Shown here: positions 1 through 64,000 of the stretch, in pieces
Layout of the letters: every line of letters begins with the position of its first letter
Numbering within the stretch: the first letter of the stretch is position 1
From: Candidatus Latescibacterota bacterium
Lineage (GTDB): Bacteria > Latescibacterota > UBA2968 > UBA8231
Assembly (NCBI GenBank): GCA_020852055.1
Contig: JADZBP010000251.1
Coordinates: forward strand, 1 to 64,000
Reading direction: 5' to 3'
Length of the DNA: 64,000 nucleotides
Notes under the pieces: generated by a model
Databases searched by the model: none
Seen by the model: only the letters and a program-made list of their open reading frames with translations
Told to the model about the DNA's origin: nothing
Translations under genes and position numbers: made by a program

Positions 1-1
1 A

Positions 2-3000
2 GGCTTCAATACGACATACGATTTCGATTATCACCTTTTCCGTTTTTCCATCTCTGACAACAGCGCAGGGAGCGCTATCGCGACCATTGAGGTTCTTGAT
101 GAATACGGAAATCCTGTTGGGTCCCCTCAGCAGATAACGCCACAGGATTTTGCAGCTTCTAACAGATATCAAGAGTTTGAATATCCCTATGCAATTAATA
201 GCACAAGACAATTCAGGTACAGGGTAACATACAACGGAAATGGTATGGGGCGAGAGCTTCGCCTGAACAAAATCAGTGCCGCAGATGAAAGGGCAAGGAC
301 CTTACTTCGGTCTCTAAACCTTCCTCCTGCATTACAAAGTGGTTTCTCCCGGTTTGACGATCATCTTCAAAAAGTCCTCAACGACCATGCAGCGTTTCCA
401 GCCCTATGGCGGCTATATGGGGCGGACGAACCGACGTTCTACCGGTTAGAGACTACTGGTTATATCGAGAACTACTTCCGTACTAGTGCCACAAATCCAC
501 GGCGGGCGATCAGTGGAATTGGCAACCAGGAATTGGGGGTGCTGGGTAGTAGAAGCGCCCACGAATTTACCCGATGGACAGATCCAGATACCTTGTTGGT
601 AGATGGGTACCCGATCGGCGATAACCCTGAACCCTTCGCGATGGCGTTGTACACGTACCCGATGGTCCTTCCAGGCCAGACCGACTATAACAACGCGCTA
701 CAAGAACGCTGGGACAAGCACCTCATACCGATCCTGTCGAGTGCACGAGACAGCAGCAAAACCTCAGTTCCAGCAATTCCGTTCTCGTACATTGCCCAGG
801 TTCATAATCACGGTACTAACCTGAGAGAGCCAACCCCCCAGGAAATCAGGGCAATGGTGTACATGGCGCTGACCTATGGAGCCAAAGGGATCTACTACTA
901 CCTCTACCTCACTATTCCCAGCGAGATCTCCACTGGGTTGGCCAGCAATATCTCCCCTTACACGACCAATGCCAAATGGTCAGAGGTCCAGTCTCTCAAC
1001 GGAGTGCTGGACAGCCTAGATACTACTCTGCTGCAACTCACCTCCACAGATGTGTTCCCCAGTTCTGCTGCGCCGCGTTCGTTTGTCCAGGGGCTTTCGG
1101 ATGCGTCCGATTTTCAGATCGGCACTTTCTCCAGAGGGGCCGACAGCTACCTGATGATTGTGAACCGCCGGTGTGCACCGGGGGATACGCGTACAGTGAA
1201 TATCACTCTGGATGCCGATAGCTTCTCGGGGACTGCCAAGGGCCAAGGGATCTACTTCCTGACGGACGCATATTCCAAAGCACAGCAGATACGCAGCACC
1301 GATATCAATGGGCAGTTCGTGCTGCGAAACATTACGCTGGCGCCTGGGGAGGGCCGGTTATTCCACATCGAGCAGAGGAATACCTGGACGGGAACGGTGA
1401 CACTGACGGGAGATCTTTCTGTCCCCGTGGGGGTGACTCTGAATATCGCGCCCTGGACGACGGTGAAATGCACTGGCAATAGCGATGACCAGGGATCGGG
1501 GTTTTTTAATACCAAGACGGAGCTATTCGTATACGGAACCTTGAGTGCCGGTAGTGTCATATTCCAATCGCAAGAGGGCGGTAGCGCAACCTGGGGTGGG
1601 ATCTACATGGTGGGCAACGGAGCCTCTCCATCGCAGACCTCTTCAGACTTGGTCTATAGCTCCATCAGTAACGCCGATTACGGCACTCTCGTTTATGAAT
1701 CCCGGTGGGGACAGACGAAGTTCCGAGGCTGCACCTATTCAAATTGCGTTTATGCTATATACTACTACAACTCCGGCGCTCCCTATATCGCCAGCGACAA
1801 CAGGACCTCGCACCAGACCATCAGCGGTAGCACCTGGGGCATCACCACCTACGGCACCACCAACGACACGATTTCCAACAGTCTCATTACCGGAAGCCAG
1901 TATCAAGGCTTTTGGGTGGGAGGCGCCAGTAACCAAATACATCTTGAGAACAACACCATCGATGCCAACGCCGGCAACGGCGCCGCAGGTGTCTTGCTCA
2001 ACGGCAACAGCTCAATCCGCGCCAAGAACATCATTGCCAGGGGACATGCCTATGGCGGCATGCAGTCTGACGGCACGGGATCGGCAGTCATAGACCGTTA
2101 TGTTTCCTACAACAACGACGTGTACGGGTACGAGTTTTCGGGCATGGGCACTAGCGCTTCCAGCCGAAAAGCCCTGTTCAGCGATCCCAGGTTCAATACC
2201 GGGGCCTATACCCTCAGCAACACCTCGCCGGCGCTGGATCTGGATTCCACTCAGACCGACTCCATCGGGGGCAGGAGAGATTTGGGACGGTACGGGGGCA
2301 CGTACCAGGCGGGTACGGCTTCGGGGGTGACAAAGTTGGAAGACTATTATGTCAATGGCGGCACCGACGGCTGGGCCAGTGTGTCTGGTAGTTGGGGAAA
2401 CAACGGCCAGGGAGACTACAAGGTTACCGGCATTGACGGCGCATCCCGATCCTGGAAGGCGGCCAACGCTACGAGTTACGCAATCGAGACGAGAATGAGG
2501 TTTTCCAGTGGCGGCCAGCAAGGGAAGGTGATCTATGCAAATGCCGACCAAAACGAAGACTTGCGCCTGGATCTGATCTATGACTACGGCCCAAGTTACG
2601 TCCGTCTTCAGACACCAACGGGTACAACCACGCTTGCACCTCCCTACTGCCCCGCCATCACTCCCAATACCTGGTACAAGGTGCGGGTAGAAGTGGTCGC
2701 CGGCTCACCCTATGTGGTAAATACCTATGTGAATGGTGTCCTTTGCCACCAAAATGTCTCTCTGGGCAGTTTGATCCCAAACGGGAAAGTAGGGGTGGGC
2801 AGTTACGGCCCGACCCATGATGCCGAGTTCGACTATGTATTGGTGCTCAATGGCGTCGGCACCCCTCCCAATAATCCGCTTCTCGAGGGCCTGGTTTCCT
2901 ATTGGCCTTTGGATAGCAACGCGAACGATGCGGAAGGGACGAATCCCAACCACGGCACAGTCTATGGGGCCACCCTCCAGGGATCGGGTAGGATTGGCGG

Positions 3001-3829
3001 CTGCTATTACTTCGATGGCTATGACGACCGGATCGCCATCCCGATCAACGGCTTCCCCACGGGTGGAGGGGCGCGTACAACGGCAGCTTGGATGAAGACC
3101 GGTGCCGGGGGGTTGCACGAAATTATCTCCTACGGCGCGACAGGCGGTGGCCAAGCGTGGACCATGGGGCAGTGGGATCAGAATGTATTTGTGTCCTCAT
3201 GGGCCAGCCCTCAATACACCGTCAGTGCTCCGGGGCTCAACAACAACGCTTGGAAACACGTGGTGGTTACCCTGGAGAGCGGAACGGCCAAGACCTATGT
3301 GGACGGTTCACTCATCGACAGCAGGGGAATGGGAATCAACACTGGCACCTCCGCCGGAGGGCAGATAGGGGCGCGGATCTCACCGACCGAGTATTTCTCC
3401 GGCTATATCGACGAAGTAGGGGTCTGGAGTCGTGCCCTTTCCAGTTCGGAGGTATCGCAGTTGTACAACAGCGGCAGTGGGCTGAATCCGCTTGCCAAGC
3501 CGATCGCAGATCAGGTGGTGGCCCAGGAACAGGAGGTGGAACGTCTACCCCTGGCCACCCGATTGGCGGGCAACTATCCCAATCCCTTCAACCCCGAAAC
3601 GATCATCCACTACGAGATGGCCAGCGCAGAGCGGGTGAAGTTGGAGATCTACGACCTGCTCGGGCAGAAGGTGTCCGTCCTGGTCGATGGGGTGCAGTTC
3701 CCAGGCAGGTACCAGGCGGTGTGGGATGGGCGGGACACGCAGGGGCGGGTGGTGGCCTCAGGGGTCTATATCTATCGCCTGGCCACCCCGAGCCACGTCG
3801 AGAGCCGCAAGATGACCTTGTTGCGCTGA
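2..3829 (+). CDS. Large secreted multidomain protein with LamG and FlgD-like sorting domain (5' end outside window)
   Basis: The ORF track starts at 245, but the frame is open back to base 2 with protein-like sequence, so the true start lies upstream; 1275 residues are visible. From the visible N-terminus I see a beta-rich module (to about 110), a barrel-like region resembling glycosidase-type domains (about 130-310), a right-handed beta-helix-like stretch (about 465-770), a concanavalin-like module (about 775-950), a second LamG-type module starting LVSYWPLD (about 960-1160), and a C-terminal FlgD-like/type A sorting domain (NYPNPFNPETIIHYEM, then GVYIYRL). The last domain is known from proteins exported through the Por/T9SS route. 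Likely a cell-surface or secreted polysaccharide-active or adhesive protein. No glycosidase catalytic pair could be assigned with confidence. The first 1.5 kb is clearly less GC-rich than the rest of the window. Confidence 0.85.
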   Translation, partial: GFNTTYDFDYHLFRFSISDNSAGSAIATIEVLDEYGNPVGSPQQITPQDFAASNRYQEFEYPYAINSTRQFRYRVTYNGNGMGRELRLNKISAADERARTLLRSLNLPPALQSGFSRFDDHLQKVLNDHAAFPALWRLYGADEPTFYRLETTGYIENYFRTSATNPRRAISGIGNQELGVLGSRSAHEFTRWTDPDTLLVDGYPIGDNPEPFAMALYTYPMVLPGQTDYNNALQERWDKHLIPILSSARDSSKTSVPAIPFSYIAQVHNHGTNLREPTPQEIRAMVYMALTYGAKGIYYYLYLTIPSEISTGLASNISPYTTNAKWSEVQSLNGVLDSLDTTLLQLTSTDVFPSSAAPRSFVQGLSDASDFQIGTFSRGADSYLMIVNRRCAPGDTRTVNITLDADSFSGTAKGQGIYFLTDAYSKAQQIRSTDINGQFVLRNITLAPGEGRLFHIEQRNTWTGTVTLTGDLSVPVGVTLNIAPWTTVKCTGNSDDQGSGFFNTKTELFVYGTLSAGSVIFQSQEGGSATWGGIYMVGNGASPSQTSSDLVYSSISNADYGTLVYESRWGQTKFRGCTYSNCVYAIYYYNSGAPYIASDNRTSHQTISGSTWGITTYGTTNDTISNSLITGSQYQGFWVGGASNQIHLENNTIDANAGNGAAGVLLNGNSSIRAKNIIARGHAYGGMQSDGTGSAVIDRYVSYNNDVYGYEFSGMGTSASSRKALFSDPRFNTGAYTLSNTSPALDLDSTQTDSIGGRRDLGRYGGTYQAGTASGVTKLEDYYVNGGTDGWASVSGSWGNNGQGDYKVTGIDGASRSWKAANATSYAIETRMRFSSGGQQGKVIYANADQNEDLRLDLIYDYGPSYVRLQTPTGTTTLAPPYCPAITPNTWYKVRVEVVAGSPYVVNTYVNGVLCHQNVSLGSLIPNGKVGVGSYGPTHDAEFDYVLVLNGVGTPPNNPLLEGLVSYWPLDSNANDAEGTNPNHGTVYGATLQGSGRIGGCYYFDGYDDRIAIPINGFPTGGGARTTAAWMKTGAGGLHEIISYGATGGGQAWTMGQWDQNVFVSSWASPQYTVSAPGLNNNAWKHVVVTLESGTAKTYVDGSLIDSRGMGINTGTSAGGQIGARISPTEYFSGYIDEVGVWSRALSSSEVSQLYNSGSGLNPLAKPIADQVVAQEQEVERLPLATRLAGNYPNPFNPETIIHYEMASAERVKLEIYDLLGQKVSVLVDGVQFPGRYQAVWDGRDTQGRVVASGVYIYRLATPSHVESRKMTLLR

Positions 3830-3839
3830 AAGGGAAAAG

Positions 3840-4595
3840 ATGAAAAATACACTGTTGATGCTGGTTGGCATGGTTGGCATGGGAGCCGAGGTTTCGGGCG
3901 AGGAGCTTCAGCAAGCCCTCATGCGCCTGCAGGACCGCCTGCACAGCGCGGCCCTGGAGAGCGTCCTGGGGAGTGTGGACTACGAGTACGTCTACGCAGT
4001 GCCCGGCAACGAAGAGGTGGTGCTGTTGGAAGAGATCCAGGTGGAAAGGCCGGCGCTGCCCGACACGGGCAAGGCGATCGTACCCGACGAGGGGCAGGCC
4101 CTGGCTCAGGGGAATCGGCAAGCCCGGCTTGCCAGGGAAGACCTACCGGTGGAATTGCGCCTGGCGGACGTGGTGGCGCTCAAGGGCCGATACAAGCCAC
4201 AAGTGGGGCTCAGCGAGAAAGTGTACCTGGGGGTGCGCGCCGTTGCCCGGGACGAGCGGTTCTCCGGCGAGCGGCTGAGCCTGGCCGAGACCGAGTTGAG
4301 CATGGAAGAGCGGCGCCAGTTGCGCTGGGATACCCACGAGCTGTTCCGCAACTGGCCGGGGGGCAGCGTGCTTTTCCTGGAAGCTGGCGAGGCGGCCGCG
4401 CAGGGAGATGCGGCGGAGGTCCCGGTGTACTGGTCTTTCCGTCGCCCTGGGCCTCCGCCCTTCGACAAGCCGGAGGTCCTTGCGTCAGGAATGATGAATC
4501 TGTCGCTGCGCAAGGTGGGCGAGGAGTGGAAGGTCAGCCACATCGAGCGGCTGATAGCGGCACTGCACACTGAAGTGGTGAAAGTACAGAAGTAG
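3840..4595 (+). CDS. Secreted hypothetical protein
   Basis: A 251-residue protein starting 10 bases after the stop of the large surface protein, so probably cotranscribed with it. The first ~20 residues (KNTLLMLVGMVGMGAEVSG) form a short hydrophobic signal-peptide-like segment. The remainder is charged and Glu/Arg-rich, with no motif I recognise. A strong terminator follows the TAG stop. Given the pairing it may be an accessory or maturation partner of the upstream protein; that is inference from position only. Confidence 0.7.
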   Translation: MKNTLLMLVGMVGMGAEVSGEELQQALMRLQDRLHSAALESVLGSVDYEYVYAVPGNEEVVLLEEIQVERPALPDTGKAIVPDEGQALAQGNRQARLAREDLPVELRLADVVALKGRYKPQVGLSEKVYLGVRAVARDERFSGERLSLAETELSMEERRQLRWDTHELFRNWPGGSVLFLEAGEAAAQGDAAEVPVYWSFRRPGPPPFDKPEVLASGMMNLSLRKVGEEWKVSHIERLIAALHTEVVKVQK

Positions 4596-4613
4596 GGGGA
4601 AGTTCCGCTAGAC

Positions 4614-4654
4614 GAGAGGCCGGCCCATTCTATCTGGGCCGGCCTCTCTTTTTT
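4614..4654 (+). terminator. Rho-independent terminator
   Basis: A perfect 14-bp stem (GAGAGGCCGGCCCA / TGGGCCGGCCTCTC) with a 7-base loop is followed directly by six T on the plus strand. It ends the two-gene surface-protein unit and touches the stop codon of the convergent purM gene. On the minus strand no U-tract follows the stem, so it should act mainly on plus-strand transcripts. Confidence 0.9.
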
Positions 4655-5690
4655 ACCACCTCACCCCACCCACGTACTCCACCTCCTGCCCTCCCTTGAC
4701 GATGCGCCCGATGGGGTAGGCGCGGCAGCCCTGGGCTTCGAGGTGGTGGCAGATTTCGGCGGCGGCCTCGGGGGCCACCACCAGGGTCATGCCCACACCC
4801 ACGTTGAAGGTGCGCAGCATGTCCTCGTCGGGCACGTTGCCCAGGGCGCGGATCAGGCTGAAGAGGGGCAGCACTTCGAGGGTATCCAATTCGATGCGGG
4901 CGCTGAGGCCGGGGGGCAGGACGCGGTTGAGGTTGCCGCCGATGCCGCCGCCGGTGATGTGGGCCATGCCGTGCAGCGCGGGCTGGGCGAAGAGGGCGCG
5001 CAGGGCCTGGAAGTAGCAGCGGTGCGGTTCGAGGATGGCGTCGAGAAAGGATACCCCCGCCACCTGCTCTTGCAGGATCTCGGGTTTGCGCTCCATCAGG
5101 GCGCGCACCAGGGAATAGCCGTTGGTGTGCAGGCCGTTCGACGCCAGGGCCAGCACCTGGTCCCCCTCGGCGATACGCGCGCCGTCGACGACGAGGTCCT
5201 TCTCCACCACCCCCACCACACTGGCGGTGAGGATATAGGTGCCGGCCGGCACTACGCCGGGCTGTTCCGAGGTCTCGCCGCCGGTGAGGGTGCAGTCCTG
5301 GTCGCGGCAGGCCCGGGCCATGCCGGCCACCAGGCGGCTGACCACGGGTTTTTCGAGTTTGCCGCAGACGATCACGTCCTGCACCGACAGGGGCGTGGCC
5401 CCCATGACGATGATGTCGTTGATCAGGTGGTTGACCAGGTCCTGGCAGATGGACTCGACCCGGTCGTGCTGCAGGGCCAGCTTCTGTTTGGAGCCGGGTT
5501 CCTCGCTCTTGAGCACCAGCACCGGGTGCTGGTACCCGGGGAAGCGGGCGTCGAAGAGGGTGGCAAAGGCCCCGAGGCGGTTGAGCACCCGCGCATCGGC
5601 GGTCTCCAGACTTTTGGCCATCTCGCGTTTGGTGGCGTCGGCAGTGGCGATGTCCACGCCGGCCTGCTTGTAGGTGAATCCTTCGCTCAT
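4653..5690 (-). CDS. purM: Phosphoribosylformylglycinamidine cyclo-ligase (AIR synthetase)
   Basis: PurM closes FGAM to 5-aminoimidazole ribonucleotide using ATP in cytosolic de novo purine synthesis. The 345-residue length is normal for the family. Family signatures are visible: YKQAGVDI near the N-terminus, the HDRVESICQDLVNHLINDI segment with the ATP-binding region, LTGGETSEQPGVV, SNGLHTNGYSL, and HITGGGIGGNLNRVLP. The start codon lies one base beyond the stop of an upstream PhyH gene, so the two are cotranscribed from the promoter at 6568-6597. An essential purine gene in one operon with an oxygenase is unusual, but the sequence is intact and conserved. Confidence 0.96.
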   Translation of the reverse strand: MSEGFTYKQAGVDIATADATKREMAKSLETADARVLNRLGAFATLFDARFPGYQHPVLVLKSEEPGSKQKLALQHDRVESICQDLVNHLINDIIVMGATPLSVQDVIVCGKLEKPVVSRLVAGMARACRDQDCTLTGGETSEQPGVVPAGTYILTASVVGVVEKDLVVDGARIAEGDQVLALASNGLHTNGYSLVRALMERKPEILQEQVAGVSFLDAILEPHRCYFQALRALFAQPALHGMAHITGGGIGGNLNRVLPPGLSARIELDTLEVLPLFSLIRALGNVPDEDMLRTFNVGVGMTLVVAPEAAAEICHHLEAQGCRAYPIGRIVKGGQEVEYVGGVRW

Positions 5691-5691
5691 T

Positions 5692-6540
5692 TTAATCCTG
5701 TGTGGGTCGGGGGGGATTGGCCCAGTGGCCCTCGGGGTCGCTGCCGCGCACGATCACCCCTTTGCCGTTCCAGCCCTTATGGGCGCGCACCTCGGCGGCG
5801 CAGTAGCGCAGGGTGAGGCCGCAGCGCCGGCGCGTGGAGGTGTTGGCCTCGGAGCCGTGCAGGAGCAGGTCGGAGTGCAGTGAGATCTGGCCGGCTTTGA
5901 GCTCCACATCCACGGGCTCGCCGAATTCTTCGGCGTTCTCCACCGTCTGGTTGAGCACGTTGTGTTCGTCCGCTTCGCTCAGCTTCCAGGTGAGGTGGCC
6001 GGCGTGGTGGGAGCCGGGGATGAAACGCATACAGGCGTTTTCGGTGTCCGAATCGTCGATGGCCAGCCAGACGGTGACGGTTTTGGAGGGGGTCATGGGC
6101 CAGTACGAGGCGTCCTGGTGCCAGGAGACGCGTTTGCCGTCGCCGGGCAGCTTGCAGAAGTAGTGGGCGCCCCAGCCGACGACGTTTTCCCCGAGGATAT
6201 CGCCGACATAGGCGACGACGCGGGGGTGGGTGATCAGGTCGTAGACCGGACCGTACTTGAGGTGGGCGGTGCTGATCGAGTAGCTGTTGCCGCCCTCGGC
6301 CAGGGCTCGGGCCAGCAGATTGTCGAAGTAGCGGCGCTGGGCGGCGATCTCTTCGGCATCGAAGAGGGGCAGGCCCTTGAGGTACCCGTCGCGGTTGTAC
6401 TCTTCGAGCTGGGCGCGGCTGAGCACCTGGGGATCGGCGGTGGTGCTGGGGTGGAAACGCAGATCGCGCTGCAGGTCGTCCAACTCGCTTTCGGGGATGA
6501 TGACGAAGCGGTTGGGGGTCGGGGGCGATTGCTGGGACAT
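5692..6540 (-). CDS. Phytanoyl-CoA dioxygenase (PhyH) family protein
   Basis: A 282-residue non-haem Fe(II)/2-oxoglutarate oxygenase. The iron-binding HxD is visible in VSWHQDASYW, and the distal histidine and 2-oxoglutarate-binding arginine lie in the LHSDLLLHGSEANTSTRRR segment. PGSHHAGHLTW is the typical loop after the jelly-roll core. The substrate cannot be read from the sequence; family members hydroxylate acyl-CoAs, small metabolites and natural products. It is the first gene of the PhyH-purM unit and has its own promoter about 30 bases upstream of the ATG. It is one of three PhyH proteins in the window, each in a different gene context. Confidence 0.93.
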   Translation of the reverse strand: MSQQSPPTPNRFVIIPESELDDLQRDLRFHPSTTADPQVLSRAQLEEYNRDGYLKGLPLFDAEEIAAQRRYFDNLLARALAEGGNSYSISTAHLKYGPVYDLITHPRVVAYVGDILGENVVGWGAHYFCKLPGDGKRVSWHQDASYWPMTPSKTVTVWLAIDDSDTENACMRFIPGSHHAGHLTWKLSEADEHNVLNQTVENAEEFGEPVDVELKAGQISLHSDLLLHGSEANTSTRRRCGLTLRYCAAEVRAHKGWNGKGVIVRGSDPEGHWANPPRPTQD

Positions 6541-6567
6541 GGCGGGCCTCTATAGGTAGGGGGAAGT

Positions 6568-6597
6568 ACTATAGAGTTTGTGGCTGCAAAGTGTCAA
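6568..6597 (-). promoter_or_regulatory. Sigma70-type promoter of the PhyH-purM operon
   Basis: On the minus strand a perfect -35 box TTGACA (6592-6597) and a -10 box TATAGT (6568-6573) are separated by 18 bp. The predicted start is near 6560, leaving a leader of about 20 bases to the PhyH ATG at 6540. Confidence 0.75.
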
Positions 6598-6603
6598 GGC
6601 TGC

Positions 6604-7779
6604 TCAACAATAGGGCACGGCGATCAGCGGGACCAGCATCTCGGCGGCGCTGGCGCCGGCGTGACCGCCGCGGTTGGGATGGGTGCCCTGGCCGTAGTCG
6701 TAGATCAGCTGGCAGTCGTCGGCGGGGATGAGGACGAAATCCCCCAGGCGGGAGCGGAAGCGGCCGCAGTCGCCGCCGAACCAACCCGCCGCCACGAACT
6801 CGTCGGTGGGCAGCACTAGCAGATTTTGGTGTTGCAGCAGGGGGTGGGCTCTTAGGGCGGCTGGGTCCAGGGCGGCCAGGTAACAGGCGCGGCGGCCGCC
6901 GCCGGGAGGGTAGCGCAGCAGGCGGCCCAGGTCCGGGCCCATGATCAGGGCGCGGTCCGGGTCGAGGGCGGTCTGCCCGTGGTCAGCGGTCAGCAGCAAG
7001 GTATGGCCGGCGCGGGCGCAGCAATCCATGACCTTGCCCAGCAGCAGGTCGACGAACTCCATCTCCAGGGCGCAGGGCTCGGATTGGGGGCCGTAGATAT
7101 GGGAGAGGGTATCGACCATGGGCCAGTACACGTAGTGGAAGGCGCGGCGGCCCCGGTGCTGGTTCAGCGAGGTGTTCAACAGATATGGGATCTCGGACTG
7201 GGCTTCGTAGCCCAGGTACTGGGCGCCTTCGTGCAACAGATTCGTGAAGCCGGTGCCCTGGTGCTGGCTGGCGCTGATGGCCACGGCGGCGAAGCCGCGG
7301 TCCCGCAGCCGCTCGTACAGGGTGGGGGCGCTGCGGATCAATTCGGCGTCGATGGGCTGAGGTTGTTCGGCCACGGTGCGGAAGCGCAGCATGTCCCCCA
7401 GGGCCCCGATCTGGGCCAGCCACTGCCGCATGCCCAGCATGCCGTGCTGGGCCGGGGTGAGGGCAGTGCAGAGGGAGGGCAGGGCGCTGGTGGTGGTGGT
7501 GGGGAAAACCGAAGTCAGGGTGGCGATGCCGCCGGGGGCGCGAGCCACCAGGCGTTCCAGATTGGGGGCGCGGCCGCTGGCCAGCACCTGGTCGAGCTGG
7601 CCCCGCCCGAGGGCGTCGCAGACCAGCAGCACCACCCCCGGCGCCTCGGCCAGCAGGGCGGGGGGCAGGAGTTCGGGGCGGCAGGGCGGGTTGGGCGGCT
7701 CGATGCCGAAGGCCTGGAGCAGGGACGCGGCCAGGTTGACGATGCTGCCGCCGGCGTAGTCGGGGTGCACCGGCTTCAT
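6604..7779 (-). CDS. Alkaline-phosphatase-superfamily (nucleotide pyrophosphatase-type) protein
   Basis: The ORF track fuses this gene to an out-of-frame shadow. The real start is the ATG at 7779 (MKPVHPDYAGG), which overlaps the GNAT stop as ATGA, giving 391 residues. Metal and nucleophile sites of the type I phosphodiesterase/NPP fold are visible: VLLVCDALGRG (first Asp), VFPTTTTSALPSL (nucleophilic Thr), DTLSHIYGP (Asp/His pair), TADHGQTA (Asp-His) and a late His in THPNRGGHAGAS. It has no signal peptide, so it is probably cytosolic. As last gene of a nucleoside hydrolase-GNAT cassette it may hydrolyse a nucleotide or other phosphoester. The substrate is unknown. Confidence 0.88.
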   Translation of the reverse strand: MKPVHPDYAGGSIVNLAASLLQAFGIEPPNPPCRPELLPPALLAEAPGVVLLVCDALGRGQLDQVLASGRAPNLERLVARAPGGIATLTSVFPTTTTSALPSLCTALTPAQHGMLGMRQWLAQIGALGDMLRFRTVAEQPQPIDAELIRSAPTLYERLRDRGFAAVAISASQHQGTGFTNLLHEGAQYLGYEAQSEIPYLLNTSLNQHRGRRAFHYVYWPMVDTLSHIYGPQSEPCALEMEFVDLLLGKVMDCCARAGHTLLLTADHGQTALDPDRALIMGPDLGRLLRYPPGGGRRACYLAALDPAALRAHPLLQHQNLLVLPTDEFVAAGWFGGDCGRFRSRLGDFVLIPADDCQLIYDYGQGTHPNRGGHAGASAAEMLVPLIAVPYC

Positions 7780-8360
7780 GCGGGCGCTGGGGTCAGCTCG
7801 ATCCAGTAGCGCAGCTTGTCCACCCGGCCGTTGCCCGAGCGGCCCTCGGCGCGCAGCAGGTGGGCGGGCATGGCCATCGCGCTTTCGAAACAGCCGCCGT
7901 TGTGCTCGATGATCCGCTTGGAGGGGATGTTGTCGGAGTTGCAGGTGACCAGCACCCGCTGCAGGCCCAGTTGGCGGGCCTCTGCGAGCGCCAGGGCCAG
8001 GATCTGGGTGCCATAGCCCTGCCGGCGCCGCGACGGGCGGATGCTGTAGCCGATGTGGCCGCCGTAGGTGAGCAGGTAGCGGCTGCTCAACTGGGGCCGA
8101 ACCGAGGTCTGTCCCAGGTACTCGCCCCCGGAGATGAGCCAGAAGACCTGGTCCTGCTGCCAGCCCCGGGGCAGCGACGCCTCGGAGGCCAGGCCGAGCA
8201 GATCGCGCACAAACTCGCCAAAGTGCCGCGCCAGGGAGCCCTGGTCGTAGCCGAGGAACTCGGCATAGGTGGAGTCGGCCCGGCCCTCGGCGTAGAACTC
8301 GGCAGCGCCGGCCAGAAAGCTGTCGCGGTACGCCTCGCTGGGGCGGGCGAGAAAACACAT
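7776..8360 (-). CDS. GNAT family N-acetyltransferase
   Basis: The real gene starts at the ATG at 8360 (MCFLARPSEAYRDSF), 5 bases after the nucleoside hydrolase, and gives 194 residues; the longer ORF in the track is a shadow extension. The acetyl-CoA binding motif A is visible as IGYSIRPSRRRQGYGTQIL (Q/RxxGxG/A type), followed by LVTCNSDNIPSKRIIEHNGG, the typical motif-B region. The ATGA overlap with the downstream phosphodiesterase implies translational coupling. The acceptor substrate is not evident; many such stand-alone GNATs modify small amines, amino acids or protein N-termini. Confidence 0.9.
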   Translation of the reverse strand: MCFLARPSEAYRDSFLAGAAEFYAEGRADSTYAEFLGYDQGSLARHFGEFVRDLLGLASEASLPRGWQQDQVFWLISGGEYLGQTSVRPQLSSRYLLTYGGHIGYSIRPSRRRQGYGTQILALALAEARQLGLQRVLVTCNSDNIPSKRIIEHNGGCFESAMAMPAHLLRAEGRSGNGRVDKLRYWIELTPAPA

Positions 8361-8365
8361 GGTGT

Positions 8366-9241
8366 TTAGCCGAACACCGAGAAGTACTGGGAGAAGAAAC
8401 GCCCGGCATCGACGGAGGGGGCCACCTCGTGGAGGGGGGGCTGCGCGCCGGGGGTCCAGTGGGTGAGGCCGGCCAGCCGCTCGCCGCCCAGCTCGACCTC
8501 GACCCGGCCCGGGGCGAAGCCGCAGACCTCCTCGTCGAAGAGGGTGAGGGCGGCCAGCGGGTCGTGGAAGGTGATGGCCGAGCTGTGGCCGAACCAGACC
8601 TCGGCGAAGTCGAGCACCGGCTGCAAGGGGGCGATCTGGAAACGCTGGCGGACCTGGGTGGTTTCCAGTTGCACCTGCATGGTCACGTCGAGGCCGATGG
8701 AGCGGTGCAGGGCCACCGGGGCGCGGTACACCATGGCGGCGGCGTGCGGATCGCAGCCGGCGTTCCACTCCACCAGCGGGGCGCGGCGCAGGGCAAAAAC
8801 CCCGCACATCAACACCAGGCCTTTGAGCAGCCGGGGGATCTCGGGGTCGGCGGCAAAGAGCAGGGCAAGGTTAGTGAGCGGCCCGATGGCCAGCAGGGTG
8901 ACCTCGCCCGGATTGGCGCGGATGGTCTGGCGCAGGAACTCGACGGCCTGGCCCGGCGGGAACTGCTGTTGATGGGGCCAACGGCTCAGGGCCTGGGCCT
9001 GGGGCGCCTTGGGCTGGCGCTGCGGGCCGAGCAGGGGTGCCTCGGCGCCGGGGAAGATGGGGATCTCCTGGCCGGCGTGGCGGCACAGGGCGCTGGCGAG
9101 GCGGGCGCGCTCCTCCACCTGGCCGCTGACTGTGGTGATACCCAGGAGCTGGCACCGGGGCTGGGCCAGCAGGTAGGCCAGGCAGACGGCGTCGTCGATG
9201 TCGGAACCGATGTCGGTATCGAGAATGATTTTTTCGCTCAT
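8366..9241 (-). CDS. Inosine/uridine-preferring nucleoside hydrolase family protein
   Basis: A 291-residue protein with the hallmark N-terminal calcium-binding cluster [12 protein letters not shown], plus [32 protein letters not shown] and the C-terminal [11 protein letters not shown]. The family cleaves the N-glycosidic bond of ribonucleosides in the cytosol for base and ribose salvage. Length is slightly below the usual ~310. It heads a three-gene minus-strand cassette with the GNAT and phosphodiesterase, separated from the divergent polyferredoxin gene by 213 bp that must hold promoters for both directions, although none is near consensus. Confidence 0.93.
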
Positions 9242-9454
9242 AGGGCGAGCAAAGTGCCCACTGGGGAATAAGTGTCACAAGGTGCGAACAGCCACAGTGA
9301 TCAGCAGCGATCTGTTGGCGTTTGGTGTAGCGCGGGGCCAAAGTACCGCCCGGACCCGGCCTTGTCAAGGAGGTGGCTCCACGGTGAGGAGGGGACGGAT
9401 GGCCATATTGCCCGAAGCCGGGAGGGCGACGTTATTCTACTATAGAATGAAAGT

Positions 9455-10360
9455 GTGAGGAAAAACTTGACTGCCCTGCAAGAATCCGCCCCTGCGACCC
9501 TTCCCGAACCTAAGCGCAAATCAGACCCGGCACCGGCGCGTTTCCGCCTGGTCAAACTCGCCCTGGGCCATGCCCATCGCTACGGCCGCTATCGCCTGGT
9601 CACCATGGGCATCACCCTGGCGGTGCTGATGGCCGCGCCCCTGGCCGGTCTGGCCCGGGTGGACCTGTGGAGCGGGGCGCATCGCATGCTGGGCGATCCA
9701 GTCGATCTGGGCTTGGGCCTCGCCACGGTGAGTGTGGCCATCGCCTCTTTCTACGGGGCGACCTTTCTCATCAACATGATCGCCGGCCGGATGTTCTGCG
9801 GCTTCGGCTGTCCGGTGGGTGAACTCTCGCGCCTGTCCGATGCCGTCGACGCCCTCGCCAAGGACCCGGCGGGGCAGCGGCGGGCCTGGCTCAAGCTGGG
9901 CGCTTTTGCCCTGCTGCTGGTGGGGGCGACCTCGCTGTGGTGGGTGGCTCCGGGGGTGTACGTGGCCGGCGGCCTGGCGATGCTGGTGGCCTGGGGGGCC
10001 CTGGCCCTGGGCGTGGGCCTGGCGCTGATCCACGCGCGGCGCTGGCGCTGGAACTTCTGCCGCAAACTCTGCCCCATCGGGCTGTACTATTCGGTGGTGC
10101 AGACCGGCGGCCTGGTGCATATCGACTACGACGCCAAGCTGGCCTGCACCGACTGCAAAGCCTGCGCCGGGGTCTGCCCGGTGCATCTCGACCCGCGCCA
10201 CCTCGACCAGTTGTTGGACTCCCCCGGCGGCCTGGCCGTCTCGGACATGCCGGCCGCCAACCACTGCCTCAGTTGCGGGGCCTGCGTCGAGATCTGCGAA
10301 CACATGACCCGCAAGGAGCCCCTGCCGGCCGCCATGGGCTTCCGCTCGCCGCGCCGGTGA
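9455..10360 (+). CDS. NapH/NosR-like membrane polyferredoxin (4Fe-4S)
   Basis: A 301-residue integral membrane iron-sulfur protein. A GTG start is used; no strong ribosome-binding site is visible. Hydrophobic segments lie at about 48-66, 82-105, 142-160 and 166-190. Between them are the paired cysteine motifs FCGFGCPVGE and CRKLCPIGLYY that mark the NapH/MauN/NosR family. The soluble C-terminus has two ferredoxin clusters, CTDCKACAGVCPVH and CLSCGACVEIC. Members pass electrons from quinol or flavin to periplasmic enzymes. No partner reductase is nearby, so its redox partner is unknown. It overlaps the next gene as GTGA. Confidence 0.88.
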   Translation: MRKNLTALQESAPATLPEPKRKSDPAPARFRLVKLALGHAHRYGRYRLVTMGITLAVLMAAPLAGLARVDLWSGAHRMLGDPVDLGLGLATVSVAIASFYGATFLINMIAGRMFCGFGCPVGELSRLSDAVDALAKDPAGQRRAWLKLGAFALLLVGATSLWWVAPGVYVAGGLAMLVAWGALALGVGLALIHARRWRWNFCRKLCPIGLYYSVVQTGGLVHIDYDAKLACTDCKACAGVCPVHLDPRHLDQLLDSPGGLAVSDMPAANHCLSCGACVEICEHMTRKEPLPAAMGFRSPRR

Positions 10361-10671
10361 ATCAGGCGGTGCTCCTCCTCGCCCGCCTCTTCATCCATCC
10401 CGGACAGGAGGAGGCCTTCCGCCAGTTCGAGACGGTTGCCGCCCGGATCATGGCCCGGCACGGCGGCCGCATCGAAAGGGTGATCCGCCCGCTCAGCGCC
10501 CTCCCCGAAAGCCCCCTGCCCCACGAGATTCACCTCGTCAGCTTCCCCAGCCAGGAGCACTTCGCCGCGTACCGGGCCGACGCCGAGTTGGCCGCCCTGG
10601 CCCCGCTGCGCCAGCAGGCCATCGCCCGCACCGAGCTGGTGATCGGTGTCGAGGGTGAACCCTGGGGCTGA
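10357..10671 (+). CDS. DUF1330-like ferredoxin-fold protein
   Basis: This gene starts with GTG overlapping the polyferredoxin stop (GTGA), giving 104 residues; the long track ORF upstream is a shadow in the polyferredoxin frame. The sequence (LLLARLFIHPGQEEAFRQF, then HEIHLVSFPSQEHFAAYRAD) fits the small dimeric alpha/beta barrel DUF1330/YciI-like group. Proteins of this fold bind small molecules or act as tiny monooxygenases; the function here is unknown. Tight coupling suggests a role alongside the membrane redox protein. Confidence 0.75.
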   Translation: MNQAVLLLARLFIHPGQEEAFRQFETVAARIMARHGGRIERVIRPLSALPESPLPHEIHLVSFPSQEHFAAYRADAELAALAPLRQQAIARTELVIGVEGEPWG

Positions 10672-10716
10672 GGCACAGGGTATTGCCCGTACCACTTCAA
10701 TGCCCGTCGCAGGGGA

Positions 10717-13700
10717 CTATCTGAGTAGAAGCAGTTTCCGGGTTTCCACCTGCACGCCGGCCTGCAGGCGGCAGAGGTAGACCCCGCGGGCCAGCGCCTC
10801 CCCGGTGTTGTCGCGCCCGTCCCAACGCACCTCGTGGGCACCGGGGTTTTGGGGGCCGGACGCCAGCACCCGGACCAACTGGCCGGCCAGGTTGTAGACC
10901 GCCAGGGTTACCTTCTCCTGCTGCGCCAGCCGATAGGGCAGTACCACCCCGGCGGTGAAGGGGTTGGGATAGGCCGGCAAGAGCACCGTGTCGGCAGGCC
11001 GCACCTCCCCTGTCCCTGACCCCTCGCGACGCACCTGCCACAACCAGGTCTGGCCGTTGATGCTGCCGGTGGCCAGGCGTTCGCCAAAGGGGCTGAAGGC
11101 CAGGCCTTTGACGCTGCTGCCTGTCTCCAGGCGATCGAGTTGGCGGCGCGCTGCCACCTGCCAGAGGTAGACCATCCCATCCCCGCTGCCCGCGGCCAGG
11201 AGTTGGCTGTCGGCGCTGAAGGCCACCGACCGCATCGGCACCCTGCCCTGGTGCAACACCGCCCCCGCAGAGGATGCCGCCAGGTCCCAGAGACGCACCG
11301 TCTGATCGAAACCCGCCGCGGCCAGCCAGTGGCCGTCCGGGCTGAACGCCACGGCCTCGACCGCACCGGTATGCCCGGTCAAAGCCCCTGCCAATTCCCC
11401 CCGAGCCACGTCCCACAGCGAGATCTGCCCTTCGCGGTCACCGGCTGCCAGCACCTCGCCACCAGGGGCGAAGGCCAGGCACAGCACCGAGTATTTCACC
11501 GGTCGGTTCAACGCGGCCACGCGCCGAAAGGTCTGCAACTCCCACACCTGCACCACCCCGTCGGCCCCGGCAGCGGCCAGCCAGCGACCATCCGGGCTGA
11601 AAGCAAGGGCTTCCACCTGATCCAGATGCCTTCCCCGGAACCCCGCCTCCCGCCGGGTGGCCAACTCCCACAGCCGCACCAGACCGTCTGGTCCTCCCGT
11701 GGCCAGCCATCGTCCCTGCGGGCTGAAGGCCAGGGCCCGCACATACCGGACGGGCAGGTTCCCCGCCTCCTCCAGCGAAAGGCCGCGGTAGAGATGGACC
11801 TGGTTGCTGTCGGCGGCAGCCAGCAGACTGCCATCGGCCGTCGCCGCCAGATCCATCACCACCGCCCCGCTGGCCGTCGCGAGCAGGGGGACAACACCTC
11901 GGCCTGGATCATCGACCTCCACCACCTGGCGCGGGCTGAGCCCCTGGTTGCCGGCCAGATCGGTGGCCATGCCTTCCACCAGGTACCGGCCCGGCCGGGC
12001 GCCGGCCCAGGTCCCCTCATACCCTCCGTCGGGCACTGCTTGCAGGGGCACCTGTCCCACCTGGACCCCGTCGCGATGGATCCGGGCTTCGGCCGCGCGC
12101 ATACCACCGCCCTCCAGCACCAGTTCGGGCGGCAGCCGGATCAGCAGGCTGTCGTTATGGACCCTCACCTGCAGGAACAACACCTGGGGCGGGGTCTGAT
12201 CGCGCCCTGCGGCGAGCTCGGCAAACAGGGTATCCCGCCAGATCTCCCCGCCGTTGTGCGCCTCCAGCTCAAAAGACAGGGTGCCGGCCGCCGAGGCGCT
12301 GACCAGGAACCGGGGCGCCAGCCCCTGCGCCTGATCCACTTGCGGGCCGTTGACCATCTGCGCCTGGCCATCGAGGGGGCGCAATTCCAGCGCCACGCCG
12401 CGCAGCGACACCGGGTGTTCGACCACCAGCCGCGCCTCGATCAGTTCCCCCGGCTGCGCCGCCCAGTCGCGGTTGCCCAGCGTGTCGATGAACGCTAGGG
12501 CCGCGCCCTGCAGGCGCTGGCTCAGGGTTTCGGTGCGCAGCGGCTGCCGCCAGAGCAATCTGCCGTATATCTCGTCGTAGATCTCCAATTGCAGCGCCAG
12601 GTGGGTCCCCTGACTGATCCCCGCCGCCCCCCGCAGGACCAAACCCTCTCCCGGCTCCAGAGTATAGTTGGAGCGATTCGCCAGTTCGTCGTAGGTGCCG
12701 CGGAACACCGCCTCGCCGTGCGCCACCACCGCCAGGGTATCGGCGGCCTGCACCCGCACCCTGAGCACCACCCATCGCAGCGGTCCGGGGCTGGACAACT
12801 GGAAATGCAGTTGCGCCGCTTCCTCTGCCCCCAAGAGGCCATCCCCATCCTCATCCTCCAGCCACACCTGCTCGATGGCGTAGACCGCGTCGGCGCTCTG
12901 GCTGATGCGCAGGCGCGCCCTGTCGCCGTCCAGGGAAATCCCCTCGATACGCAGGTCCCCTGTGATCCCTTCCCCCTGGCTGCCGGGATTGGTCTGGGTG
13001 GTGAAGGAGCGGTACTGCACCCCGTCGAAAGGATCGGTGGCATCCCCCAGGTTGCCGGCATGGGTCCGGGCGTACGCCGCGTCGTGGGCCCAGAAGTCCA
13101 GGTTGTCCCCTCCGGAGCGGGGATCGGGTGTCATGCCCTCTGGATAACCCGCCTCCTGCCACCGGCCATCGGCGCATTCGAGGTCCACCCGGGGTGCGCC
13201 GCTGTGCTTGTCCACATGCCAGATGAGCAGGCCTTCGCCGGGGAGGTGGCGGTCGTAATACCCGGTGCGGCGGCGGTATTCGAGCAGGAAGTACTCCAGG
13301 CCTCCAGGCAAGCCTACCAGACCACACTGGCCGCGCCGGCTCACCTCTTCCAACTCCACGTCCGCGCTGGTCTCTACTACCTCCAGCGGGACCGCCCAAC
13401 CCATCTTGGTCCGGCTCCAGGCACAGAAGCTGTTCGGCCCGTCGTCGCCCTGCCAGCCGGTCGCCCCCCAGCCCATCAGGCACCAGCGGCCCACCCCGGC
13501 ATCGTCGTCCTCGGGACCCAGATGGGGTGTGCTGAGAAAAGCAGTGTTGTAGAGATCAGGCAGCCCTAGCACATGCCCGTATTCATGGCAGATGGAACCG
13601 GCGGCCTCGGCAAAGGTGCGGCCCTGCTGGACCGTGCCCTGCTGGGGCAGGAGGTACATCGACGGGCCGGCTGCCGACCGATCCGCGGTCTTCAGTTGGT

Positions 13701-14262
13701 CGAGAAAACCCAAGCGGCCGTACCCGGTGGCCGGCCCCTGGATGAAGTTCGCCGGAACCTGGTCCAGCACCACGAACACCACATCCACCGCCTGGTCGCC
13801 GTCGGCGTCGAAACGGGAGAAGTCGACCTCCTGGTCCACCTGCAGCAGGATTTCGCGGGTGAACTGCCCGACGCGGCCGTTCTGGGTCGGGTCGTCGGTC
13901 ACATAGGCCGAGGCCGGCTGCGCGGACGCGTATACCCGCGGCGCCACCTCGCCGCGCAATGGCAGCTGGCCAAAGGACATGGTGTCGTAGAAGTGGGAGA
14001 TGCTGCCGGGCAGGTCGGGGTTGAAGAGATCCGCAGCCCAGGAGGGCACCGGCCTGGCCGGCTCGTCCTGGAAGCGGGCGAAGACCAGCAGGGCCAGGCG
14101 AGGGCCGGTGGTGGTGGTGGGCACGGCCGGCTTGGCGGTGGCCTCCGGCGGCAGCAGTTCTTTGATGGGGGTGCCCTGGCTGCCAGCACAGCGGAACCCC
14201 TCAGCCAGCACCGGGGTGGCCAGCCAGAGGATGGCGAGCAGGATCAGACGGGGCATGGGCAT
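10717..14262 (-). CDS. Secreted M6-family metalloprotease fused to a WD40 propeller and FlgD-like sorting domain
   Basis: An 1181-residue exported protein. A signal peptide (PRLILLAILWLATPVLA) is followed by an immune-inhibitor-A-like M6 peptidase domain with the zinc motif in SICHEYGHVLGLPDLYN (His226-Glu227-His230). A long beta-rich middle (about 420-790) carries Ig-like modules. Seven WD-type repeats (about 800-1085; each with an LAFSPDGxWLA-like core) should form one beta-propeller. The C-terminus (AYPNPFTAGVVLPYRLAQ ... GVYLCRL) is a FlgD-like/type A sorting domain, implying T9SS-like export and surface attachment. Proteolysis of extracellular protein is the likely role; the propeller may bind substrate or partners. 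No other gene is in its transcription unit. Confidence 0.9.
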   Translation of the reverse strand: MPMPRLILLAILWLATPVLAEGFRCAGSQGTPIKELLPPEATAKPAVPTTTTGPRLALLVFARFQDEPARPVPSWAADLFNPDLPGSISHFYDTMSFGQLPLRGEVAPRVYASAQPASAYVTDDPTQNGRVGQFTREILLQVDQEVDFSRFDADGDQAVDVVFVVLDQVPANFIQGPATGYGRLGFLDQLKTADRSAAGPSMYLLPQQGTVQQGRTFAEAAGSICHEYGHVLGLPDLYNTAFLSTPHLGPEDDDAGVGRWCLMGWGATGWQGDDGPNSFCAWSRTKMGWAVPLEVVETSADVELEEVSRRGQCGLVGLPGGLEYFLLEYRRRTGYYDRHLPGEGLLIWHVDKHSGAPRVDLECADGRWQEAGYPEGMTPDPRSGGDNLDFWAHDAAYARTHAGNLGDATDPFDGVQYRSFTTQTNPGSQGEGITGDLRIEGISLDGDRARLRISQSADAVYAIEQVWLEDEDGDGLLGAEEAAQLHFQLSSPGPLRWVVLRVRVQAADTLAVVAHGEAVFRGTYDELANRSNYTLEPGEGLVLRGAAGISQGTHLALQLEIYDEIYGRLLWRQPLRTETLSQRLQGAALAFIDTLGNRDWAAQPGELIEARLVVEHPVSLRGVALELRPLDGQAQMVNGPQVDQAQGLAPRFLVSASAAGTLSFELEAHNGGEIWRDTLFAELAAGRDQTPPQVLFLQVRVHNDSLLIRLPPELVLEGGGMRAAEARIHRDGVQVGQVPLQAVPDGGYEGTWAGARPGRYLVEGMATDLAGNQGLSPRQVVEVDDPGRGVVPLLATASGAVVMDLAATADGSLLAAADSNQVHLYRGLSLEEAGNLPVRYVRALAFSPQGRWLATGGPDGLVRLWELATRREAGFRGRHLDQVEALAFSPDGRWLAAAGADGVVQVWELQTFRRVAALNRPVKYSVLCLAFAPGGEVLAAGDREGQISLWDVARGELAGALTGHTGAVEAVAFSPDGHWLAAAGFDQTVRLWDLAASSAGAVLHQGRVPMRSVAFSADSQLLAAGSGDGMVYLWQVAARRQLDRLETGSSVKGLAFSPFGERLATGSINGQTWLWQVRREGSGTGEVRPADTVLLPAYPNPFTAGVVLPYRLAQQEKVTLAVYNLAGQLVRVLASGPQNPGAHEVRWDGRDNTGEALARGVYLCRLQAGVQVETRKLLLLR

Positions 14263-14304
14263 GGTTCAGGTCGATGAGCGCACAGGATCTGGGTCAGGGT
14301 ACGA

Positions 14305-14392
14305 CCGATTTTCGGGCATTGGGGGAAGTGCCCCCAGGACGCTTTTACTGTTTGCGCGGACCCTCTCCCCTATTATATTGGGCGAAAATCGG
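14305..14392. repeat. Perfect 10-bp inverted repeat flanking the promoter of the outer-membrane gene
   Basis: CCGATTTTCG at 14305-14314 is repeated exactly in inverted orientation as CGAAAATCGG at 14383-14392, with 68 bp between. The interval holds a hairpin (TGGGGG/CCCCCA, 14320-14336) and the promoter candidate at 14352-14379. The arrangement fits two binding sites for one regulator bracketing a promoter between divergent genes. Confidence 0.5.
14352..14379 (+). promoter_or_regulatory. Putative promoter of the outer-membrane protein gene
   Basis: A -35-like TTGCGC (14352-14357) and a -10 box TATATT (14374-14379) lie 16 bp apart. This would start transcription near 14386, about 80 bases before the ATG at 14468. 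The right arm of the inverted repeat would cover the start point. Confidence 0.45.
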
Positions 14393-14467
14393 CTCACACC
14401 GCCAGCAAACGCGCGGTGAGCGGAACGCGGGTCCATCGGCACCTACCCTAACGAAAGGAGTAATGTG

Positions 14468-15286
14468 ATGACGCGCAGCACGATCCAGATCCCATTGATA
14501 GCCTTGGCCTCGGCATTACTTCATTCAGCCGTTTTTGCCCATGGGAGCGGGGAGGTGCAGCTCCATGTTAACCCCAAATGGAAAGAGTGTTCCATTCAGC
14601 TCGATCCATCCCTGACGCAAAAAGCATGGCGCCAATTTACCGAAGAAGCCGGTCTGGTTACGTATTTCCGCCCTCTCGCGGATGCAGCACCGATGGGCAA
14701 GGGGAGGGTTGAGTTGTCCATGCTCCAGTGGCAAACCGGAATTGACGATGCGGACGACGCCTGGAACGACACGTTTGTGCATCCAGATTCGACCCATTGG
14801 CTCTTTGAAGGGGCTGGATTGAAGTTCCCCGGACTCATGCTCAGGGCAGGCGTAACCAACAAAATCGCCCTTGGTGCCTACGCCACCAAAAATCCGCGGG
14901 CGAACTATGGATTCTATGGCGGACAGCTCCAATACAGCCTTGGTCACAACACCCAAAAGAACTGGGCTGCCTCTACCCGCCTGAGCTTCGTTTCCCTGTT
15001 CGGCCCGGATGATCTGGACTTAACGGTATATGGTGTGGATCTGCTGGCAAGCAGGGAATATGCCATATACTCCACGTGGGCTTCGGTGTCGCCCTATGCC
15101 GGGGTCTCCACCTATCTGTCCAGCGCCCACGAAACGGCGGCGGCAGTGAGTCTCCGCGACGAAAAGGTGTTGGGCTTTCAGGGGATGGTCGGCGCGCTTT
15201 TCCAGCTTTCCCGGGCCAGGATCGGGGTGGAGTACAACCTGGCCCGGGTCAACTCGACCTCATTGAAGGTGGGGGTGGGTTTCTGA
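14468..15286 (+). CDS. Predicted outer-membrane beta-barrel protein
   Basis: The ATG at 14468 is preferred over the GTG at 14465 because AAGGAG ends seven bases before it; this gives 272 residues. A signal peptide (IPLIALASALLHSAVFAHG) is followed by alternating amphipathic strands with many aromatic residues and a terminal phenylalanine (LKVGVGF), the typical BAM recognition ending of outer-membrane barrels. I recognise no specific family. The coding sequence is less GC-rich than its neighbours, which could mean a different history. It stands alone upstream of two sensor kinases. Confidence 0.7.
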   Translation: MTRSTIQIPLIALASALLHSAVFAHGSGEVQLHVNPKWKECSIQLDPSLTQKAWRQFTEEAGLVTYFRPLADAAPMGKGRVELSMLQWQTGIDDADDAWNDTFVHPDSTHWLFEGAGLKFPGLMLRAGVTNKIALGAYATKNPRANYGFYGGQLQYSLGHNTQKNWAASTRLSFVSLFGPDDLDLTVYGVDLLASREYAIYSTWASVSPYAGVSTYLSSAHETAAAVSLRDEKVLGFQGMVGALFQLSRARIGVEYNLARVNSTSLKVGVGF

Positions 15287-15410
15287 GTTTCGGGTCTGCT
15301 CCGGGGCTAAAGGCTGGGGCGTGGGAGGAGTGGAGATGCAGACCAGGACCAACGCGGGCATCGCCGGCTTCACCTTCCTCATTTCCGGCAGCGGCAGTTT
15401 TATGGATATT

Positions 15411-15523
15411 ACGCCTAGTCGGCGTAGGCGCAGTTGCTGCCAGTGCGGTTATATATTCTGGGCCGCCGCTTCAGGACAAGATAAGGTGATGGCGGGTTTC
15501 CCGGACCACGGGGGCTTACCCGC
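15411..15523 (+). other. Structured leader upstream of sensor kinase 1
   Basis: Before the kinase ATG two hairpin elements can be drawn. CGCCTA (15412-15417) pairs with TAGGCG (15425-15430), or alternatively ACGCC with GGCGT. GCGGGT (15492-15497) pairs with ACCCGC (15518-15523), just ahead of the GAGGAG ribosome-binding site at 15534. I could not match this to a known riboswitch class; it may only be a stable leader. Confidence 0.3.
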
Positions 15524-15546
15524 TAGGGCCCAAGAGGAGCAGGCGC

Positions 15547-17631
15547 ATGTTGGTGAAGATCCTTCAGATCCTGAACGAGCCAGCCGATTTGCGGGAGTCG
15601 GTTCGGGGGATAGTGGAGGTGCTGCAGCAGGAGGTGGGGTTCGATGCGGTGGGCATTCGCCTCGAAGGCGGGGAGGAGGAGGGTGACTTCCCGTACTGGG
15701 CCCAGGAGGGTTTTACCCGGGAGTTCCTGCTCGCCGCAAACTCGCTGGTCGAGCGTACCAGCGATGGTGCAACGTGCAGGGATAAGAATGGCAAGGTCTG
15801 CCTGGAGTGCACCTGTGGCCTGGTGATATCTGGCAAGACCAATCCGGCGCATCCGCTGTTCACGCCAGGTGGAAGTTTCTGGACCAATGACTCGCCCCAG
15901 CTTCTCAGCATCCTGCCAGAGCAAGAACCCCGGCATAACCCGCGCAACGAATGTATTCACCACGGGTACAACTCGATTGCCCTGGTGCCCATCCAGAGTC
16001 GAGGCAGAATTGTGGGCCTGATCCAGCTCAATGACCGTCGAAAGGGACGACTTACCCTGGAGATGGTAGAGCAGATAGAGCAGCTCGCAGCACTCATCGG
16101 CGAGGCGCTGAGGCGCAAACAGGCTGAAGATGCATTGCGCGAGAGCGAGTTCTTCTTTCGGGAATCGCAACGGGCGGCGGCGATCGGCTCCTATGGGACC
16201 GACTTCATCACCGGCCGGTGGAAATCGTCGGAGGTGCTGGATGCGATCTTTGGCATTGATGCGGCCTACGATCGCACCATCGAGGGTTGGCTGGATCTGG
16301 TGCACGCGGAAGACCAGGAGATGATGCGGCAATACCTCGCCGAAGAGGTGATCGGCCAGGGGAAACCCTTCGCCAAGGAGTACCGGATCACGCGGCGAAG
16401 TGACGGCGAGACCCGGTGGGTGAATGGCCTCGGCGAGGTGAAGTTCGATGGTTCGGGCAAACTCGTGTCCCTGATCGGCACCATTCAAGACATCACCGAG
16501 CGCAAACATACCGAACAGGAACTGGTCAGAATTCAACGCCTGCGGGCGGTTGGCGAGCTTTCGGCCGGAGTCTGCCACAATCTCAACAATCTGCTCACCG
16601 GGGTGCTGGTGCCGGCCGAGATGGTGCAAATGGCCAGCACGGACGCCAAGATCCAGCGCCTGGCAGGCACGATCATCGAGGTTGGCACCCGCGCGGCCGA
16701 ACTGGTCCACCGCTTGCATCTCTCGGTGCGGGGGACTTCCTCCGAGACCCTGGTCCCCGTGGGGCTGAACCCGGTTATCGACGGGGCGGTGCAGATGAGT
16801 CGTCCGCGCTGGAAGGACGAGCCCGAGGCCAAGGGATTGGTGATCGAGGTGCGCACCGAACTGGCCGAGGTGCCCCCTGTCATGGGCACCCCGTCCGAAC
16901 TCAACGATCTGATGATCAATCTGGTCTTCAACGCCGTCGATGCCATGCCCGAAGGGGGCCAGATCACCATCCGTACGGTTCTGGAAGGGCAGTTCGTGCG
17001 GCTGGAGTTCCGCGATTCGGGAACCGGCATGGACGAAGAGACCCGCCTGCGGATCTTCGAACCCTTTTTCACCACCAAACAGCACATTGGCACCGGCCTG
17101 GGATTGGCAACCCTGTACAACAGCGTCACCCAATGGGGCGGCTCAGTGCAGGTGGAGAGCGCCCCGGGAAAGGGCACCACCTTCATCCTGCGCCTGCCGA
17201 TCTGGAAGCAGAAAGACGAAATGGCCCCGGCGTCCACCCCGGCAATTGGCTCCCGCCCTGGTCGGGTGTTGATCGTCGAGGACGAGGAAGCGCTCGGGAG
17301 GGCGTTGAAGGAGGTGCTCAGCCCCAGGCACGAGGTAGAGATCTTCAGTGATGGCCAGGTCGCATTGGAGCAGTTCCGTGCCGGGACATACGATGTTGCG
17401 ATCCTCGACCTTGGTTTGCCCGGCCTTTCGGGGGACCGGCTGGCGCAGCGGATTCAGGAGCTGGACCCGGCCGTAGGGCGGATTCTGTTCACCGGGTGGG
17501 AACTGGAGGCAGACGACCCGCGGCGGCGGGTGTTTGACTTGGCGCTGCAGAAACCTCTGCGCAGCCTGCGCGATTTTGAGTACCACGTAGCCGAGGCCAT
17601 CCAGCTTCACGACCGGCGGAATGCCGGGTAG
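15547..17631 (+). CDS. Cytosolic hybrid sensor histidine kinase (GAF-PAS-HisKA-HATPase-REC)
   Basis: A 694-residue soluble sensor. Residues ~1-195 form a GAF-type domain with the conserved cysteine-bearing segment CLECTCGLVISGKTNP ... GSFWTN. A PAS/PAC domain follows (about 205-320, ending DITERK), then a dimerisation/phospho-acceptor domain (His344 in VCHNLNNLL), an HATPase with N box NLVFNAVDAM and G boxes DSGTGMD and GTGLGLATLYNSV, and a C-terminal receiver with acceptor Asp621 in AILDLGLPGLSG. The start has a good GAGGAG site seven bases upstream. It has a clear sister kinase immediately downstream. No separate response regulator with a DNA-binding domain is nearby, so output may be by phosphorelay. 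Confidence 0.93.
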   Translation: MLVKILQILNEPADLRESVRGIVEVLQQEVGFDAVGIRLEGGEEEGDFPYWAQEGFTREFLLAANSLVERTSDGATCRDKNGKVCLECTCGLVISGKTNPAHPLFTPGGSFWTNDSPQLLSILPEQEPRHNPRNECIHHGYNSIALVPIQSRGRIVGLIQLNDRRKGRLTLEMVEQIEQLAALIGEALRRKQAEDALRESEFFFRESQRAAAIGSYGTDFITGRWKSSEVLDAIFGIDAAYDRTIEGWLDLVHAEDQEMMRQYLAEEVIGQGKPFAKEYRITRRSDGETRWVNGLGEVKFDGSGKLVSLIGTIQDITERKHTEQELVRIQRLRAVGELSAGVCHNLNNLLTGVLVPAEMVQMASTDAKIQRLAGTIIEVGTRAAELVHRLHLSVRGTSSETLVPVGLNPVIDGAVQMSRPRWKDEPEAKGLVIEVRTELAEVPPVMGTPSELNDLMINLVFNAVDAMPEGGQITIRTVLEGQFVRLEFRDSGTGMDEETRLRIFEPFFTTKQHIGTGLGLATLYNSVTQWGGSVQVESAPGKGTTFILRLPIWKQKDEMAPASTPAIGSRPGRVLIVEDEEALGRALKEVLSPRHEVEIFSDGQVALEQFRAGTYDVAILDLGLPGLSGDRLAQRIQELDPAVGRILFTGWELEADDPRRRVFDLALQKPLRSLRDFEYHVAEAIQLHDRRNAG

Positions 17632-17677
17632 CGAAAGTACCCTCGACCCACCGGCTCAGCCTGAGTGACATCGCGGT

Positions 17678-17702
17678 GTGCGTTTGCGCACAGCTCCTGT
17701 GC
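17678..17702 (+). other. Two mutually exclusive hairpins between the sister kinases
   Basis: GTGCG-TTTG-CGCAC (17678-17691) and GCACAG-CTC-CTGTGC (17688-17702) share bases, so only one can form at a time. No U-tract follows. This could attenuate or process the message between the two kinase genes, or be chance in GC-rich DNA. Confidence 0.3.
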
Positions 17703-17794
17703 GAATCTGCGCGCTGTCGCTCAAGGCTCCCTGGTAGGGCCTTATATCCGCAATAGGCACAGGAGGTTATAACCAGAAGCTCCTGGCGGGATAT

Positions 17795-20626
17795 TTGCTA
17801 TGGATAGTGGGAAGGTATCGCAAGATTCGCAGTAATCGTCAACGCATCCCACTCTTAGCGACCAAACCCATTGTGGAAAAGATCATTCCGCCTTGTGGCG
17901 CCTTTGCCGCTGGCCTTGGCCTCCTATCGCTCCTGGGATGGGCCTGCGATTTTCCCCTGCTCAGCAGTCTGGGAGCCGGCAGGGTCCCGATGGCTCCCAG
18001 CACGGCATCGCTGTTTCTGGTATTTGGCAGTGCGGTCTTTCTGAGTCCCCACGCCCCTGCGCGACGCCTTGCGCACCGGTTCGGGCTGGTCGCCAGCTCC
18101 GGGTGTACCCTGATCACGCTCCTCCTGCTGGTGTTCTGGATGGGAGGGGTGCAATGTGGCGCGGAGACGCTGGGTTTTGCCCTTCCCGCCCCGGTAGGTG
18201 GGATTCAGGGCGGGTTCATGTCGCCGCTGACGCAGCTGGGTTTCATCTGCCTGGGCCTGTCCTGCCTCGCCTCGCTCTCGCCGGCGGTGGGGAGGCCCTG
18301 GCGTGGCAGAGCTGCCTATGCCCTCGCCGCCCTGGTGTTCCTGGCTGGTCTGACCCTGTTGCTCTGCTACCTGTTCGGGAAGCCGCTGCTCTATGAGGGC
18401 CAGTTCATCCCCCCGGCCCTGCCGACGAGTCTTGCCTTTGCCTCCCTCGGGCTAGGGCTGATGGCGTTGGCCGAACGGCACGGCGAGTCCTCCTACCGCC
18501 CAACCCCCAACCCCGCGGTAGCACCTCCCGCCAGAACACCCATGGTCATCGGGGGCCTGCTGGTGATGGCTGCCACCGCCACGGCCATTTTCGTCTCGGT
18601 CCAGGCCGAGGAGGAAAGCACCCTCGACCAGGCCGGCAAGGAACTGCTCTCCATTGCCACCCAGAAGGCCCAGGAACTGGCAGCCTTCCAACAGGAACGC
18701 TGGGACGATGGCCTGTTTTATTTTCACAACCGCCCCTTTGCGTCGGTGGTGCAGCGCGCCTTTGCCCAGCCGCACGAGGCGCTGGTCCAGCAGGAACTGG
18801 AAGCCTGGCTCAATCAGCGGACGAAGCACGCTCGGTTCGACCGGATCGTCCTCCTGGATACCACCGGTGCTTTGCGCCTCTCGGTTCCAAGCGCGGCAGC
18901 CCCGATTGGCGCCAGGGTGGTACAAGGGGCAGCTGCCCTCCAGCGTTCGGGAGAGATGGGGATCGAAGACTTCTACCGCGACGAGTACGACCAGCAGGTT
19001 CGCCTGGCGGTGCTCGTGCCGATTTTTGCTCCCGACGACAGCCGCCGGGCGTTGGGGACTCTGGTGCTGCGGATCGACCCCCACGCGGACCTCTACCCGC
19101 TGCTCCAGCGCTGGCCGGGAACTGCTCATTCGGAAGAAGCGCTGCTGGTGCGCCGCGAAGGCGACCGCGTGCTCTTCCTCAATGACCTGAGATTTCAGGA
19201 CCATACGGCCCTGTCGCTGTCGGTGCCGATGGACCACACCGAGAGGCCTTCGGTGCGCGCCGCCTTAGGAGAGGAAGGGGTGGTGCAGGGCCGCGATTAC
19301 CGGGGGCCCATGGTCGCCGGTATCCGCAAGGTCCCCAACTCCCCGTGGTATTTGGTCGCCCGTATGGACCTCGACGAGGCCCTGGCGCCTGTGCAGGCTG
19401 TCTTGCCTTTGTGGATCGCCCTGCTGGCCAGCCTGCTGGCCAGCCTTGGCATCGGGGTGGTGTTGTTCGAGCGCCACCGGACCCTTGGCTTCTACCGGGA
19501 ACAGGCACGGGTGGCCCGGGAACTGCGCGAGAGTGAGGAGTTGTTCCGCAGTCTGTTCGAGGATCATTCGGCGGTGAAGTTGATCATCGAGGTGTCCACC
19601 GGCCAGATCCGGGACGCCAACAGCGCGGCGGCCCAGTACTATGGGTGGTCCCGGGAGGAACTCCGCCAGTTGCGGATACAGGATATCAATATCCTTCCAC
19701 CGGAAGAGGTGCAGCAACGGATGGCGGAGGCGGAAGCCGCGAAAAGGAGCTACTTTGAGTTCCGCCACCGCCGGGCCGATGGTTCGGTCCGCGATGTGGA
19801 GGTCTTTTCCAGCAGGCTCCACCGCAAGGGCAGCGTTTTGCTCCACTCCATCGTTCATGACGTCACCGAGCGCACGCGCCTGGAGCAGGAGCTGATCCGG
19901 ACCCATCGCCTGCGGGCGGCAGGGGAGCTGTCGGTCGGAGTGAGCCATAACCTGAACAATCTGCTCACGGTGGTGCTGGGACCGGCCGAGATGCTACAGC
20001 GTCGCCTGCTAGACCCCAAGAGCCTGCAGTTGGTGGAAATGGTCATCGAGGCGGCTACCCGCGCCGCCGATTTGGTCCACCGCCTCCACCTCTCGGTGCG
20101 CGATCCGGAGTCGCAGACCTGCGAACCCGTCGCGCTCAACCAGACCATCGAAGGGGTGTTGGCGATGACCCGTCCCCGGTGGAAGGACGAGTCGAAAACC
20201 CAGGGCCGGGCAATCGAGGTATATACCGATCTGGGCCTGGTACCCCCGATCAAGGGCATCACATCCGAACTGCACGGGATGCTCGTCAACCTCCTCCTCA
20301 ATGCGGTGGAGGCCATGCCTCAGGGCGGCCGAATCACCATCCGCACCTTGTCGGAAGGGGACCAGGTCCGGCTGGATTTCAGCGACACGGGGGTTGGTAT
20401 GGACGAGCAGACCCGGCTGCGGGTCTTCGAGCCCTTTTTTACCACCAAGATGGATGTGGGATCTGGCTTGGGGCTATCGACACTGTACAACAGCGTCACC
20501 CACTGGGGGGGCACCGTGGCGGTAGCGAGCACACCGGGGCAGGGCACCACCTTCACCCTGCACCTGCCAGCATGGCCGAGAACCCCCGGGGTTGCCCCGG
20601 AGCCTGCCCGCACCCTCGCCACCTGA
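17795..20626 (+). CDS. Membrane sensor histidine kinase (multi-TM, Cache-like, PAS, HisKA, HATPase)
   Basis: About 943 residues if the TTG at 17795 is the start; a GTG at 17807 is an in-frame alternative, and the true start is uncertain. Seven hydrophobic segments fall within residues 34-268. A Cache-like extracytoplasmic sensor (about 270-520), another membrane helix (about 522-545), a PAS domain (about 560-685), the acceptor His718 in GVSHNLNNLL, and an HATPase (NLLLNAVEAM, DTGVGMD, GSGLGLSTLYNSV) follow. There is no receiver. The kinase core is a close relative of the upstream kinase (shared RPRWKDE and LVHRLHLSVR), so the pair arose by tandem duplication followed by replacement of the sensor part. 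Confidence 0.9.
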   Translation: MLWIVGRYRKIRSNRQRIPLLATKPIVEKIIPPCGAFAAGLGLLSLLGWACDFPLLSSLGAGRVPMAPSTASLFLVFGSAVFLSPHAPARRLAHRFGLVASSGCTLITLLLLVFWMGGVQCGAETLGFALPAPVGGIQGGFMSPLTQLGFICLGLSCLASLSPAVGRPWRGRAAYALAALVFLAGLTLLLCYLFGKPLLYEGQFIPPALPTSLAFASLGLGLMALAERHGESSYRPTPNPAVAPPARTPMVIGGLLVMAATATAIFVSVQAEEESTLDQAGKELLSIATQKAQELAAFQQERWDDGLFYFHNRPFASVVQRAFAQPHEALVQQELEAWLNQRTKHARFDRIVLLDTTGALRLSVPSAAAPIGARVVQGAAALQRSGEMGIEDFYRDEYDQQVRLAVLVPIFAPDDSRRALGTLVLRIDPHADLYPLLQRWPGTAHSEEALLVRREGDRVLFLNDLRFQDHTALSLSVPMDHTERPSVRAALGEEGVVQGRDYRGPMVAGIRKVPNSPWYLVARMDLDEALAPVQAVLPLWIALLASLLASLGIGVVLFERHRTLGFYREQARVARELRESEELFRSLFEDHSAVKLIIEVSTGQIRDANSAAAQYYGWSREELRQLRIQDINILPPEEVQQRMAEAEAAKRSYFEFRHRRADGSVRDVEVFSSRLHRKGSVLLHSIVHDVTERTRLEQELIRTHRLRAAGELSVGVSHNLNNLLTVVLGPAEMLQRRLLDPKSLQLVEMVIEAATRAADLVHRLHLSVRDPESQTCEPVALNQTIEGVLAMTRPRWKDESKTQGRAIEVYTDLGLVPPIKGITSELHGMLVNLLLNAVEAMPQGGRITIRTLSEGDQVRLDFSDTGVGMDEQTRLRVFEPFFTTKMDVGSGLGLSTLYNSVTHWGGTVAVASTPGQGTTFTLHLPAWPRTPGVAPEPARTLAT

Positions 20627-20761
20627 TCCGGGCGGTGAGAGCAGAAGCGATCTTGCTCCACGATCGAAGGGCGGGAGTGGACCCGAAGGGTTTATCTGCT
20701 TAGATTATCACCATGAGTATTTGGCATTTGTGGGAAAACTGCACCTAGCCGAGGGCTGCCC

Positions 20762-20872
20762 ATGATTAGCCCGCGGGTCCTGTCCCGCCCACCCACCCAC
20801 CCCATCGTCACCATTGCCAATCAGATCGAGCGCGCGTTTTCCAGGGAACTGAAAAAACGATGGAATGGGTGA
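20762..20872 (+). CDS. Possible small ORF upstream of the coiled-coil pair
   Basis: An ATG-initiated frame of 36 codons ends in TGA and overlaps the start of the next small gene by 13 bases. The end of the peptide (IERAFSRELKKRWNG) is helical and basic. It has no clear ribosome-binding site, and I cannot tell a real small protein from a leader or chance ORF. Confidence 0.2.
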   Translation: MISPRVLSRPPTHPIVTIANQIERAFSRELKKRWNG

Positions 20873-21162
20873 TTCTACTCGCCAACCTCGGGATGGCTGG
20901 GCTCCTGGCCCGGATCTGGATAACCCATCTGGAGCGCGTCCAGGAACTAAAGGGGCGGCAGGAACACGCTCTCCGGGTTACCGAGGAGCACCTTCAGGAG
21001 ATCGATCAGACTCAAGCCGCAATCGCGGCCGTAGAGGGGGAACTACCGGAAATCGAAGATCAAGCCCAGATGCTCAATGCAGAGATCAAGGCTGCCAGCG
21101 AGTATCTTGACCGGCTAAAATCGACCGAGGGTGGTCTACATCCTTCCCGACACCAGGTATAG
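20860..21162 (+). CDS. Small membrane-anchored coiled-coil protein A
   Basis: A 100-residue protein with one N-terminal hydrophobic helix (WVILLANLGMAGLLARIW) followed by a continuous Glu/Gln-rich coiled coil (about 25-90). No family recognised. A similar protein lies 21 bases downstream and both follow the sensor kinases on the same strand. The layout resembles small membrane-tethered spacer or scaffold proteins, but no function can be assigned. Base composition is lower in GC than most of the window. Confidence 0.55.
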   Translation: MEWVILLANLGMAGLLARIWITHLERVQELKGRQEHALRVTEEHLQEIDQTQAAIAAVEGELPEIEDQAQMLNAEIKAASEYLDRLKSTEGGLHPSRHQV

Positions 21163-21183
21163 CGGTGCAGGAGCACGGTCCAC

Positions 21184-21495
21184 ATGCTGATCTCCATGGT
21201 CGTCATCCTGGGGTTGCTGATAGTAGCGTGTACCCTGAGCAAGATCGACACCGGGCGCACCATCACCAAATTGGAGGAGGAGCTCTTTCAGCTGATAGAA
21301 GAGCAGCGGAAGACCCACAAACAATTGAGGTTGGTGGTCGCGGCCCTGAAGTCGATCGAGGTTCGCAGGGAATTGGCACAGAAGGAGTGCGTAAGATTGC
21401 AGAATGATCTCTTCAGGATCCAGGCACAGGTCAGAAGCCTGGCAGAAGCCGCTCAAAAGAGAAGTGACCAGGAGCACAGCAACCGGCCATTCTGA
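21184..21495 (+). CDS. Small membrane-anchored coiled-coil protein B
   Basis: A 103-residue protein built like its upstream neighbour: an N-terminal membrane helix (LISMVVILGLLIVACTL), then a charged coiled coil (about 25-95). The two may form a hetero-oligomer with parallel coiled coils on the cytosolic or periplasmic face. No known family is recognised. It is the last plus-strand gene before a convergent RraA gene, with a GC-rich hairpin between them. Confidence 0.55.
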   Translation: MLISMVVILGLLIVACTLSKIDTGRTITKLEEELFQLIEEQRKTHKQLRLVVAALKSIEVRRELAQKECVRLQNDLFRIQAQVRSLAEAAQKRSDQEHSNRPF

Positions 21496-21509
21496 TCTAT
21501 GATCGATGG

Positions 21510-21554
21510 CTGCGGCCGGGGAGACGCCATTGCCTGGAGGCCCCCCGGCCGCAG
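21510..21554. terminator. Long GC hairpin between convergent genes
   Basis: CTGCGGCCGGGG (21510-21521) pairs perfectly with CCCCGGCCGCAG (21543-21554) over a 21-base loop. There is no U-tract on either side, so it is a candidate bidirectional terminator or mRNA-stabilising stem rather than a textbook terminator. Confidence 0.45.
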
Positions 21555-21592
21555 GGTCTAGATCTTATTCCAGAAACACCGCGCCGCGTTGA

Positions 21593-22231
21593 TCACAAAA
21601 TCCCATACTTGTCGAAAACCGCCCGTGGCGAGTGGCCGGCGGCCAGTTCGTCGCGCACGGTGTTCTCCCCCTCCAACTTCTCCATCGACTTGCGGAAGAC
21701 CTCGTCCTTGATGGCGGCCGGGATCACCGCCACCCCGTCGAAATCCACCAGCACAAAGTCGCCCGGAAACACCCGCACCCCGCCGCAGTTGACCGGCACG
21801 TTGACCGCCTTGGCCACGCAGCGGCCCGCCGAGTCGAGGGGCGAGTAGCCCCGGCAGCAGCAGCCGAAACCCATGCTGTCCATCTGGCGGATATCGCGCA
21901 CCAGGCCGTCGGTGACCACCGACTTCACCCCGCGGGCGGCGGCGGCGGTGGAGAGCAACTCCCCCCAGATACCCGAGCGCAACTCCCCGTTGGTGGACAG
22001 CACAATCACCTCGCCGCCCTTCATCTGGTCGTAGGCAGCGAAGATCTGCCCGTACGGATCGGCCAGTTGTTCGGTGGTGGCATAGGCGTCGAGGGTGAGG
22101 GCCGGCCCGGCGAACCAGGTATCCTGCCGGGTGGGGCGCACCTCGGGGATCATGGCCTGGTCGCGGTGGCCCAACTGGTCCATGATGTCGCAGACCAGGG
22201 CGGTGTATACGGGTTTCCATTCGTCGTGCAT
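21593..22231 (-). CDS. RraA/HMG-aldolase family protein
   Basis: A 212-residue RraA-fold protein. The metal/substrate signature is present: the glycine-rich GELLSTAAAARGVKSVV followed by TDGLVRDIRQM, where Arg-Asp coordinates the divalent metal in class II 4-hydroxy-4-methyl-2-oxoglutarate aldolases. Members with these residues cleave 4-carboxy-2-oxo acids by retro-aldol reaction or decarboxylate oxaloacetate; others (RraA proper) bind RNase E. In an operon with an FAH hydrolase, an oxygenase and two transporters, the aldolase role is more likely. It begins 10 bases after the PhyH stop and is the last gene of the operon. Confidence 0.9.
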   Translation of the reverse strand: MHDEWKPVYTALVCDIMDQLGHRDQAMIPEVRPTRQDTWFAGPALTLDAYATTEQLADPYGQIFAAYDQMKGGEVIVLSTNGELRSGIWGELLSTAAAARGVKSVVTDGLVRDIRQMDSMGFGCCCRGYSPLDSAGRCVAKAVNVPVNCGGVRVFPGDFVLVDFDGVAVIPAAIKDEVFRKSMEKLEGENTVRDELAAGHSPRAVFDKYGIL

Positions 22232-22241
22232 GATTTCCTCC

Positions 22242-23030
22242 TCAGGCAGGTTGGTTCACACGTGGCATCAGCAGTTTGCCCCCGCGCGCCAGGGGCAGGC
22301 CGGCAAAGGCGCAGCGGTTGTTCCACTGGTCGATGGCGTGGGCGCTTTTGTATTCGTTGATGAGGGTATGGCGGGCCCGCGGGGTGTAGTTGTGCCCGGC
22401 CCGGTGTACCACCAAGACGTGGATGACCACCACGTCGCCGATCCCGGCCTTGGCTACGACCCCCTCGCCGGCAGGCACCAGCTCGTCGTCGATGGTGTAC
22501 TTGTCCTTGGTGGGCCATTCCCCCCGCAGATGGGAGCCGGGCAGCACCTCGGTGGCCCCGGCCTCGAAGTCGGTGGGATCGAGATAGGTGAGGGTGGCGG
22601 CCAGGTCGGGCTTGCTGTGGCGCTCGTAGGGCCAGTCCTGGTGCCAGCCCTGGGTGCTGACGAAACCGGGCGGTTTGTTGCGCACCTTGCCGTTGTGGAA
22701 ATCGAGATCCGGGCCCAGGAGGTCGGTCATCACCGCGACGATGCGCGGCTCGGTGAACTGATCGAACCAGTAGTCGTTGGCCAGGGTCTGATCCATCATG
22801 CCGACGACGTTCTTGGGATTGAAGGGATCGGGCTGGTACCCCGGCGGGGACTCCATATAGGCGTAGCTCATGTTCTTGGGCCGGCCCTCGGGGTGGCTGA
22901 CCAACTCGTGGAACTGCCGGCGCATCTCCTCCATCTCGGCGGCCGAATAAAACCCTTTGAGATGGAGGTAGCCCTGCCCATCGAAGAACTGTTTCTGTTC
23001 GGGGGTGAGGATCAACAGCGGTTGAGTCAT
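22242..23030 (-). CDS. Phytanoyl-CoA dioxygenase (PhyH) family protein
   Basis: A 262-residue Fe(II)/2-oxoglutarate oxygenase. The iron-binding HxD is in TQGWHQDWPYER, the second histidine in VIHVLVVHRAGHNYT and the 2-oxoglutarate arginine in TPRARHTLINEY; LPGSHLRGEWP is the usual loop. Its ATG shares one base with the upstream MFS stop (TGATG), so translation is probably coupled. Within the FAH-MFS-MFS-PhyH-RraA operon it could introduce a hydroxyl group that sets up cleavage by the aldolase-like protein; this is inference. Confidence 0.93.
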   Translation of the reverse strand: MTQPLLILTPEQKQFFDGQGYLHLKGFYSAAEMEEMRRQFHELVSHPEGRPKNMSYAYMESPPGYQPDPFNPKNVVGMMDQTLANDYWFDQFTEPRIVAVMTDLLGPDLDFHNGKVRNKPPGFVSTQGWHQDWPYERHSKPDLAATLTYLDPTDFEAGATEVLPGSHLRGEWPTKDKYTIDDELVPAGEGVVAKAGIGDVVVIHVLVVHRAGHNYTPRARHTLINEYKSAHAIDQWNNRCAFAGLPLARGGKLLMPRVNQPA

Positions 23031-24169
23031 CAGATTTCACTCCGGGTCTTGCCTGGCAGCAGCAGGGAAAGGGCGGCGGTGGGCAGCGGCAGGAAACAGA
23101 GGTATTCGAGGGTGCGGGCCACGCCGATCTGGTCTGCCAAGTGGCCGATAAAGGGCAGGGTCAGGCTGGCCAGGCCCCAGCTGAAACCCAGGGGCAGGCT
23201 GGAGGCCAGCCCCGAACTCTGGGGGGCCAGCTCCTGGGCCATGGCCACCAGGATGGAGTTGGAGGAGAGCAGCAGCGCCCCGCCCAGGATCAGGGTCAGG
23301 TAGCTGGCCCAGCCCTCGGTATAGAGGAAGCCGTAGAGGCAGGGCACACAGAGCAGCAGCGAGCCCCAGACCAGGGGGCGGGGGTTGAAGCGGTCGGCCA
23401 GGTACCCGGCCACCAGGCCGCCCACCACCCCGGCCATGTTGTAGATGCCCAGGGGGATGCTGCCGGCCACCAGGGAGAGTCCGCGTTCCTTGCCCAGCAC
23501 GGTGAGATAGAAACCGAAACCCAGGCCGGTGATGGAGCGCAGGATCACCACCACGGTGATCACCAGCAGCGGCCAACCCTGGCCGTTGAAACTCTCGCGC
23601 AGGGAGAGCGCCCGTTCCTTGACGTGGGGATTGTCGAGGGGCGAGAGCTTGAGCAGGAGCAGCACCACCGCCACGCCCGGCAGGGCGGCGAAGGCCAGGC
23701 TTTCCAGGCCGAAGCGGTCGGCGCAGTAGGGCACCCACAGCGGGGTGAGGCCCAGGCCCAGGGTGCCGCCAAAGATGAAGAGGGCCAGGCCAAAGGAGCG
23801 CCGCTCCCCGCTCAGCTCGCCGGCGAGGGAGAAGGACTGCGGGTGAAAGGCGGCCACCCCCATACCGCCGATGGCGAGGATGGCCACCAACGACAGATAG
23901 GTGGGGGCCAGGCCCAGCAGCGGGCTGAAGAGGGCGGTCAAGAGCAGGCCCCAGATCACCAGGTGGCGCCGGCGCATACGATCGGCCCACAGGCCCATCA
24001 GTGGCTGGCTCAGGTTGCACAGCGAGACGATGGTGCCCAGCAGTCCGGCAAAGGCCAGATTGAGGCCGAGGCGCTCGTTGATCAGGGGCAGGATGGGGGA
24101 GAGCATGGTGGCGTAGGTGTCCACCATGAAGTGGGCCAGGGTCACCAGCAGGAGGGGGATGGTCTGCAT
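23030..24169 (-). CDS. MFS transporter (fosmidomycin-resistance-like subgroup)
   Basis: A 379-residue protein with about 12 membrane helices. The cytosolic loop between helices 2 and 3 has the MFS signature region GLWADRMRRRHLV, and its half-two counterpart is GYLADRFNPRPLV. The opening VTLAHFMVDTYATMLSPILPLI is typical of FSR-like and related MFS proteins. It lies 15 bases after another MFS gene and is coupled to PhyH. Uptake of the operon substrate or export of an intermediate are both possible. Confidence 0.9.
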   Translation of the reverse strand: MQTIPLLLVTLAHFMVDTYATMLSPILPLINERLGLNLAFAGLLGTIVSLCNLSQPLMGLWADRMRRRHLVIWGLLLTALFSPLLGLAPTYLSLVAILAIGGMGVAAFHPQSFSLAGELSGERRSFGLALFIFGGTLGLGLTPLWVPYCADRFGLESLAFAALPGVAVVLLLLKLSPLDNPHVKERALSLRESFNGQGWPLLVITVVVILRSITGLGFGFYLTVLGKERGLSLVAGSIPLGIYNMAGVVGGLVAGYLADRFNPRPLVWGSLLLCVPCLYGFLYTEGWASYLTLILGGALLLSSNSILVAMAQELAPQSSGLASSLPLGFSWGLASLTLPFIGHLADQIGVARTLEYLCFLPLPTAALSLLLPGKTRSEI

Positions 24170-24184
24170 GCAGAAAGGGTAAGC

Positions 24185-25390
24185 TCAGTGGTGTTTGGTG
24201 TCCAGACGGCGGCACAGGAGCCAGGCGCAGAGGGTGCCGCCGGCGGCCAGCAGGGCGCCGCCGAAGAAAGGCAGGCCCGGATCGAGCTCGACCAGGGAGC
24301 CGCCCAGCAGGTTGCCCAGGACCATGGCCGAACTCCACACCAGATGCAGCAGGCCCACCAGCCGGCTCTTTTCCTGGGGGCCGGCCACGTCGTTGATCAG
24401 CGAGGGGATCAGGGTCGAGATGGCCCAGGCGGTGGCGGTCAGGCCGGTGCCAAAAGCGAAGAGGGCCGGCAGGGATTGCCAGCACAGCCCCACGCCCACC
24501 CCGCACAGGGCAAAACCGCTCCCGGAGATCAGCAGGGGCCAGAGGCGGCCGTAGCGGTCGCGCAGCACCCCGGTGAGCAACTGGCAAGCGGCGGCCACCG
24601 CCAGGGATATCGAGGCGTAGTAGGCCGGCATGGACTCGCTGTGGCTGACCCGGTAGATCAGCAGGGGCAGGAGCAGCGAGGCCATACCCCAGAAGGAGGT
24701 GATGAAGAGGCGCAGGGCGATGAGCAGGCGCGCTGAGCCTTGGCGCAGCAGGGGCAGGTACACCGCCCGCAGGGCCAGGCCGTCGTGGGAGCGGGCGGCT
24801 TCGGTGGCGGGCAGGAGCCACAGGGCCAGCAGGCAGACCCCGGCCATGCCGACACTCATCAGGGTGCCCAGTTGCTGGAAGGTCCAGGTCTCCTTGAGCA
24901 CCCCGGTGAAGAAACTGCCCAGGGCATTGCCCAGGTTGCCGCTGAGGAAGTAGAAGGCCCCGCCCATGCCCAGTTGGCCGGGCCGGACCGAGCCGATCAG
25001 GTAGCTCTGGCCGGCGGTGGTCCAGGGGCCGGTGGTGAAGCCGATGAGGAAGACCAGCAGGAAGAGGGCCAAGGGGCTGGCGCTATGGAAGACGAAGCCG
25101 TTGAGCACGCCCCCCAGCAGGCCCACCATCAGGGTGCGCTTGAGGCCCAGCAGGTCGCAGAGCCGCCCGCCGATCAGCGCCGAAAAGCCGCCCAGCATCA
25201 GCATCAGGGCGCGCAGGTTGGCGGTGAAGATGGGCAGCCGTCCCAGGTCGGCCTCGACATAGACCGGGAAGAGCGCCATGAAGGGGGAGGTGATGAAGCC
25301 GCTGAGGAGGGAAACCAGGCAGAGGGCGACGAAGGCCCGGTTCCACGAGGCCCCATCGCCCTCTGCCGGTGCTTCGGTGGGCTGGCTCAC
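24185..25390 (-). CDS. MFS transporter (second of the tandem pair)
   Basis: The ORF track extends into a shadow; the real start is a GTG at 25390 overlapping the FAH stop (GTGA), giving 401 residues. About 12 membrane helices are visible, with the loop 2-3 signature GGRLCDLLGLKRTLM and its repeat GVLRDRYGRLWPL. It is not a close copy of the neighbouring transporter, so the two probably move different molecules or act in opposite directions. Translation is coupled to the FAH hydrolase. Confidence 0.9.
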   Translation of the reverse strand: MSQPTEAPAEGDGASWNRAFVALCLVSLLSGFITSPFMALFPVYVEADLGRLPIFTANLRALMLMLGGFSALIGGRLCDLLGLKRTLMVGLLGGVLNGFVFHSASPLALFLLVFLIGFTTGPWTTAGQSYLIGSVRPGQLGMGGAFYFLSGNLGNALGSFFTGVLKETWTFQQLGTLMSVGMAGVCLLALWLLPATEAARSHDGLALRAVYLPLLRQGSARLLIALRLFITSFWGMASLLLPLLIYRVSHSESMPAYYASISLAVAAACQLLTGVLRDRYGRLWPLLISGSGFALCGVGVGLCWQSLPALFAFGTGLTATAWAISTLIPSLINDVAGPQEKSRLVGLLHLVWSSAMVLGNLLGGSLVELDPGLPFFGGALLAAGGTLCAWLLCRRLDTKHH

Positions 25391-26361
25391 TTGCGGCTGG
25401 CCGCCACCTTGTTGCGCAACACCCCGATGCGGGAGATCTCGATCTCGACCCGGTCGCCCGGCTTGAGGAACTCGCCGGTGGTGGCCCCCACCCCGGCGAT
25501 GGTGCCGGTGCTGATCAGGTCGCCCGGTTCGAGGGTGATGATGGCCGAGATGTACTCGATGATGTCGGCCACCGGGTAGAGCATCTGGCCGGTGCTGTTG
25601 TGCTGCCGGCGCTGGCCGTTGACGTAGGTGCTGATCTCCAGCACCTGGGGATCGGGGATCTCGTCGGCGGTGATGATCCAGGGGCCGTGGGGGCCAAAGG
25701 TGTCGAGCCACTTGCCGTTGAGCCAGTCGAACCACTCGTCGCGGGGCCGGCTCTCGCTGCGGGGTTTGATCAGCAGCTTGCGCTCGGAGACGTCGTTCAT
25801 CACCGTGTACCCGGCCACGAACTTGAGGGCCTCGGCGGCCTTGACGCCCTTGGCGCGGCGGCCCATGACCACCGCCAGTTCGCCCTCCCAGTCGACGGAG
25901 CGGGCCACCGGTGGGATGAGGATGGCCTCGTCGGGGGCGATGACGGTGGTGCTGGGCGGCTTCATAAAGACGCGCGGGGTCTCGCGGTCCTGGGCCTGCA
26001 TCTTCTTGCCGCCCTCCTCGATGTGCTCCTGGTAGTTGCCGGCCAGGCAGAAGATCTTGCGCGGGCAGGGGACCGGGGCCTTGAGGCGGATCTGGCTGAT
26101 GGGATAGCTGAGTTTGCCGTCGGCCTTGGACTGGGCGCCCAGGCGCTCGACGGCCAGGGCCACGGCCTTGCGGGTGGCGGTGATGCCCTTGGGGCCGGCC
26201 TCCAGCAGGGCGAGCATGTCGGTGAAGAAGGGATGGGCTTTGCGTTTTTCCTTGCGGGCCAGGGCCTGCTCGGCGGCGGCCAGATCCACCACGATCCGGT
26301 CGCCGGCTACCACGGCACCGACGAAGGATTCCTTGTGCCGGGTATAGCTCACCAGTTTCAT
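25387..26361 (-). CDS. Fumarylacetoacetate hydrolase (FAH) family protein
   Basis: The ATG at 26361 (MKLVSYTRHK) is chosen over the upstream one in the track because AGGAGG lies seven bases before it; 324 residues. The FAH catalytic core is visible: CLAGNYQEHIEEGG, the metal-binding DWEGELAVVMGR (paired Glu), YTVMNDVSERKLL, and STGTIAGVGATTGEFLKPGD near the C-terminus. The family hydrolyses or decarboxylates beta-diketo or 2-oxo acids (fumarylpyruvate, acylpyruvates, 2-keto-3-deoxy sugar acids). It heads the five-gene operon and sets the theme of keto-acid catabolism. Confidence 0.93.
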   Translation of the reverse strand: MKLVSYTRHKESFVGAVVAGDRIVVDLAAAEQALARKEKRKAHPFFTDMLALLEAGPKGITATRKAVALAVERLGAQSKADGKLSYPISQIRLKAPVPCPRKIFCLAGNYQEHIEEGGKKMQAQDRETPRVFMKPPSTTVIAPDEAILIPPVARSVDWEGELAVVMGRRAKGVKAAEALKFVAGYTVMNDVSERKLLIKPRSESRPRDEWFDWLNGKWLDTFGPHGPWIITADEIPDPQVLEISTYVNGQRRQHNSTGQMLYPVADIIEYISAIITLEPGDLISTGTIAGVGATTGEFLKPGDRVEIEISRIGVLRNKVAASRK

Positions 26362-26456
26362 CTCAGGGCCTCCTCGGGACAACTCGCTGGCTCAAACAGC
26401 GAGAGGGTCGTATATTCGCAAAAATCTCCGGCCTCTAAAATAGGGCTCCGACCTCC

Positions 26457-27044
26457 ATGCCAACAGACCCTGGGTACTTTGTGCACCCCACCGCCTGCGT
26501 CGATGGGCCCAGCCAGATCGGCGCCGGCACCAGGGTGTGGCACTTCTGTCACCTCATGCCCGGGGTGCGTATCGGCCGCGACTGCATCCTCGCCCAGAAC
26601 GTGTACATCGACCGCGACGTGGTCATCGGCGACGGCTGCAAGATCCAGAACAACGTCTCGGTGTACAAGGGAGTGACCCTGGAGGACCGGGTTTTCTGCG
26701 GGCCCTCGATGGTGTTCACCAACGTGATCAACCCGCGGGCCTTTATCGAGCGCAAGGCCGAGTTCCGGCCCACCCTGGTCCGCGAGGGCGCCACCCTGGG
26801 CGCCAATTCCACCGTGGTCTGCGGGGTGACCATCGGCGCCTACGCCTTTATCGGCGCCGGGGCGGTGGTCACCCGCGACGTGCCGGCCTATGCCCTGATG
26901 CACGGGGTGCCGGCCCGCCAGTCGGGCTGGGTGTGCCGCTGCGCCGTCAAACTCACCGGGGAGGGCGAGCAGCGGGCTTGCCCGGCCTGCGCCTCGCGTT
27001 ACCGCCTCGTTTCGCCCGGCCAGTTGGAGCCCCTCCCCAGTTGA
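26457..27044 (+). CDS. Left-handed beta-helix sugar N-acetyltransferase (WbpD-like) with Cys-rich tail
   Basis: A 195-residue acyltransferase of hexapeptide repeats ([20 protein letters not shown] ... [17 protein letters not shown]) ending in the GVPARQSGW motif of WbpD/WlbB-type UDP-2-acetamido-3-amino-uronate N-acetyltransferases. After it comes a short putative zinc-ribbon tail with CRC and CPAC. It would act on a nucleotide sugar for surface polysaccharide. No other nucleotide-sugar genes are nearby, so it is an orphan here. Its last 92 bases are antisense to the end of the next gene. Confidence 0.88.
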
Positions 27045-29235
27045 GTTGTTCCGCCAGAAAGCGGAAGGTTTCCCTGCCGTTGATGGTATGGGGGCCGTCG
27101 AAGAACTCGATCTGGGCCTTCTCTCCCAACCCCGACAACACGTAGCGCCGCTTGGTGCGGGCGAATTCGTACGCCACCCACTCGTCGGGGGCCACCCCGT
27201 CGTGGTGGCCGCGCTCCACCATGAAGGGGCGCGGGAAGATCAGCCAGCTCATCTCCGCATAGTTGAAGGTATTGCCCAGGTCGAACTCGGGCATCTCGTA
27301 CTCGGCGTGGAACATGTAGGAGTAGAGGTGGCGGACCGAGACGTTCTTCCAGATCCACTCGTTGTAATCCGCCGAACAGATGCTGAGGCAGTACTGCTCC
27401 AGGAGGGCCGGCACCCGCATGGCGGTCTTGCCCCCGTAGCTGAGGCCGTAAAAGGCCAGGCGTTTCTCATCCACAAAGGGCAGGCCGGCGAGCCACTCCA
27501 GAATGCGCTGGTGCTGGCGCACGATGAAGGAGAAGAGGGAGAGCTTGAGCGGGTTGGCCAGCCGCTGCAGCACCCGGTAGGTTTCGCCGCCGATATAGGG
27601 ATTCTGGGGGGAGAAGGTCACGAAGCCCTGTTCGGCCAGGTGGCAGGCGTACCGGTGATAGTAGGGGCTCTCGACCTGGGGATCGGCCACGTCCTGGGGC
27701 CGGCCTTCCAGGCCGTGCTGGCAGACCACCACCGGGCGCTTTTGTCCGGGACGGATATCCCTGGGGATCAGCAGGATGCCGTAGGCGTAGACCTCGGGGT
27801 ACACGTCGAGCACTACCTCGTAGCCGCGGTACTTGGGCTCGTCGTAGGCCAGACGGGTGCGGGGGTTGAGAGCCATGCGGGGGGCAGGCAGTTCGCCGAT
27901 GACTTCCTTGGAGAGATGGTTGCGATACCAGCGACAGGACTGCTGCCAACTCTGGACACTGCGGTCGTCGGCCCTGGCCCAGAAATCCCGGCGGCGGAAC
28001 TCGGCCTGGGCCAGCAACTCCTGGGTGTGATCCACCAGTTGGTGGAACTGCCGCTGCTGGCGGGCCGCGGCGTCGGGAAGAGGGGAGAGGCGGCGCACCT
28101 TGCCGGCCCGGGGTTTGCGCCGGCCTTCGACGCCCAGGTTTCTGAGGAAGCGGGCCAGCAGTGCGTCGCTGCCCGGCAGGGTGCTGGTGCAGAAGGAGAA
28201 GGTGTGCCGGCCGTCCGCCAGTTGGCAGGCCCGCGTGAACTCGGCTTGCACGGCGGCGGCGGTGGGGGTGGTGATCCCTCCCGGCGCGGCGCCGCTGCGC
28301 TGTGGCGTGACCGGGGGCGGGCCGGAGATCTGCGGATGGGGGCAGTGCTCCACGCAGAGGGCGCGGGGGGCCACCATTGCGGCCAGCTCCGCGTCGCCGA
28401 ATTGTTCGAGCAGGCCAAACACGTTTCGATAGATAGGCTCCTGCCACAGCTCCTGGCGCGGGCCGAAGTAGCCCGACACGGCGGTGGCGCGGAGGCGGGT
28501 ATCCAGCGCGGCGGCGTGCAGGGCCAGCAGTCCGCCCTCGCCGTAGCCGATCACCCCCATGGGCTGCCCGTCGGCGTTTAGGCAGTCGAGGGCGGCTGCG
28601 ATCTTCTGCACCTCGAAACCGATGAGGTGCCGGCCCAGTTCAAAGGCCGCCCGGTAGATGAACTCGCGGTGGGGCTGGTTGGTCATCCGAATGGCTGGGT
28701 TGCCCGAATGGGTGTCGCCCCGGTCGATGAGGCAGGGCACCAGCACCTGGCAGCCGGCTTCGGCCAGCCGGTGGGCGAACCGGGCGCGGGGCGAGAGGCC
28801 GGGGGCCAGGCCGGCCAACTGTTCCGGGGTCCAGGCGCAGTCGGGCAGAGCGACGACACTGGCCCTGGTCCGCCCGGTGGGCCGCAGGAGCAGGCCCTCG
28901 CCCTCGACGTTCTTGAAGACCGGCCAGCGTACCGCCCAGATTTGGTACTCCGGGCCTTGGGCCAGCGGGCCGGGATGGGCCGGCTCGGAGAGCAACTGCA
29001 GGGCAGCGGGCAGGCGCTCGTCCACCGCGCCGATCAGGCGGCGCAGCTCGCGGCGCTTGACCGCTATGGCGCCTTCACCCGCTTTCCAGCGCCTGGCCCG
29101 CCGGGCTGGAGCGGCCTCCGTGCGGCGCAAGAGGTACTGGTGGAGCCCCGCCACCATCCGTGCGGCCAGGTCCCCTTCCCAGTCGAGGGGGGCGGTGTGG
29201 GGGAGGATCTGGGGAACGCTGGTCTTGCGGGCCAT
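26953..29235 (-). CDS. Double alpha/beta-hydrolase protein (acetylxylan-esterase/dienelactone-hydrolase type)
   Basis: The ATG at 29235 (MARKTSVPQ) is preferred to the longer track start; 760 residues. Two alpha/beta-hydrolase-like halves are visible. In the first (about 60-400) the nucleophile elbow reads GYGEGG, with Glu replacing Ser. In the second (about 430-740) [10 protein letters not shown] has the serine, and a late FDGPHTING supplies a plausible catalytic His with DGVAPDEW nearby. The second half should be the active esterase, the first a structural or binding copy. There is no signal peptide. The Arg-rich tail overlaps the acetyltransferase gene on the other strand. Confidence 0.82.
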
Positions 29236-29271
29236 CCTGCACCTGCCTTGAGAGGGGGCGATGTGGCCGGG

Positions 29272-29300
29272 AATATAGCCCGCTGGCCCGCCGGCATCCA
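29272..29300 (-). promoter_or_regulatory. Possible promoter of the double hydrolase gene
   Basis: On the minus strand TGGATG (29295-29300) and TATATT (29272-29277) are 17 bp apart. The -10 is good and the -35 weak. Predicted start near 29265, 30 bases before the ATG. Confidence 0.35.
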
Positions 29301-29338
29301 GGCAGCGGCGCGGCGGGTGGAGCCGCGCGAGATTTTGT

Positions 29339-29367
29339 TTGGACGGGAAACAGGGTCGGGCTACTTT
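29339..29367 (+). promoter_or_regulatory. Putative promoter of the GyrI-PhyH-SRAP unit
   Basis: TTGGAC (29339-29344) and TACTTT (29362-29367) are separated by 17 bp; transcription would start near 29374, about 35 bases before the ATG at 29409. Confidence 0.5.
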
Positions 29368-29408
29368 ACGGGAATGAGCACCTCCCACCTCTCCACCGCA
29401 GAGGTCCC

Positions 29409-29888
29409 ATGCCCTATACCGTCGCGCTTCAGCAGGTGGCGCCCCGCCGTCTCGCCGCGGCGCAGACCAGGGTCAGCGCCCAGACCCTGGTGCCCGCGAT
29501 CAGGCCGCTCTTCGACGAGGTATACAGCTACCTGAATGGCGCGGGCATCAGAGAGCGGGGACTCAACGTGATCATCTACTGGAACGAAGCCGGGCGCAAT
29601 CTGCTGGACAGCGAGGAGGGGCTGGTCATGGAGGCGGGGGTGGAGGTGGAGGCGATGGTGCCGCAGGGCGCTAGGGTCCACACCGTCGGCACACCGGCCG
29701 GCCGGTGTGCCGGCACCGTACATAGGGGACCCTCTGACCAGTTGGGCAAAGCCCACGAGGCGGTGCGCGCCTGGTGTGCAGCGCAGGGCCTGCATCTCGC
29801 CGGCCCCAACTGGGAGGTGTACGGGCACTGGAACGACGATCCGCAAGAGCTGCGCACCGAGGTGTTCTATCTCCTGTCCAATCCGTGA
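29409..29888 (+). CDS. GyrI-like (effector-binding fold) protein
   Basis: The ATG at 29409 gives 159 residues; the longer track frame begins inside an intergenic shadow. The sequence (YTVALQQVAPRRLAAAQTRV, then GLNVIIYWNEAGRNLL, a KAHEAVRAWCAAQG helix and WEVYGHW) matches the GyrI/AraC effector-binding SHS2 fold that binds small hydrophobic molecules. No DNA-binding domain is attached. It is directly followed by a PhyH oxygenase, so it may sense or shuttle the substrate or product of that enzyme. Confidence 0.82.
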   Translation: MPYTVALQQVAPRRLAAAQTRVSAQTLVPAIRPLFDEVYSYLNGAGIRERGLNVIIYWNEAGRNLLDSEEGLVMEAGVEVEAMVPQGARVHTVGTPAGRCAGTVHRGPSDQLGKAHEAVRAWCAAQGLHLAGPNWEVYGHWNDDPQELRTEVFYLLSNP

Positions 29889-29899
29889 GTGAGGAAAGC

Positions 29900-31342
29900 A
29901 TGGCCGCCAAACCGCAATTGCTCAGCGACGCCCAGATGCAGCATTTCCTCCGCGAGGGCTATCTCCTCATCCAGGCGGAGTTCCCCGTCCCGCTCCACCA
30001 GGACATCTACCAGCGCATCGAGACGGTGTTCGAGAAGGAGCGGAATCCGGGGAACAACATCCTGCCCCGGGTGCCCCAGATCCAGCGGGTGTACGACCAC
30101 CCGGCAGTGCAGGGGGCCCTGACCAGCATCCTGGGGCCCGACTACCTGATGAACCCCCACCGCCACTGCCACCTCAACCCGCCCGGCAGCAAGGGCCAGC
30201 ACTGGCACAAGGACAACTATGTCTTCGACGAGATACTGCGCCAGCCCCGGCCGCGCTGGGTCTTTGCCTTTTATTATCCGCAGGAGGTCACCCCGGACAT
30301 GGGCGGCACCGGCATCCTGCCGGGCCGGCACTACCACCACCATATCTCCAGCGCCGACCCGGCACTGACCAGCGAAACCGAGCTGCCCCTGTGCGGCCCG
30401 GCCGGCACCGTGGCCATCGTGCATTACGACGCCTGGCATCGGGCCACCCCCAACCGCAGCGAGCGCAAGCGCTACATGCTCAAATTCCTCTTCGAGCGCC
30501 TCAGCGAACCGCAGACCGCCGCATGGGATCACGGCGGCGGGGCCTGGCCGGAGGGCACGGGGGAGTTGGAGGGTATTCACGCCGAGGTATGGAACTGGCT
30601 GCGGGGTGCGCCCGGCAACCGGGGCCAGGGCCAGGCGCCCGCGCCGGCGCCGGCGCTGCTGGAACAGTTGCGCGAGGGAGAGCAGGTAGAGCGCCTGCAG
30701 GCCGCCTATCAGGTGGCCGCCTGCGGCGAGGCGGCGCTGCCGGCCCTGGTGCCGGCGTTCGCCAGCGAAGCGGCTGCCGCTGCCGATCACCTGTGGGACA
30801 AGATGCCGGGCAATCCGCGGGGCAGCAACCCGCCCGCCGGCGCCGCGGGGCTGGCCCTGGCTGCCTTGGGCCGGCCAGCCGTGGCGCCGCTGGCCGGGCT
30901 GCTGGAACACGCGCACTGGGGCGTGCGGGCCCTGGCCGCCGACACCCTGGGCAATATGGGCAGCGCCGCCCATACGGCGGTGCCCGGGCTGGCGCGCCTG
31001 CTGGCCGACGATCACCCGCGGGTGCGCCGCCACGCGGCCGAGGCCCTGGGGCGGGTGGGTGCGGCGGCGGCCCCGGCGCTGCCGGCACTGATCGACCATA
31101 TCCGCGACCCGGATATGCGGGTGCGCCACAACGCCTGCCTGGCCCTGGCCAAGATCGGCCAGCCCGCCGAGGCGGCCATCGCGCCGCTGCTGGAGACGCT
31201 GGAGGACGAGGATCGCTACGTGCGTTATTTTTCCGGGGTGGCCCTGCGCCGCCTGGCCACCCCCGAGTCCCAGCGGGTGCTGCTCGACGCGCTCTTCACG
31301 GCGCGCTGGTGCCCGGTCACCAATCCCGAGAACATGTACTGA
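29900..31342 (+). CDS. Phytanoyl-CoA dioxygenase fused to HEAT repeats
   Basis: The ATG at 29900 is chosen because of the GAGGA site just upstream; a GTG at 29885 overlapping the previous stop is an alternative. 480 residues. The N-terminal half (1-240) is a PhyH oxygenase with HxD in GQHWHKDNYVF and the distal His/Arg region YDAWHRATPNRSERKRY. After a proline/alanine linker, about 260-475 consists of HEAT-type helical repeats (VRALAADTLGNMG, VRRHAAEALGRVG, VRHNACLALAKIG). The repeats suggest docking to a protein or polymer substrate rather than a free metabolite. It sits between a GyrI-like gene and an SRAP gene. Confidence 0.9.
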   Translation: MAAKPQLLSDAQMQHFLREGYLLIQAEFPVPLHQDIYQRIETVFEKERNPGNNILPRVPQIQRVYDHPAVQGALTSILGPDYLMNPHRHCHLNPPGSKGQHWHKDNYVFDEILRQPRPRWVFAFYYPQEVTPDMGGTGILPGRHYHHHISSADPALTSETELPLCGPAGTVAIVHYDAWHRATPNRSERKRYMLKFLFERLSEPQTAAWDHGGGAWPEGTGELEGIHAEVWNWLRGAPGNRGQGQAPAPAPALLEQLREGEQVERLQAAYQVAACGEAALPALVPAFASEAAAAADHLWDKMPGNPRGSNPPAGAAGLALAALGRPAVAPLAGLLEHAHWGVRALAADTLGNMGSAAHTAVPGLARLLADDHPRVRRHAAEALGRVGAAAAPALPALIDHIRDPDMRVRHNACLALAKIGQPAEAAIAPLLETLEDEDRYVRYFSGVALRRLATPESQRVLLDALFTARWCPVTNPENMY

Positions 31343-31353
31343 GGAGATAAACC

Positions 31354-32016
31354 ATGTGTGGCCGTTTCGCCCTCCACCATGCCACCGCCGAGGTGAGCGA
31401 GTATTTCGGCGTCGAGCACCTCTCCATCGAGTTGACGCCGCGCTACAACATCGCTCCCACCCAGCCGGTGGCGGTGGTGCGCCAGCGCGGGGTGCGCCGT
31501 CTCGACGCCTGCAAGTGGGGTCTGGTGCCTTCCTGGGCCAAAGACCCCAAGATCGGCAACCGCATGATCAACGCCCGCGCCGAGACCTTGGCCGAGAAAC
31601 CCGCCTTCAAAAACGCCCTCAAGCGCCGGCGCTGCCTGATCCCGGCCAGCGGCTTCTACGAGTGGCGGCAGGAGGGCGAGGAGCGCTTCCCCACCTATAT
31701 CCACCCCCGGGACGAGTCCTTGCTGGCGCTGGCCGGATTGTGGGAGGAATGGCAGTCTCCCGAGGGGGAGCAGTTGCTGTCCTGCACCATCCTCACCACC
31801 GGGGCCAATGCCTTCATGTCGGCCATCCACACCCGCATGCCGGTCATCCTGCCGCCGGTCGCCCGCGAAGCGTGGCTCGACTCGGCGACGCAGGAGTTGG
31901 AGCCGCTGCTGGCCCTGCTGCAACCCCTGGCCGGCGATGACCTGGCCGCCCATACCGTGGGCCGGCAGGTGAACACCGCCGCCTTCGACGCGCCCTCCTG
32001 CATTCAGCCGGTGTAG
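31354..32016 (+). CDS. SRAP family protein (abasic-site DNA-protein crosslinker, YedK/HMCES-like)
   Basis: A 220-residue SRAP protein. The catalytic Cys2 is in MCGRFAL, exposed after Met removal; NIAPTQ, MINARAETL, the GFYEW glutamate and the HTRMP histidine are all present. The family forms a covalent thiazolidine with abasic sites in single-stranded DNA and protects stalled forks. It follows the PhyH-HEAT gene by 11 bases. Its presence in a metabolic unit might link to oxidative or alkylation DNA damage, but may be incidental. Confidence 0.95.
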   Translation: MCGRFALHHATAEVSEYFGVEHLSIELTPRYNIAPTQPVAVVRQRGVRRLDACKWGLVPSWAKDPKIGNRMINARAETLAEKPAFKNALKRRRCLIPASGFYEWRQEGEERFPTYIHPRDESLLALAGLWEEWQSPEGEQLLSCTILTTGANAFMSAIHTRMPVILPPVAREAWLDSATQELEPLLALLQPLAGDDLAAHTVGRQVNTAAFDAPSCIQPV

Positions 32017-32039
32017 CAGTTGGGGGCATCTCCCCTCCG

Positions 32040-33596
32040 CTAGCGCACTTCCCCGGTGCGCAGCCACTTCCAGATCTCGCGCAGTTTGGGCGGCTTGCCG
32101 CTCATCAGGATGCCGATGCGGAAGATCCGGGCCGCCGCGCGAATGGCCAGGGCGATGGCCGCCACCATCAGCAGGGCCGTGGCCAGGTATTCCCAGAGGG
32201 CCGGCGGGCCGGCGGCGCGGTTCATCATCACAAAGGGGGTGAAGGGCGGGATGAAGGAGAGCACCCGCGCCAGCAGGCCGTTGGGGTCCTGGCCCACCGG
32301 CACCATGGCGAAGAGCGGGATCATCATCGGCACCAGGATCGGCATCATCAGATTCTGGGTTTCCTGCAGGCTGTTGCACAGCGAGCCGATGCTCACCAGC
32401 AGGGCGGCGTAGAAGAGATAGCCGAGGAAGAAGTAGACCACGAAGGAGCACAGGTAGAAGGGATTGGCGACGATCTGGGCCACCGCCATGGCCGAGGCGC
32501 CCAGCAGGCCGGGCACGATGGCCACCGCCAGGCTGATGAACACCGACCAGGAGCCCACCACCGTCAGCCCCGAGGCGGCGGTGCCGGCGATCTTGCCGGC
32601 CATCAACTCGTCGGCGTCCACCGAGGAGAGCAGCACCTCGACGATGCGGCTCGACTTCTCCTCGATGGTGCTGTTGAGCAGCATCTGGGCGCTGGTGAAG
32701 ACGGCGATCCACAACAGGTACACGAAGGCCAGGGGCGCCCACTGCCGGGCCTTGTCGCCAAAGGCCACCTGTTGCTCGGCGCCGCCCTCGTCGAGCCGCC
32801 GCCCCGAAAAGGCGAGGGGGGCCTGGACCCACTGGGCGGTCTGAGGGTCGAGGTGGACCTTGGCGAGGCGCTGCTGGCGGATGAGGCCGGTGGCCAGGCC
32901 GCTGAACCAGTCGTGCAATTCGGTATCGGTGAGGTTGCGGGAGACGTACTTGCAGTCCTGCGATCCGGCCACCGGGTCGGGCCCGATGATGAAATAGGCG
33001 AAGAGTTCACCCTGCGCCACCAGCTGGTTGAGCCGGGCCTGAGGGTCGCTCTCGCCGGGGGGCGCCTCGATCCGGCGGTAGCGGTTCTGGGCAAAGTCGA
33101 GGCCCAGCTCCTTCAGTTCAGCGGCGGAGATCTGTTGTTGCCACGCCCGCAGCGCGCCGGCTTCGGCCAGCAGGGCGCGGGTGGCTTCGGGCAGGGCGCC
33201 GCTCGTGTCGGCAGGGGTATCCTGGCGGGCCAGTTGCCCGATGAGCTGGGCGCGCTGGTTTTCTTCGAGGGGCAGCAGGCCCAGGGCGAGTTGGCGCAGG
33301 GGAGCGGGTAGCTGGTCGAAAGCCGCCCCACCCTGGCGGTAGGCGGTGGCGGCCCCTTCGAAGGCCGCGGCCAGATCCTGGGCGGCGATCTTCTCCTCCA
33401 CCTGCTGCAGCAGGAAGCCGGAGTGGTCGAGCACCGCAAAGGTGCGCACCTCCTTGGCCCGGGCCAGGAGCAGGGGCACACAGATGCCCAGGGTGATGAT
33501 GAGGGGAAAGGTGAGGATGCCGATCCAGAAGGCCTTGGTGCGCAGATTTTCCAGGTACTCGCGCCGGGCGACCAGGTAGACCTCAGACAGCCGCAT
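32040..33596 (-). CDS. ABC-2 type (NatB-like) exporter permease
   Basis: The ATG at 33596 (MRLSEVYLVARREYLENLRT) overlaps the ATPase stop by 14 bases and is preferred to the longer track start; 518 residues. One N-terminal membrane helix (FWIGILTFPLIITLGICVPLLL) is followed by a large extracytoplasmic domain (about 45-285), then about five C-terminal helices including WIAVFTSAQMLLNSTIEEKSSR, as in Na+ exporter NatB and related ABC-2 permeases. It works with the ATPase encoded just upstream. The transported substrate is unknown. Confidence 0.9.
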   Translation of the reverse strand: MRLSEVYLVARREYLENLRTKAFWIGILTFPLIITLGICVPLLLARAKEVRTFAVLDHSGFLLQQVEEKIAAQDLAAAFEGAATAYRQGGAAFDQLPAPLRQLALGLLPLEENQRAQLIGQLARQDTPADTSGALPEATRALLAEAGALRAWQQQISAAELKELGLDFAQNRYRRIEAPPGESDPQARLNQLVAQGELFAYFIIGPDPVAGSQDCKYVSRNLTDTELHDWFSGLATGLIRQQRLAKVHLDPQTAQWVQAPLAFSGRRLDEGGAEQQVAFGDKARQWAPLAFVYLLWIAVFTSAQMLLNSTIEEKSSRIVEVLLSSVDADELMAGKIAGTAASGLTVVGSWSVFISLAVAIVPGLLGASAMAVAQIVANPFYLCSFVVYFFLGYLFYAALLVSIGSLCNSLQETQNLMMPILVPMMIPLFAMVPVGQDPNGLLARVLSFIPPFTPFVMMNRAAGPPALWEYLATALLMVAAIALAIRAAARIFRIGILMSGKPPKLREIWKWLRTGEVR

Positions 33597-34506
33597 CGGT
33601 TTGCCCCCCCACGGCCCGGACAAAAACCTCGTGTAAGGAGGTGGCCCGCACCTCGAAGCGCCGGACCTGGGCCTGTCCGATCAGAGCGGCGAGCAGGCGC
33701 TGCGGATCGGCGCCCTCGGCCAGGGAGAGGTCGGCCTGGCGGCCGGCGGCGCTGACCCGGGCCACGCCCGGCAGGTGTTCCCACGCCACCGCCTCCTCGG
33801 TCTCGACCACCACGCTGCGGCCGGCGCGGGCGCGCACCTCTTCCAGGGGGCCTTCGACCAGTTTGCGGCCCCGGTCGATGAGCACCACCCGGTCGCACAA
33901 CTGCTCGGCCTGCTCCATCACGTGGGTGGAGAAGATCACCGTCCGGCCCTCGCGCCGCAGCTCCAGGATCAGGTCGCGCATGGCGTCGCGGCTGAGGGGG
34001 TCGAGCCCGGAAAAGGGCTCGTCGAGGATCACCAGTTCGGGGCGGTGGATCAGCGACACCAGGATCTGCAGCTTCTGGCCCATACCCTTGGAAAGGGTCT
34101 CGCATTTCTTGTCGGCCCACTCGGACAGCCCCAGGGTGGCCAGCAACTCGCCGGCCCGCTGCCGGGCCTGGCCGGCCTCCATACCCTTGAGCTGGGCGAA
34201 GTAGAGGATCAGGTCGCGCACCCGCATCTTCTTGTAGAGCCCCTTTTCCTCGGGCAGGTACCCGAGGCGGTGTTTGACCCGGGCCGGGTCGCTGTGGCCC
34301 AGTACCTGCAACTGCCCGGCGTCGGGGCGGAAGATGCCGATGATCAGGCGGATGGTGGTGGTCTTGCCGGCCCCGTTGGGTCCCAGGAAGCCGCAGATAC
34401 AACCGGTGGGGATGCGCAGCCAGAGACCATCGAGGGCCACCGTGTCGCCGAAATTCTTGCACACCCCTTCGAGCACTACTGCGTCCACTGAGGCTTCCTT
34501 TTCCAT
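33583..34506 (-). CDS. ABC-2 type transporter ATP-binding protein (NatA-like)
   Basis: The track ORF begins far upstream in a shadow. The gene starts at the ATG at 34506 (307 residues) or at the GTG at 34488, which has a better AAGGA site. Walker A GPNGAGKTTT, Q-loop region LPEEKGLYKKM, signature LSKGMGQKLQ (a variant of LSGGQ), Walker B LVILDEPFSGLD and the switch His in FSTHVM are intact. The C-terminal ~70 residues are the regulatory tail common in this class. It pairs with the overlapping permease gene. Confidence 0.94.
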   Translation of the reverse strand: MEKEASVDAVVLEGVCKNFGDTVALDGLWLRIPTGCICGFLGPNGAGKTTTIRLIIGIFRPDAGQLQVLGHSDPARVKHRLGYLPEEKGLYKKMRVRDLILYFAQLKGMEAGQARQRAGELLATLGLSEWADKKCETLSKGMGQKLQILVSLIHRPELVILDEPFSGLDPLSRDAMRDLILELRREGRTVIFSTHVMEQAEQLCDRVVLIDRGRKLVEGPLEEVRARAGRSVVVETEEAVAWEHLPGVARVSAAGRQADLSLAEGADPQRLLAALIGQAQVRRFEVRATSLHEVFVRAVGGQTDAAV

Positions 34507-34557
34507 TGACAGGGGGTTCGCTAATGGTGATTTTGGTCGGCGAATGAGGCCATGGCC

Positions 34558-35394
34558 ATGTCTGCTTCCGATACCGATCCCTTCTTTGCCCTGACCCTGG
34601 GCCCCGACGCGCAGATCGACCTGGTGCGCTGCGCCCTGTTCATCGCCCGTGACGCCTATCCCGATCTGGACGTGGAAGGATATGTGGCGCGGGTGGGGGC
34701 CATGGCCGCCGAGTTGCTGCCGCGCTGTGTCGACCAGACCGACCTGGAGCGGGTGCACCTGCTCAATCGCTACCTGTTCGAGGAGCAGGGCTTCAGAGGC
34801 TCGGCCCAGGAGCCCTATTACGACCCGCGCAACAGTTATCTCAACGAGGTGCTGGAGCGCCGTCTGGGCATTCCCATCACCCTGGCCCTGGTCTATCTGG
34901 CGGTGGGCCGCCAGCTGGGCCTGGACCTGGAAGGGGTCAACTTCCCCGGCCACTTCCTGGTGCGCTGCGCCCTGCCCGGCGAGCAGTTGTTCATCGATCC
35001 CTTCATGGAGGGCCGCCTGCTCGATACCCACGACCTGGAGGATCTGCTGCGCCGGGTCAACCGCGGCGAGGCCATGCCCATCGAGGAGCGGTTCCTGCAG
35101 CCGGCCACCCCCAGGCAGATCCTGGCCCGTATGCTGCGCAACCTCAAGCAGATCCACATCCGCCAGCGCCGCTTTGCCCAGGCCATCCGCACCGGCGAGC
35201 AGATCCTCTGGCTACAGCCTTCCGAAGCCGAGGACTACCGAGATCTAGGATATCTCTACTATCAGGTGAGGGACAGCCGCCGTTCCCTGGAGGCGCTGGA
35301 GCAGTACCTCAGTCGCACTGGCGAGCCCGATGACGCCGGCGAGGTGCGCAGCCTCATCCAGGACCTGGCCTCCCGCCTGGGCTCCCTCAACTAG
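34558..35394 (+). CDS. SirB1/transglutaminase-like protein with C-terminal TPR-like helices
   Basis: The ATG at 34558 has a GAGG eight bases upstream and is preferred over 34552; 278 residues. The N-terminal two thirds fit the SirB1/YchA family of transglutaminase-fold proteins (LNRYLFEEQGFRG, DPRNSYLNEVLERRLGIPI, VNFPGHFLVRC, FIDPFMEGRLL), which have Cys/His/Asp-type cores but no proven enzyme activity. The last ~80 residues form two to three TPR-like helices (LKQIHIRQRRFAQAIRTGEQ). Its stop overlaps the end of the convergent kinase by 8 bases. Confidence 0.88.
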   Translation: MSASDTDPFFALTLGPDAQIDLVRCALFIARDAYPDLDVEGYVARVGAMAAELLPRCVDQTDLERVHLLNRYLFEEQGFRGSAQEPYYDPRNSYLNEVLERRLGIPITLALVYLAVGRQLGLDLEGVNFPGHFLVRCALPGEQLFIDPFMEGRLLDTHDLEDLLRRVNRGEAMPIEERFLQPATPRQILARMLRNLKQIHIRQRRFAQAIRTGEQILWLQPSEAEDYRDLGYLYYQVRDSRRSLEALEQYLSRTGEPDDAGEVRSLIQDLASRLGSLN

Positions 35395-37309
35395 GGTCCG
35401 GGTCGAGGGCGCGGCGCACCGCCTGGAGAATCTCGGCGAACTGCAGCGGCTTGTGCAACACCTCCACCACCTGCGTATTGCCTTCCCATCCCTCGCCATA
35501 GCCGGTGAAGAGCAGGATCTTGAGCTGCGGGGCCAGCCGGCCCAGTTCCTCGAGCACCTGGTCGCCCGACAGCCGCGGCATCGCCAGGTCGAGGATCACC
35601 AGGTCGACCTGGCCTCCCAACTCCCCGAAACGCTCCAGTCCCTCGACGCCGTCGCTGGCCTCGCAGACGTGGTACCCGGCGCGTTTGAGCAACTGGGCCA
35701 CGGTTTCGCGCACTACATGTTCGTCTTCGATCAACAGCACAGTCTGGCTTCCAGGCACGGCGGGCTCCGGTTCGGGATGGGGTTCGCCTAAGGGCAGGAA
35801 GATCCAGAAACAGGCGCCGGCTCCCGGCGCACTCTGGCATTCGATCCAGCCCCGGTGCTCGCGCACGATGCCGTAGGCGGTGGCCAGCCCCATGCCCATG
35901 CCCTTGCCCACATCCTTGGTGGTGAAGAAGGGCTCGAAGAGGCGCTCCTGCGTCGCCTCGCTCATGCCGGCGCCGTTGTCGGCCACCTGCAGTTGGACAA
36001 AGGGGCCGGGACCGGCTTCGGGGGGCGGGGGCTGGGCCAGTTCGGCGGCTTCGATCTGGCGCAGGGCCAGGTGGATCAGCGGGGCGGCGGGGTGATGCTC
36101 CTCCACGGCGTCGCGGGCGTTGAGGCACAGGTTGAAGCAGGCCTGCTCCAGGGGGCCGGCCTCGCCGGCGATCACCAGCGAAGCGGGGGCGTCGAGGCGC
36201 AGGGCGAGATGGGAATCGAAGGACTGGCGGCAGCGGGCGACGACGCGGTCTAGCAGCGCCCGCAGATCCACCGGCGTCTGGTGGGCGCGGCGCGGGGTGC
36301 GGGTGAAGGCGGCCAATTGGCGCACCACCTCGGCGCCGCGGCGGGTGGCCAACTCGGCCTCCTGCAGGGCAAAACGCAGTTCCTCGGGGGCGTCGAGCAG
36401 GGCCAGCTCGAGATTGCCCAGGATCACCTGGAGGATGTTGTTGAAGTTGTGGGCCACCCCGGCACTGAGCTGGCCGACCGCGTCCAGTTTGCGCACCTGG
36501 TTCAACTGGGCTTCGAGCTGGGCGCGGTCCTCTTCGGTGTGCTTGCGCTCGGTGATGTCCTGGAACACGGCCTGCAGGTTGTAGATGGCGCCCTGCGGGT
36601 CGGTGAGGGGGTAGAAAACCACTGAACCCCAGCGGTAGTCGCCGGTCTTGCCGTGGTAGCGGAACTCGGTAGCCTTCACCGTCTGGCCCGTCATGGCCCG
36701 GGTGTAGGCGGCGCGCAGGGTGGCCAGGTCGTCGGGATGGGCCAGCTCCCAGCCCAGGTCCGGCCGGGTGTACAGCACCTCGGGAGCCAGTCCGGTCCAT
36801 TCCTCGACATGGAGGCTGATGGAGCGCAGATTGCCCTGCTCGTCGAAGAGCGCGGCGACAAAGTGGGGAACGGAGCTGAGGTTCTGATAGAGGGTGGTGG
36901 TCAGTTCGAGTTGCTCTTCCTGGTTCTTCAGCTCGGTGGTGTCCTCGCGCAGGATGAGGGCGCCGGTGACGCGCCCCTCCTGGTCTTTGACCGGGGTGGC
37001 GCGCACCTTGACGTAGACCCGCTTGCCGCCGCTGGTGCGCGGCGAGGCCCAGCTGAACGTACTCTCGCGGCCTTCCTCCAGCACCGCCTGCAGCAGCCCC
37101 TGCATCAGGTGGAATTCCTCGCCCTTGCCGGCGAAATCGAGGATGTGGAAACCGAGCCGATCCTCCCGGCTGAGATGGCGGCCGCGCTGGTGGGCGTAGT
37201 CGAGAAAGGCCTGGTTGATGCCGGTGATACGCCCCTCGCGGTCCACCAGGGTGGCGGGCAGGGGCAGGGCCTCGAAGAGGCTACCGGCGGTGAAGGGAAG
37301 TTCGCTCAT
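35387..37309 (-). CDS. Cytosolic hybrid sensor histidine kinase (PAS-PAS-HisKA-HATPase-REC)
   Basis: A 640-residue soluble kinase without membrane helices. Two PAS domains (about 10-135 and 145-265, the second ending DITERKHTEED) are followed by the acceptor His287 in GVAHNFNNIL, an HATPase with NLCLNARDAV, DNGAGMS and GMGMGLATAYGIV, and a receiver whose acceptor is Asp574 in LVILDLAMPRLSG. Architecture and length are typical. It is divergent from the DapA-like gene, whose promoter begins two bases from this start codon, so it might control the neighbouring catabolic island through an unlinked output regulator. Confidence 0.93.
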   Translation of the reverse strand: MSELPFTAGSLFEALPLPATLVDREGRITGINQAFLDYAHQRGRHLSREDRLGFHILDFAGKGEEFHLMQGLLQAVLEEGRESTFSWASPRTSGGKRVYVKVRATPVKDQEGRVTGALILREDTTELKNQEEQLELTTTLYQNLSSVPHFVAALFDEQGNLRSISLHVEEWTGLAPEVLYTRPDLGWELAHPDDLATLRAAYTRAMTGQTVKATEFRYHGKTGDYRWGSVVFYPLTDPQGAIYNLQAVFQDITERKHTEEDRAQLEAQLNQVRKLDAVGQLSAGVAHNFNNILQVILGNLELALLDAPEELRFALQEAELATRRGAEVVRQLAAFTRTPRRAHQTPVDLRALLDRVVARCRQSFDSHLALRLDAPASLVIAGEAGPLEQACFNLCLNARDAVEEHHPAAPLIHLALRQIEAAELAQPPPPEAGPGPFVQLQVADNGAGMSEATQERLFEPFFTTKDVGKGMGMGLATAYGIVREHRGWIECQSAPGAGACFWIFLPLGEPHPEPEPAVPGSQTVLLIEDEHVVRETVAQLLKRAGYHVCEASDGVEGLERFGELGGQVDLVILDLAMPRLSGDQVLEELGRLAPQLKILLFTGYGEGWEGNTQVVEVLHKPLQFAEILQAVRRALDPDPS

Positions 37310-37310
37310 C

Positions 37311-37340
37311 TTGACGTCTGCGAGATCCGCAGGTTATACT
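37311..37340 (+). promoter_or_regulatory. Strong promoter of the DapA-like gene
   Basis: TTGACG (37311-37316) and TATACT (37335-37340) are 18 bp apart and near consensus. Transcription would start near 37347, right at an AAGGAGG ribosome-binding site (37347-37353) ahead of the ATG at 37360, giving a very short leader. Confidence 0.7.
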
Positions 37341-37359
37341 GTGCAAAAAGGAGGCAGCC

Positions 37360-38283
37360 ATGGATCGCCGGAAACAGGTCGTCGCCCGGCTCAAGGGGCC
37401 GGTGGTGCCGCTGAATCTGTGTTTCCGCCCCGACGGCCTCATCGACCTGGGGGCGGTGGGCAGCTATGTGCGTTGGCTGGGCGACCAGGGCGTCCCGGTG
37501 CTGCTGTTGACCTACGGCAGCAGCGAGTTCGCCAGCCTGAGCGAGGCCGATATCTGGCAACTGACCGAGGCCGTGGCCCGGGCCAACGACGGGCGGGCCC
37601 TCTTCGTCGCCGCCACCGGCTTCTGGCCGGCTCGCCGCACGGCCGAGTTCCTGCGCCACGCCGAGCAGGTGGGCGCCGACGCGGTCAAGGTGCAGATCCA
37701 CCCCTACCTGCCCAGAACCCGCGAGGTCACTCTGGGCTACTTCGATCTGTTGCAGGAGGCTGGCGACCTGCCCCTGCTCCTGTGGGACATCGCCCCGCAG
37801 ACCCTGCCGGTGGAGCTGGTGGCCGAGCTGGCCGGCCGGCCCAATATCGCCGGCATCAAGAACGACGGCGACCAGTTCTACCACTATTACGACCTGATCC
37901 GCGCCACCGCCGGCCGCGACTTTGCGGTGATCAGCGGTGGCCAGATGCGCAACTTCGCTTTTGGTTTCCAGGTGGGCTCGCCCGCCTACCTGTGTCCCAT
38001 CGCCCCCTTCCGCCCCGATCTGGCCCTGCAGTTTTACGCCGAACTAGTCGCCGGTCGCTACCAGCAGGCCTGGGCCCTGGTCTATCGCTACGAGGAACCC
38101 TGGCTGACTCAGGCGGTGGAACTGGGCTGGCTGCAGTCGGTCAAGACCGCCCTCTGCCTGCACGGCCTGTACCCCAACCATCTGCCCTGTCCGCCCCTGC
38201 CCGCCCTCAGTCCGGCCCAGGTGGGGGAGGTGCGTCGGGTGCTCGAAGAGACTTTGGGGTTGCTGCCTCAGGGGCCGGGCTGA
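37360..38283 (+). CDS. Dihydrodipicolinate synthase/N-acetylneuraminate lyase family protein with altered active site
   Basis: A 307-residue DapA-fold (TIM barrel) class I aldolase. The Schiff-base lysine is present in NIAGIKNDGDQ. The segment matching the family's catalytic tyrosine (LYNxP) reads LLLWDIAPQ, and the usual GTTGE loop reads LTYGSSE. So the Schiff base is kept but the proton-relay Tyr is replaced by Trp. This points to a keto-sugar-acid lyase, dehydratase or other variant rather than lysine biosynthesis. It has its own strong promoter. Its end overlaps a tiny membrane-protein gene on the other strand, at the far end of the sugar-acid operon. Confidence 0.88.
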   Translation: MDRRKQVVARLKGPVVPLNLCFRPDGLIDLGAVGSYVRWLGDQGVPVLLLTYGSSEFASLSEADIWQLTEAVARANDGRALFVAATGFWPARRTAEFLRHAEQVGADAVKVQIHPYLPRTREVTLGYFDLLQEAGDLPLLLWDIAPQTLPVELVAELAGRPNIAGIKNDGDQFYHYYDLIRATAGRDFAVISGGQMRNFAFGFQVGSPAYLCPIAPFRPDLALQFYAELVAGRYQQAWALVYRYEEPWLTQAVELGWLQSVKTALCLHGLYPNHLPCPPLPALSPAQVGEVRRVLEETLGLLPQGPG

Positions 38284-38423
38284 TCCTGCCGGTGGTGCCG
38301 GCCCAGGTGTTCGAGCATGTTGCGGATATCGAAGAGCCCCCTGAAGGCCACGTAGATCACCACCGTCGAGTACCAGATTACCGTCGCCGCGGTCAGCAGC
38401 CACCAGAACCAGTGTTCGCCCAT
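38268..38423 (-). CDS. Small single-span membrane protein, symporter-associated
   Basis: This gene is too short for the ORF track. A 51-codon frame (MGEHWFWWLLTAATVIWYST...) starts 10 bases after the SSS symporter stop with a GGAGG site, and encodes one membrane helix (about 5-28) plus a short charged tail ending RQDQPGP. Small proteins of this build are often encoded next to sodium/solute symporters and are thought to be accessory subunits. It overlaps the last 16 bases of the convergent DapA-like gene. Confidence 0.7.
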   Translation of the reverse strand: MGEHWFWWLLTAATVIWYSTVVIYVAFRGLFDIRNMLEHLGRHHRQDQPGP

Positions 38424-38433
38424 AATCCCTCCC

Positions 38434-39912
38434 TCAGTCCTGTTTGGGTTTGAGCAGAGAGCCGATCACCATGGCCGCCCCGCTCAGCAGATAGGCGGCG
38501 ATGCCCGAGGTGTACGGCCCGATGGCTTTGGCCGCCGCCCCATCCACCTTCTCCAGGATCAGGAAACCCAGCGGGATGGCGGCGCTGATGAAGATGGCGG
38601 CGACGGCCCCCCAACTGTTGGCCCGCTTCCAGTAGCAGCAGGCGATAAGCAGGGTGGAGATGCTGGCCAGGTAGATGGTGCCGGTGAGGGTCAGGTAGGT
38701 CCACAGATCCCCCTCCAGTTGGTACCACAACCCGAAGAAGAGCAGAAAGACGCCGATGGCCGCGACGATGAAGCGGTTCCAGAGGAGTCCTTTCTTGTCC
38801 GACCAGTTCTTGCGGAAGGGCGCCATGATGTCGTTGTAGATCACCCCGCCCCAGGTGAGCATGTAGGAGGAGTCGGTGGACATGTCGGCGGCCAGCATGG
38901 CGGCGATCAGCACCCCCATCAGCCCGACCGGCACGATGGTGCTCAGGAAAAGGGGCATGGCGTAGAGGGAGGGATCGTCCCTCATCTGCCCGGTCAGGCC
39001 GGCAAACATCTCGGGGGTGAGACTGGCCAGCGCGGCGATACCCCAGATCCCCGGGATCAGGAAGCGGCAGACGAAGAAGAAGGAGGTGCGGGTATAGACC
39101 TGGCGGCCGGTTTTGGTGTCCTTGGCGGCCAGCACCCGGGCGATGGAGGTCTGCCAGGTGAGCACCACGGCGGTGTTGAGGAAGAGGTTGAAGAGCAGGA
39201 AGTCCCAGCCCAGGTCCTGGTTGATGAGGGGGTTGAACCCTCCGGGCCCGATCTTTTCGGTCACCGTCGCCACCAGCCGGTCCCAGCCCACCTCGACCAG
39301 CACCAGAATGGTCACGGCGATCAGGCCGATACTCATCACCACGAACTGCAAAAAGTCGGTGATCAGCACCGAGAGCATGCCGCCCATGATGGTGTAGGCG
39401 GCCACCCCCACCAGCAGGATGGTCATGGTGATCTCCAGGTTGCCGGGATTCAGGCCGCAGGTGACCACCAGGAATTCGCCGCCCACCCGCAGGAAGACCC
39501 CCATGTTGAGCAGGCCGCCCAGCACGATCACCACCCCCGAGAGCCAGCGCACGAAACTGCCGAAACGCTGCTCCAGCAGTTCGGGGATGGTCATCACCCC
39601 TGAGTCGCGCAGGGGCTTGATACAGAAGCCGGTGTACCCCACGATGAACATGGCCGCCGCATTGAGCAGGCCGGGGGTGGCGCCGGCAAAGCCGTACTTG
39701 TAGCCGTTCTGGGCGGTGTACATACAGGTGACGATGCCGAATTCGGTGGCCGCCAGTGAGGCGATGCCCAGGTACACGTTCATCTCGCGGCCGGCCACCA
39801 GGAAGTCCTCGACCTTGCCCACATATTTGCGCACCGCCACCCCGGCGATCATGGTCGCCAGCAGGTACAAGCCGACGATGCTGCCGTCGATGGCCCAGTT
39901 GAAATGTGTCAA
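38434..39912 (-). CDS. Sodium:solute symporter (SSS) family transporter
   Basis: A 492-residue integral membrane protein of about 13 helices in the inner membrane. Family features include the start NWAIDGSIVGLYLLATMIAG, the conserved region AATEFGIVTCMYTAQNGYKYGFAG and MLAADMSTDSSYMLTWGGVIYNDI, which holds the sodium-site serines and threonines of helix 8. Members take up sugars, sialic acid, amino acids or vitamins with Na+. It is the fourth of five genes in the operon with an Asp-box protein and two dehydrogenases, so a sugar acid or related carboxylate is the likely cargo. Confidence 0.93.
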   Translation of the reverse strand: MTHFNWAIDGSIVGLYLLATMIAGVAVRKYVGKVEDFLVAGREMNVYLGIASLAATEFGIVTCMYTAQNGYKYGFAGATPGLLNAAAMFIVGYTGFCIKPLRDSGVMTIPELLEQRFGSFVRWLSGVVIVLGGLLNMGVFLRVGGEFLVVTCGLNPGNLEITMTILLVGVAAYTIMGGMLSVLITDFLQFVVMSIGLIAVTILVLVEVGWDRLVATVTEKIGPGGFNPLINQDLGWDFLLFNLFLNTAVVLTWQTSIARVLAAKDTKTGRQVYTRTSFFFVCRFLIPGIWGIAALASLTPEMFAGLTGQMRDDPSLYAMPLFLSTIVPVGLMGVLIAAMLAADMSTDSSYMLTWGGVIYNDIMAPFRKNWSDKKGLLWNRFIVAAIGVFLLFFGLWYQLEGDLWTYLTLTGTIYLASISTLLIACCYWKRANSWGAVAAIFISAAIPLGFLILEKVDGAAAKAIGPYTSGIAAYLLSGAAMVIGSLLKPKQD

Positions 39913-39978
39913 GCACGCCTCCTTTCAGGTGGTGGTGCCAAGGATAGGGGCAAAGGCCGGCCCGGGGCAAGCAACCGT

Positions 39979-41568
39979 TCAGTGATCGACGACCAGACCG
40001 CCGCCGGTGACCCGCAAGCGCAGGATGCGGGTGTCGGGCAGGCCGGGTTCGACCATGTGGCCCATGTACACCACCAGCACCACGTCGGGTTCCACCTCCA
40101 GGGCCTGGTGGTTGGCCCACTGCGGATAATCGATGATGGTGCCTGCATCCCAGTTGAGGCCCCCGTCGTAGCTCAGGTGGGCGCACAGGTGGGGGAAGCG
40201 GGTGATGGCCACCAGGGCGCCGCTGGTCGTGCGGGTGAGGCTGATGCAGTATCCGGGGAAAGCGGCGTGAGCCGCCGGCTCCCAGCTTTTGCCCCCGTCC
40301 AGGCTGCGCACCTCCCACATCTGCGGCCAGGGTCCGGGCCGGCCGTAGCCGATCACCTGGTTGGGGGCGCTTTCGGCCAGGCCGATCTCGGAGAGATTGG
40401 CCGGGCAGGACCACTGGGGCGCCGGGTTGGCCGGGTTGAGCGGGTTGTTGCGGTCGCAGCGCACCGGCGCCGCCCAGGTGCGGCCCTCGTCAATGCTGCG
40501 GAAGGCGAAGTTAGTGGCCAGGCCGTCGGGCAGTACGCAGTAGGCCGAGACCAGCAGGGCCCCGCTTTTGAGCCGCAGAGGCCGGCCCGAAGGATAGGCC
40601 GGGGCGGAAAACTCGGTGGGCCACCGGCCCTTGACCTTGAGGGGTTGCCCTTTGCTCCAGGTGCGGCCCTCGTCCTTGGACTCGTAGGCCAGCAGCGCCC
40701 GCTGGCGGGGGACCTTGCTCTCGCCGCCGTGTACACAGACCCAGGTGCCGTCGGCGCGCACGAAGGGGGCGCCAAAGCCCTGGGGCAGGGTCGCCGGGCG
40801 GGGGGCGGACCAGGTGCGGCCGGCGTCGTCCGAGGCGACGGTCACCGCCCGCCGGATCTCGCCGCGGTTGGGATTGCCGAAGGGGACCTGCACTGTCAGC
40901 CGGCCCGTCTTGCTCTGGAGGATGCTGGGGTAGCTCTGGTACGCGTCGGCCTCGGTTTCGGGGCAGGGGGTGAGCCAGTGGGCCGGGGGTGGGTTGAGCC
41001 CTTTCCAGGCCGATGGGCCGACCTGGGTGCCCTCCACCTCCAGGCCGGCGAAGTGGGGGGTCTTCTTCACGGCAGTGACCGTGGCCATCAGGCCCACCCG
41101 GCCGCGCGCCAGGGTGTGATCCTCCACCTGCAGGGCCAGCCGGCCTTCGATCCAGGCGCTGATCTGTGCGCCCCGGCATTCGAGGCGGGCGGTGTACCAG
41201 CGCTCGTGTTCGGGGCAGACCCCGGGGACCATGCGAAACTGGAGGTAACGCTGCAGCGGCGCCCCGTTGGCCAGGGAGATGCCGGCCCAGAGGTGGCGGT
41301 TGCGGTTCTGTTGGCCGCACCAGGGGATGTCGAGGGCGTAGTAGTGCTGCAGATCCTGCAGGCGGAAGAGCAGGCGTACCCCGCCGAAGTGGGCGCGGAA
41401 CTTGAAGCGGAAGGTGGCGGAGAGGTCCGTGTACTCGCCAGTGCGCAGAACGGCGGCGTATTCCTTGCCGCCTCCCTCGGGGGGCCGCAGCTGGCCCTGG
41501 GGGCCGTCGGTCCAGTGGCCGTTGAAAAAAGCCCACTGTCTGCCGCTGCCGATCTTCATCCCTGCCAT
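39979..41568 (-). CDS. Asp-box (sialidase-fold) protein with N-terminal LamG-like domain
   Basis: A 529-residue protein. The ATG at 41568 has an AAGGA site eight bases upstream. The N-terminal ~190 residues form a concanavalin-like domain (TFRFKFRAHFGGVRLLFRLQ, then YYALDIPW). The rest is a six-bladed sialidase-type propeller with five clear Asp boxes: SDDAGRTW, SKDEGRTW, SIDEGRTW, SLDGGKSW and SYDGGLNW. No signal peptide is present, so it probably acts in the cytosol on an imported compound. It lies between an MDR dehydrogenase and the SSS symporter. The full arginine triad of true sialidases could not be confirmed. Confidence 0.88.
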   Translation of the reverse strand: MAGMKIGSGRQWAFFNGHWTDGPQGQLRPPEGGGKEYAAVLRTGEYTDLSATFRFKFRAHFGGVRLLFRLQDLQHYYALDIPWCGQQNRNRHLWAGISLANGAPLQRYLQFRMVPGVCPEHERWYTARLECRGAQISAWIEGRLALQVEDHTLARGRVGLMATVTAVKKTPHFAGLEVEGTQVGPSAWKGLNPPPAHWLTPCPETEADAYQSYPSILQSKTGRLTVQVPFGNPNRGEIRRAVTVASDDAGRTWSAPRPATLPQGFGAPFVRADGTWVCVHGGESKVPRQRALLAYESKDEGRTWSKGQPLKVKGRWPTEFSAPAYPSGRPLRLKSGALLVSAYCVLPDGLATNFAFRSIDEGRTWAAPVRCDRNNPLNPANPAPQWSCPANLSEIGLAESAPNQVIGYGRPGPWPQMWEVRSLDGGKSWEPAAHAAFPGYCISLTRTTSGALVAITRFPHLCAHLSYDGGLNWDAGTIIDYPQWANHQALEVEPDVVLVVYMGHMVEPGLPDTRILRLRVTGGGLVVDH

Positions 41569-41583
41569 GTCGTTTTCCTTTCG

Positions 41584-42603
41584 TTAGGCGCCGGCTCCGT
41601 TCCATTCCAGGATCACCCCCATGGCCCGGGAGCGGTCTGCCCGCAGCGCGGCGTAGATACCCGGCGCCCCGGTGTAGGGCAGGCGGTGGCTGATCAGCGG
41701 GGCAATCTCCAGCTCCCCGTCGGCCACCAGGTCGAAGAAGAGTTCGGCGTGTCGGGGCTGGGTCCAGGGCTGGTCTGCGGTCGCCTGGCCGGGGTGCGAG
41801 GAGTTGTGGGCGCCGATGATGGTGTAAGAAGGCGAGTTGCACAGGTCGTGGAAATCGAAGAGCGGCGTGGGGCCGCGCGGGCTGCTCAGCAGCACCATCC
41901 GCCCCTGCCGCCGCAGCAGGGCGAATTCGCCGGGGATGGCCTCGGGGTTGCCGGTCAGCTCGAAGACCACGTCGGCCAGGCGGCCGTGGTTGAGGCCCTC
42001 GACCCTGGAAGCCAGGTCGCCGGTCGCCGGGTCGAGCCCCGCCACGCGGGGCAGGCGGGGCAGCAGGGCCAGGCGGCTGGCAGCCACGTCCACCCCGATC
42101 ACCAGGGCGGCCCCGGCCAGGCGGCACAGCCGCACCACCAGCTGCCCCAGCAGGCCCAGGCCGTACACCGCCGTGACCTCACCCCAGGTCACCTGGCCCC
42201 GGCGCACCCCGTTCATGGCGATCTCGGCCAGGGTGAAGAAGGCGGCCTCTTCGTCGGGGATCTCGCGGTGCACCGGGCGCAGGGAAGTGGGCCGGCCCAG
42301 CACATAGGCGGCGTGGGCGGCATAGGAGGCCACCCTGCGGCCCAGCCAGGCGCGGTCCACCTCGGGGCCCACCTCCACCACCTCGCCGATATGGTCGTAC
42401 CCGGGCACAAAGGGGAAACGGCCGTAGTCGGCCCAACGGGATTGGGGCGGGAACTGGCCGTTGAGGATGGTTAGCTCGGTGCCGGTGCTGATCAGGGTGC
42501 GGCGGGTCTGGATCAGCAGTTGGCCGGCGGTGGGCACGGGCAGAGGGCGGTCCTCGACGGCCACCTGTCCGGGAGCGGTGAAGACCACGGTCGGGTTGCG
42601 CAT
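41584..42603 (-). CDS. Zinc-type medium-chain (MDR) dehydrogenase
   Basis: The ATG at 42603 (MRNPTVVFTAPGQ), with AGGAGA seven bases upstream, is the real start; 339 residues. The GroES-like N-terminal part includes STGTELTILNG and VPGYDHIGEVVEVGPEV. The Rossmann nucleotide fold is marked by AVYGLGLLGQLVVRLCRLAG. The usual catalytic Cys-Gly-His of zinc ADHs is replaced by ISTGTE, as in the sorbitol-dehydrogenase-like/BchC-type subgroup. It would oxidise a sugar-like alcohol with NAD(P). It is second in the five-gene operon. Confidence 0.9.
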   Translation of the reverse strand: MRNPTVVFTAPGQVAVEDRPLPVPTAGQLLIQTRRTLISTGTELTILNGQFPPQSRWADYGRFPFVPGYDHIGEVVEVGPEVDRAWLGRRVASYAAHAAYVLGRPTSLRPVHREIPDEEAAFFTLAEIAMNGVRRGQVTWGEVTAVYGLGLLGQLVVRLCRLAGAALVIGVDVAASRLALLPRLPRVAGLDPATGDLASRVEGLNHGRLADVVFELTGNPEAIPGEFALLRRQGRMVLLSSPRGPTPLFDFHDLCNSPSYTIIGAHNSSHPGQATADQPWTQPRHAELFFDLVADGELEIAPLISHRLPYTGAPGIYAALRADRSRAMGVILEWNGAGA

Positions 42604-42614
42604 GTCTTGTTCTC

Positions 42615-43637
42615 CTAGGCCAACTGCGCCCAACGAGTCAGGTCCACCCGGCCGGGCACGGGCCGGCGCTGGAAGAAGGCCTCCAGGGCCAGCAGGGTGT
42701 ACTCGCCGATGCGGTGGTAGCCGTACTGGCCGGCGCCGGAGGTATGCGGGGTGATCACCACGTTCTCCAGGGCCCGCAGCGGGTGGTCGGCGGGCAGGGG
42801 CTCGGGATCGGTGACATCGAGCTGCACCAGGATACGCCCGGTGCGCGCCTCGGCCAGCAGGGCCTCGTGGTCGAGCACGGCGCCGCGCGAGGTGTTGACG
42901 AAAACCGCCCCGTTGCGCAGCAGGCCCAGTTGGCGGGCGCCGATGAGGTGGTAGGTCTCGGGGATCTTGGGGGCGTGCACCGTGACCATGTCGGCCCGCC
43001 GGAAGGCTTCGTCCAACTCCACCTTCTCCACCCCCAGCCGGCCGGCCTCCCAGTCGCTGAGAAAGGGATCGTAGACCAGGATCTGCACGTCGAAGGGCTG
43101 CAGCAGGCGGATCACCTCGCGGCCCACGGTGCTGGCGCTGATCAGGCCGATGGTGGCCCCGCGCAGGAACTGGCCGGTCTTGGGCAGGCCCGGGTCGAGC
43201 CAGAGCCCCTTCTCGCGGATGTTGCGGGCGTGTGTGAACCACTGCCGGCACATGGCGATCAGTGCCCCCACGGTGTGTTCGGCCACGTTGAGGGCGATGG
43301 CGCCGTTGGCGCTGGCCACGCAGAGCTGGCGCGGGATCAGCTCGCCTTCGACCTGCTCGGGGGTGAAGAGGTGTTTCACCGAGCCGGCCGAGTGGGCGAC
43401 GATCTGCAGCCGCCCCGCCCGCTGCAGGGCCGCCGGGGTCAGGGGCGGGGTGCCCCAGCCGGTCACCACCCCGTCGAACTGGTGGAGGCCTTCCTCGACC
43501 TGCTGGGCGCTGAGGCCGCCGGGGCCGGGGTTGATGGTCAGGGCGAAGTTGTCGAGCAGGCGCTGGTAGACGGCCGGGGCAAAGACGGTGCGGGTATGGT
43601 TGGGGGCGGGCAGGTACCAGATGGCGGGCAGGCTCAT
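42615..43637 (-). CDS. D-isomer-specific 2-hydroxyacid dehydrogenase
   Basis: The ATG at 43637 (MSLPAIWYLP) follows a ribosome-binding site (AGGAG) and is preferred to the extended track frame; 340 residues. The NAD-binding core GATIGLISASTVGREVIRLL departs from GxGxxG (Gly replaced by Ser/Ala). The catalytic triad is visible: Arg in VNTSRGAVLDHEALL, Glu in DVTDPEPLP and His in VITPHTSGAG. It interconverts 2-hydroxy and 2-oxo acids. It is first in the operon and transcribed from the divergent promoter region shared with the ABC importer. Confidence 0.92.
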   Translation of the reverse strand: MSLPAIWYLPAPNHTRTVFAPAVYQRLLDNFALTINPGPGGLSAQQVEEGLHQFDGVVTGWGTPPLTPAALQRAGRLQIVAHSAGSVKHLFTPEQVEGELIPRQLCVASANGAIALNVAEHTVGALIAMCRQWFTHARNIREKGLWLDPGLPKTGQFLRGATIGLISASTVGREVIRLLQPFDVQILVYDPFLSDWEAGRLGVEKVELDEAFRRADMVTVHAPKIPETYHLIGARQLGLLRNGAVFVNTSRGAVLDHEALLAEARTGRILVQLDVTDPEPLPADHPLRALENVVITPHTSGAGQYGYHRIGEYTLLALEAFFQRRPVPGRVDLTRWAQLA

Positions 43638-43667
43638 GATCTCGCGCTCCTGTGGGCTATGCAGGGG

Positions 43668-43696
43668 AGAGTAGGCAAAAATGTGGGGCCGGTCAA
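43668..43696 (-). promoter_or_regulatory. Promoter of the dehydrogenase-Asp box-symporter operon
   Basis: On the minus strand TTGACC (43691-43696) and TACTCT (43668-43673) are 17 bp apart; transcription would start near 43661, about 25 bases before the ATG. Its -35 forms an inverted repeat with the -35 of the divergent ABC operon promoter. Confidence 0.6.
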
Positions 43697-43701
43697 TCAT
43701 G

Positions 43702-43730
43702 TTGACACCGGTGGGGGGGGGCGATAACTT
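43702..43730 (+). promoter_or_regulatory. Promoter of the ABC importer operon with a G9 tract in its spacer
   Basis: A perfect -35 TTGACA (43702-43707) and a -10-like TAACTT (43725-43730) are 17 bp apart. The spacer contains nine consecutive G (43713-43721). Slippage in that tract would change the spacing and thus promoter strength. The -35 is the right half of the palindrome GTCAA-TCATG-TTGAC shared with the opposite promoter. Confidence 0.6.
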
Positions 43731-43760
43731 AGGGCCTCTTCTCAACCCTGAAGGGGAAGC

Positions 43761-44765
43761 ATGAACTGGGGATACGCGCTCAAGCGGTTTGCCCTGTTCC
43801 TGGTGGTGATCTGGGCGGCGGCCAGCGTCAACTTCTTCATCCCGCGCCTGGGCACGGGCCGCGATCCCATCCGCGAGAAGCTGGGCCAGCTGGCGGCCAG
43901 CGGCGGCCTGCGGCAGGAGGGGATCGAGGAGATGGTGAAGGCGTACCAGGCCAAGTTCGGCCTGGACAAACCCCTCTACGTCCAGTACCTCAATTACCTG
44001 GGCGACCTGCTCACCCTCGATCTGGGATACTCGCTGGCCAACTACCCGGCCCGCGTCAGCCAGATGATCGCCAACGCCATGCCCTGGACCCTGGGCCTGC
44101 TGCTGGTTTCCACCCTCATCAGTTTTGGTTTCGGCACCCTGGCCGGCGCGCTGGTGGCCTGGCCCCGCTCCCCGCGTTTCCTGCAGGCGCTGGTGGTGCC
44201 GCTGATGACCCTGTCGGCCATTCCCTACTATCTGCTGGGCCTGGTCCTGCTCTACGTGCTGGGGCTGCAGTTCAAGCTCTTCCCCCTTTCGGGTGGATAC
44301 GCCCCCGGCACCCTGCCGGGCTGGGACCTCGACTTTGCCCTTGAGGTGCTGCATCATTCGCTGCTGCCGGCCCTCTCCATCGTGCTGGCGGCGGTGGGCT
44401 TCTGGGGCTTAGGCATGCGCGGCATGATGGTCAGCACCGTGGGTGAGGACTACATCGCCCTGGCCGAGGCCAACGGCCTGAGGGATCGCACCATCTTCCT
44501 GCGCTATGCGGTGCGCAACGCCTTCCTGCCCCAATTCACCGCCCTGGGCCTGTCCCTGGCCAATGTGGTGGCCGGCCAGGTGCTGGTGGAGGTGGTCTTC
44601 GCCTACCCTGGGGTGGGCACCCTGCTCTTCCAGTCCATCCAGTCCTCCGACTACACGGCCATCAACGGGGTGGTCTTTGTCATCATCCTCTCCATCGGCC
44701 TGATGACCATGCTCATGGACTTCCTCTATCCATTGCTCGACCCGCGTATCTCCCACCGTCGCTGA
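43761..44765 (+). CDS. Dipeptide/oligopeptide-type ABC importer permease 1 (DppB-like)
   Basis: A 334-residue permease with about six membrane helices. The start FALFLVVIWAAASVNFFIPRL is typical of DppB/OppB, and the cytosolic EAA loop is visible in EDYIALAEANGLRDRTIFLRYAVRNAFLP. It pairs with the next permease, which starts on its stop (TGATG). Such systems import peptides, nickel chelates or oligosaccharides; the Asp-box neighbours favour a carbohydrate-like cargo. First gene of an eight-gene operon. Confidence 0.94.
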   Translation: MNWGYALKRFALFLVVIWAAASVNFFIPRLGTGRDPIREKLGQLAASGGLRQEGIEEMVKAYQAKFGLDKPLYVQYLNYLGDLLTLDLGYSLANYPARVSQMIANAMPWTLGLLLVSTLISFGFGTLAGALVAWPRSPRFLQALVVPLMTLSAIPYYLLGLVLLYVLGLQFKLFPLSGGYAPGTLPGWDLDFALEVLHHSLLPALSIVLAAVGFWGLGMRGMMVSTVGEDYIALAEANGLRDRTIFLRYAVRNAFLPQFTALGLSLANVVAGQVLVEVVFAYPGVGTLLFQSIQSSDYTAINGVVFVIILSIGLMTMLMDFLYPLLDPRISHRR

Positions 44766-45622
44766 TGGCACGCCTGCGCTCCTTCCTCTATTACCTGCGC
44801 GAGAACCCCAAACTGGGCATTGGCCTGGGCATGATCGGGGCCCTGCTGCTCTTCGGGGTGGTCGGCCGGCTGCTGGTGGACCCGGGTATGGCCCAGCCCC
44901 TGTCCACCGCCCCGCGCCAGGCGCCCTCGTGGGCCCACTTCTTTGGCAGCGACGATGCCGGCCGCGATCTGTTGACGGTGATGGTGGTGGGTATGCCGCT
45001 GACCATCCGGGTTGGCTTTGTGGCCGGCGGGGTGGGGCTGGGGTTGGGGGTGCTGCTGGGGTTTGTCAGCGGGTACCTGGGCGGCAGGATCGACACGATC
45101 ATCCGCGGCACCGTGGATACCCTGCTCACCGTGCCCAGCCTGGTGGTGCTGATCTCCATCGCCTCCACGGTGCGCGAGGAGATCAGCATCGAATTGATGG
45201 CCCTGGTGGTGGCCTCCCTCTCGTGGATGTGGCCCACCCGCACCATCCGCGCCCAGGTGCTCACCCTGCGCGAGCGGGCCTACGTACAAATGGCCAAGCT
45301 CAACGGCATGAGCACCTTCGAGATCATCTGGAAGGAACTTTTCCCCAATCTGCTCCCGTACCTGGCGGCCAGTTTCGTCGGCGCCGTCTCCTGGGCCATC
45401 CTCGCCACCATCGGCCTGGAGGCCCTGGGCCTGGGGCCGCAGAACGAACCCACCATGGGCATGACCATCTACTGGGCCATCACCTTCAGCGCCCTGATCC
45501 GCGGCATGTGGTGGTGGTGGGCCATCCCCATCGCCTTCCTGGTGCTGCTCTTCGTGGGGCTTTTCCTGGTGGCCGCCGGCCTCGACGAATTGGCCAACCC
45601 CAAACAGCGGCAGGCGGTCTGA
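44765..45622 (+). CDS. Dipeptide/oligopeptide-type ABC importer permease 2 (DppC-like)
   Basis: A 285-residue partner permease. FGSDDAGRDLLTVMVVG is the family's N-terminal signature (HxxGTDxxGRDxxSR type), and the EAA loop is in ERAYVQMAKLNGMSTFEIIWKELFPNLLP. About six helices. Its stop overlaps the ATPase start (TGATG), so translation of the cassette is coupled throughout. Confidence 0.94.
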   Translation: MARLRSFLYYLRENPKLGIGLGMIGALLLFGVVGRLLVDPGMAQPLSTAPRQAPSWAHFFGSDDAGRDLLTVMVVGMPLTIRVGFVAGGVGLGLGVLLGFVSGYLGGRIDTIIRGTVDTLLTVPSLVVLISIASTVREEISIELMALVVASLSWMWPTRTIRAQVLTLRERAYVQMAKLNGMSTFEIIWKELFPNLLPYLAASFVGAVSWAILATIGLEALGLGPQNEPTMGMTIYWAITFSALIRGMWWWWAIPIAFLVLLFVGLFLVAAGLDELANPKQRQAV

Positions 45623-46581
45623 TGGCCACCCCTCTGCTGGAGATCGAGGAGCTGCAGGTCCACTTCGAGACCCGCCGCGGCGTGGCGCGGGCCGTCAACA
45701 AGGTGGATCTGACCCTGTACGCCGGCGAGCGTTTCGGCCTGGTGGGCGAGTCGGGCAGCGGTAAGACCACCTTGATTCTGGCGCTTTTGCGCATGATCAA
45801 GAAGCCCGGTTTCATCGCCGGCGGCAAAGCCCTCATGGAGGGCACCGATCTCTTGCAGTTGGATCAGGAGCAGGTGCGCCGGACCCGCCTGGCCAAGGTG
45901 GCGATGATCCCGCAGGGGGCGATGAACTCCCTCAATCCGGTGATGCGTGTCGGTGAGCAATTGGCCCTGGCCATGCGCGAGCACGACCAGCCGCCCGCCG
46001 AGGGGCGTATCGCCGAACTGCTGCAGCAGGTGGGCCTGCGGCCCGAGGTGAGCCAGCGTTATCCCCATGAACTCAGCGGCGGCATGAAGCAGCGGGTGTG
46101 TATCGCCCAGGCCATCTCGCTCAGGCCGCGCCTGATCCTGGCCGACGAGCCCACCAGCGCCCTCGACGTGGTGGTGCAGCGCCAGATCATGCAGACCTTG
46201 CGCGCCCTGCAGGAAGGGTTGGGCGCTACGGTGCTGCTGGTGGGCCACGACATGGGGCTGATGGCCCAGTTCGCCCAGCGCCTGGGTATCATGTACGGGG
46301 GCAAGCTGGTGGAGGTGGGTCCGGTGGAGCAGATCTTCCGCAATCCGCAGCATCCCTACACCCAACTGCTGATCGCCAGCATCCCGTCGTTCGACCGGAA
46401 GGGGGAGTTCCGGGGCATTCCGGGGGTGGGGCTCTCGCTGCTCAACCCGCCGGGAGGTTGCCTCTTCCATCCGCGCTGCCCCAAGGCCCTGCCCCGCTGC
46501 GCCACCCAGGAACCCCGGCTGCGGGAGGTGGGGCCGCAGCAGCAGGCCTCGTGTCTGCTGTACGAAGAGGCTGGGGCATGA
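45622..46581 (+). CDS. ABC importer ATP-binding protein 1 (DppD-like)
   Basis: The track ORF has a shadow extension; the ATG at 45622 gives 319 residues. Walker A is GESGSGKTT, the signature LSGGMKQRVCIAQAI, Walker B LILADEPTSALD and the switch His in VGHDMGL. The C-terminal oligopeptide/dipeptide transporter domain with cysteines (GGCLFHPRCPKALPRC ... SCLLYE) is present, as in DppD/OppD, where it binds an iron-sulfur cluster in some members. Stop and next start overlap (ATGA). Confidence 0.95.
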   Translation: MATPLLEIEELQVHFETRRGVARAVNKVDLTLYAGERFGLVGESGSGKTTLILALLRMIKKPGFIAGGKALMEGTDLLQLDQEQVRRTRLAKVAMIPQGAMNSLNPVMRVGEQLALAMREHDQPPAEGRIAELLQQVGLRPEVSQRYPHELSGGMKQRVCIAQAISLRPRLILADEPTSALDVVVQRQIMQTLRALQEGLGATVLLVGHDMGLMAQFAQRLGIMYGGKLVEVGPVEQIFRNPQHPYTQLLIASIPSFDRKGEFRGIPGVGLSLLNPPGGCLFHPRCPKALPRCATQEPRLREVGPQQQASCLLYEEAGA

Positions 46582-47600
46582 GTGTGCTGCTGGAGGCGCG
46601 CCAGGTGCGCAAGGTTTTCCACACCGGCAGCGGCATGTGGGGCGCCGCGCACGAGAACGTGGCGGTGGACGGGTTCTCGCTGTGTCTCAAGGACGACGCG
46701 CCGGCCTTCATCACCATCGCCGGGGAGAGCGGCAGCGGCAAGACGACCATTGCCCGGCTGCTCCTGGGTTTTGCCGAGCCCTCCGGCGGCCAGGTGCTCT
46801 ACCGGGGCAAGGATCTGCGCGAGCTGGATCGGGCCGGGCAGAAGCAGTTTCGCCACGAGGTGCAGGCCGTCTTCCAGGACCCTTTCGAGGTGTACAATCC
46901 CTTCTATAAGGTGGACCACATCCTCGAAATCCCCATCGCCAAATTCAGGCTGGCCTCCTCCGCGGCCCAGGGCCGGCAGTTGATGGAGGAGGCCCTGCAG
47001 GCGGTGGGCCTGCGCCCCGAGGAGACCCTGGGCCGCTACCCCCACCAGCTTTCGGGGGGCCAGCGCCAGCGCATCACCATCGCCCGCGCCCTGCTGCTCA
47101 AACCCCGGCTGGTCATCGCCGACGAGCCGGTCTCGATGGTCGACGCCTCGCTGCGGGCCACCATCCTCGAAAGCCTGCACCGGCTGCACCGCGACTTTGG
47201 CATCTCCTTCGTGTACATCACCCACGACCTGACCACCGCCTATCAGGTGAGCCAGCGCCTGGTGGTGCTCTACCACGGCACCGTGGCCGAGGCCGGCGAG
47301 GTAGAGCAGGTGATCAGGCAGCCCCAGCATCCCTACACCCGGGAACTGATCCGCTCCATCCCGGTGCCCGACCCGGGGCAGGGGTGGATCGAGGAGCCGG
47401 TGGCCGAGAAAACCGAGGCCGAGGAGGTCCAGGTCACCACCGGTTGCCGCTACGCTCCCCGCTGCCCCCACGTCCAGCCCCGCTGCCTGCAGGCCCTGCC
47501 GCCTCTGTTCCGCACCGGGCCGCAGCGGGCCGCGGCCTGTTATCTCTACGACAGCGCGCCCCCGCTGGCCGGCGAGGACCTCAGCGCGGTGCTGGAGTAA
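46578..47600 (+). CDS. ABC importer ATP-binding protein 2 (DppF-like)
   Basis: The ATG at 46578 gives 340 residues. Walker A GESGSGKTT, signature LSGGQRQRITIARAL, Walker B LVIADEPVSMVD and switch His in YITHDL are intact. A DppF-type C-terminal domain with cysteines (GCRYAPRCPHVQPRC ... ACYLYD) follows. It forms the ATPase heterodimer with the preceding gene product. Confidence 0.95.
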   Translation: MSVLLEARQVRKVFHTGSGMWGAAHENVAVDGFSLCLKDDAPAFITIAGESGSGKTTIARLLLGFAEPSGGQVLYRGKDLRELDRAGQKQFRHEVQAVFQDPFEVYNPFYKVDHILEIPIAKFRLASSAAQGRQLMEEALQAVGLRPEETLGRYPHQLSGGQRQRITIARALLLKPRLVIADEPVSMVDASLRATILESLHRLHRDFGISFVYITHDLTTAYQVSQRLVVLYHGTVAEAGEVEQVIRQPQHPYTRELIRSIPVPDPGQGWIEEPVAEKTEAEEVQVTTGCRYAPRCPHVQPRCLQALPPLFRTGPQRAAACYLYDSAPPLAGEDLSAVLE

Positions 47601-47639
47601 GCGGCCGCTTCCGCCCAGCCCGAATCCGAGAGAGTTGCC

Positions 47640-49445
47640 ATGCAATCCTTCCTGCCGCTCCTCTTCGCCCTGGGTCTGTGGGCCTGCGGCGGCGGTTCTG
47701 CCGACAAGTCCCCGCAGGGGGACGAGTCCCCGCAAGGGGAGCAGCCCGCCCAGCCGCGCAACGCCGGCCCCAGCCAACTGCGGAAGGTGCCGCGCAACCA
47801 CACCCTGATCATGGACTGCGTGGATTACAACACCTGCGCCGGCCAGATCAAGGACTACGCCTCCTTCAACCCCTATGTGCCGGGCCAGGCCTCGCGCACG
47901 GGGTATCAGTTTGAGTACGAGCCCCTCTACTTCTACAACGCCTACGCTTCGCAGGACACCCTGATTCCGTGGATCGCCGAAAGCCACCAGTACAACAAAG
48001 ATTTCACCGAGCTGACGGTGAAGATCCGGCCGGGGGTGCAGTGGAGCGACGGGGTGGCGTGGACCGCGCAGGACCTGGTGTTCACCATCAACATGCTCCG
48101 CGACCACGCGCCGCTGCTGCTCTTCTCGACGGACATGAAAAACGCGGTGCAGGAGGCGGTGGCGGTGGACGACCTGACCGCCCGTATCACCCTGAGGGCG
48201 CCCAATCCGCGCTTTCTCTTTTCCTACTTCGCCCACAACTTCGATAACGGCGTGCCCATCGTGCCCAAACACATCTGGGAGGGGCAGGACCCGGAAACCT
48301 TCGCCAACTTCGACCGCGACCGGGGCTGGCCGGTGGTCAGCGGTCCCTACCAGCTGGCCCTGTCGGTGCCGGAGCAGCGTATCTGGGATTTGAGAAAGGA
48401 CTGGTGGGCGGCGCAGAGCGGCTTCAGCCCGCTGCCGCAGGTGGAGCGCCTCATCTTTCTGCCCTACCTCGAGGACGCCAAGCGGGTGCAGAACCTGATC
48501 GCCAATCTGATGGACACCTGCGTGGACATGCGGCCGCCCAATATCAAGTCGGTGCTGGACGGCAACCCGCAGGTCACCACCTGGTCGGGCCGCGAGTTGC
48601 CCCACGGGTACCTGGACTGGTGGCCGGTCTGCCTGGGCTTCAACGATCTGGAGCCCCCCTTCAACGACCCGCAGGTGCGCTGGGCCATAGCCCACGCCAT
48701 CGACCGCAAGCAGCTGGTGGAGGTGGGCTGGCAGGGCAGCGGTTCCTATACCCTGCTGCCCTTCCCCGACTTTCCGGCCCTGCGCAAGTACACCGGCCAG
48801 ATCCAAGATCTGATGGAGAAGTACCCGGTGGGCCAGTACGATCCGCAAGAAAGCGCCCGGATCATGCAGGGCCGGGGCTACGCCAGGGACGCCGCAGGGT
48901 TCTGGGCCAGGGGCGGGCAGCGGGTCCGGGTGGTCATCGACATCTTTCCCCTTTTCCAGGACCTGATCCCGGTGCTGGTGACCCAGCTGAAGCGGGCCGG
49001 CTTCGACGCCGACTTCCGCAACACCTCCGACTCCTACGACCGCATGTCGCAGGGCACGGCGCGGGCCTTCATGAACGGCAATGGCGGGGCGGTGCGCGAT
49101 CCCTACTTCACCCTGCGCCTGTACCACAGCCGCTTCGTGCAACCCACCGGCACGGCCACCGAATACTTCTGGCGCTGGAAGAACCCCGAGTTCGACCGCC
49201 TCGTCGACGAGATGAAGGGCACCGACCCCGAGGACCCCAGGAACCAGGCGCTCTTCCGGCAGGCCATGGAGATCTGGCTGCGCGAGCTGCCCTCCATCCC
49301 GCTGGTGCAGTGGTACCACCGGATGCCGCACAACCAGACCTACTGGACCGGCTGGCCCAGCGCCGAGGACCCGTACATCAACACTGCCTACTGGCACCGC
49401 ACCTTTTTGCTGCTCCTGCTCAGGCTGCGGCCCGCCCAAGGATAA
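47640..49445 (+). CDS. Solute-binding lipoprotein of the ABC importer (family 5), copy 1
   Basis: A 601-residue extracytoplasmic binding protein. The lipobox is LFALGLWAC, with lipidation at Cys16, followed by a short repeated linker (SPQGDESPQGE). The SBP_bac_5 fold follows: KIRPGVQWSDGVAWTAQDLVFTINML, NGVPIVPKHIWEGQDPE, VSGPYQLA, and VRWAIAHAIDRKQLVEVGWQG. Cargo is unknown. It has a closely similar paralogue two genes downstream. It stands 39 bases after the DppF-like gene. Confidence 0.94.
   Translation: MQSFLPLLFALGLWACGGGSADKSPQGDESPQGEQPAQPRNAGPSQLRKVPRNHTLIMDCVDYNTCAGQIKDYASFNPYVPGQASRTGYQFEYEPLYFYNAYASQDTLIPWIAESHQYNKDFTELTVKIRPGVQWSDGVAWTAQDLVFTINMLRDHAPLLLFSTDMKNAVQEAVAVDDLTARITLRAPNPRFLFSYFAHNFDNGVPIVPKHIWEGQDPETFANFDRDRGWPVVSGPYQLALSVPEQRIWDLRKDWWAAQSGFSPLPQVERLIFLPYLEDAKRVQNLIANLMDTCVDMRPPNIKSVLDGNPQVTTWSGRELPHGYLDWWPVCLGFNDLEPPFNDPQVRWAIAHAIDRKQLVEVGWQGSGSYTLLPFPDFPALRKYTGQIQDLMEKYPVGQYDPQESARIMQGRGYARDAAGFWARGGQRVRVVIDIFPLFQDLIPVLVTQLKRAGFDADFRNTSDSYDRMSQGTARAFMNGNGGAVRDPYFTLRLYHSRFVQPTGTATEYFWRWKNPEFDRLVDEMKGTDPEDPRNQALFRQAMEIWLRELPSIPLVQWYHRMPHNQTYWTGWPSAEDPYINTAYWHRTFLLLLLRLRPAQG
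47708..47741 (+). repeat. Two 18-bp direct repeats in the lipoprotein linker
   Basis: GTCCCCGCAGGGGGAC (47708) and GTCCCCGCAAGGGGAG (47726) are near-copies with an 18-base period. Each can form a hairpin (GTCCCC/GGGGAC) and encodes SPQGDE/SPQGEQ. In-frame changes of repeat number would alter linker length only. Confidence 0.6.
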
Positions 49446-49449
49446 GCCG

Positions 49450-50742
49450 ATGGCTCCTGTCTGTTATACCGAGGACTGGCGGCGCACTGCGCCGGACCTG
49501 GTGGTCTACCTGCCGGCCCGGCCCGGCGGTCCCGACGCCGACAACGAGCACCTGATCATCAATGTTATGCCGCGCTCGGGAGAGCTGCTGGCCACCTGGA
49601 CCACCGGCACCTACGAGGCGGCCCCGGACAGCCGTACCGTCTTCAGCCACAGCCCGGATCTAGGACAAAGCTGGAGCCCGCCCCGGGTGCTGCCGGGCAC
49701 CGGTGAGGTGCCGATGCTGGGCGGGCGCTGGGGGGTCCACCTGGTCAGCCCTCAGGGGCGGGTCTATTTCTTCTTCAACAAATGCACCGGTGTCTGGAGT
49801 TTCTCCCATTCCACCGCCGGGGTGCTCTGCTGTGTCTATTCCGACGACGAGGGGCACACCTGGCAGGAGGGCGGGCAGTTGCCGGTGCGCCGGCGCCCCC
49901 GCTACGACCATCCCGACCCGCAGGTGCCCAGCGAGTGGATCATCTGGCAACCCGCCCTGCGCGACGCCCGGGGGCGCTGGATCGTTGGGCTGACCCGCTG
50001 GAGCAGCCTGGAGCGTTTCCCCCGCCCGGCCTCGGGCCAGGTGGTGTACGACGCCCGCTGCGAATTGCTGCGCTTCGACAACCTCGACGACAACCCCCAC
50101 CCGCGCGACCTGCAGCTGACCTGGCTGCCCGAGGAGGATGCCATCGGGGTGCCGGTGCCGGTGGAGCCCGAGCGCTCGCAGGGGTACGCCATGGCCGAGG
50201 AACCCGCCATCGTGCTGCTGCCCGACGGCCGGCTCTTCATGGTCATGCGCACCCGCACTGGCCAGTTGTGGTACACGGTGAGCGCGGACCACGGCCATTC
50301 GTGGCGGCCGCCCGAGGTCCTCTGCCAGCACGAGGGCGGCCCGCCCCTGTTGCACCCCAAATCGCCCTCGCCCCTGTACCGGCTGGAGGACGGGCGTTTC
50401 CTGCTCTTCTTCCACAACCACGACGGCACCGGGTACGGCGCCCACGGCCCGCACGATATGAACGCCCGCCGGCCAGTGTTCATGGCCCTGGGGGAATTCC
50501 GGCCCGGCTCGCACCAGCCCATCTGGTTTGGCGAACCCCGGTTGCTCTTCGACAGCCACGGGGTGGCCCTGGGCCCGGGCAACGGCACCGTCGAGGGGGG
50601 GCGCACCTGGCTGGCCCTGTACGGCTGTATCACCGAATACCAGGGGAAGCGTATCTTCTGGTACCCGGATCGCAAACATTTCCTGTTGGGCCGTTACCTG
50701 CCCGACGAACTGCTGGAAACCATGAGGCCAAGCTCCCGATGA
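49450..50742 (+). CDS. Asp-box (sialidase-fold) protein
   Basis: A 430-residue propeller protein without a signal peptide. Asp boxes SPDLGQSW, SDDEGHTW and SADHGHSW are visible, plus propeller strands such as EEPAIVLLPDGRLFMVMRTRTGQLWYTVS, typical of exo-alpha-sialidase-like and BNR proteins in glycan-using bacteria. Starting four bases after binding protein 1 and overlapping binding protein 2 (ATGA), it is embedded in the importer operon. I infer a cytosolic enzyme acting on the imported compound; the bond cleaved is unknown. Confidence 0.88.
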   Translation: MAPVCYTEDWRRTAPDLVVYLPARPGGPDADNEHLIINVMPRSGELLATWTTGTYEAAPDSRTVFSHSPDLGQSWSPPRVLPGTGEVPMLGGRWGVHLVSPQGRVYFFFNKCTGVWSFSHSTAGVLCCVYSDDEGHTWQEGGQLPVRRRPRYDHPDPQVPSEWIIWQPALRDARGRWIVGLTRWSSLERFPRPASGQVVYDARCELLRFDNLDDNPHPRDLQLTWLPEEDAIGVPVPVEPERSQGYAMAEEPAIVLLPDGRLFMVMRTRTGQLWYTVSADHGHSWRPPEVLCQHEGGPPLLHPKSPSPLYRLEDGRFLLFFHNHDGTGYGAHGPHDMNARRPVFMALGEFRPGSHQPIWFGEPRLLFDSHGVALGPGNGTVEGGRTWLALYGCITEYQGKRIFWYPDRKHFLLGRYLPDELLETMRPSSR

Positions 50743-52523
50743 AACGAGCGCGGGCGCCCTTCGGCCTGCAGCCGGCGCATTGCTGGTTGCTCTCCTTTCT
50801 CGTCCTGAGCCTGTGGGCCTGTGGCGAGCCGCAGGGGGAGGTGGAGGTGCAGGGGCTCAAGCAGGTGCGGCGCAACCGCACCCTGATCATGGACTGCGTG
50901 GACTACAACAACTGCGCCGGCCAGATCAGGGACTACGCCTCCTTCAACCCCTACGTGCCCAACCAGGCCTCGCGCACGGGGTATCAGTTCGAGTACGAGC
51001 CCCTCTATTTTTACAACGTCTATGGCGCGCAGGACACGCTGATTCCCTGGATCGCGCAGAGCCACCAGTACAACGCCGACTACACCGAGGTGAGGGTGAA
51101 GATCCGGCCGGGGGTGAAGTGGAGCGATGGGGTGGGGTGGACCGCGCACGATTTGGTGTTCACTATCAATATGCTCAAGGACCATGCTCCGGCCCTGATG
51201 TTCTCGACCGACATGAAGAACTGGGTGAAGGAGGCGGTGGCCGAGGACGATTTGACCGCCCGCATCACCCTGAGGGCGCCCAACCCGCGCTTCCTCTTTT
51301 CCTACTTTGCCCACTGCTTCAGCAACGGGGTGCCCATCGTGCCCAAACACATCTGGGAGGGGCAGGACCCGGAGACCTTCACCAACTTCGACATGGAGAG
51401 GAACTGGCCGGTGGTGAGCGGACCGTACCGGTTGGCCTAGTCGGAGCCGGCCCGGCGGGTCTGGGATCTGCGGGCGGACTGGTGGGCGGCGAAAAGCGGC
51501 TTCAGCCACTTGCCGGCGGTCGAGCGGGTCATCTTTCTGCCCTACCTCCAGGACGCCAAACGGGTGCAGAACCTGATCGCCAATCTGATGGACACCTGCG
51601 TCGACATGCAGCCGGCCAATATCCGCGCCATCCTCGACGGCAACCCCCAGGTCACCACCTGGTCGGGCCGCGAACTGCCGCACGGGTACATGGACGGCTG
51701 GCCGGTGTGTCTGGGCTTCAACAATCTGGAGGCGCCCTTCAGCGACCCGCAGGTGCGCTGGGCCATCAACTGCGCCATCGACCGCCAGCAACTGGTGGAG
51801 GTGGGCTGGCAGGGCAGCGGTTCCTATACCCTGCTGCCCTTCCCGGATTTCCCGCCGCTGCGCAGCTTTACCGGGCAGATCCAGGACCTGATGGAGCAAT
51901 ACCCGGTGGGCAGATTCGATCTGCCGCAGAGCGCCCGCCTCATGCAGGCCAGCGGTTACGCCCGGGATCGCGAGGGGTTCTGGGCCAGGGGAGGAAGAAG
52001 GATAGAGGTGCCCATCGACATCTTTCCCGGTTTCGTGGACCTGGCGCCGGTGCTGGTGAGCCAGCTCCGCGCTGCCGGCTTCGACGCCAGTTTCCGGCTG
52101 ACCGAGGATACCTACGAGCGCATGACCCTGGGGACGGCGCGGGCTTTCATGAACGGCAATGTGGGGGCGGTGCGCGGTCCCTACTTCACCCTGCAGCAGT
52201 ACCACAGCCGCTTCGCGCAGCCCACCGGCACGGCCACCGAGAACTTCTGGCGCTGGAAAAACCCCGAGTTCGACCGGCTGGTGGATCAGATGAGTGAGGT
52301 TCCGCACGAGGACCCGAAGCTGAGGGCGCTCTTCCGGCAGGCCATGGAGATCTGGCTGCGCGAGCTGCCCTCCATCCCGCTGGTGCAGTGGTACCACCGG
52401 GTGCCGCACAACCAGACCTACTGGACCGGCTGGCCCAGCGCCGAGGACCCGTACATCAACACCGCCTACTGGCACCGCACCTTTTTGCTGGTGCTGCTCA
52501 GGCTGCAGCCCACCCAGGGCTGA
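50739..52523 (+). pseudogene. Solute-binding lipoprotein copy 2, interrupted by an in-frame amber codon
   Basis: This is a paralogue of the binding protein at 47640, colinear over its whole length (594 codons). It starts at the ATG at 50739, overlapping the Asp-box stop, with a lipobox FLVLSLWAC. At 51438-51440 a TAG stands where copy 1 has CTG (VSGPYRLA-stop-SEPARRVWDLR against VSGPYQLALSVPEQRIWDLR). The frame continues intact to 52523 with every downstream motif kept, so there is just one stop and no frameshift. TAG ends other genes here, so it is not reassigned. Either a recent nonsense mutation, a sequencing error or readthrough; the N-terminal fragment alone would not fold into a full binding protein. 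Confidence 0.85.
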
Positions 52524-52539
52524 TCAGAGGAGGATCGCC

Positions 52540-53643
52540 ATGCTGACCATCGTCGACCAGGGTTATCTCTCGCACCAGCCGGGCCGGGGGGCGTACATGC
52601 CCTTTATTACCCCGCTGCCCGACGGCACCTTCATCGCCTCGCAGCACGTGGGCGAGGGCCTGGGCACCCCGGACAACCACATCGAGGTGCTGCGCTCGGC
52701 CGACGGCCGCACCTGGACCAATCAGGGCAGCATCCACGGGGGGCAGGGTTCCCCCGAGGATGGCTGGGCGTATCGCGGGCCGCAGATCCGCGTGGTGCCC
52801 GACGGGCGGCTGGTGATGAGCGCCACCCGTTTCCAGGTGGCCGAAGGGCCGATGTTCGACCCCGAGTCCGAGGCGCTGCAGCGGCCCGAGATGTTGCTCT
52901 TCTGGTCCACGGACCAGGGCCGCACTTGGTCGGCGCCACAGATCGTGCCGGTGGACCTGCCGCCGGAGCGCTATACCTGGAACGGGGCCGGTTCCCTGCT
53001 GCAGCTGAGCCCCACGCGCTGGATGTACCCGCTGGAGACGTGGAAGCCCGAGGGGTACCAGGGCCCGCCCGACCAGAAGGCGATGGCGGTGTTCTCGGCG
53101 GATCAGGGCAAAAGCTGGGGGGAGTTGACCACCGTGGCCGACGACCAGAGCGGGCGGTTGTTGTGGTGGGACCAGATGTGCGGCCTGCTGCCCGATGGCC
53201 GCATCTACACCCTGCTGTGGACCCACCAGTACGGCACCTCGGAGGATCTCAACAACCACTGGACCCTCTCGGCGGACCAGGGCCGCACCTGGTCAACGCC
53301 GCGGCCCACCAACCTGCGCGGCCAGGTCTGCACCCCCATCCCCCTGCGCGACGGCCGGGTGGCGGCCATCCACAACTTCCGCCGCGAGCCCCAGGGCATC
53401 CATGTGGCGATCAGCGAGGACCTGGAAACCTACGATGTGGAGGGGGAGGTGGTGGTTTTCGACGCCGGGGCCGAGGCCACCCTGGGCAAGGCCCAGCACG
53501 AGAATTTCCTGGCCGAACACCTGCTCATCGCCTTTGGCAAACCGGGCGGCCTGCTCTTGGACGACGGCGATCTCTTGACCTACTTCTGGTGCACCGCCGG
53601 CGGGGTCACCCACACCCGCTGGGTGCGGCTGCGGGTGGGCTGA
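52540..53643 (+). CDS. Asp-box (sialidase-fold) protein
   Basis: A 367-residue propeller protein without a signal peptide. Asp boxes: SADGRTW, STDQGRTW, SADQGKSW and SADQGRTW. Other strands (YMPFITPLPDGTFIASQHVGEG, MLLFWSTDQGRTW) fit the exo-alpha-sialidase/BNR group. It is last in the importer operon, 16 bases after binding protein copy 2, and ends three bases before a convergent small gene. Together with the other two Asp-box proteins it suggests stepwise or combinatorial trimming of one type of substrate. Confidence 0.9.
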   Translation: MLTIVDQGYLSHQPGRGAYMPFITPLPDGTFIASQHVGEGLGTPDNHIEVLRSADGRTWTNQGSIHGGQGSPEDGWAYRGPQIRVVPDGRLVMSATRFQVAEGPMFDPESEALQRPEMLLFWSTDQGRTWSAPQIVPVDLPPERYTWNGAGSLLQLSPTRWMYPLETWKPEGYQGPPDQKAMAVFSADQGKSWGELTTVADDQSGRLLWWDQMCGLLPDGRIYTLLWTHQYGTSEDLNNHWTLSADQGRTWSTPRPTNLRGQVCTPIPLRDGRVAAIHNFRREPQGIHVAISEDLETYDVEGEVVVFDAGAEATLGKAQHENFLAEHLLIAFGKPGGLLLDDGDLLTYFWCTAGGVTHTRWVRLRVG

Positions 53644-53646
53644 TTT

Positions 53647-53862
53647 TCAGGCCGGCACGGGCATGAGCAGGGGCGTGAAACAACCGCGTCCCTCGCCACA
53701 GGCCCCCGGCGAGACGATGTCGTCGTCTTTGCCGATCACGTGCAGGGTCTTGAGGCAGAAATACTGGGCATGGGGATGCTCTCGCGTCAGGTAGTCCTGG
53801 TCCTGATATGCGGGGATATAGCTCTTCTTGGTGCGCAGGTTCTTGCAGATGGGCTGGGTCAT
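53647..53862 (-). CDS. Small four-cysteine protein of unknown function
   Basis: A 71-residue protein. The start is supported by a GGAGG/AAGG stretch upstream. Composition is protein-like rather than a shadow: PICKNLRTKKSYIPAYQ, then FCLKTLHVIGKDDDIV and ACGEGRGCFTP. The four cysteines (6, 36, 55, 61) could bind zinc or an iron-sulfur cluster. I recognise no named family. It is divergent from the Ldh-family gene and convergent with the Asp-box operon. Confidence 0.65.
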   Translation of the reverse strand: MTQPICKNLRTKKSYIPAYQDQDYLTREHPHAQYFCLKTLHVIGKDDDIVSPGACGEGRGCFTPLLMPVPA

Positions 53863-53989
53863 CGCCTTGATCCTCCGATCCCGTCAAAAAGGAGTGGAGG
53901 TGAATATAGGTGCTCTCCCGAGGTGGGACCAGATTAGAGGCAGTTCAACCCATCCGCCGGTCGCGGCATTTTCCAACAGGAGTATCGCC

Positions 53990-54970
53990 ATGAACCTTCC
54001 GCCCACCGAGTTCATCCGCGTTCCGGCCGACCAGCTCCGCGCCTTGAGCCGGGCGGTTTTCGAGAAGGTCGGGGTGGCGGGCCGCGATGCCGAGTTGATC
54101 GCCGGCCTGCTCGTCGATACCGATTTGCGCGGGGTGTTCAGCCACGGCACGCGCTGTATCAACGGTTATGCGCGCGCCTTTCTGGGTGGCCAACTGAACC
54201 CCACCCCCCGGATCGAGGTGGTCCGCGACGAGCCGAGCACGGCGGTGGTGGACGGGGATGGGGGACTGGGGCACGTGGCCACGGTGCGGGCCACCGAACT
54301 GGCCATCGCCAAGGCCAAGGCGAACGGGGTCGGGGCGGTGGTGGTTCGCAACCACGGGCACTTTGGCGGGGCGGGCAAGTACACCCGCATGGCCCTGCGC
54401 CAGGGCTGCGCGGCCTTCTGCGTCTCCGGCCATACCATCGAGCCGAATATTCCCGATCAGCCGCAGTGGAACCCGATCGGCAATCCGCCGATGAGCTTCG
54501 CCTTTCCTGCCGGTGGCGAGGCGCCGCTGGTCCTGGACATGGGCACCTCCTTCTTTGAGCCGGAACACTTCCCCGCGCTCTTTGCGCAGGTCCCGGCCGC
54601 CTTCTTCAAGAGCATCGGTCTGGTGGCGGTGGCCCAGTTGTTCGGCGGGGTGATGGCAGGCATGATGGCCGCCCAGTTCCGTCCGGAGAACCGGAGCTAC
54701 GCCGCGGCTGGTTACGGCGCGTTCATCGCAGTGGTGGATGTGGCCCGTTTCGTGCCGGTCGAGCAGTTCAAGGCCGAGGTGGACCACTCCATGCAGCGGC
54801 TGCACCAGTTGCCCCCCCTGCCGGGCTATGCGCGCTACGACCTGCCGGGTGGCCTGGAATGGGAGCAGGAGCGCCGCTGGGCCGTGGAGGGGATTCCGCT
54901 GGGCCGGGAGCACCAGCACTCGCTGGAGGAGATCGCCGGCCAGTTGGCGCTGGCCGTGCCGTGGAAATGA
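53990..54970 (+). CDS. Malate/L-lactate dehydrogenase-type (Ldh2/YlbC) oxidoreductase
   Basis: The ATG at 53990 has a CAGGAG site upstream; 326 residues. The family signature LVDTDLRGVFSHGTRCINGY near the N-terminus contains the catalytic His and substrate Arg, and GAVVVRNHGHFGGAGKYTRMA is typical of the NAD(P)H-binding SDR-unrelated fold. Members reduce 2-oxo acids such as malate, ureidoglycolate, 2,3-diketogulonate or sulfolactate. Given the sugar-acid setting, a 2-hydroxyacid derived from the imported substrate is likely. Single-gene unit. Confidence 0.9.
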   Translation: MNLPPTEFIRVPADQLRALSRAVFEKVGVAGRDAELIAGLLVDTDLRGVFSHGTRCINGYARAFLGGQLNPTPRIEVVRDEPSTAVVDGDGGLGHVATVRATELAIAKAKANGVGAVVVRNHGHFGGAGKYTRMALRQGCAAFCVSGHTIEPNIPDQPQWNPIGNPPMSFAFPAGGEAPLVLDMGTSFFEPEHFPALFAQVPAAFFKSIGLVAVAQLFGGVMAGMMAAQFRPENRSYAAAGYGAFIAVVDVARFVPVEQFKAEVDHSMQRLHQLPPLPGYARYDLPGGLEWEQERRWAVEGIPLGREHQHSLEEIAGQLALAVPWK

Positions 54971-55091
54971 GGTAGGGCAACAGACCTCTGCAAATGGCCA
55001 TCAACATCATCGTCTAGGTGCTCACCCGGGAAGGGTCGATGACCCAGCGCCTCATGCAGAGGGTGAACTGAAGCTGGCGATGGCAGGACCT

Positions 55092-56057
55092 TTACGCGGC
55101 CAGGCTCTCCAGGGCGCGGCGCACCAGATTGCGGGTCAGCGCCACCTTGAATTCGTTGTCGCTCAGGGGCTGGGCGCCCTCGATGGCCACCTCGGCGGCT
55201 CGGCCGATGGTCTCGGCCGAGAGGGTCTTGCCTTCCAACTCGGCCTCGGCCTTGGCCACCCGGTAGGGGACGGGGGCCACCCCGCCCAGCACCAGCCGCG
55301 CCGACTGCACCTTCTTCCCGTCCATCACCAGCACCGCCGCCACACTGCTGAGGGCGAAGTCTAGCGACTGCTTCTCGCGGAACTTGAGATAGGTGGAGCG
55401 GGTGTGGGGGCGCAGGCGGGGCACCCGGATGCGGGTGAGGATCTCGTCGGGTTGTAACAGGTTTTCGCGGCGCAGGTTCTCGTCGGGATACTGGAAAAAG
55501 CCCTCGATGGGTTGTTCGCGCCGGCCATTGGGGCCGTAGATCTCGAGGGTGGCGCCCAGGGCCTGCAGGGCCGGGGCCGCGTCCGAGGGGTGCACGATGA
55601 AGCTGGGGCCGGCCTCGAAGATGGCGTTGTACTTGTTGAGGCCCTCCACCGCATAACACTTATATCCCCCCTTCTTCAGGCAGGGATACTGCCGGCCCCG
55701 GAAGTACCAGCAGCGGGGCCGCTGGCACAGGTTGCCGCCCAGGGTGCCCATGTTGCGCAGTTGCGGGGTGGCGATGGAGGACGCGGCTTGGGCCAGCACC
55801 GGGTACTGGTCCAGCTTCTCCAACTGGGCGATGGTGGTCAGGGCGCCGATATCCAGCCCCTTGCCGGTGTCCTGGATGCCGCGCAGGGCCTCGATGCGTT
55901 TGATGTTCACCACGCGCTCGGGCTGGATCAGGCGTTCCTTGAGTTGATCCAGGAGGTCGGTGCCCCCGGCCAGCACGGCGCTGGGCCCCCAGCGTTTGCC
56001 CAGCAAGGCGGGCAGGTCTTCGAGGCGGGTGGGTTCGAGGTACTCGAAATCGATCAT
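55092..56057 (-). CDS. FAD-binding subunit of an aldehyde oxidoreductase-type molybdenum hydroxylase (YagS-like)
   Basis: A 321-residue FAD domain protein. The FAD motifs AVLAGGTDLLDQLK and IATPQLRNMGTLGGNL are visible. An insertion with four cysteines, CQRPRCWYFRGRQYPC and KGGYKC, matches the extra [4Fe-4S] site known from E. coli PaoB/YagS and 4-hydroxybenzoyl-CoA reductase beta. It is the last gene of the lactonase-YagT-YagR-YagS unit, 13 bases after the large subunit, and completes the electron chain Mo, 2Fe-2S, FAD. Confidence 0.94.
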   Translation of the reverse strand: MIDFEYLEPTRLEDLPALLGKRWGPSAVLAGGTDLLDQLKERLIQPERVVNIKRIEALRGIQDTGKGLDIGALTTIAQLEKLDQYPVLAQAASSIATPQLRNMGTLGGNLCQRPRCWYFRGRQYPCLKKGGYKCYAVEGLNKYNAIFEAGPSFIVHPSDAAPALQALGATLEIYGPNGRREQPIEGFFQYPDENLRRENLLQPDEILTRIRVPRLRPHTRSTYLKFREKQSLDFALSSVAAVLVMDGKKVQSARLVLGGVAPVPYRVAKAEAELEGKTLSAETIGRAAEVAIEGAQPLSDNEFKVALTRNLVRRALESLAA

Positions 56058-56070
56058 CTCAACACTCTCC

Positions 56071-58161
56071 TCAGGCGCCCAGGGCCTGTAACACCCGGTC
56101 CGGGGTCATGGGCAACTGGCGCAGGCGCACCCCGATGGCGTTGTACACCGCGTTGGCGATGGCGGCGGCGGTGGGGATGGTGGGCGGCTCGCCGATGCCG
56201 ATCACCCCGCGCTCCGCTTCGTCGAAGAGGATCACCTCGATCTGGGGGACTTCGAGGGCGCCGGCGATCTTGTAGTTCTCGAAATCGGGGTTGACCATGG
56301 TGCCGGTGGTCGGGTCGAGCAGGCGCTCCTCGAAGAGGGCGTAGCTGAGGCCCTGGATCACCCCGCCGTTGATCTGACTCTCGGTGGTCAGCCGATCGAG
56401 GACCAGGCCGCAGTCGGCCACGGCCACCACCCGCAGCACCTGGATGCGGCCAGTGTCGGTGTCCACCTCCACCTCGGCGAACTGGCAGCCGGCCACCCCG
56501 GCGGAGGAGAGGCCCTCCACCCATTGGCCGCTGGCGCTGAGTACCTGGGTGCCCAGCAGGCCGCAGACCTCCTGCCAGGTGAGGCTCTGGTTGTTGCCGT
56601 ATATCCGGCCCCCGGAAAAAGACACCTGATCGGCGGCCACCCCCAGATGCGGGGCGGCGAGTTCGGCCACCTGCTGTCTGGCTTTCTCGGCGGTGTTCTT
56701 GACCGCCGGTGCCACCGAGGGGGCGGTGGTGCTGCCGCCCGAGCCGCCCGAGTAGGGATAGTCGCTGTCGCCGATGAGCGGGCGGATGGCGCTGAGGGGC
56801 AGGCCCAATTCCTCGGCGGCGATGGCGGCGACGATGGTGCGGGTGCCGGTGCCCAGGTCCTGGGTGCCGATGCGCAGCTCCACGGTGCCGTCGGCGAAGA
56901 CCTTGATCTCGGCGTGGCTGCCACCCCCGCCGGTGCCCCAGACACTGGCCCCCAGTCCCAGGCCGCGCTTGAGCGGTCCCTTGCCGCTGCCTGGCGCCTG
57001 GCGCCCGGTCCAGCCGATGCGCTCGGCGCCCAGGCGCCATTCCTGCTGGCGGGCCGGGTTGTTGTCGTGGCGCAGGCGGAATTCGAGCGGATCGATGCCC
57101 AGCTTCTCGGCCATCTCGTCCATGAGTTGTTCCATGGAGAAACAGCCCTGGGGACTGCCCGGGGCGCGGAAAGGCCGGGCCTCGCCCGCGTTGGTGTACA
57201 CATCCGCGTGGGTGTGTTTCCAGGCCGGCAAACTGCGGTACACGTAGGGCAGGGCCACCCCGGCGCCGCCGGCGATGCCGGCGCTGCCCCAGGTGGTGGC
57301 CGAGAAGGCCACCAGGGAGCCGTCGCGCTTGGCGCCCAACTTGAGCTGTTGTTTGCTGCTGGGGCGGTTGCCGGTGCTCAGATGCTCGTCGCGGCGCGAG
57401 AGCATGAGTTTGACCGGGGCCCCGGCCAGTTTGGCCAGGCGCGCGGCGATGGCGGTGTAGCGGCCGGCCCAGAGCTTGCTGCCAAAGCCGCCGCCCATGT
57501 GGTGGCAGATCACCCGCACCTGGTTGACGGGGATCTCCAGGGCCTGGGCCACGCCCTCGCGCACGCCATTGACGGCTTGGGTGGAATCGTAGATGGTGAG
57601 CTGATCCCCCTCCCACACCGCCACGCTGCCGTGGGTCTCCAGCGAGGAGTGGGTCTGGACCTGGGTGCGGTACTCGGCCTCGACGATCACCTCGGCGGCG
57701 GCAAAGCCGGCTTCCACGTCCCCCTCGCCGCTGGTCTTGGCCTCGGTGATATTGCTGCGCTCGGCGAATACCCGCGGGGCGCCATCCTCCATGGCCGAGT
57801 CGAGGTCGGCGACAAAGGGCCGCGCCTCGTATTCGACCTCGAAGAGTTCCAGGGCGTCGCGGGCCAGTTGCGGGGTGGTGGCCGCCACCGCCGCCACGTA
57901 CTCGCCGGCATAGCGGGCGGTGCCGGTGGGGTGGATGTCGGTGAGCACCGCCCGGACCCCGGGCAATTTGCGCACCTCACTGTCGTCGATGCGCAGCACC
58001 AGGGCCGCCGGGTGCGGGCAGGTCAGCAGGGCGCCGTAGAGCAGGCCCTCCAACTGGATATCGTAGGTGTACTTGGCCTGGCCGCTGACCTTGAGCGGGG
58101 CCTCGACGCGGGGCTGGCGCTGGCTGAGCACCTGCATTTCACCAAGGGGTTTCCAGGCCAT
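56071..58161 (-). CDS. Molybdopterin-binding subunit of xanthine dehydrogenase-family enzyme (YagR-like)
   Basis: A 696-residue large subunit, slightly shorter than PaoC/YagR. Domain order is normal: the a/b hammerhead (KVSGQAKYTYDIQLEGLLYG), then the Mo-cofactor domains with HMGGGFGSK, ARPFRAPGSPQGCFSMEQ, GTQDLGTGTRT and the terminal catalytic glutamate in GIGEPPTIPTAAAIANAV. It hydroxylates an aldehyde or N-heterocycle with water-derived oxygen. The iron-sulfur partner carries a Tat signal, so the complex is probably exported folded to the periplasm as PaoABC is. Confidence 0.95.
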   Translation of the reverse strand: MAWKPLGEMQVLSQRQPRVEAPLKVSGQAKYTYDIQLEGLLYGALLTCPHPAALVLRIDDSEVRKLPGVRAVLTDIHPTGTARYAGEYVAAVAATTPQLARDALELFEVEYEARPFVADLDSAMEDGAPRVFAERSNITEAKTSGEGDVEAGFAAAEVIVEAEYRTQVQTHSSLETHGSVAVWEGDQLTIYDSTQAVNGVREGVAQALEIPVNQVRVICHHMGGGFGSKLWAGRYTAIAARLAKLAGAPVKLMLSRRDEHLSTGNRPSSKQQLKLGAKRDGSLVAFSATTWGSAGIAGGAGVALPYVYRSLPAWKHTHADVYTNAGEARPFRAPGSPQGCFSMEQLMDEMAEKLGIDPLEFRLRHDNNPARQQEWRLGAERIGWTGRQAPGSGKGPLKRGLGLGASVWGTGGGGSHAEIKVFADGTVELRIGTQDLGTGTRTIVAAIAAEELGLPLSAIRPLIGDSDYPYSGGSGGSTTAPSVAPAVKNTAEKARQQVAELAAPHLGVAADQVSFSGGRIYGNNQSLTWQEVCGLLGTQVLSASGQWVEGLSSAGVAGCQFAEVEVDTDTGRIQVLRVVAVADCGLVLDRLTTESQINGGVIQGLSYALFEERLLDPTTGTMVNPDFENYKIAGALEVPQIEVILFDEAERGVIGIGEPPTIPTAAAIANAVYNAIGVRLRQLPMTPDRVLQALGA

Positions 58162-58164
58162 GGC

Positions 58165-58788
58165 TCAGCCTCCTCCCTTGAGGCGGCGGGCGGCGTCCTC
58201 GACCGCGGCAAAGACCTTGGGATAGGTGCCGCAGCGGCAGAGGTTGCCCGAGACCCCGAGGCGGATCTGCTCCGGGGTGGGATCGGGGGTTTGGCGCAGC
58301 AGGGCGGTGGAGGCCATCACCAGGCCGGGGGTGCAGAAACCGCACATCAGCCCGTCGTGGTCCACAAAGGCCTGCTGTACTGGCGAGAGCTGGTCGCCCT
58401 GGGCCAGGCCCTCGACGGTGGTGATCTCGTGCCCGCGGGCGTCGAGGGCCAGGATCATACAGGCCAGCACCGCCTCGCCGTCCAACAGCACGGTGCAGGC
58501 CCCGCACTGGCCCCGGTCGCAGACCTCCTTGGAGCCGGTCAGGCCCAACTGGTCGCGCAGGGCCGCCAGCAGGGTGGTGCGCGGCTCGACGTTCACCTGG
58601 CGGGCAGCGCCGTTGATTTTGAGCTGGATGGCCTGCGGGCCCTTGAGCGGTTCCGGGCCGGCGGCTGCCGCCACCTGGGCGCCGATCAGGCCCTCGTTGA
58701 GCGCCGCGCCGCCGAGCAGGCCACCGCCTACCCCTTTGAGAAACCCCCGCCGCGAAATGCCGGCTGCCGGGTCCTGTTCGTCTGCCAT
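58165..58788 (-). CDS. Tat-exported 2Fe-2S subunit of the molybdenum hydroxylase (YagT-like)
   Basis: The ATG at 58788 follows a GGAGGAAG site; 207 residues. The N-terminal SRRGFLKG is a twin-arginine signal followed by a hydrophobic stretch ending near AQVAAAA. Two 2Fe-2S sites are visible: CDRGQCGACTVLLDG with a later Cys, and CGFCTPG plus CRCGTYPKV. It starts the three-subunit enzyme operon proper, 17 bases after the lactonase and three bases before YagR. The Tat leader carries the cofactor-loaded complex across the inner membrane. Confidence 0.95.
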   Translation of the reverse strand: MADEQDPAAGISRRGFLKGVGGGLLGGAALNEGLIGAQVAAAAGPEPLKGPQAIQLKINGAARQVNVEPRTTLLAALRDQLGLTGSKEVCDRGQCGACTVLLDGEAVLACMILALDARGHEITTVEGLAQGDQLSPVQQAFVDHDGLMCGFCTPGLVMASTALLRQTPDPTPEQIRLGVSGNLCRCGTYPKVFAAVEDAARRLKGGG

Positions 58789-58805
58789 AGTGCTTCCTCC
58801 GTGCT

Positions 58806-59903
58806 TCAGGCCGGGATCAACTTCAGGCACACCGGGGCCGGCGCCTGGGCGCTGTGGCCGGTGGGGCTGAGGCGGCCGCTCTGAGGGTCGATGCGGAAGA
58901 CGACGATGTTGTCGGTGGACTGGTTGGCGGCCAGCAGGAAGGCCCCGGTCGGGTCGATGGCGAAGTTGCGCGGGGTTTTGCCCTGGGTGGACTCGTGGCC
59001 CACCACGGTGACCTGGCCGGTGCCCTGGTCGATGGCGCCGATGACGATGCTGTCGTGGCCGCGGTTGGAGCCGTAGACGAATTTGCCCGAGGGGTGCACG
59101 TGTACATCGGCGGTGTGGCTGGTGCCGCCAAAATCGGCGGGCAGGGTGGGCACGGTGTTGAGCAGGGTCAGCGCCCCGCGCCCGGCGTCGTAGGCATAGG
59201 CCGAGAGGGTGTTGCCGATCTCGTTGATCAGGTAGGCCCAGCGGCCATTGGGGTGGAAGTCGAAGTGGCGCGGGCCGGCTCCCGGAGCGGTGCGGGTATG
59301 GGGCGCGTCGTTGGGGACCAGTTTGCCGCGCTCCAGGTCGAGTTTGTAGGCCACCACCTGGTCGAGCCCCAGATCGGGGGCGAAGGCAAAGCGGTTGTCC
59401 GGGGCGACCATGATGGAATGGGCGTGTGGACCTTCCTGGCGCTGGGGGTTGGCGCTGGAGCCCTGGTGCTGGACAAAGTCGGAGGCCTCACCCAGGCTGC
59501 CGTCGGTGCGGATGGGCAGCATAACCACGCTGCCGCTCAGATAGTTGGCGGCCAGCACATAGCGGCCGCTGGTGTCCACGCTCAGGTGGCAGGGCCAGGT
59601 GCCGATGGCGGCCTGGCTGTTGAGGTGGGCCAGGGCGCCGGTGGTCCGGTCGCGCATATAGGCGTGTACTGCGCCGCTCTCCTTGCCTTGGTAGTCGAGG
59701 ATCTCGCTGACGGCGTAGAGGAACCCGCCGTTGGGGTGCAGGGCCAGAAAGGAGGGGTTCTGGGCGCCGCCGGCCGCACTGAGCCGCTCGAGGGCGCCGG
59801 TTTCGGCGTCAAAGCGGAAGACGAAGATGCCCTCGTCGCGGTGGGTGGGCGGGGAGCCGGTCTGGGTATAAGTACCCGCGTACATCAGATAATTCCTAGC
59901 CAT
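58806..59903 (-). CDS. Lactonase family beta-propeller protein (6-phosphogluconolactonase/YbhE-like)
   Basis: The ATG at 59903 (MARNYLMYAGTYTQ), with AGGAGA upstream, is the real start; 365 residues. The seven-bladed lactonase fold is evident from repeated blades such as NPSFLALHPNGGFLYAVSE, PCHLSVDTSGRYVLAANY, PHAHSIMVAPDNRFAFAPDLG and ADVHVHPSGKFVYGSNRG. Glu and His of the family site (EGPHAH) are present. It would hydrolyse sugar lactones. No signal peptide. As first gene before a molybdenum hydroxylase it could open a lactone made by sugar oxidation, although the enzymes may sit in different compartments. Confidence 0.9.
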   Translation of the reverse strand: MARNYLMYAGTYTQTGSPPTHRDEGIFVFRFDAETGALERLSAAGGAQNPSFLALHPNGGFLYAVSEILDYQGKESGAVHAYMRDRTTGALAHLNSQAAIGTWPCHLSVDTSGRYVLAANYLSGSVVMLPIRTDGSLGEASDFVQHQGSSANPQRQEGPHAHSIMVAPDNRFAFAPDLGLDQVVAYKLDLERGKLVPNDAPHTRTAPGAGPRHFDFHPNGRWAYLINEIGNTLSAYAYDAGRGALTLLNTVPTLPADFGGTSHTADVHVHPSGKFVYGSNRGHDSIVIGAIDQGTGQVTVVGHESTQGKTPRNFAIDPTGAFLLAANQSTDNIVVFRIDPQSGRLSPTGHSAQAPAPVCLKLIPA

Positions 59904-59979
59904 CGCGCTCGCTCTCCTGGTGGGGGATTCTGCAATGAACCTACAAAATAGCTCAAGCCCTTTCCCGCAGCCAGAGGGC

Positions 59980-60018
59980 AAAAAAAGAGCCCGCTGCCTC
60001 CATGGTGCGGCAGCGGGC
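59980..60018 (-). terminator. Rho-independent terminator of the small HTH gene
   Basis: On the minus strand a perfect 10-bp stem (GCCCGCTGCC / GGCAGCGGGC) with a 10-base loop is followed, after two bases, by seven T. It ends the small HTH transcript 22 bases past its stop and insulates the lactonase operon. Confidence 0.9.
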
Positions 60019-60040
60019 GGGAACCGGGGGGCGGGTGGGT

Positions 60041-60241
60041 TCAGGGGTTCAGTTCGTCCCCGGGGGAGGGCTTCTGCCCCTGCCAGCGCCGGCGCCGGCG
60101 GGCCTGCGGGGTCTGGATGCCGTATTGCCGGCACAAGCGGCCAAAGCTGCCGGCGGCGATGCCCAGGGCCTGGCCTGCCTCCTTGTTGCTGACATACAAC
60201 CGGGCCGCCCGTTCGACGCGGCTCGGATCTACCTTTTCCAT
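60041..60241 (-). CDS. Small helix-turn-helix protein
   Basis: The ATG at 60241 follows GGAGG; 66 residues. The core ARLYVSNKEAGQALGIAAGSFGRLCRQYGIQTPQ is a homeodomain-like/sigma-70 region 4-type helix-turn-helix, followed by an Arg-rich tail (ARRRRRWQG) suited to DNA contact. Divergent from the XRE-peptidase pair across a 174-bp region with operators, it is probably a small DNA-binding regulator of the switch. It has its own promoter and terminator, so it is a true gene and not a shadow. Confidence 0.75.
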   Translation of the reverse strand: MEKVDPSRVERAARLYVSNKEAGQALGIAAGSFGRLCRQYGIQTPQARRRRRWQGQKPSPGDELNP

Positions 60242-60262
60242 AGCGCCTCCTCTGGGTTGGGA

Positions 60263-60280
60263 GGTTCGCTTTAGCGAACC
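60263..60280. promoter_or_regulatory. Operator-like perfect palindrome
   Basis: GGTTCGC-TTTA-GCGAACC is a perfect 7-bp dyad just downstream of the predicted start of the small HTH transcript. The half site GCGAACC recurs at 60331-60337 inside TTCGCGAA, next to the other promoter. A regulator bound here would block transcription of the small HTH gene. Confidence 0.6.
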
Positions 60281-60290
60281 AATTTTACTG

Positions 60291-60319
60291 AATATATCCG
60301 ATGGGGAATACACCGGCAA
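60291..60319 (-). promoter_or_regulatory. Promoter of the small HTH gene
   Basis: On the minus strand TTGCCG (60314-60319) and TATATT (60291-60296) are exactly 17 bp apart; start near 60284, about 40 bases before the ATG, immediately before the palindromic operator. Confidence 0.55.
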
Positions 60320-60385
60320 GGTCTTTCTTCGCGAACCGGCAAGGTTTTTGGTTTGCGATTGGCCAAAAGCTGGTGTATCTTCCCC
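60303..60385. repeat. Direct and inverted repeats in the divergent switch region
   Basis: ACCGGCAAGGT occurs at 60312-60322 and 60335-60345 (23-base period). GGGGAATACACC (60303-60314) is mirrored by GGTGTATCTTCCCC (60372-60385) with a two-base insertion. These sites overlap the boxes of both promoters. Confidence 0.55.
60353..60381 (+). promoter_or_regulatory. Promoter of the XRE-peptidase operon
   Basis: TTGCGA (60353-60358) and TATCTT (60376-60381) are 17 bp apart; start near 60388, about 28 bases before the ATG, with a GAGGA site in the leader. Confidence 0.5.
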
Positions 60386-60415
60386 AATAAGACGGTATCG
60401 ACGAGGAAAAAGACG

Positions 60416-60829
60416 ATGGAAATTGGCGATTATATCAAAAAATACCGAGAATTGCGCGGCTACACCCTGCCGGATCTGGCGGCCAGGGCCGGGGTCTCAA
60501 AGGCCTTCCTGTGGGAGATCGAGAGCGGCAAGAGCCGGCGACCCGGCGCCGAGGTGTTGTTCCGGATCGCCGAAGCCCTCGGGGTCACCATTGCCCAGTT
60601 GATGGGCCGCCCGCCCGAGCGCGAGGTCCAGAACCTGATCGAGCCGGAGATCAACGCCGGCCTGCGGGCCTTCATCAACGAGCGCAAGATTCAGGGCCGC
60701 GCCCTCGAACCCGAGGAGATCAAATCCCTCTCCTTCGTGCAGTTGAAAGGCGGCCGGCCCACCACCAAGGAGCAGTGGGCGCTGGTGTACGGCATGCTGC
60801 GCGAGATCACCGGGGAAGCGCGTGGCTGA
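60416..60829 (+). CDS. XRE-family HTH transcriptional regulator
   Basis: The ATG at 60416 follows GAGGA; 137 residues. An N-terminal XRE/Cro helix-turn-helix is clear (IKKYRELRGYTLPDLAARAG, SKAFLWEIESGKSRRPG, ALGVTIAQLMGR). The C-terminal half is an uncharacterised helical region that probably mediates dimerisation or contact with the peptidase. It overlaps the peptidase start by eight bases. XRE + ImmA/IrrE pairs act as stress- or element-linked switches where the peptidase removes the repressor; I infer the same here. Confidence 0.92.
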   Translation: MEIGDYIKKYRELRGYTLPDLAARAGVSKAFLWEIESGKSRRPGAEVLFRIAEALGVTIAQLMGRPPEREVQNLIEPEINAGLRAFINERKIQGRALEPEEIKSLSFVQLKGGRPTTKEQWALVYGMLREITGEARG

Positions 60830-61703
60830 GGTCTCCCTCGAAGAGAGCGTGCGCCAGCGGGCGCGGGCCAAACTCGCCGAGGCCGATGAGTTGCTGCGCG
60901 CCATCGACGAGGGCTGGGCGCCGCCGCCTTTCGACCCGCTGCTGGTGGCCCGGGCCCTGGGTATCCGCTGCGCGCCGGTGGCCGAGCCCTGGCTGGAAGA
61001 CGCGATGATCTTTGTGCAAGAGGGGCGGCCCACCATCCTCTACCGCGCGGGCCGGCCGCCGGCGCGCACCTCCTTCGACATCTTCCACGAGATCGCCCAC
61101 ACCCTCTTCCCCGATTACCTGAGCAACCCGCGCTACCGCCATCCCCGGCGGCCCCGGCTCTTCGAACCCGAGGGCCGGCTCGAGTACCTGTGCGACCTGG
61201 CCGCCACCGAATTCCTGCTGCCCATGGACCTCTTTGGTGCCGACCTGGCGGCCGGTGGTTTCGGGGCGGGCCGTGCCGAAGCCCTGGCTGCCCGCTACGG
61301 TGCCTCATTGGAGGCGGTGTGTCTGCGCATGGTGGAGACCGACCTGGAGCCCTGCGCCCTGGTGCTGGTTGAACCGCGGCGCCAGCTCAAACGGGGGCAG
61401 TGGCGGGAGCTGGAGCGCTGGATGGGGCTGCCCCAGCCAGAGGGCCAGCGGCTGCGGGCCACCTACGCGGTGCTCAGCGAGGGCTTCCGCCGGCAGGGTC
61501 TCACCTTTCCCACCTGTCTGGCCCTGGGCCAGCGCAACTGCCTCGACCTGGCCGCCCGCAGCCGCAAACTGGCCGCCGGCCAGGAGCGCCTGGATCTGGG
61601 GCAGGGCCGGTCGCGGGAATTCCACGTCGAAGCCCTGCCGCTTACCACCCACCCCAGCCGGCGCGGCCGCGTGCCGGTGCTGGCCTTCTTTTACCCTCGT
61701 TAG
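60822..61703 (+). CDS. ImmA/IrrE family metallo-endopeptidase
   Basis: A 293-residue protein starting with GTG inside the end of the regulator gene. The zinc motif is in IFHEIAHTLFPDY (His89-Glu90-His93), with a downstream Glu in YLCDLAATEFLLP as third ligand. The C-terminal ~130 residues are longer than in ImmA and resemble the extended IrrE group. Such peptidases cleave the partner XRE repressor after DNA damage or other stress. Its stop overlaps the stop of the convergent DUF5916 gene by four bases. Confidence 0.92.
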   Translation: MAEVSLEESVRQRARAKLAEADELLRAIDEGWAPPPFDPLLVARALGIRCAPVAEPWLEDAMIFVQEGRPTILYRAGRPPARTSFDIFHEIAHTLFPDYLSNPRYRHPRRPRLFEPEGRLEYLCDLAATEFLLPMDLFGADLAAGGFGAGRAEALAARYGASLEAVCLRMVETDLEPCALVLVEPRRQLKRGQWRELERWMGLPQPEGQRLRATYAVLSEGFRRQGLTFPTCLALGQRNCLDLAARSRKLAAGQERLDLGQGRSREFHVEALPLTTHPSRRGRVPVLAFFYPR

Positions 61704-64000
61704 ATCCCCAACCAGTAGTTGAGCCGCACGAGGAAGAGGTTGTTGCCCTCGTCGGTGAAGCTGTCCTGCACCCCGGACAGGGGCCGCAGTTCCGGGTCCA
61801 CGGCTTCGTCCAGGTCGGCGCGGCGCGACTGCGACCAGACCAGGAAGAGGGCGCTGCCGGGCCGGTACTCCCAGCGCAGCACCATATTGCCCCGCAGCGA
61901 GCGCTGCGAGAAATCCGGGTTGTCGCTCAGGCCGGCGTACGGGGTGAAGTCGTAGGATTCGGGGCGGGCCAGCTCCTTGAGGTCGCGATAATCGCCGGTG
62001 GCCACGAAGGACTGCACGTAGGTCTGGAGGGTGAGGGTGGGCGAGAAGGCCACGTTCAGGCGGGTGGTCAGGTCGAAGGTGCGGCTCTCCAGTTGCCCGA
62101 ACACGAAGTGGTCGCTGCGGCCGTCTCTGTTGTCGTCGACGTTGGTGATCCACTGGGCAAAGCTGGACTGGGACTGGTACGAGGGGGACAGCTCCAGTTG
62201 AACATTGGGCCGGGGCCGGGCGTTGAGGCTGAACTTGATCTTCCAGTTGCCACCCCGGTCCCCGTCCACCACTTCCCCTGAAGGGTAGAATCCCAGGCTG
62301 AGTTTCTTGCGGCGGTCGGTGTCCAGATTGGCCCAGTACCAGAAGCGGGCCGGGGTGTCCATCAGCGGGCCGCCCCGGGTCGCCAGGTCGTCCTGGGCCT
62401 CGAACTCGCGGCTGAGGCCCACCTGGACGTACCAGTAATTCTTCAGATCGTGCCAGGTGTTGAAGTTCACCCCCTGCCGCAGCTTCGCCTGGTCGTAGTT
62501 CCAGTGGGTCCAGGCATTGAGGTTGAACCCCGACTTGCGGGCCAGGGCCCAGGGGTGCTGGATCTGGGCGTAGACATGCCCGCCGGTCTGGATCCAGTCG
62601 GCGCGGTCCATGTAGCCCAGGTCATTGACCTCGAAACCGGGGGAGCGGGCGTCGAAGTAGGCCTGGCCGCCGAAATGGCCGGAAAACTTGTAGAAATAGG
62701 CCGTGCCTTCGTAGCCCTTGCTCGGGTTGAGGCCGGTGCCGGCCCGGCTGCCGGCCAGGCGGGTATAGAGGCCGTAGGCGTTCTGGCGCCATTTGAGATG
62801 GCTGTCCACGCCGCCCACATAGACCGGCCGGAAACCTTCTCCATTCACCGCCGTGAGGGTTGCCCCCACCGAGGAGTTGGTGCCCAGGTCCTGCTGCACC
62901 CGTCCGACCAGGGTATTGGTCAGCGGTTCGAGCCGGTGCCGGTGCCGCCCCCCGGTTTGCGGGTCCTCGACCAGGGCGTACTCGCTGGCCGTCACCGCGT
63001 CGAGGATGCCGAAGGAGGTGCGGGAGGCGGTCTTACCCGAGAACTTGCCCGCCCCCAGGATGGTGGTGGCCTCGGGCTGGTGCAGGACCTGGCTGTCGCC
63101 GGGCGGCGCAAAACGGCCCGGCTGTCTGCCGATGCGCCGGGAGTAGAAGAGCTGGGCCGGGCTGTTGATGCCGGCGATATCCGGCTGCGGGGAGCTGAAC
63201 AGGGCGTTGCTCTCGACGAAGAAAGGACGGCGCTCCTCGTAGAAGGTTTCGAAGACACTGAGGTTGAGTACCGCCGGATCGGCCTCGACCTGGCCGAAAT
63301 CCGGGTTGACGGTGGCGTTGAGGGAGAGGTTGGAGGCCAGGCCGTAGCGCAGGTCCAGGCCCGCCGAGGAGAGCCAGTCCTGATGGCCCGACGCCCAGGA
63401 GGAGCGGCCCAGGACAAAGGGGAGGACCTCCAGGTGGGTGGGGGGCCGGATGCCGCTGATGCCTTCGAGGTGTCCGAAGCGCGAAACCCAGCCGCTGACG
63501 CCCTGGGGGGTCATGACCCAGTCGTCGCGCTCCTCCTTGCGGTTGATGATCCGCAGCACGTTCACGCCCCAGGTATAGCGGTCCTGGTAGCTGAAGCGCA
63601 GCACGTGATAGGGAATCCTGTACTCGGCGCTCCAGCCCTGCCCGTCGCGGGAAGCCTTGCCCTCCCAGACCCCGTCCCAGGTGATATCCTCCGAGGTGTC
63701 GTTGTAGAGGATGCCGTCGATGAGGCAGCCCGAGGGGCTGATCGAGAAGAAGTATCCGGTCTGGTGGTCGTGGTGCGGATCGAGGTTGACCGAGACCCGG
63801 TCGGTCTCGAAGTACTGGTCGCGCCGGACCAGGGGGGCGGTGATCTTGTCGGGCTCGCGGTCGTAGCAGCGGGCCCCGATGTAGAGGGCCTCCTCGTCGT
63901 AGGCGATCTGCACGGCGGTGCGCTCGGTGGCCGGCTTGCCTTCGTCGGGGTCCTTCTGGACGAAGTCGGTGGCGATGGGGGCCGTCTGCCAGATCGGGTC
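61700..64000 (-). CDS. DUF5916-type outer-membrane protein with N-terminal CBM9-like domain (5' end outside window)
   Basis: The track starts this gene at a GTG at 63913, but the frame stays open to base 64000 and reads as protein (DPIWQTAPIATDFVQKDPDE), so the start lies beyond the window; 766 residues are visible. The first ~190 residues are a CBM9-like sugar-binding domain (VQIAYDEEALYIGARCYDRE, ETDRVSVNLDPHHDH). The rest is the DUF5916 barrel (ATVNPDFGQVEADPAVLNLS, YEERRPFFVE, FYSRRIGRQPG) with alternating strands to the end. Members are outer-membrane proteins of FCB-like bacteria near glycan or peptidase genes; function not established. Confidence 0.9.
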   Translation of the reverse strand, partial: DPIWQTAPIATDFVQKDPDEGKPATERTAVQIAYDEEALYIGARCYDREPDKITAPLVRRDQYFETDRVSVNLDPHHDHQTGYFFSISPSGCLIDGILYNDTSEDITWDGVWEGKASRDGQGWSAEYRIPYHVLRFSYQDRYTWGVNVLRIINRKEERDDWVMTPQGVSGWVSRFGHLEGISGIRPPTHLEVLPFVLGRSSWASGHQDWLSSAGLDLRYGLASNLSLNATVNPDFGQVEADPAVLNLSVFETFYEERRPFFVESNALFSSPQPDIAGINSPAQLFYSRRIGRQPGRFAPPGDSQVLHQPEATTILGAGKFSGKTASRTSFGILDAVTASEYALVEDPQTGGRHRHRLEPLTNTLVGRVQQDLGTNSSVGATLTAVNGEGFRPVYVGGVDSHLKWRQNAYGLYTRLAGSRAGTGLNPSKGYEGTAYFYKFSGHFGGQAYFDARSPGFEVNDLGYMDRADWIQTGGHVYAQIQHPWALARKSGFNLNAWTHWNYDQAKLRQGVNFNTWHDLKNYWYVQVGLSREFEAQDDLATRGGPLMDTPARFWYWANLDTDRRKKLSLGFYPSGEVVDGDRGGNWKIKFSLNARPRPNVQLELSPSYQSQSSFAQWITNVDDNRDGRSDHFVFGQLESRTFDLTTRLNVAFSPTLTLQTYVQSFVATGDYRDLKELARPESYDFTPYAGLSDNPDFSQRSLRGNMVLRWEYRPGSALFLVWSQSRRADLDEAVDPELRPLSGVQDSFTDEGNNLFLVRLNYWLGI

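Follow-up and report, generated by a model that had tools for sequence, protein, structure and literature searches.

Comparative analysis of predicted back-to-back sigma-70-type promoters, one with a G9 spacer tract, in a Latescibacterota bacterium

In Neisseria the promoters of porA and fetA carry a homopolymer between the -35 and -10 boxes (PMC5320596, citing van der Ende 1995 and Carson 2000), and for fetA the account given there describes a tract that ranges from C10 to C14 between strains, with expression following its length (PMC5320596). A variable combined promoter region was described for Haemophilus influenzae as well, where the divergent fimbrial promoters of hifA and hifB meet (van Ham 1993, as cited in PMC5084427). 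A further type of divergent transcription is represented by the bidirectional promoters of E. coli, which share a pseudo-symmetrical -10 region, start transcription at points 10-23 bp from each other, are bound by polymerase in a mutually exclusive manner, and show competition that was of consequence only if one of the two sides was strong (PMC12825309).

We have analysed a pair of divergent promoters at positions 43668-43730 of the window, that is, of the whole 64,000-nt stretch of contig JADZBP010000251.1 under study. The contig belongs to a 333-contig assembly of 5.63 Mb, and the nearest named relatives of this genome include Candidatus Handelsmanbacteria and Latescibacterota assemblies. 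Genome statistics were derived from 292 kb of samples and from pattern searches, and the congeners were compared by means of five genomes of the genus, one genome per species. A previous sequence-only reading had described two promoters sharing a -35 palindrome, with a G9 tract in the 17-bp spacer of the importer promoter, and had suggested that this tract could switch the whole importer operon on and off among cells. The boxes, the spacings, the G9 tract and the palindrome that it named match the DNA base for base (Table 1). The minus promoter is predicted to drive a dehydrogenase/symporter operon leftward, and the plus promoter an oligopeptide-type ABC importer operon rightward; the first permease gene of the latter has orthologs in three congeners that are 95-96% identical. 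The BNR-repeat genes of the two operons were not matched by any gene in the syntenic stretches retrieved for four congeners, and both look as if they had been inserted in the source lineage. A second family 5 binding-protein gene (50740-52523), 77% identical to the first copy over its full length, contains an in-frame TAG at 51438-51440 and is thus either a pseudogene or the site of a sequence error.

Table 1. Coordinates of the promoter elements, of the flanking genes and of the other promoters with an apparently non-coding G9/C9 spacer run
Feature	Position	Strand	Remarks
Importer -35 box TTGACA	43702..43707	+	invariant in 4 genus members; most family members have TTGAC[A/G]
Importer spacer, 17 bp, CCGGTGGGGGGGGGCGA	43708..43724	+	sequence not kept in relatives
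G9 tract within importer spacer	43713..43721	+	G7 in G002; absent in G003 and G004
Importer -10 box TAACTT	43725..43730	+	relatives: TACCTT, TAGCTT, TAGTTT
Dehydrogenase-operon -35 box TTGACC	43691..43696	-	TTGAC[C/G] across 4 genus members
Dehydrogenase-operon spacer, 17 bp	43674..43690	-	17 bp in 4 of 4 species
Dehydrogenase-operon -10 box TACTCT	43668..43673	-	invariant in 4 species
Inverted repeat GTCAA-TCATG-TTGAC	43692..43706		formed by two opposed -35 boxes
D-2-hydroxyacid dehydrogenase family gene, minus operon gene 1, ATG at 43637	42615..43637	-	Pfam PF02826
Zinc-binding dehydrogenase	41584..42600	-	Pfam PF08240/PF00107
BNR-repeat protein	39979..41568	-	Pfam PF13088
Sodium:solute symporter family protein	38434..39912	-	Pfam PF00474
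ABC importer permease 1, oligopeptide-type, plus operon gene 1	43761..44765	+	Pfam PF00528
ABC importer permease 2, oligopeptide-type	44765..45622	+	Pfam PF00528
ABC importer ATPase 1, oligopeptide-type	45622..46581	+	Pfam PF00005/PF08352
ABC importer ATPase 2, oligopeptide-type	46578..47600	+	Pfam PF00005/PF08352
Family 5 solute-binding protein	47640..49445	+	Pfam PF00496
BNR protein within the plus (importer) operon	49450-50742
Promoter with apparently non-coding G9/C9 spacer run, contig C80	1259-1287	-
Promoter with apparently non-coding G9/C9 spacer run, contig C97	6627-6654
Promoter with apparently non-coding G9/C9 spacer run, contig C270	2881-2910

The strict sigma-70 scan, with a threshold of 9 matches in 12, found no promoter at this site, because both -10 boxes agree with the E. 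coli consensus at only three of six positions; phylogenetic footprinting was used in its place. The divergent pair is present in four of the five genus genomes (our own, G002, G003 and G004), and the comparison demonstrated that the -35 and -10 boxes of both promoters are kept in all four. The minus promoter has the form TTGAC[C/G]-17-TACTCT in each of them, and the plus promoter joins TTGACA to TAACTT or TACCTT over 17, 18, 17 and 17 bp, respectively. In the family the importer promoter fits TTGACn-(16..18)-TAnnnT in 13 of 18 orthologs, where Markov-simulated upstream sequences predict 0.07, though these orthologs share ancestry and the 13 matches are not 13 independent events; twelve of the 13 have a spacer of exactly 17 bp. 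The same spacing rule was observed elsewhere in the genome: with the locus omitted, TTGACn-x-TAnnnT occurs 4, 9 and 6 times in the 292-kb sample at x = 16, 17 and 18 and 0-2 times at other spacings, the control hexamer pairs showed no comparable spacing peak in this sample, and genome-wide TTGACn-17-TAnnnT was found at 205 sites versus 47 for the reversed control. An alternative importer -10 box (GATAAC/AATAAC at 15/16 bp), which scores best against the E. coli consensus, was ruled out, since the TA[AC]CTT register is common at 17 bp to G003, G004 and the genus g7. With hexamers 16-18 bp apart that are conserved before orthologous genes, both divergent promoters are, as judged from the comparison of sequences, evolutionarily conserved promoters of the sigma-70 type, and the earlier proposal of two genuine promoters serving the dehydrogenase and the importer operons is backed by this conservation. 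The comparison also gives a promoter rule, TTGACn-16..18-TAnnnT, that can be put to use in this uncultured lineage.

Regarding the geometry of the pair, the gap between the opposed -35 boxes is 5 bp in our genome and in G002, and 15 bp in G003 and G004; the 10-bp difference between these species pairs is about one helical turn. Transcription is predicted to start near 43737 (+) and 43661 (-). Given the size of RNA polymerase footprints, two polymerases are unlikely to bind at -35 boxes that are 5 bp apart, so both promoters probably cannot be occupied at once, and the two operons would compete by mutual exclusion of their polymerases. Other back-to-back TTGAC pairs occur in the genus (G000 C86:21067-21133, C191:24902-24968 and C101 near 15670), with -35 gaps of 9-17 bp and spacers of about 17 bp on both sides. 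They have the same opposed -35 layout as the pair studied here, but lack a homopolymer of at least 7 in their spacers and serve different genes. Since such pairs recur in the genus, the architecture is a local habit and not a unique device. Among the pairs at C86 and C191 and their orthologs in G001, G003 and G004, some are apparently conserved from species to species, though with unequal gaps (15 versus 9 bp).

The length of the importer spacer is held within one base over the four species and its sequence is not: CCGGTGGGGGGGGGCGA (our genome, 17 bp), GCGGGGGGGCCGCCGCAA (G002, 18 bp), CAGGCAGTGGGCCGTGA (G003, 17 bp) and AGGGCAAGACGCCGTGA (G004, 17 bp). The G9 tract that had been placed in the 17-bp spacer is indeed there, and its turnover can be followed directly in the comparison, from G9 in our genome through G7 (as G7CC) in G002, the nearest relative, to none in G003 and G004. 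Selection would act on the length of the spacer, not on its sequence, the G9 being a lineage-specific, G-rich filling. Similar tracts precede genes for tRNA-Thr, a DHH/RecJ-like protein, pterin dehydratase, and regulators of the MerR and CsoR types, a metal-sensing repressor among them; the tRNA-Thr(TGT) promoter, TTGACA-17-TAGTCT, has a G7 spacer in two species (G000 C145 and G004 C163). Twelve ortholog groups of tract promoters were compared, in which both members were required to have a run of at least 7 and spacers of 7 to 26 bp were admitted, so that changes of spacing were detectable despite this ascertainment. Spacer length was equal in ten groups, and in four of these ten the tract length differs while the total is kept (e.g. 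ATCGAT-G9-AA versus ATCGGAT-G8-AA). The remaining two groups, the importer locus being one of them, differ by one base in spacing. A clean one-base difference in tract length separates G004 C4 from G001 C51, in two close species, with G8 versus G7 in the spacer and flanks that are 97% identical, and in several groups the tract length is constant over three or four species.

Long G/C runs are under-represented in the genome: its 5.63 Mb contain about 49 distinct runs of at least 9, and the 292-kb sample has 3 runs of 9 versus 17 expected. The window holds no such run besides the G9 of the importer spacer, compared with 9.4 in dinucleotide shuffles. The argument that the G9 is special because it is rare was nevertheless rejected: the run is rare genome-wide, yet of the 48 G9+ runs that could be classified, 33 fall in DNA that appears coding and 15 in DNA that appears non-coding, a split made with a heuristic codon-usage classifier. 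Four of these 15 G9/C9 runs sit in promoter spacers that follow a perfect TTGACA, whereas position alone would predict about 0.1 (an estimate from the sampled promoter density). Promoter spacers of the source genome hold 13 G/C runs of at least 7, and over the five genomes TTGAC...G7...TAnnnT has 32 matches and its C7 form 12, against 3 and 3 for the reversed controls, nearly all of these roughly 44 sites having spacers of 16-19 bp. Among the first 100 of the 205 sites with 17-bp spacing, five spacers contain a G run of at least 7, compared with 0.7-2.0 expected, depending on the composition model. Homopolymers in promoter spacers therefore seem somewhat over-represented; no other finding speaks more strongly for a switch, and some effect of the tract is conceivable.

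Among the other explanations, joint control of both operons by a dimeric repressor or activator bound to GTCAA-N5-TTGAC is highly improbable. An inverted repeat necessarily arises wherever two TTGAC boxes oppose each other, and the boxes alone account for the symmetry; the repeat is simply these two boxes, and the shared palindrome proposed earlier is their by-product. Since the gap is either 5 or 15 bp, the palindrome itself is not kept, and the arms of a dyad operator, whose sequence and spacing should both be preserved among orthologous promoters, are spaced here by 5, 5, 15 and 15 bp. The identity of the repeat in two species would suit an operator, and so would the overlap of GTCAA-N5-TTGAC with the importer -35 box in G009, where the dehydrogenase gene is not alongside, as well as the roughly 2.4-fold excess of GTCAA upstream of TTGAC promoters over the reversed control in five genomes (82 versus 34). 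However, the GTCAA-N5-TTGAC pattern is not enriched genome-wide (5 sites versus 14 for the reversed control pattern), and no regulator was seen among the scanned genes adjoining the pair. The 10-bp shift of the arm spacing and the count below control ruled out the operator as the main reading. In G010 the region upstream of the importer carries a direct repeat (GATCAAGTTTGAnATCTG) that overlaps the place matching the GTCAA-N5-TTGAC of G009. It is distinctly unlikely that the importer promoter is phase-variable in the manner of porA and fetA, with slippage of the G9 altering the -35/-10 spacing and switching or strongly modulating the importer among cells. A homopolymer of switch-prone length does lie wholly within the spacer of a real promoter, the nearest relative differs there by one base, G9/C9 runs recur in several other spacers of the genome, and the G001/G004 pair shows that such tracts can change by one unit between close orthologs. 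Nevertheless, of the four species two have no tract and a third has a G7 with an 18-bp spacer, spacing is kept in ten of the 12 ortholog groups, and genes such as those of tRNA-Thr, the RecJ-like protein and the regulators would hardly be switched, which makes a switch unlikely. The genome possesses a MutS gene, so hypermutability is not expected. Furthermore, the promoters of this genome use spacers of 16, 17 and 18 bp, so a slip of one base in either direction falls within the functional range and should tune, not switch, transcription. The comparison with relatives thus makes phase variation of the importer less likely, and it does not support an on/off switch of the operon.

The over-representation of tracts could also mean that G-rich spacers have a function in the promoters of the genus and are not a slippage device. 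G-rich spacers could act by stiffening or twisting the spacer, or by weakening a strong -35 box. The approximately 44 sites against 6 reversed controls, and the several groups in which three or four species share one tract length, point in this direction; on the other hand the excess above spacer composition is just about 2- to 7-fold and varies with the null model, most promoters of the genome do without such tracts, and two of the four species have none at the importer locus. We consider this explanation unlikely, although it is compatible with the one that we prefer. Very unlikely, in our judgement, is a broader proposal, in which Handelsmanbacteria-type genomes would have a promoter class with G7-G9/C7-C9 spacer tracts, their position kept by selection for total length; prone to slippage, these tracts would fine-tune many genes, the importer included, as a form of bet-hedging by +/-1 bp. 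The preferred explanation, to which we assign a probability of about three in four, is that the pair consists of ordinary sigma-70-type promoters in a back-to-back arrangement, that the G9 is a lineage-specific filling of a spacer selected for its length, and that the effect of slippage would be modest at most: rare slippage of the G9 would produce a spacer of 16 or 18 bp, both of which are normal in this genome, and would presumably change promoter strength only mildly. A homopolymer in a promoter spacer proves little by itself, as in this GC-rich lineage such tracts are also placed before a tRNA gene and a recJ-like gene, and changes in the tract mostly leave the total spacing as it was. Another product of the comparison is a small set of spacer tracts at which slippage could be measured directly from metagenome reads.

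Compared with the described systems, the importer locus resembles porA and fetA in having a G/C homopolymer inside a sigma-70 spacer before a membrane-transport gene. It differs from them in that the Neisseria tracts vary in length by strain, whereas the relatives of the importer promoter mostly keep the spacing and lose the tract, the series being G9, G7CC, none and none instead of one tract of varying length. In hifA/hifB a dinucleotide repeat affects both promoters. The likeness to that system lies in two divergent operons with intertwined promoters and a simple repeat in the shared region; the homopolymer of the importer locus, in contrast, is in only one of the two spacers and was seen at one length in the source genome. 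With the bidirectional promoters of E. coli the pair has in common divergent transcription and probably the exclusion of one polymerase by the other, but here it is the -35 boxes that face each other, the -10 boxes are separate, with 51 bp between them (43673 to 43725), and about 76 bp lie between the predicted starts.
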